A stretch of 16,997 bases of DNA, from NCBI GenBank assembly GCA_001871075.1, contig MNUP01000085.1, positions 1 to 16,997 on the forward strand, given 5' to 3'. Position numbers and translations under genes: made by a program. The number at the start of each line of letters is the position of its first letter. Positions within the stretch are counted from its first letter, which is position 1. Under the pieces are notes generated by a model. The model saw nothing but the letters and a program-made list of their open reading frames with translations, did no database searches and was not told where the DNA came from. Source of the DNA: Candidatus Desantisbacteria bacterium CG1_02_49_89 (lineage in GTDB: Bacteria; Desantisbacteria; UBA1551). Positions 1 to 16,997 of this stretch are shown piece by piece.

Positions 1-49
1 AATTTTATGCGTTACGCCTGCAAGGTGGAGCAGGTTTCTGTCCGTTAAA

Positions 50-125
50 ATAGTTGCTGAAAAAGTGTAAAGTAACCTGAATTGCTCAATTATTTAAAGG
101 GAATAAAATTAGTGCCTGTCCCCAA
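50..125 (-). repeat. Dispersed repeat containing the GGGACAGGCAC motif, copy 1
   Basis: Read on the minus strand, this stretch begins GGGGACAGGCACTAATTTTA and ends in an A/T-rich tail with CTTTTTCAGC. A related copy lies at about 6536-6588 (GGGACAGGCACC, then an A/T-rich run with CTTTTTCAGG). Motifs of this kind are often seen near REP-associated (Y1/IS200-like) transposase genes, but no transposase lies in this window. The repeat begins exactly where the toxin-like reading frame at 160 loses its family resemblance, so it probably marks an insertion or recombination point. Confidence 0.5.
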
Positions 126-160
126 TTTACCGGGATATTCTCATCTACAAATATTCGCAT
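86..160 (-). pseudogene. Truncated DUF5615-type (PIN-like) toxin
   Basis: An ATG at 160 opens a 24-codon frame beginning MRIFVDENIPV, which matches the start of DUF5615 PIN-like toxins (a hydrophobic strand followed by the acidic D-E-N motif). Family members run to roughly 110-120 residues. Here the resemblance ends after codon 11-12, at the GGGGACAGGCAC repeat, and a TGA follows 13 codons later. It lies 5 bp after the stop of the DUF433 antitoxin gene, the usual antitoxin-toxin order. The product would lack the other acidic active-site residues and should be inactive. The family call rests on only a dozen residues plus the neighbour. Confidence 0.6.
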
Positions 161-165
161 GGTTT

Positions 166-402
166 TTATGCCGCAGCTTTCTCAAGATTAATAGGCGTAA
201 TCTGTTCCTCGGTTAAACTTGCAGCATAATCAAGGCAAGCGAGAACGTCCTCGCGTTTTAACGATGGGTACTCTTCAAGCAATTTCTTTATTGTATCTCC
301 ATTAGCAAGCATGCCGATGACCTGGTGAACAGGAATGCGCGTGCCCTTGACACAAACTTGGCCATGACAGATCTTTGAGTTGATTGAAATACGTTCGTAC
401 AT
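166..402 (-). CDS. DUF433 family antitoxin
   Basis: A 78-aa protein spanning nearly the whole DUF433 domain. It shows the typical core: a short N-terminal strand region (MYERISINSKICHGQVCVKG), the GTRIPV signature near residues 20-25, a helix-turn-helix-like segment (IGMLANGDTIKKLLEEYPSL) and DVLACLDYAA at about residues 49-58. DUF433 proteins are usually the antitoxins of DUF5615 PIN-like toxins; they bind the toxin and, through the HTH, their own promoter. I chose the ATG at 402 over an upstream in-frame start at 435 because an AGGAGGAG ribosome binding site sits at 407-414, just before it. A near-consensus promoter lies upstream at 483-511. The partner toxin is truncated, so the antitoxin looks orphaned. 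Confidence 0.85.
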   Translation of the reverse strand: MYERISINSKICHGQVCVKGTRIPVHQVIGMLANGDTIKKLLEEYPSLKREDVLACLDYAASLTEEQITPINLEKAAA

Positions 403-482
403 ATCGCTCCTCCTTCTCAAAAAGAAACACTTCAAGCTTTTGTTTCCTTCAAAGAGTGTGCGTTATAAATATGTCAAATGGT

Positions 483-511
483 ATTATATCATGATTTAGC
501 AGTAATGTCAA
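483..511 (-). promoter_or_regulatory. Sigma-70 type promoter of the DUF433 gene
   Basis: On the minus strand TTGACA (506-511) and TATAAT (483-488) are separated by 17 bp, a perfect consensus pair. Transcription would start near 476 and run into the antitoxin gene, with a leader of about 75 nt. Confidence 0.8.
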
Positions 512-546
512 GGAAAGGGGCGAATTTAAGGGTCGGGGTTTTTTGA

Positions 547-634
547 TGTCATTGCGACCCGCCAATATTCGTGGCGGGGTGGCAATCCTATATTGAGATT
601 GCTTCGTCCCGACTTACCGGGACTCGCAAAGACA
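547..634. repeat. MITE-like element with TGTCATTGCGA / TCGCAAAGACA ends, copy 1
   Basis: The element starts TGTCATTGCGA and ends TCGCAAAGACA, so its ends form an imperfect terminal inverted repeat (TGTCWTTGCGA). Inside are GGCAATCCT and GAGATTGCTTCGTCC. A second copy lies at 11343-11442 with the same ends and the same GAGATTGCTTCG core. It carries no gene and looks like a non-autonomous element or a REP-type palindrome. It fills most of the gap between the antitoxin promoter and the glycosidase stop codon. Confidence 0.7.
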
Positions 635-655
635 ACAGTAACTATTCCGTGGAAT

Positions 656-3600
656 TCAGTAGTATAGTACTTCTACCTTGATATCTTTAACCGGTTTATC
701 AAAAACAACCCATTCTTTGGCTGGGTCAAAATTGGAATAAGATGAGCCATTGACAAGGACCTTTTTGATTTGCGCCTGTTTCGGATGGCGAATGCGGACA
801 AATATATTACCGGGACTCTTGCGGAGATTAAGCTCAAGATTGCAGACAATTCTTTGCGCCGAAACAGATTTATATTCAGCGCTGACAGCGCCGAACCCGG
901 TTTTTACGTTCTTCAGCCACATTTTTTCCTTCTTCGCGAACCACTGCCGCGGGATCCCTTTTCCTATGTAGAGCTCGTCCCCGGCCTCGCACACGAACAT
1001 CATTTTCAGCCACCTGGAAAAATTCGCCTCGTCAGAGGTCTTGAAGTGCGCGCCGCCCGTTATCCCGAGCTTTGGCAGGGGGTGCTCTACCAGGAGGTTA
1101 AGGTCAGGCCTGTAAGCGGACGCGAATCCGTTAAAAAGCGCGCGCAGAAAATGCCTTATCTCGTCCCTGTATAAATAAGGAAGAGGGCCTGGCAGAAGGT
1201 TGGGCTGCATTGAGAACCCGCCGATACCGAACCACTGTTTTTTGAAATTGCGAAGCCCGTACCCGAACCTGCGGTCAACGTAGCGGTTATCCTCGTAATC
1301 CTTAAGGATCCAGGCTGCCTCCTGCGAACAGGGGTCAAAAAGCCGGGCGATGAGCGTGTAGATCGCACCCTCCAGCACTTCCCTTATCCATCCGTAATCC
1401 CTTCCGCGCAAATACAGCCGGGACGGAAAATGTGGCACGTAAGTACCATCCCGCAGTTTTACAACCGGGGATCTGCGACTTGCCTGCCTGAAACCCGTTC
1501 TCAGGTCATCCGCGTATTCCCCGGCTTCTTTCCCAAGCCTTTTTCCTTCAGGATGGCCTGCTTCTAAAAGCGCCCTGGCGCAGGAATCAAGCCCCCACCA
1601 GGTAAGAGTGTTGGTTGAAAGCCAGTAATAGAATTCTGTCACATCCTCAAGACTGCCTGCGGGAAGGAACCCGTATTCCATGGCTCCCGCGTTCTTCTTT
1701 GTATTGTTCCTCTGCCTTATAACCCAGTCGCATCCGGCAATAAGCCTGTCAGCGCTGGATAAAAGCCATTGCGCGTTGCCGCTCAGGCGAAAATGCTCTC
1801 CCGCGCACCACAGCACCCAGCCGTGATGCTGATTGTAATGGCCGCACTCGTACCCGCCTGCCCCGAAGAACATCCCGTTATAGTCAGTGAAGTTCCCGGG
1901 CTGGGGCACAGTGCCCTGGTATTTCAGGAACACGCCAAGCCGCCTTTCTGCCTCGTCGTGCAGGCCGCGCTGGTCCAGGTCATTGATGATCATGCAGGAT
2001 TCGTTCGAAAAATTGCCGTACGAGACAGTGCCCACGCAGGTGTTCACGAGCTTGTTGTCGTCAGGCATTGCTTCATCCGTTATGAAAACGTGCGCGAGAT
2101 GCGTGCGATGGAAATCGTTGAGGATGGGCTCAGGCGTTCTTATGCCGCATCCCCTGTTCTCCTGCTTTTCCCAGAACTCTTTCGCCTCGGCAAGCTCCCT
2201 GCCGAACTCCTTCACTCCAAGAGCAGAAAGCTCTTCCGCGGTCTTAAGCGCGGTAAAGGGAATCTTGATCACCACCTCTTCTGATCCGCCCGCCCGCAAA
2301 ACCGTTTTGTAAACAAGTTCCCTTTGGGTGCTTTCGCAAAATTTACCCTCTCCCCTCAAGGGAGAGGGAGAAGATGAGGAAATTGAAAAGCGCAGAAGGT
2401 TCTCGTTCTTATAATAGGTATAAACAAGTTCATCTATTTTTATTAGGCCTTCGGGCTTGCCGCCCGCAACCGCGTTGTTCGTATACACAGCTTCTGCCAG
2501 CGCGGAAAGCTTGAGTTTTACGCTTGCTGCTTTCCTGCCCGTGTTCTTAATTATAATTCTTGCAATCGCGATAACAGGCGAATCCGGGGGGATCTCGCCC
2601 GCAAGGATGCTGCGTAAAAGCGGCACCGCGAATACTGTCTGTGAAACTGAGACTGTCCCTTTCCTGAAGATTGAAGTTAATATCGGCAGTTTATTTTTTT
2701 CAATGTATCTATCTTCCAATCTGTAATCTTGTAATCCGATCTTCAGGCCCCAGTTCCCCTCCCTTTTAATGCCGGGGGTATCTTCGCCTTTCACGTTCAT
2801 CAATCTGGGGTTGTCGCGTATCAGTATCGCGCCGTCAGGGAAGATCATGAACTTCTGCCTTGAGTGCTTGCACCCAACAAAATAATAGGTAAGGTCGGGC
2901 TTCGGCATTGCTTTCAGCGCGTTTTTCAGGGATTGTTCTTTATGCTTAAAAACCATGTCGTAGATCGTCTTGTTCTTCTTGAGGGCACAGGTTATTTGCC
3001 CGAAAGGCCTGGTATCAGAGGAATTTTTTACAAGGATATTAAGAAGGGGAACAAACACGGGGTTTTCAAGCGCTTCTTTTACATTGAAAGTAAAGCTGCC
3101 TTTATCTGTATTTAGCGTGACAAGCGGCTCGTCGCCGGAAAAGGGATTTTTCGGGGTCATTATGGTGAGCTTGATTTTCGATTGGAAGATTGGAAGATTG
3201 GAAGATTGTCCGCCCATGTTGGTACTGGGCGAAACCTCGCCCCGATGTAAAGTTGGGGCGGGGACTATTGGACTATTCGACGATTGGACAGTATTTAAAA
3301 GCTCACAATTATAGGTGCTTACGACAGTTATGGGATTATTGTCTTTGGATTCAATTGTAAGGGCGGCTTGCTTGCAGGGGGAAGTGGTGTAAACCGCGGG
3401 ATTTTTGAGCGGAGATCCTGCGGGCAGCCCGATCTTAAGCTTCATTGTCCTTCTGAACCTGACAGCGTAATTCTTTTCAGCCGGATATTCTTCCGAAAGC
3501 GGGCGGAATCCGATAATTATTCTTCCGTTTTCCTCTTTTATCTCTGTAGAGGCAAGCTTATACTCGCCGTTGAACCAGTCATCTGTTTTTGCCCAGCCAA

Positions 3601-3805
3601 AACCGCCTGTGCCCCGGCTCAATGAAGTTTCCCAGCGTTCTTCTGGCCAGATTTTTTTCCAGTACAAGACCTTTATGGCCGAAAGATCCTGCTGGCTGGC
3701 GGTTTGCGGCTCAAGAACTACGGATTCGATGTCCCGTGCCTCTTCCCAGACCCATTCATTTTCGCTAATTTCACGGGCAAACGGTATTATATTTATTTTT
3801 TTCAT
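656..3805 (-). CDS. Large predicted six-hairpin glycosidase-like protein
   Basis: A 1049-aa protein with no visible signal peptide, so probably cytoplasmic. The N-terminal half (to about residue 520) is beta-rich. From about residue 535 to 920 it is helical and rich in Trp, Tyr and Gly, with stretches such as GGYECGHYNQHHGWVLWCAG, and reads like an (alpha/alpha)6 toroid as in six-hairpin glycosidases. A small beta domain closes the protein. I cannot name a GH family or assign catalytic acids. The ATG at 3805 is preferred over a GTG at 3826 because AGAGG sits 5 bp upstream of it. Two stretches (residues about 170-210 and 475-491) are low-complexity and match repeat DNA, so they look like in-frame insertions. 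Downstream of a strong promoter at 4054-4081 and near a URO-D-like gene, it is probably part of a sugar-related operon. Confidence 0.7.
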   Translation of the reverse strand: MKKINIIPFAREISENEWVWEEARDIESVVLEPQTASQQDLSAIKVLYWKKIWPEERWETSLSRGTGGFGWAKTDDWFNGEYKLASTEIKEENGRIIIGFRPLSEEYPAEKNYAVRFRRTMKLKIGLPAGSPLKNPAVYTTSPCKQAALTIESKDNNPITVVSTYNCELLNTVQSSNSPIVPAPTLHRGEVSPSTNMGGQSSNLPIFQSKIKLTIMTPKNPFSGDEPLVTLNTDKGSFTFNVKEALENPVFVPLLNILVKNSSDTRPFGQITCALKKNKTIYDMVFKHKEQSLKNALKAMPKPDLTYYFVGCKHSRQKFMIFPDGAILIRDNPRLMNVKGEDTPGIKREGNWGLKIGLQDYRLEDRYIEKNKLPILTSIFRKGTVSVSQTVFAVPLLRSILAGEIPPDSPVIAIARIIIKNTGRKAASVKLKLSALAEAVYTNNAVAGGKPEGLIKIDELVYTYYKNENLLRFSISSSSPSPLRGEGKFCESTQRELVYKTVLRAGGSEEVVIKIPFTALKTAEELSALGVKEFGRELAEAKEFWEKQENRGCGIRTPEPILNDFHRTHLAHVFITDEAMPDDNKLVNTCVGTVSYGNFSNESCMIINDLDQRGLHDEAERRLGVFLKYQGTVPQPGNFTDYNGMFFGAGGYECGHYNQHHGWVLWCAGEHFRLSGNAQWLLSSADRLIAGCDWVIRQRNNTKKNAGAMEYGFLPAGSLEDVTEFYYWLSTNTLTWWGLDSCARALLEAGHPEGKRLGKEAGEYADDLRTGFRQASRRSPVVKLRDGTYVPHFPSRLYLRGRDYGWIREVLEGAIYTLIARLFDPCSQEAAWILKDYEDNRYVDRRFGYGLRNFKKQWFGIGGFSMQPNLLPGPLPYLYRDEIRHFLRALFNGFASAYRPDLNLLVEHPLPKLGITGGAHFKTSDEANFSRWLKMMFVCEAGDELYIGKGIPRQWFAKKEKMWLKNVKTGFGAVSAEYKSVSAQRIVCNLELNLRKSPGNIFVRIRHPKQAQIKKVLVNGSSYSNFDPAKEWVVFDKPVKDIKVEVLYY
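2346..2368. repeat. GGGAGAGGG palindrome inserted in frame in the glycosidase gene
   Basis: A perfect inverted repeat, CCCTCTCCC - CTCAA - GGGAGAGGG. On the minus strand it is translated as part of SPSPLRGEGKF. Relatives lie at 3826-3848 (just upstream of the gene) and in the long palindrome at 10198-10272. It belongs to a widespread class of intergenic REP-like elements and is unusual inside a coding frame. Confidence 0.75.
3176..3297. repeat. Composite low-complexity repeat inserted in frame in the glycosidase gene
   Basis: This stretch holds about three tandem GATTGGAAG units (3180-3208), a GGGCGAAACCTCGCCC palindrome, and two GGACTATT units followed by CGATTGGAC. It adds roughly 40 Ser/Pro/Asn-rich residues (about 170-210) between two beta-strand-like stretches. 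The length keeps the frame open, so the repeat is translated rather than disrupting the gene. Confidence 0.65.
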
Positions 3806-3825
3806 ATAAACCTCTAAAATAAACA

Positions 3826-3883
3826 CCCCCTCCCTGTCCGGGAGAGGGCTTAAAGACAGAAACAGTCAGGGCTTAAGCCCTGA
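3826..3883. repeat. Two REP-like palindromes upstream of the glycosidase gene
   Basis: At 3826-3848 there is an imperfect CCCTCCC - tgtcc - GGGAGAGGG hairpin. At 3866-3883 there is a perfect 18-bp palindrome, TCAGGGCTTAAGCCCTGA. Both would lie in the untranslated leader of the glycosidase mRNA if the promoter at 4054-4081 is used. A related GGGCTTTAGCCC palindrome occurs near 6454-6466. Confidence 0.7.
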
Positions 3884-3898
3884 GTTACATATAAATTA

Positions 3899-3929
3899 TT
3901 ATCCACAGGTTTTCCACACCTGTGGATTA
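3899..3929. promoter_or_regulatory. DnaA-box-like cluster inside a palindrome
   Basis: TTATCCACA at 3899-3907 is a perfect DnaA box. It is followed 2 bp later by TTTTCCACA (3910-3918), and TGTGGATTA at 3921-3929 is a box-like TAATCCACA on the other strand. The same DNA forms a 10-bp inverted repeat (ATCCACAGGT / ACCTGTGGAT) with a 7-nt loop. The next 100 bp to the right are A/T-rich with short tandem repeats. It could bind DnaA, or it could be a simple hairpin. Confidence 0.35.
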
Positions 3930-4010
3930 CTGCTTGATCGCCTCAAATCTGTGTTTTCCCCTTATTTTTCATCATTATTATTGACTTTGTGTTTTTAAAC
4001 CTTACGCGTA

Positions 4011-4030
4011 ACACGTTACACGTTACACGA
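4011..4030. repeat. Short tandem repeat, ACACGTT unit
   Basis: About 2.8 copies of a 7-bp ACACGTT unit, preceded by TTACGCGTA. It lies in the 367-bp gap between the glycosidase and the URO-D-like gene. That gap also holds two REP-like palindromes, the DnaA-box-like cluster and a promoter. Confidence 0.6.
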
Positions 4031-4053
4031 ATCCACACTGCCTGTTATTTGAT

Positions 4054-4081
4054 ATTATAACCATATTTATCAAAAAGTCAA
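4054..4081 (-). promoter_or_regulatory. Sigma-70 type promoter for the glycosidase gene
   Basis: TTGACT (4076-4081) and TATAAT (4054-4059) lie 16 bp apart on the minus strand. Transcription would start near 4047 and reach the glycosidase ATG after about 240 nt. The surrounding 34 bp (4050-4083) match 9267-9300 at 32 positions, so this is one of two near-identical promoter copies. Confidence 0.7.
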
Positions 4082-4172
4082 GGACGGGCACGCCATTGAT
4101 ATCGCGTAAATAATGATTTGTCATTTTCAGAGAAGACCAGGCACCCGAACTTCTTTTTCTTAACAATCCACA

Positions 4173-5411
4173 TCAGCCGCCAACCACTTCCATAGCGATA
4201 CGGGCCCAGGCAGAGAGGCGCTCCGGCTGGTAGCGCACCGTGCTGACATCTTTCAGGATGAACTCCAGGGGACAGCCGTGTTTCTCGCAGACCGTCCGCG
4301 TCGCGATAAGGTCTGCCCGGACCACCTCGGGATCAAAGCGTTCCATGGCGACAAAGGCCGGGTTCGGCTTGCGCGAGAAAACAAAGTCCCTGCCTATCCC
4401 GGACGCGCCGCGTTCCTGGTTCGTCCACGGGCTCATTGAAACTTTGCGCACGTTGGGGATCATGCGCACTTCTGCCATTTTGCCGTCCAGCGGGTCGCAG
4501 CACCCGTAATAAACCAGGCCGAAACGCGCGCAGTAGCGGCTCGCGTAATCCACCTCGAATTCCTTGAACATCTTGGGCGAGACCGTGGAAAACATCTGCG
4601 CAAGCCCTGCAACCCAGAGGTCCTTGGTGCGGGGTTTCTTGGGATTGAATCCCGGCGCAGGCAGCTCGTCAGTGTAGGCGCCGGTGCAGTGTATCAGGCC
4701 CTGCGTCTCGCACAAAAGCCCCTGTTCCTCCAGCTGGTCAAGCATTGCAAGATAACCCTCGGTTACGCGGCCGACCAGTTTGTGCATATATTCAGGCCGG
4801 TCCACCAGGGCGTACAGCGCGTTCTCCACGCCCATCCATGTGCTGATTGGGTCCCACAAGGACATGCACCACGGGTCCATGCCCCAGGGCCGCACCTCGA
4901 GCAAGCCGTCAAAGAGTTCGTGAGCAACAGCCAGGCGGCGTTCGGTCTCTGCCGGGTCATGGGTGATCCGCGGTTTTTTAATTTTCTCCAGGTCCGCTTC
5001 GGTCTGGAACTGGTTTTCGAATTTGTGGCTTATGACGTCCCTCCCCGGGTCGGTTGCCAGGGTTTCCTCCTGCACGCCTATGCCGAATCCGCTGTTGCCA
5101 ATCGCCTTCGGCACCGGTATGAACGGCTCCACGACCATATCCACGGGGAAATGTTTCCACTGGTAGAGTGTCCGCCGCAGGTACAGCTCATACCCGCGGC
5201 ATTCACCGTCCGCGCTTTTCAGGGTCAGCTCTTCGCCGGTGTTCATCTCGTTCCAGCAAACCTGGTCGATCATCACCATCGGGCGCGCCGGAGCGCGCGC
5301 GTTCAGCTTGCGCCACAACGCCTTCTTTTCGTTCTGCGCGGGAAGCGCCGCGATCTCTGCCGCGCGGGCGGCAAGCTCCCGCACTATCTTCACATCATCC
5401 CTGCTCAGCAT
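4173..5411 (-). CDS. Uroporphyrinogen decarboxylase-like (URO-D/MtaA superfamily) protein
   Basis: A 412-aa TIM-barrel-type protein resembling the URO-D superfamily, which covers heme-pathway decarboxylases and MtaA/CmuA-type corrinoid methyltransferases. It is longer than HemE (about 350 aa) and lacks the conserved HemE N-terminal substrate loop, so a methyltransferase-like role is more likely. LIHCTG (His241, Cys242) and YYGCCDPLDG (Cys304, Cys305) are candidate zinc-ligand positions like the His/Cys/Cys set of MtaA. ATG at 5411 is preceded by AAAGGAG. The stop codon of the short ORF upstream overlaps this start (ATGCTGA), and a TGTGA-N6-TCACA site lies about 90 bp upstream. Members of this superfamily are common next to glycosidases and sugar dehydrogenases in PVC-type bacteria; the substrate is unknown. 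Confidence 0.8.
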   Translation of the reverse strand: MLSRDDVKIVRELAARAAEIAALPAQNEKKALWRKLNARAPARPMVMIDQVCWNEMNTGEELTLKSADGECRGYELYLRRTLYQWKHFPVDMVVEPFIPVPKAIGNSGFGIGVQEETLATDPGRDVISHKFENQFQTEADLEKIKKPRITHDPAETERRLAVAHELFDGLLEVRPWGMDPWCMSLWDPISTWMGVENALYALVDRPEYMHKLVGRVTEGYLAMLDQLEEQGLLCETQGLIHCTGAYTDELPAPGFNPKKPRTKDLWVAGLAQMFSTVSPKMFKEFEVDYASRYCARFGLVYYGCCDPLDGKMAEVRMIPNVRKVSMSPWTNQERGASGIGRDFVFSRKPNPAFVAMERFDPEVVRADLIATRTVCEKHGCPLEFILKDVSTVRYQPERLSAWARIAMEVVGG

Positions 5412-5728
5412 GCTCGTTCTCCTTTCGGATAAACATATTTAAAAATACCTGGCCCTGCCTTTATTATTTGCGCCGCCTTTTTAAATGACATGGTATCAAC
5501 TTTGTGAAATTTTTCACATTGTCGCCTGTGGATCGTTTCGGGGTCGAATGTCTTCTTCTGCCGCATCTCCAGCTGGTTCACCGCACTTGAGGGCATGAAA
5601 TTGCACCCAACCAGCCACGGCTGTTTGTAATACCGCTCGTTCGCCCTTTCTTTAGTCCGCGCTTGGCTGCTCATTTCCTCATCCGCATTGATCGTTTTTT
5701 CGACAAGATTTACACTACATTTATACAT
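5405..5728 (-). pseudogene. N-terminal remnant of a glycoside hydrolase
   Basis: A 107-codon frame. Residues about 19-66 (DNA 5531-5674) match the N-terminus of a family of cytoplasmic glycosidase-like proteins (annotated as beta-xylanase or cellulase-like) with the signature PWLVGCNFMPSSAVNQLEM followed by TFDPETI. The family usually runs on for about 300 more residues with a DRELGWA segment. Here the sequence changes abruptly after ETI to an unrelated tail containing CEKFHKVDTM. The frame ends in a TGA overlapping the start of the URO-D-like gene by 7 bp, so its translation could couple the two genes. The catalytic domain is gone. The remnant suggests that a further glycosidase once preceded the URO-D-like gene. 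Confidence 0.6.
5502..5519. promoter_or_regulatory. TGTGA-N6-TCACA operator-like site
   Basis: TTGTGAAATTTTTCACAT matches both the CRP/FNR-type pattern (TGTGA-N6-TCACA) and the Rex-type pattern (TTGTGAA-N4-TTCACAA, one mismatch). It is 91 bp upstream of the URO-D-like start, where a carbon- or redox-responsive regulator could act. It lies inside the remnant reading frame, so it may instead be accidental. Confidence 0.4.
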
Positions 5729-5749
5729 TATTTAAATTCTGTAGTGTAA
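5710..5749 (-). promoter_or_regulatory. 40-bp palindromic promoter-operator, copy 1
   Basis: Perfect 10-bp arms TTACACTACA (5710-5719) and TGTAGTGTAA (5740-5749) enclose 20 A/T-rich bp with a TATAAA-like -10 on the minus strand (5720-5725). It is nearly the same as the copy at 6362-6401, in the same orientation. It sits over the stop codon of the nucleotidyltransferase remnant and before the glycoside hydrolase remnant. Confidence 0.65.
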
Positions 5750-6048
5750 GATATTCTTTATCAATTAATTCATACATAAGCGGAAAGAGGGGCTTTGCGT
5801 CTTCAAGGCTCTTTTTTATCTGAACCTTCCATTTCTTTGGGAACCCTGAATATATTTTGCCTATATCTTCGGGCTTCAGCGCCTCACCCACATAAAGGGC
5901 CTGTTCTATATCCTTCATTTTCTTATTTTTTTACCCCAAAATGCTCCTGGTATAGAAAGAAGCACCAACTGCCTATCAGGACGATCCCTTCTTTCCACAG
6001 GTCGTTGTCATCAATGATCTTAAGTACATTTTTAACGGGCTCGAGCAT
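5721..6048 (-). pseudogene. Nucleotidyltransferase-like gene with an internal deletion and frameshift
   Basis: Two pieces in different frames. The first runs from ATG 6048 for 41 codons and contains IGSWCFFLYQEHFG, which resembles the start of GS-motif nucleotidyltransferase-like proteins just before their acidic active-site strand. It stops at a TAA after a run of seven A. The second, 5721-5918, encodes MKDIEQALYVGEALKPEDIG and KIYSGFPKKWKVQIKKSLED, typical of the C-terminal end of the same proteins. The middle (on the order of 130-150 residues, including the catalytic acids) is missing, with the junction near the A run. The first piece overlaps the preceding gene (6032-6346) by 17 bp, so the two were translationally coupled. 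The product would be inactive. That both pieces come from one gene is inferred from family resemblance. Confidence 0.55.
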
Positions 6049-6346
6049 TTCTTTTCCCCTCGGACCGCCTGATTATCTCTAACGCCTGTTTCGCCTCTTT
6101 CAGCTGTTGCAGCATCAATTTGCGCTTTTTAAGATCCTTCTCGATTAAGACGGGCTTTTCTTTCCCAAGGTATTTGTGCACAACCTTTTCTCCGTTCCTT
6201 AACTGAAGATAATAATAGGTCCTGCCGTATATATTTCTTTTTTTAACGCTGCCTTTGGGCAGAGATCCAATTCCTTTATTAAGTTCTTTTTGGATCGCTA
6301 TATAATATTCTTTGCTTTCCTGCAATATGCCTGTTAGAACCCTCAT
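6032..6346 (-). CDS. Small basic protein paired with a nucleotidyltransferase-like gene (antitoxin candidate)
   Basis: A 104-aa Lys/Arg-rich protein with a central GSLPKGSVKKRNIYGRTYYY segment, then LQLRNGEKVVHKYLGKEKPV, and a helical, charged C-terminus that could form a coiled coil. I do not recognise a named family with confidence. Genes of this kind are found just upstream of nucleotidyltransferase-like genes in pairs resembling toxin-antitoxin units, and the 17-bp overlap here fits that. I chose ATG 6346 because GGAGGA lies 5 bp upstream; an open frame runs back to 6442 but starts inside the promoter. A palindrome at 6362-6401 covers the leader and a second -10, suggesting autoregulation. 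The partner is deleted, so it may now be an orphan antitoxin-like protein. Confidence 0.65.
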   Translation of the reverse strand: MRVLTGILQESKEYYIAIQKELNKGIGSLPKGSVKKRNIYGRTYYYLQLRNGEKVVHKYLGKEKPVLIEKDLKKRKLMLQQLKEAKQALEIIRRSEGKRNARAR

Positions 6347-6361
6347 CTCTTCCTCCGGCCA

Positions 6362-6401
6362 TACACTACAATTATACAATTTATTACATTTTGTAGTGTA
6401 A
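6362..6401 (-). promoter_or_regulatory. 40-bp palindromic promoter-operator, copy 2
   Basis: Arms TACACTACAA (6362-6371) and TTGTAGTGTA (6391-6400) are perfect inverted repeats around an A/T-rich core with a TATAAT on the minus strand. It lies between the sigma-70 promoter at 6414-6442 and the ATG at 6346, where a bound repressor would block both. It is the upstream twin of 5710-5749. Confidence 0.7.
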
Positions 6402-6413
6402 AAGACCAATGAT

Positions 6414-6442
6414 ATTATATCATAAAAGGCGCCTAAAGTCAA
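6414..6442 (-). promoter_or_regulatory. Sigma-70 type promoter of the nucleotidyltransferase pair
   Basis: TTGACT (6437-6442) and TATAAT (6414-6419) are 17 bp apart on the minus strand. Transcription would start near 6407, just upstream of the palindromic operator. Confidence 0.75.
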
Positions 6443-6535
6443 GAAAATAAAAACCGGGCTTTAGCCCAGCTGTTAAATCGGCTCATTCCCGATATTATTA
6501 GCATTTAACCATGTTGGGGATTCAAAATTATTAAA

Positions 6536-6588
6536 AGTAGCCTGAAAAAGTTTTAAAAACAAGGGGATTAAAAATGGTGCCTGTCCCA
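6536..6588 (-). repeat. Dispersed GGGACAGGCACC repeat, copy 2
   Basis: Read on the minus strand it starts GGGACAGGCACCATTTTTAA and continues through an A/T-rich stretch to CTTTTTCAGGC. It is related to 50-125. The 6443-6730 gap also holds a GGGCTTTAGCCC palindrome (6454-6466) and a GGGGTCAGGTC motif (6669-6679), another motif often seen around REP-type elements. Confidence 0.5.
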
Positions 6589-6632
6589 TTAACAAAATGC
6601 CATTTGTATGTGAAGGAGAGGAGAATTAGAAA

Positions 6633-6698
6633 ATGCCGATTATCAACTTAAAAGGCAGTGTAATAGATGGGGTCAGGTCAAATCAAAATATCATCTAA
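6633..6698 (+). pseudogene. Possible truncated gene start (22 codons)
   Basis: ATG at 6633 has a strong purine-rich ribosome binding site (AGGAGAGGAG, 6614-6623) and opens MPIINLKGSVID. The frame then enters the GGGGTCAGGTC repeat motif and stops at 6696. A good ribosome binding site before a plausible protein start, cut by a repeat motif, parallels the truncated toxin at 160. I cannot name the family, and it may be chance. Confidence 0.25.
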
Positions 6699-6730
6699 GT
6701 TGTAAATGAATGGGGTGCTGAAGCTATTTT

Positions 6731-7258
6731 CTAAGCATCGGGATAAACGGGGAAAAGATGAGCGATAAAACGACCAACAAACGGCAACAGAACAAAAGAA
6801 AGAAAAACAATACTAACAATTAATAATCTACCGGGTAACCCATTTATTAAATTCATCCTTTCATCACTAATCTCAACTTTAGCTATTCCAAAAATAAGCA
6901 GTAGTATTGAAACTATAGAAATAGAAGGTGTTAATATTCTTAAAAAATTTCGATATGGAGAAAAATATAAAATTACTATTAAAAAATCTCCTAATATTGA
7001 AAATATTACCGCCCATATTGTAATTTTATTGAACTTCCCCCTTTTCCTAAAATTTGAAGGTGGTTTATTCTCTGTTTTACCTGAATATTTAACCACTAAG
7101 GAAACTAAAAATTGTATAAAACGCGGCATGCACAAATAAAAACCAACAAAAGCAGACGCAAGACCAAAAACAGAAAGGATACTTTGTGATTTAGATCCCA
7201 CAAATACACATATTATCCCACCAACTAATAAAAAAATATCCAAATATTTCTTAAACAT
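6731..7258 (-). CDS. Five-helix integral membrane protein, unknown function
   Basis: A 175-aa, very hydrophobic and A/T-rich gene. I see about five membrane segments, near residues 7-25, 30-56, 80-101, 107-127 and 145-168. A hydrophilic, basic loop (SGKTENKPPSNFRKRGKFNK) lies between the second and third. No enzymatic motif is visible and I do not recognise a family. The start at 7258 has GAGG 3 bp upstream. It follows the deaminase-ATPase gene on the same strand, with 254 bp and a pair of hairpin repeats between them. It could be the membrane partner or effector of that gene, or an unrelated passenger. Codon use is A/T-rich like that neighbour and unlike the metabolic genes on either side. 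Confidence 0.6.
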   Translation of the reverse strand: MFKKYLDIFLLVGGIICVFVGSKSQSILSVFGLASAFVGFYLCMPRFIQFLVSLVVKYSGKTENKPPSNFRKRGKFNKITIWAVIFSILGDFLIVILYFSPYRNFLRILTPSISIVSILLLIFGIAKVEISDERMNLINGLPGRLLIVSIVFLSFVLLPFVGRFIAHLFPVYPDA

Positions 7259-7373
7259 TTACCTCGCTCTCTTTCTGATCTGCCCCATCAATTTCTAAAC
7301 CACCTGTCCACTTGCTTTCCGACCTCTATCTGTATTCAGTGGATTAGAAGTGAGGGTGGGATACCACGCGTTT

Positions 7374-7441
7374 GAATTTCGACAAAATATGGGAAAAAGT
7401 GTCGAGATTAGGCATCATGGTTAATGCTCACCGACGGGAAA
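7374..7441. repeat. Hairpin-containing repeat, copy 1
   Basis: Contains TTTCGACA - 19 nt - TGTCGAGAT. The 37 bp at 7374-7410 match 7463-7499 at 34 positions, and the resemblance goes on weakly to GGGAAA at 7436-7441. It lies 89 bp from copy 2, in the gap between the membrane-protein gene and the deaminase-ATPase gene. I see no gene elsewhere in that gap. Confidence 0.75.
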
Positions 7442-7462
7442 ACTTCCACTTATCAGATATAT

Positions 7463-7531
7463 GAATCTCGACAAAATATCGGAAAAAATGTCGAGATTAA
7501 CCACAATGGTTCCTACTCACTAAAAGGGAAA
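7463..7531. repeat. Hairpin-containing repeat, copy 2, overlapping a gene end
   Basis: Contains ATCTCGACA and TGTCGAGAT as perfect 9-bp arms around a 19-nt loop. The right part runs across the stop codon and last six codons of the deaminase-ATPase gene (7513-7531). Copy 1 therefore looks like an eroded tandem duplication of that gene's 3' end with its hairpin, which may serve as a terminator. Confidence 0.7.
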
Positions 7532-9033
7532 GCCCTGTTTGCCATATACACAGTAGATGGACCCGCCCCCAACATATTAATAATTCCTAATTTGTGAAAA
7601 TGCTCTAAATGCCTTTCCGCTTTTCGATTATTATAATTAAAATGTTCTGCATAATCATTCTTACTTATTTGCCATACAATAAAAACATGTTCTACTCCAC
7701 GTATCTCATCACTGTTGAGTTGATCAAGAATTTTCTTGTCTGTTAGAGGTGGAATATCCTTGCTAGATCTATAAAATATTAAATCAAGAAAAGGTTCTTT
7801 AAAAGAAAAATACGGAAAGGGAATATTATATTCTTGGGGTAATGATCTGTATGTATTCATTCCAAGTCCTCTTCCTTCTACTAAATTTAATTCATCGAAA
7901 ACAGAAAATATCTGAGGATTTCGACTTAAATAGGGAGCATTAAAATTTTGCATCTGCTCTAAAGAAATAGGTGCAACAGGACGACCAGGACTTTTTACGA
8001 TTATTGTATGTTCATTAATTTCAACGTGACAAAGTGCTAATTTACAATCGTAATCTCTGTGAGCCAAGGCATTAACCAAAGCCTCACGAATTGGTTTATA
8101 AGGAAAGTCCGTACGAGATGATCTTTGAGAAGATGATCTATCTATACTCGTTCGCAATACGCTGTACCACCATTCTTCAAAAGCCTTTGGAACAAGAACC
8201 AATGGACCTTTAAAATCCTTAATTCCAACCCTTCTATCCGGATAAGTAATAGTGCCCTTAAGGGTCACCTGCGAATAAAAATCTTCAGGATTTTTACCGA
8301 AAAGAATTAACCCAATTCCCGTTGGAATATATTTTCCAGCTATTTTATCCACTAATCCTTTGTGGTATAACTTATTGAAAAAATCTTTTGATACTATTGT
8401 TCCTTTGAAATTCGTTTCTTTTTTATAAAATTCAAGAGCTTCATTAGAGAAATCAGAAAGGCTAGCTTTTTTGTTTGCCTTTTCAAAATCAGACAAAACA
8501 AAAGATGTATTTTTATCTGCGTTCTCAGCTCTTTCTCTTGCTTGTTTTATGAACTCAAGGTTCTCTTTTTCGATGATCTTCTGTAAATCTTGATCGAACA
8601 TTTTAACTTTAATACCTGCATCTTGTAAACATTTTATACCTTTACGATCAACCATTGGGTCAGGATCTTCAATTCCAATCCACATTTTCTTAATGCGTGC
8701 CGAAACGATGCGTTCAGCACAACAAACTCTTCCGGGACCACGAGATCCAGGTGCGCAAGGTTCTAGGGTAGCAAATAAATAAGAACCTGTTAAATCCGCT
8801 TTCTCATGTTTCTTATCAAGGACTGTAAATTCTGCATGATCCCCCTGGCGCAATTCTCCTCTAAAACCTGTATCGATAGAACCATCGGGCATAAGTAACA
8901 CTGCTCCAACTTTGGGACTTTTTTTATCTGAGCGAGGTTCCTGAATAGATTTTTTCATTACCTTAACTGCCATCTTCATGTATTTGCGTGGTTCAAATTC
9001 CTTAAATTTTTTTTCAACGCTTTTTTTATTCAT
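7513..9033 (-). CDS. RibD-like deaminase fused to GHKL-type ATPase and winged helix
   Basis: A 506-aa protein with three parts. Residues about 17-148 form a cytidine-deaminase-fold domain of the RibD kind: the zinc motif is HAE (His66, Glu68) plus EPC (Cys93) and VCC (Cys104/105), followed by GIEDPDPMVDRKGIKCLQDAGIKV, the stretch RibD uses to close the fold. Residues about 180-425 resemble the ATPase of COG2865 (HATPase_c_4): REALVNALAHRDY (Glu317, Asn321) is the N-box and EGRGLGMNTY (386-395) the glycine-rich lid. Residues about 430-500 look like a winged helix. COG2865 proteins normally begin with an AlbA/Schlafen domain; here a deaminase takes its place. The substrate is unknown; a nucleotide or nucleic-acid base is inferred. 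An inverted repeat at 9076-9111 covers a possible promoter. A/T-rich, likely transferred. Confidence 0.8.
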   Translation of the reverse strand: MNKKSVEKKFKEFEPRKYMKMAVKVMKKSIQEPRSDKKSPKVGAVLLMPDGSIDTGFRGELRQGDHAEFTVLDKKHEKADLTGSYLFATLEPCAPGSRGPGRVCCAERIVSARIKKMWIGIEDPDPMVDRKGIKCLQDAGIKVKMFDQDLQKIIEKENLEFIKQARERAENADKNTSFVLSDFEKANKKASLSDFSNEALEFYKKETNFKGTIVSKDFFNKLYHKGLVDKIAGKYIPTGIGLILFGKNPEDFYSQVTLKGTITYPDRRVGIKDFKGPLVLVPKAFEEWWYSVLRTSIDRSSSQRSSRTDFPYKPIREALVNALAHRDYDCKLALCHVEINEHTIIVKSPGRPVAPISLEQMQNFNAPYLSRNPQIFSVFDELNLVEGRGLGMNTYRSLPQEYNIPFPYFSFKEPFLDLIFYRSSKDIPPLTDKKILDQLNSDEIRGVEHVFIVWQISKNDYAEHFNYNNRKAERHLEHFHKLGIINMLGAGPSTVYMANRAFPFSE

Positions 9034-9075
9034 TGGGTCTATCCCTTCATATTAGTTTTATCAATTCAAACAATA

Positions 9076-9111
9076 AAACCCATTCTGTTTAGTTATACAT
9101 TGAATGGGTTT
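9076..9111 (-). promoter_or_regulatory. Operator-like inverted repeat before the deaminase-ATPase gene
   Basis: Perfect 10-bp arms AAACCCATTC and GAATGGGTTT enclose 16 bp containing TGTATAACT, a -10-like box on the minus strand. It lies 43-78 bp upstream of the ATG at 9033. The encoded protein ends in a winged helix, so it could bind here and control itself. Confidence 0.55.
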
Positions 9112-9270
9112 AGTTTTATACCTTGAGCCCAAAAATGGATCGTTCCCGCAAACTTCTTTGATGTGTTGGTAACATAGTCTAATCACAAATACTCCGAGTA
9201 CCATTATATTTTGCTCGGAAAAGGTGGACCTCAAACCGATTATCTGCAGTGATAAAGAATGACAACTGAT

Positions 9271-9298
9271 ATTATAACCATATTTAGTAAAAAGTCAA
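9271..9298 (-). promoter_or_regulatory. Sigma-70 type promoter for the deaminase-ATPase gene
   Basis: TTGACT (9293-9298) and TATAAT (9271-9276), 16 bp apart on the minus strand. The 34 bp at 9267-9300 match the glycosidase promoter region at 32 positions. The leader would be about 230 nt and contain the inverted repeat at 9076-9111. Apart from these two sites I see nothing further in the 285-bp gap between 9034 and 9318. Confidence 0.7.
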
Positions 9299-9318
9299 GG
9301 GCAGATATGCCGCTGCTT

Positions 9319-10152
9319 TTATCTTCGCGGCAGGACAGCGGCGGTAAAACCGAGTTCTTTTTTGATGCGGCTTACGTCGTAAACCGAGTCGAACTCATGC
9401 CCCGGTTGCTTGAAATAAGACAGGTCCACGTCATTGCCCCACCAGTTTTTGAGTATCTCCGCAATAGGGTCAGCGACCCAGGCTTTCGGACCCGTTGCGT
9501 TCATAATGCGGACACCCGGCTTGTACGGAGCTTCCGCTGCCAGGGTAAAAGCGCGGACCGCGTCGTTCAAAGCCATGATGGTTATGCCTCCAAGCCCCCA
9601 TTCATTCAGGGGACCGACCTTTGACAGCGGAGTCAGATTGTTATCCCCGCATATGGATGCCAGGCGCAGGTTGATCACGTCGATCGCCTCATTCTGGCGG
9701 CAATAATACCTGGTGACCTCTTCCATAAGGTATTTGGACAGGCCGTATCCGTCTTGGTCAAGGCAGGGATGCTCGTCCGGGATGGGAAGCTGCAGCGGCC
9801 GGAATTTTTTGCTCTGCATGCCCACGACCGCTATCGAACTTGCCATAACAAACTTTTTGCACCCGCGGTCCATCAGGCAGCGCATTAAACAGCGCGTGCT
9901 TTCAACGTTGACCAGGATGCCGTCGCGCTCTAAGCATCCCCCGGTAACCGCCGCAAGGTGCACCACAACGTCTATCTTGCGGTCTTTAAGGCGTTGCAAA
10001 TCCTCAAACGAGCCAAACTCACCCCGGACCCATGCCAGGCCCAGACCCGGGTCTTTCCTGCTCATACAGACCACATCGTGATCTTTGGCCATGGAAGCCG
10101 CCAGGGCCTTGCCGATAAAACCGCTTGTTCCTGTGATCAGCACGAAGCTCAT
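9319..10152 (-). CDS. NAD(P)-dependent epimerase/dehydratase (extended SDR)
   Basis: A 277-aa extended short-chain dehydrogenase. It has the Rossmann motif GTSGFIG (residues 8-14), a central HLAAVTGG, a serine-rich strand end (MASSIAVVG) and the catalytic YGLSK (Tyr136, Lys140). These enzymes act on nucleotide-sugars or free sugar derivatives, with the cofactor bound at the N-terminus. ATG at 10152 has GGGAGA about 8 bp upstream. It follows the medium-chain dehydrogenase gene on the same strand, with 133 bp between them filled by a long palindrome. A joint role in sugar oxidation or epimerisation with the glycosidase and URO-D-like genes is inferred from location. The substrate cannot be read from sequence. 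Confidence 0.85.
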   Translation of the reverse strand: MSFVLITGTSGFIGKALAASMAKDHDVVCMSRKDPGLGLAWVRGEFGSFEDLQRLKDRKIDVVVHLAAVTGGCLERDGILVNVESTRCLMRCLMDRGCKKFVMASSIAVVGMQSKKFRPLQLPIPDEHPCLDQDGYGLSKYLMEEVTRYYCRQNEAIDVINLRLASICGDNNLTPLSKVGPLNEWGLGGITIMALNDAVRAFTLAAEAPYKPGVRIMNATGPKAWVADPIAEILKNWWGNDVDLSYFKQPGHEFDSVYDVSRIKKELGFTAAVLPRR

Positions 10153-10197
10153 TATACTTTCTCCCTTCTAATCTATCAATATTTTTTACTAATTTCG

Positions 10198-10272
10198 CCC
10201 CTCACCTTCATCCTCTCCCTCCCTCCACCAAGATCGGCGGGCAAGCGAGGGGAGAGGGCGGGGTGAGGGTGA
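10198..10272. repeat. Long imperfect palindrome of the GGGAGAGGG family
   Basis: CCCCTCACC and CCTCTCCC on the left pair with GGAGAGGG and GGTGAGGG on the right, around about 30 bp. It is the intergenic member of the family seen inside and upstream of the glycosidase gene. In the epimerase-dehydrogenase transcript it would form a strong hairpin between the two genes. Confidence 0.7.
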
Positions 10273-10285
10273 CTTTTGTGACAGC

Positions 10286-11293
10286 CTAGTCCGCCCATTT
10301 AATTACAACGCCGATGATATCCTTCTCTTTGCCCTTGTTGATCCGCTCAAACATTTCCGGCGACTCCGCGAAACCGATGCGGTGCGTGATGCAGTCCTCC
10401 CATTTAAGCGCGCCTGAAGCCATGTTCTTGACGACAGCGCGCCTGCACGGTTGCAACCCGTCGTCACAGGGGAATAACATCCTGAGCTTGCGGCCGTGGG
10501 CAGGAAGAAACTGCATCGATACAGGGGCAGCCCCGTAATTGCCCTGCCACACAAAAGTGCCGAGATGGCGGCACAGCGCTATCGCCGGGTCAAGGCACTT
10601 GGGAATGCCTGTGCATTCAAACACCACGTCAGCCCCGTCCGGCGCGATCTTGCGCACTTCCGCTTCAATATTCCCCGAAGCCCCGTTGACCAGGTGGTCT
10701 GCTCCCATTTTATTGGCGATCGAAAGCTGCTTTTCGCTGATGTCCACGGCGATTACCACGCAGCCCCTGTGCGCGCACGCCGCGACAACGCCCAGGCCGA
10801 TCAGGCCTGTGCCGTGCACGACCACGGTCTGCCCCATGCGCGGGTTCGCCATATCAACGCCGAACAGCCCTACCGCGGGCATAACGAACATGCTTGCCGC
10901 TTCCATGGAAGCGCCCTGTATCATATGCGCAACCCCGTGGTCCGTGTGGGGTTTGCAGACGATGCGGGAACAGTGCGTGCCTGAGACGCTGCTTACCCTG
11001 GCGCCGTTTGCCAGCTCAATGGAATCGTTGCCCCGGAAATAAACCTTGTCGCCGGCCTTGAAATCAGTGATGGCGGCTCCTGCCGCCTCGATAACGCCCG
11101 TTCCCATATAACCGGTGCACAGGGGATACGGGCCCCAGGATATTTTATTTCGGATCAGGGCGAATTCGGTCCCGATGCTCACTCCCGAATAATGGGTCTT
11201 GATGGCAACCTGGTCAGGGCCCGGGTCTTTAAGGATAACGTCCTCCAGTGTAAAGTTCTGCTTGTCGCTGCAGATCAGCGCTTTTGCCTTCAC
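10286..11293 (-). CDS. Medium-chain (alcohol/sugar) dehydrogenase, zinc-type family
   Basis: A 335-aa protein of the medium-chain dehydrogenase superfamily: a GroES-like N-terminal domain and a Rossmann domain with GTGLIG (residues 161-166) followed by VIAVDISEKQL, whose Asp184 favours NAD. The site where zinc enzymes carry the catalytic Cys of CGTD reads SIGTE here, and there is no four-cysteine structural zinc loop. It may be zinc-free or use other ligands, as in some threonine-dehydrogenase-like or BchC-like relatives. The start is GTG at 11293 with AAGGAGG 5 bp upstream. It is the first gene of a probable two-gene unit with the epimerase. An oxidoreductase acting on a sugar or polyol is likely; the substrate is unknown. 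Confidence 0.85.
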   Translation of the reverse strand: MKAKALICSDKQNFTLEDVILKDPGPDQVAIKTHYSGVSIGTEFALIRNKISWGPYPLCTGYMGTGVIEAAGAAITDFKAGDKVYFRGNDSIELANGARVSSVSGTHCSRIVCKPHTDHGVAHMIQGASMEAASMFVMPAVGLFGVDMANPRMGQTVVVHGTGLIGLGVVAACAHRGCVVIAVDISEKQLSIANKMGADHLVNGASGNIEAEVRKIAPDGADVVFECTGIPKCLDPAIALCRHLGTFVWQGNYGAAPVSMQFLPAHGRKLRMLFPCDDGLQPCRRAVVKNMASGALKWEDCITHRIGFAESPEMFERINKGKEKDIIGVVIKWAD

Positions 11294-11342
11294 CGTGCCT
11301 CCTTAATTACTGATGTTCGCTTAATTGGTTGACGTTTTTTAA

Positions 11343-11442
11343 TGTCATTGCGAGGGCAAAGCCCGCGGCAATCTCGTCGTTAAAAACGAGATTGCTTCGC
11401 CTGCCCGCCACGCTTCGCTCGCGGCTTTGGCTCGCAAAGACA
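11343..11442. repeat. MITE-like element with TGTCATTGCGA / TCGCAAAGACA ends, copy 2
   Basis: The same ends as the copy at 547-634, with an internal CAATCTCGT / ACGAGATTG inverted repeat around TTAAA. It lies in the 501-bp gap between gyrA and the dehydrogenase. That gap also holds a terminator hairpin and several further palindromes, but no gene. Confidence 0.75.
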
Positions 11443-11485
11443 GCCGTCAAGGTATTATACAATATTCAGTAAATGTACTAAAATA

Positions 11486-11515
11486 AATATGCCTGCTTTC
11501 ACCAGCAGGCATATT
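11486..11515. terminator. Bidirectional rho-independent terminator
   Basis: A perfect 12-bp stem, AATATGCCTGCT / AGCAGGCATATT, with a 6-nt loop and T-rich sequence on both sides. For the gyrA transcript it lies about 280 nt after the stop codon. Confidence 0.7.
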
Positions 11516-11620
11516 TTATGCGCAAATTATGCAAAGACCGTTAATTGATGCCAACCTTCTGCTATTCATCCTTTTCTCCGAGTAAATTTTTTCTCGGCTA
11601 TACTTTACTAAAAATACATC

Positions 11621-11640
11621 GGGCGCAATAAATTGCGCCC
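11621..11640. repeat. GGGCGCAAT palindrome
   Basis: Perfect 9-bp arms GGGCGCAAT and ATTGCGCCC around AA. It belongs to the cluster of REP-like palindromes between 11621 and 11785. Confidence 0.7.
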
Positions 11641-11659
11641 CTACGCAAAACGTCCAAAA

Positions 11660-11785
11660 GCAGATTGCCCCAATGGGGTCTCCCAAAGGGATCCCCTTGG
11701 GACCTTTGGAACAAGCTCTGCCACTACAATGGCAGGGCAAGCCCTGCAGCTGCAAAATCCCCCTAATCCCCCTTTTATAAGGGGG
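11660..11785. repeat. Cluster of REP-like palindromes after gyrA
   Basis: In order: an imperfect GGGGTCTCCC / GGGATCCCC stretch; GCAGGGC - AA - GCCCTGC; and CCCCCTT - TTAT - AAGGGGG at 11768-11785, 10 bp after the gyrA stop. The last could help end gyrA transcription but lacks a clear U-run. Confidence 0.6.
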
Positions 11786-11794
11786 ACAAAACGA

Positions 11795-14700
11795 TTACTT
11801 CTTCTTAGGGGGACGGCCGCGCTTTTTGCCTGCGGGCTTTTCCAGCTTTGACCCTTTATCTTTCGCAAGGCTCCCTCCATTACTAACTTGGCGGGTCTTC
11901 GAAAAGCCCTGCCCTACGACATCTTTTTCATCATCCTCAGGCGCTATGCGCGCGACCGCGACAACCTTGTCCCCGGCTTCCAGCTTCATTATGTGCACAC
12001 CCTGGGTTGCCCTGCCTATTTCCCGCAGGCCCTTGACCCCGAACCTGATGATTATGCCTGAAGAGGTTATGACCATAAGCTCGTCTTTGTCCTCAACCGT
12101 CCTTATGGCAACAACAGGCCCGTTCCTGTCGCTTCCCTTGATGTTGATAACGCCCTTGCTGCCCCTGTGAGTTTTGCGGTATTCCTTGATCTCTGTCCGC
12201 TTGCCGAACCCGTTCTCTGTCACGGTGAGAAGCGACTGTTCCTCGCTTGAGGTTGTGACCATCCCTATCACGTAATCCTTCTTTTCAAGGGACGCGCCGC
12301 GCACGCCTGTCGCTCCCCTGCCCATCGGCCTGACCTCCTGCTCTCCAAACCTTATTGCCTGGCCCTGGTACGTTCCGAGGATAACTTCCTGGTTTCCGTC
12401 AGTAAGGCGCACGTCGATAAGCTGGTCATCTTCGCGCAGTTTCAGGCCTATGATGCCTGTTGACCTGGGATGCGAATATTCCGAGAGAAGGGTTTTCTTG
12501 ATGACCCCGTGTTTTGTCGCCATTATGAGGAAGTGCTTGTCATCGAACTCCCGCACCGGTATGTAGGCGGCTATGCGCTCTTCCTGGGAAAGCTTGAGCA
12601 GGTTTATTATAGCCTTGCCCTTTGCCTGCCTTGAGCCCACCGGGATCTCGTAGACCTTCATCCAGTAGACCTTGCCTATGTTGGAGAAGAAAAGGATCTG
12701 GTCGTGGGTTGAGGCTATGATGATGTCCTCGACAAAATCCTCCTCTTTGGTTTCCATTCCCACAACGCCCCTTCCGCCCCTGCGCTGCCTGCGGTACGTG
12801 TCAAGCGGCAGGCGCTTTGTGTACCCGGCGTGGGATATCGTGACGACCATGTCCTCTTCCTGTATCAGGTCCTCTATGTTGAATTCGGCCTCTCCCTCGA
12901 CTATCTTGGTCCTGCGGCTGTCCCCGTATTTCTTCTTCAGTTCAGCGAGATCTTCCTTAATAAGGTTAAGGATCTCTTTCGGGGTCGCCAGTATGAATTC
13001 CAGGCGCGCTATCTTCTTGCGCAGTTCGATATATTCCTGGTCAAGCTTCTCCTTTTCAAGCTGCGTCAGCCTTTGCAGCTGCATCTGCAGGATCGCTATT
13101 GCCTGCTCTTTGCTTAAGCTGAAACTGTCCATCAGTGCCTGGCGCGCCTCGTCCGCGTCCTTGGATTTCCTGATGGTCTTTATGATGGCATCCAGGTTTG
13201 CAAGCGCTATTTTCAGGCCCTCGACTATATGCGCCCTTGCCTTCGCCTGTTTCAGCTCAAACTGGCTGCGCTTCGTGATTATTTCCTGGCGGTGCTTGAT
13301 ATAATAATGCAGCATTTCCTTAAGGGTGAGCACCTGGGGCTTGCCGTCAACAAGCGCGAGCATTATAACGCCGAACGTTGCTTGCATCTGGGTGTGGTGG
13401 TAGAGCTGGTTCAGTATAACGTCCGGCATTTCGTCGCGCTTCAGCTCTATGACCACGCGCATCCCCTCGCGGTCAGACTCGTCGCGCAGGTCGGCAATGC
13501 CTTCTATCTGTTTTGTCCTTACAAGGTCCGCGATCTTCACAAGCAGTTCTGACTTGTTCACCTCATAGGGTATTTCCTTAACTATTATATTGGTCTTGCC
13601 CTGCCTGCCTTCCTCTGTATCCGCAAGCGCCCGCACGGTTATCAGGCCCCTGCCTGTTTCGTAAGACGACCTTATACCGTCCCTTCCCAGTATTATGCCC
13701 CCTGTGGGAAAATCAGGTCCGGGCATTATCTTCAGCAGGTCCTTGACATCTATGGCCGGGTTATCTATGACCGCGGTTATCGCGTTGGCAAGCTCAATAA
13801 GGTTGTGGGGAGGGATGTTGGTCGCCATCCCGACCGCTATGCCCGAAGAGCCGTTGAGGAGAAGGTTGGGCAGAACAGACGGCAGCACGCTGGGCTCTTT
13901 CAGGGTTCCGTCAAAGTTGGGAAGGAAATCAACGGTTTCGGATTCTATGTCTTTGAGCATCTCCATCGCCATGTGCGCGAGCTTCACTTCGGTGTATCTC
14001 ATTGCCGCGGGCGAGTCCCCGTCAACAGACCCGAAATTACCCTGGCCGTCGATAAGAGGGTAGCGCAGGCTGAATTCCTGCGCCATCCTGACAAGGGTGT
14101 CGTAGATCGCGAGGTCACCGTGCGGGTGGTATTTTCCCATACAATTATGAGAAACCATCCCGTTTGCAATAAATTCATGCGTATTTTCTACCTGCATATC
14201 ATAGGTTACCTCGGGGTGGGCCTGCTCGATTTTCGCCACCCTTAAGAAATAGATTTCGTCTGAAATCACGTCATTTATAAATTCTGCTAAAGGAGAACCA
14301 ACCTTCACCAGTTTCTCCTGAATGCCCCAGTCAACAATCTGAGTTCTTCCCAAGTATTTTTCTTTTAAATCGGCTGAATAACGAATCTTGCAACCACCCG
14401 GATATTTTATTCCCCTTCTGAATTTCTTACCGGATCTGTCGGTGTACCACCCGCCGCCAAGATGCGAGCTGCTCAATTCCTTAAAAATAGTTTCTGAACC
14501 GTTAGGAACAATGTCGTATTTAATAAGCTTCAGCCTGTCAGATCCAATCTTCCTTAGCAATTCGTTCTTAGCTCTTTTACCTTCATCCATAAGGTTCAAA
14601 AATGGCGCCAGTTTTGCGGCAAAGCGCCCGTTTGTTTCCAGCAAGAAAGAAGGATGCCTGCTTTTTATCTCTCTGCCGTTAACGATGTGGCTTTTGAGAT

Positions 14701-15976
14701 TTTCATTTTTATATTTTGTGCTGAAAATGCCAAGGTGCTGAAGCAGCACCGCAATTTGGTCAACCAGCGTCTCAGAAATAGATGTGTATCTGATGATGTT
14801 CCTTTTGTTGTGAATGCTGCCGTCGCCGTCTATTAAACCGCTGATAAACGAAAATATTGCGCTCTTCGGCGATTTAAGTATCTGCGGCGGGATAACCTTG
14901 GTTAAAGCATTGATGTCTTTCAGAGAAAACGTAGAAATCAAATAGGAATTGATTTCCGAGCTATTGATCCTTATCTGATACCCCCTGTTTCTCATTATTT
15001 TACCGCTGGTTGCTCTGTAATCGTAATCGATCACTTCTGTCGTGGCGTCATATTTAAATTCTACTTTAAGCACCGAATGTATTTTTTCCATAATCGGCTT
15101 TGAATTAGAGTAAAAACAAATTCTTGGATATTTCCCCCTGGCAAGCCAGCCGTCGGAGATTAATTGCCCAAGGAGGTAGGCGATGTTTTCATTAAGATAC
15201 AGGATTCCTTTTTTAAAATCGGGCAGTCTCATATACTCTTTGATTTCAGGATAATGGGCGCGGACGACTATGTGGTCGTTCTCGCTGAGCTTCCCGGCCT
15301 CTTTCCACTCATATTTGAGCTCTTTGTTCAACACCCTGAACATCTGGGAGGGGGTCGCTGTGCTGGATATTCCGTTTTCAAGCGAAATCTTAACCAGGTT
15401 TCTTTCCGGCATCTCGTATAGTTCGGTAACCCTTTCCTCTCCGGTTTGCGTAATTATTGTTTCTCCCCGCTCCACTTCTTGAACAGGGATTAAACCGCGA
15501 TTTGTCAAAATGAGCGTATCCTTAACAAAACACTCGCCCACGATGCGCGCGCTCTTCTTGTACGGCTTGTCGGGGCTGCACCCCAGCTCGTTCATCGCGT
15601 GCAGGATCCTGCGGTGCACGGGCTTCAGCCCGTCGCGGATATCAGGCAAAGCCCTGCCTACTATCACGCTCATCGCGTAATCTATGTATGAGTCCTGCAT
15701 TTCATCTTCTATTTCTCTGGGCAGTATGCGTTCTTCCGAAGGTGGCGGGGCAGCGGGTTCGGGTTCAGGGTGCCCGAACTTGTTCGGGGGTTTTTTGTTT
15801 TTTGCGGGCGGCTCGGTAAGCGGCACAAGCTCGGGGTGCCCGAACTTGTTCGGGGTTTTCTGTTTTTCCTCGTCAGGCGCTGCTGCCTTCGGTTCCTCTT
15901 TCTGCGCATCCTGCGCGATTTTAACGATTTCTTCTATGCCCTCTGCTGGTTTCTTTTTCGGTCTTCCTTTTGGCAT
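11795..15976 (-). CDS. gyrA: DNA gyrase subunit A, interrupted by an intein
   Basis: A 1393-aa precursor: 930 aa of gyrase A plus a 463-aa intein (residues 149-611). After splicing the N-terminal junction reads [17 protein letters not shown]. The catalytic tyrosine is in AAMRYTE (Tyr661 of the precursor). The GyrA-box QRRGGRG is at 1064-1070, ahead of the C-terminal beta-pinwheel, which marks gyrase rather than topoisomerase IV ParC. It cuts and passes DNA with GyrB to add negative supercoils. The first 85 residues are an unusual Pro/Lys/Glu-rich extension with PNKFGHPE twice, encoded by a duplicated palindromic repeat. Both ends carry AT-hook-like cores (KGRPKKK at residues 3-9, KRGRPPKKK at the C-terminus). 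ATG 15976 has GGAG about 9 bp upstream. gyrB is not in the window. Confidence 0.95.
14144..15532 (-). other. GyrA intein with LAGLIDADG homing endonuclease
   Basis: 463 aa, in frame within gyrA between Glu148 and Cys612. Block A starts [10 protein letters not shown]. The endonuclease motifs are [11 protein letters not shown] (intein residues about 120-130) and [12 protein letters not shown] (229-240), a two-motif LAGLIDADG enzyme. Block F/G reads [21 protein letters not shown], then the +1 Cys, so the nucleophiles Cys1, Asn463 and Cys+1 are all present. Block B reads ATPSQMF, with Gln63 where inteins usually have the His of TxxH. The segment is visibly richer in A/T than the flanking gyrA sequence, as expected for a transferred element. 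It lies just ahead of KYHPHGD, not at the mycobacterial MRY/TE site, which is intact here. Confidence 0.95.
15768..15789. repeat. CCGAACAAGTTCGG palindromic repeat in gyrA, copy 1
   Basis: A 22-bp sequence built on CCCGAAC - AA - GTTCGGG, identical to 15834-15855. On the minus strand it is translated as PNKFGHP in the GyrA N-terminal extension. Confidence 0.8.
15834..15855. repeat. CCGAACAAGTTCGG palindromic repeat in gyrA, copy 2
   Basis: The second identical 22-bp copy, exactly 66 bp (22 codons) from the first, so both are read in the same frame. The following T-rich stretch is also similar, so the duplicated unit may be about 40 bp. Confidence 0.8.
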
Positions 15977-16007
15977 TTGTATTTACTCCTCTCTCAAAAT
16001 AGTCGAT

Positions 16008-16242
16008 AGTCCCGCCTTCGCAAATACTTAGCAAGTCTATGGTTCCTCTGTTCGAGAAAAACTTGCTAATTGCTACGGCGGGCAGGCTGTTCGTCGTCAG
16101 TCAATGGTCTGTCGTTCCTGCGGAAGCAGGAACCCAACAAATAATTTCATAATTACATACCCGTTAAACCTTGCTCTCCTTGCTTTCTTCTTTGGCTCTT
16201 CGTAAATTTTGTCTTTGAATTACCCCGCGGCAAGCCGCGGGG
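16008..16242. repeat. Three palindromic repeats upstream of gyrA
   Basis: This 315-bp gap holds no gene. At about 16010-16085 is a long imperfect inverted repeat with CCCGCC / GGCGGG ends and TAGCAAGT / ACTTGCTAA inner arms. At 16114-16133 is the hairpin GTTCCTGC - GGAA - GCAGGAAC. At 16223-16242 is CCCCGCGGC - AA - GCCGCGGGG. I see no clear promoter for gyrA here. Confidence 0.65.
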
Positions 16243-16291
16243 GGTTAAATCATATTTTTGATAAATTTTTTAATTACAAAAGATTCTGTGT

Positions 16292-16540
16292 CTATCCAAC
16301 GATTGAATCTATTTGCTCTTGATTTTCTCTATTTAGTTCTTCCTTGGACATATCATTAATTTCATTTAATAAATGTTCTGTTTCTTCTTTTAGCTTTTTG
16401 TGTTTCTTTTTTAGCTGGGCAACATATTCTTTTTCTTCCTTAGCCAACCCTTCTTCGTCTTCTATGTCACGGGTTATACTATCTATTTCATCAAGTAAAT
16501 ATTGTATGTTTTCTTGGTGCTCTTTTGTTGTATCAACCAA
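16292..16540 (-). CDS. Coiled-coil protein; likely 3' part of a frameshifted gene
   Basis: Eighty-two residues from a TTG, almost all Glu, Lys, Asp and Gln, with heptad-like spacing: a long coiled coil. The frame stays open upstream with no good start and reads GYTCWLFFRENEKLKDKIIR before this point, so its natural start is probably in the neighbouring frame. Joined to the membrane segments encoded at 16609-16749 it makes a sensible membrane-anchored coiled-coil protein of about 150 aa. Function unknown. Confidence 0.5.
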   Translation of the reverse strand: MVDTTKEHQENIQYLLDEIDSITRDIEDEEGLAKEEKEYVAQLKKKHKKLKEETEHLLNEINDMSKEELNRENQEQIDSIVG

Positions 16541-16608
16541 TGCTTCAAAACGTATTATCTTATCTTTTAATTTCTCGTTTTCTCGAAAAAAGAGCCAACA
16601 CGTATATC

Positions 16609-16749
16609 CTAAAAAACACAGCCGATTATTAAGATACTCCTTGTTGTTTTAAATAGAAAGATATAGCCACCGGATAAAATTACAGCAATAATAAAAATTT
16701 TACGTACTGTTGCGCCAAAATGGCTTTCTTTTAGCTTTGTTTTTGCCAT
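16609..16749 (-). CDS. Membrane-anchor peptide; likely 5' part of a frameshifted gene
   Basis: From ATG 16749 (AAAGGG about 6 bp upstream) it encodes about 46 residues: MAKTKLKESHFGATVRK, then the membrane helix IFIIAVILSGGYIFLF and the start of a second (SILIIGCVF). It ends at a TAG right after a run of six T. Reading one base back continues into LGYTCWLFF, completing a second helix, and then the coiled coil at 16292-16540. An in-frame TTG at 16797 gives a 62-aa version. The gene is probably broken by a one-base loss in the T run, or is read by slippage there. Confidence 0.5.
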   Translation of the reverse strand: MAKTKLKESHFGATVRKIFIIAVILSGGYIFLFKTTRSILIIGCVF

Positions 16750-16798
16750 ACTCAACCCTTTTTCTCTGCCGCGCATTTTTCTCGGTTTTGAATTCAAC

Positions 16799-16972
16799 TC
16801 ATTGAATATAAGACCTATCTAATATTATAGCAAGCAATTCGGTATTTGAGAGTTTTTCGGGCCCATACCGTTCCAGTCTTTCCCTGGGCCGCTCAATCCT
16901 CGGCATGCCCTCTATGGTGGTTCCGCCGAGGCGCCCTTTGGAGTTTTTATTTTTTGACTCCTGTGTTTTCAT
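16799..16972 (-). pseudogene. RadC (UPF0758) N-terminal remnant
   Basis: About 57 residues from ATG 16972. The segment MPRIERPRERLERYGPEKLS followed by NTELLAIIL matches the N-terminal HhH-like region of RadC/UPF0758 proteins, which are about 220 aa with a C-terminal JAB metalloprotease-like domain. Here the frame ends after LAIILDRSYIQ and the rest is absent; the next 50 bp belong to the membrane-protein gene. A TATAAT lies at 16991-16996, at the edge of the window, so transcription may start close to 16984. The truncated product would lack the metal-binding domain. Confidence 0.7.
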
Positions 16973-16997
16973 CTGTGCTCTCAAAACAATATTATAC

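Follow-up and report, generated by a model that had tools for sequence, protein, structure and literature searches.

A rare, apparently undescribed family of deaminase–GHKL ATPase–winged helix fusion proteins and its association with restriction-modification loci

Accessory proteins of restriction loci and the closest described relatives

It is established that restriction-modification (RM) loci can contain accessory toxins, as in the case of PrrC with EcoPrrI (PMC12707154, PMC3506569), TgvAB (PMC11411939) and DarTG2 (PMC12255303). A dedicated repressor, RptR, was also found to be carried by an RM locus (PMC12255303). The protein described here, in which a deaminase is joined to a COG2865-type GHKL ATPase and a winged helix, resembles the anticodon nucleases PrrC and RloC in being encoded within hsd loci and in the abortive effector role that is expected of them and that we propose for it. 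In contrast to these nucleases, which have an ATPase of the AAA/ABC type, it is a deaminase without such an ATPase, and it is also found where type I RM is absent.

The COG2865 ATPase module is common and poorly understood, and proteins that contain it are commonly annotated as regulators. Classical COG2865 proteins, composed of AlbA_2 and HATPase_c_4 (e.g., DIP2311), have in common with the fusion the middle domain, the GHKL ATPase, and the N-box and glycine motifs, but they carry AlbA_2 where the fusion carries a putative catalytic deaminase. In the pAgo-associated SIR2–COG2865 proteins (PDLC02402/PDLC02418), the common core is joined to an N-terminal effector-type enzyme, as in the fusion; however, this enzyme is an NADase-type SIR2 and the association is with a short Argonaute, whereas the fusion has a deaminase. 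The nearest fold to that deaminase, with an identical order of zinc motifs, is the deaminase domain of RibD/RibG, but RibD also has a reductase domain, which the fusion lacks, and the pocket residues of the fusion are altered. Additionally, AvcD/AvcID, a deaminase-based nucleotide-depletion defence reportedly described by Hsueh et al. in 2022, would be similar to the fusion by analogy, as a deaminase acting on nucleotides in defence. The regulatory half of the fusion (GHKL and winged helix) appears to be different from that of AvcD/AvcID.

A deaminase–COG2865 fusion was not found described in the open-licence papers searched, which is weak evidence of absence, and no deaminase profile of PADLOC-DB 2.0.0 matched the protein. 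The rare family of deaminase–ATPase fusions is apparently undescribed. Both of its halves have names at the Pfam or NCBIfam level, and what is new is their combination, an RM-linked accessory effector in which an ATPase module known from other proteins bears a different enzyme.

Architecture and conservation of the fusion protein

The fusion gene is an ORF with an ATG start and 506 codons for amino acids at 7513-9033(-) of the window, by which we mean the whole analysed stretch of 16,997 nucleotides. Its 22 aligned full-length family members (duplicates removed) come from 21 independent loci, L015 and L016 being near copies, and the relatives are 28–47% identical to the window protein. The first-pass annotation had read the order of domains as deaminase, COG2865-type ATPase, and winged helix, and this order was borne out by Pfam and by an AlphaFold2 model. 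The model was built with 13 family sequences and had a mean pLDDT of 83 and a pTM of 0.57, at which the placement of the domains relative to each other is unreliable. As the identical domain order and the catalytic residues recur in relatives across phyla, the fusion is not an accident of chance or assembly.

The RibD-like deaminase domain occupies residues 12–169 (8527-9000(-)) and matched PF00383 dCMP_cyt_deam_1 at residues 16–120 with an E-value of 4.6e-12, above the curated cut-off. Its zinc site reads H66-A-E68 ... P92-C93-x11-C105. The H66-A67-E68 segment, with a zinc ligand and the catalytic glutamate, is encoded at 8830-8838(-), and the segment from P92-C93 to C105, with the zinc cysteines and the family-specific R98 and K/R102, at 8719-8760(-). 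The HxE and PCx(n)C motifs of the zinc-dependent cytidine deaminase superfamily were present throughout the family (n = 22), with H66, E68, C93, C105 and R98 invariant in 22/22 members. His66, Glu68, Cys93 and Cys104/105 had been proposed as zinc ligands. H66, E68 and C93 indeed proved invariant, but the second cysteine is C105, as C104 is not invariant, and Glu68 presumably acts as a proton shuttle, as is usual in this family, and not as a ligand.

RibD enzymes were matched by the N-terminal part in a sequence search of the PDB (best 1.1e-15). They were also the closest in structure: residues 12–169 of the model aligned with RibG (2b3z/4g3m) with a VIA-align Z of 20.3, about 30% identity and deviations of 2.0–2.4 Å, vs. 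about 15 for TadA, 14.8 for dCMP deaminase, and about 14.7 for yeast cytosine deaminase, although such fold scores alone do not tell substrate classes apart, as the value for dCMP deaminase illustrates. However, the NCBIfam RibD profile TIGR00326 aligned only at positions 2–137 of 343 and scored 62.8 bits vs. a cut-off of 156, and in this alignment the C-terminal reductase domain was absent from the window protein. The pocket differs as well, as we saw when comparing the 22 family members with 11 RibD controls. The N of NPxVG, kept in 11/11 controls, is S, D or T, and once P, in the fusion family, and the H of GYH/GFH, present in 10/11 controls, is replaced by R58 in all 22 members. The loop between the cysteines is longer than in RibD and contains the invariant R98 and the near-invariant K102, and the family has the signature RGELRxGDHAEF, which is new relative to RibD. 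Moreover, a true RibD of 369 amino acids is encoded separately in the window's genome (contig C81). Riboflavin synthesis, called unlikely already in the first reading, was rejected on the basis of the absent reductase, the changed pocket signature, and this second gene. For the same reasons the substrate of the fusion is probably different from that of RibD, and a phosphorylated nucleotide-like compound would be the simplest guess.

Some properties of this domain would also fit the editing of foreign DNA or RNA, with the winged helix or the RM complex as a guide. A domain of a DNA-binding type is present on the same chain, and five basic residues close to the pocket motifs (R58, R62, R98, K/R102 and R113) are invariant or near-invariant. 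The protein also matched Inv-AAD in Pfam with 39 bits, and its predicted model had a weak Foldseek similarity to APOBEC3 enzymes. However, the nearest folds, with a Z of 20.3, are those of RibD enzymes, whose substrate is a free nucleotide-like compound, and TadA and yeast cytosine deaminase score lower, with the limit on fold scores given above. We consider nucleic acid a very unlikely target. Equally improbable, in our opinion, is the wider idea of 'restriction by editing', a restriction-linked class of effectors that would deaminate bases of foreign DNA or RNA chosen by the winged helix or the Hsd complex.

As a separate observation, a contig from a viral collection (L038:4282-5316) encodes a deaminase with the signature RGELRxGDHAEFTLLE on a different N-terminal part; therefore, this deaminase type also occurs outside the ATPase fusion.

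The COG2865-type core, comprising the middle domain and the GHKL ATPase, corresponds to residues 179–424 (7762-8499(-)). PF13749 HATPase_c_4 matched residues 335–419 (3.1e-10, 40.3 bits vs. a cut-off of 26), and the ATPase part retrieved DIP2311 (3lmm) from the PDB by sequence at 7.9e-05. The model of the core aligned with the same structure with a Z of 22.5 over 228 residues at 3.1 Å. In support of the earlier view that a deaminase stands in place of the AlbA/Schlafen N-terminus, AlbA_2 did not match the window protein at E ≤ 1 in Pfam, while the same library detected it in a control protein (L023:12354-13838) with an E-value of 1.2e-18. The N-box REALVNALAHRDY (residues 316–328, 8050-8088(-)) is conserved, with E317, N321, A322, H325, R326, D327 and Y328 invariant in an alignment of 16 sequences. 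In the glycine motif E386-G-R-G-L-G391 (7861-7878(-)), E386 and G391 are invariant and G389 is nearly so. Thus, the motifs that had been called intact, i.e., the zinc site, N-box and glycine lid, are present, and the catalytic and N-box residues are conserved across the aligned relatives. Typical GHKL members have a D-x-G-x-G motif, and at its position the family reads S/N-P-G, because of which the predicted binding of ATP by this domain is not certain.

The last 75 residues of the model have the helix-helix-helix-strand-strand order of a winged helix, which extends over about residues 430–500 (7534-7746(-)). In pairs of relatives the dN/dS ratios indicated purifying selection on the fusion gene. 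The well-diverged pairs gave 0.05–0.07 for the deaminase, 0.14–0.21 for the core, and 0.18–0.25 for the winged helix, which evolves fastest in most of the pairs compared.

Distribution of the family and its restriction-modification context

The fusion is rare. It was present in 4/386 genomes drawn across bacteria, in 7/395 genomes of one phylum, and in 4/65 species of genus g336. A full-length fusion is encoded by genome G002, and 12 loci of the genome collection encode one, of which one is the G002 gene again. The window's genome has a paralogue (contig C83) with the full-length domain order and 30% identity to the window protein. A search for proteins with this order thus found relatives in several phyla, their lineages including Bacteroidota, Ignavibacteriota, Planctomycetota, Bipolaricaulota and KSB1. 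Carriage by plasmids or phages was considered and rejected, as the full-length fusion was not found in searches of plasmids, phages or IMG/VR.

Type I RM genes, detected with Pfam or tblastn, surround or lie beside the fusion at 11 of the 21 independent loci (L017, L018, L019, L023, L024, L050, L072, L073, L074, L075 and L076; the assignment of L050 is based on one HSDR_N/MmeI_N-type protein alone), with the fusion often placed between hsdS and hsdR. Two more loci have other, type II-like RM genes near the fusion: an SfiI-type endonuclease and a methylase in L022, and an Eco57I-type methylase and a PLD-helicase in L070. The paralogue (L014) adjoins a nucleotidyltransferase–HEPN pair. For six further independent relatives no neighbouring gene was recognised as a defence gene, and some of these loci are on short contigs; L020, L025 and L049 have the fusion among ordinary genes. 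Around RibD- or TadA-type deaminases used as controls, hsd genes were found at 0/15 loci. The background of HSDR_N, with 99 matches in 145 genomes, was about 0.5% per 20 kb, and the chance of finding HSDR_N at at least 6 of 12 loci was about 1e-11, or about 1e-5 at ten times that background (genome sizes were approximated). The RM genes can be very close: the fusion overlaps the preceding one in L018 and follows it by 3 bp in L023 and by 10 bp in L024, and in L019 a SIR2_2 gene sits between hsdS and the fusion. The enrichment is unevenly spread over the family tree, in which a clade of eight members with 100/100 support, from Ignavibacteriota, Planctomycetota, Bipolaricaulota and two lineages of the phylum from which the 395 genomes were drawn, is type I-associated in its entirety.

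The HsdR encoded beside the fusion at L075:2658-5822(-) itself ends in an AlbA_2 domain.

In four species of g336 (L072, L073, L074 and L076) the gene order is hsdM-hsdS-[cargo]-fusion-hsdR, in which the fusion is always present and the slot next to it varies in content. The slot contains a PDC-S06/PrrC-like AAA_13 protein in L072, Lamassu LmuA, LmuC and LmuB in L073, SIR2-APAZ with a short Argonaute (SPARSA-like; L074:5696-8891, between hsdS and the fusion) in L074. In L076 it holds only a short ORF of no identified family. The intergenic gaps on both sides of the fusion are roughly 260–290 bp. Such a constant position just upstream of hsdR, at these distances, could be that of a transcription or restriction regulator of its own RM locus, whose winged helix would bind DNA and whose deaminase would only sense or turn over a nucleotide signal. 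The usual annotation of COG2865 proteins agrees with this, and the C-terminal winged helix would also suit a transcription regulator. Dedicated repressors are known in RM loci, RptR being an example (PMC12255303). However, in well-diverged pairs constraint is highest on the catalytic centre and lowest on the winged helix, there are members in genomes without a detected HsdR, and the COG2865 core is also found joined to SIR2, a known kind of defence effector. In our judgement, regulation of the RM locus is an unlikely function.

The link of the core to SIR2 is seen in PADLOC PDLC02402, which unites a SIR2 domain with the COG2865 core: the SIR2 protein of L074 matched profile positions 6–296, the window protein 273–488, and an AlbA-type COG2865 protein 357–489. 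As an ordinary AlbA–COG2865 protein matches the same pAgo/SIR2 profiles, such matches were not accepted as evidence of an Argonaute partner. An AlbA-type COG2865 protein adjoins HsdR in L023, and in four genomes (G030, G047, G053 and G058) matches of this type lie no more than about 1 kb from HSDR_N. From PDLC02402 and these neighbourhoods it seems that the COG2865 core accompanies type I loci repeatedly and that its N-terminal domains are exchangeable. They lend support to the idea of a modular switch, with PDLC02402 as a precedent for the swapping of effectors. The 2.5-Mb genome of the window (G000) encodes about nine HATPase_c_4 proteins, two of them with the deaminase.

The position between hsdS and hsdR is also that of prrC within its type IC locus (PMC12707154, PMC3506569), as if the fusion were a guard of the same kind, held inactive by the Hsd complex until a phage anti-restriction protein frees the deaminase as a killing arm. 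The clade of eight, all type I-associated, would be in line with that. On the other hand, HSDR_N had no match in the window's genome (93.5% complete) or in G130 (100% complete), both of which encode a fusion, and the members in L022 and L070 are accompanied by type II-like RM genes. Such members must be independent of a type I complex, and the copies in G000 and G130 argue against a strict dependence of the family on it. We find a PrrC-like guard function distinctly improbable.

The window copy and those of L020, L025 and L049 lie among ordinary genes, as would be expected of a housekeeping or salvage enzyme unconnected with defence that occurs in variable regions by chance. Against this stand the patchy presence of the fusion, both in the 386 genomes and in the 65 g336 species, and an RM association far above background; moreover, no relatives were found in riboflavin operons, and the genome retains its separate RibD. 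Such a role appears extremely unlikely.

Proposed role and the surroundings of the window copy

About half of the family is inside RM operons, which makes an anti-phage effector role probable. Our preferred reading, to which we assign a probability of about 0.5, is that the fusion is a mobile accessory anti-phage defence protein with a deaminase effector controlled by the ATPase/winged-helix module. The N-terminal deaminase, with its RibD/dCMP-type zinc site, would be the effector, and a small phosphorylated nucleotide would be its most likely target, nucleic acid a less likely one. The COG2865-type GHKL/winged-helix half would serve as sensor and switch, keeping the effector silent until infection. 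After a trigger, depletion or poisoning of a nucleotide pool by the deaminase would stop phage growth, probably together with the cell. The fusion would often ride as cargo in type I RM operons, like PrrC, Lamassu or SIR2/Argonaute, but could also stand alone, as the window copy does. If this reading is correct, a deaminase joins the toxins carried in restriction operons (PrrC-type ATPases, SIR2, Lamassu and Argonaute), the COG2865 ATPase module acts as a sensor of general use that is combined with different enzymes (AlbA, SIR2, deaminase), and the GHKL part of the very widespread COG2865 family obtains its first testable function.

The support for a defence role comes from those relatives whose genes lie inside type I RM operons and not from the neighbours of the window copy. 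A defence role had been suggested from the window itself, and this suggestion is supported by relatives at 11/21 loci, but the window has no hsd gene (tblastn) and no RM or recognised defence neighbour. The fusion gene does lie in an A/T-rich island, as had been noted, with 34–37% G+C over about 6.0–9.0 kb vs. about 50–58% in most of the flanks. However, the description of neighbours as toxin–antitoxin-like found no support: the ORFs at 6731-7258, 6032-6442 and 5721-5918 had no credible match to a family in Pfam or PADLOC, and toxin–antitoxin partners were dropped from consideration. RNA families and tRNAs were not found in the window.

A promoter-like TTGACT-16-TATAAT at 9271-9298(-), about 240 bp upstream of the start codon, has 11/12 matches to the consensus and is a consensus match only, and promoter-like sites across the region were not in excess over shuffled sequences. 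A 70-nt repeat is present twice (79% identity, copies 89 nt apart) at 7373-7531(-), spanning the stop codon of the fusion gene and the stretch just past it. The copies contain inverted repeats of about 10 bp (AATCTCGACA...TGTCGAGATT) and are possibly a terminator; a further copy was not found in the genome assembly.

Two other genes of the window deserve mention. The 1056-aa ORF at 656-3826(-) had no Pfam match at 0.001 and by eye looks to us like glycoside phosphorylase/amylo-glucosidase-type enzymes. The gyrA gene at 11795-15976(-) contains an in-frame intein, with matches to Intein_splicing (1.8e-14) and LAGLIDADG_3 (3.6e-17) inside DNA_topoisoIV.
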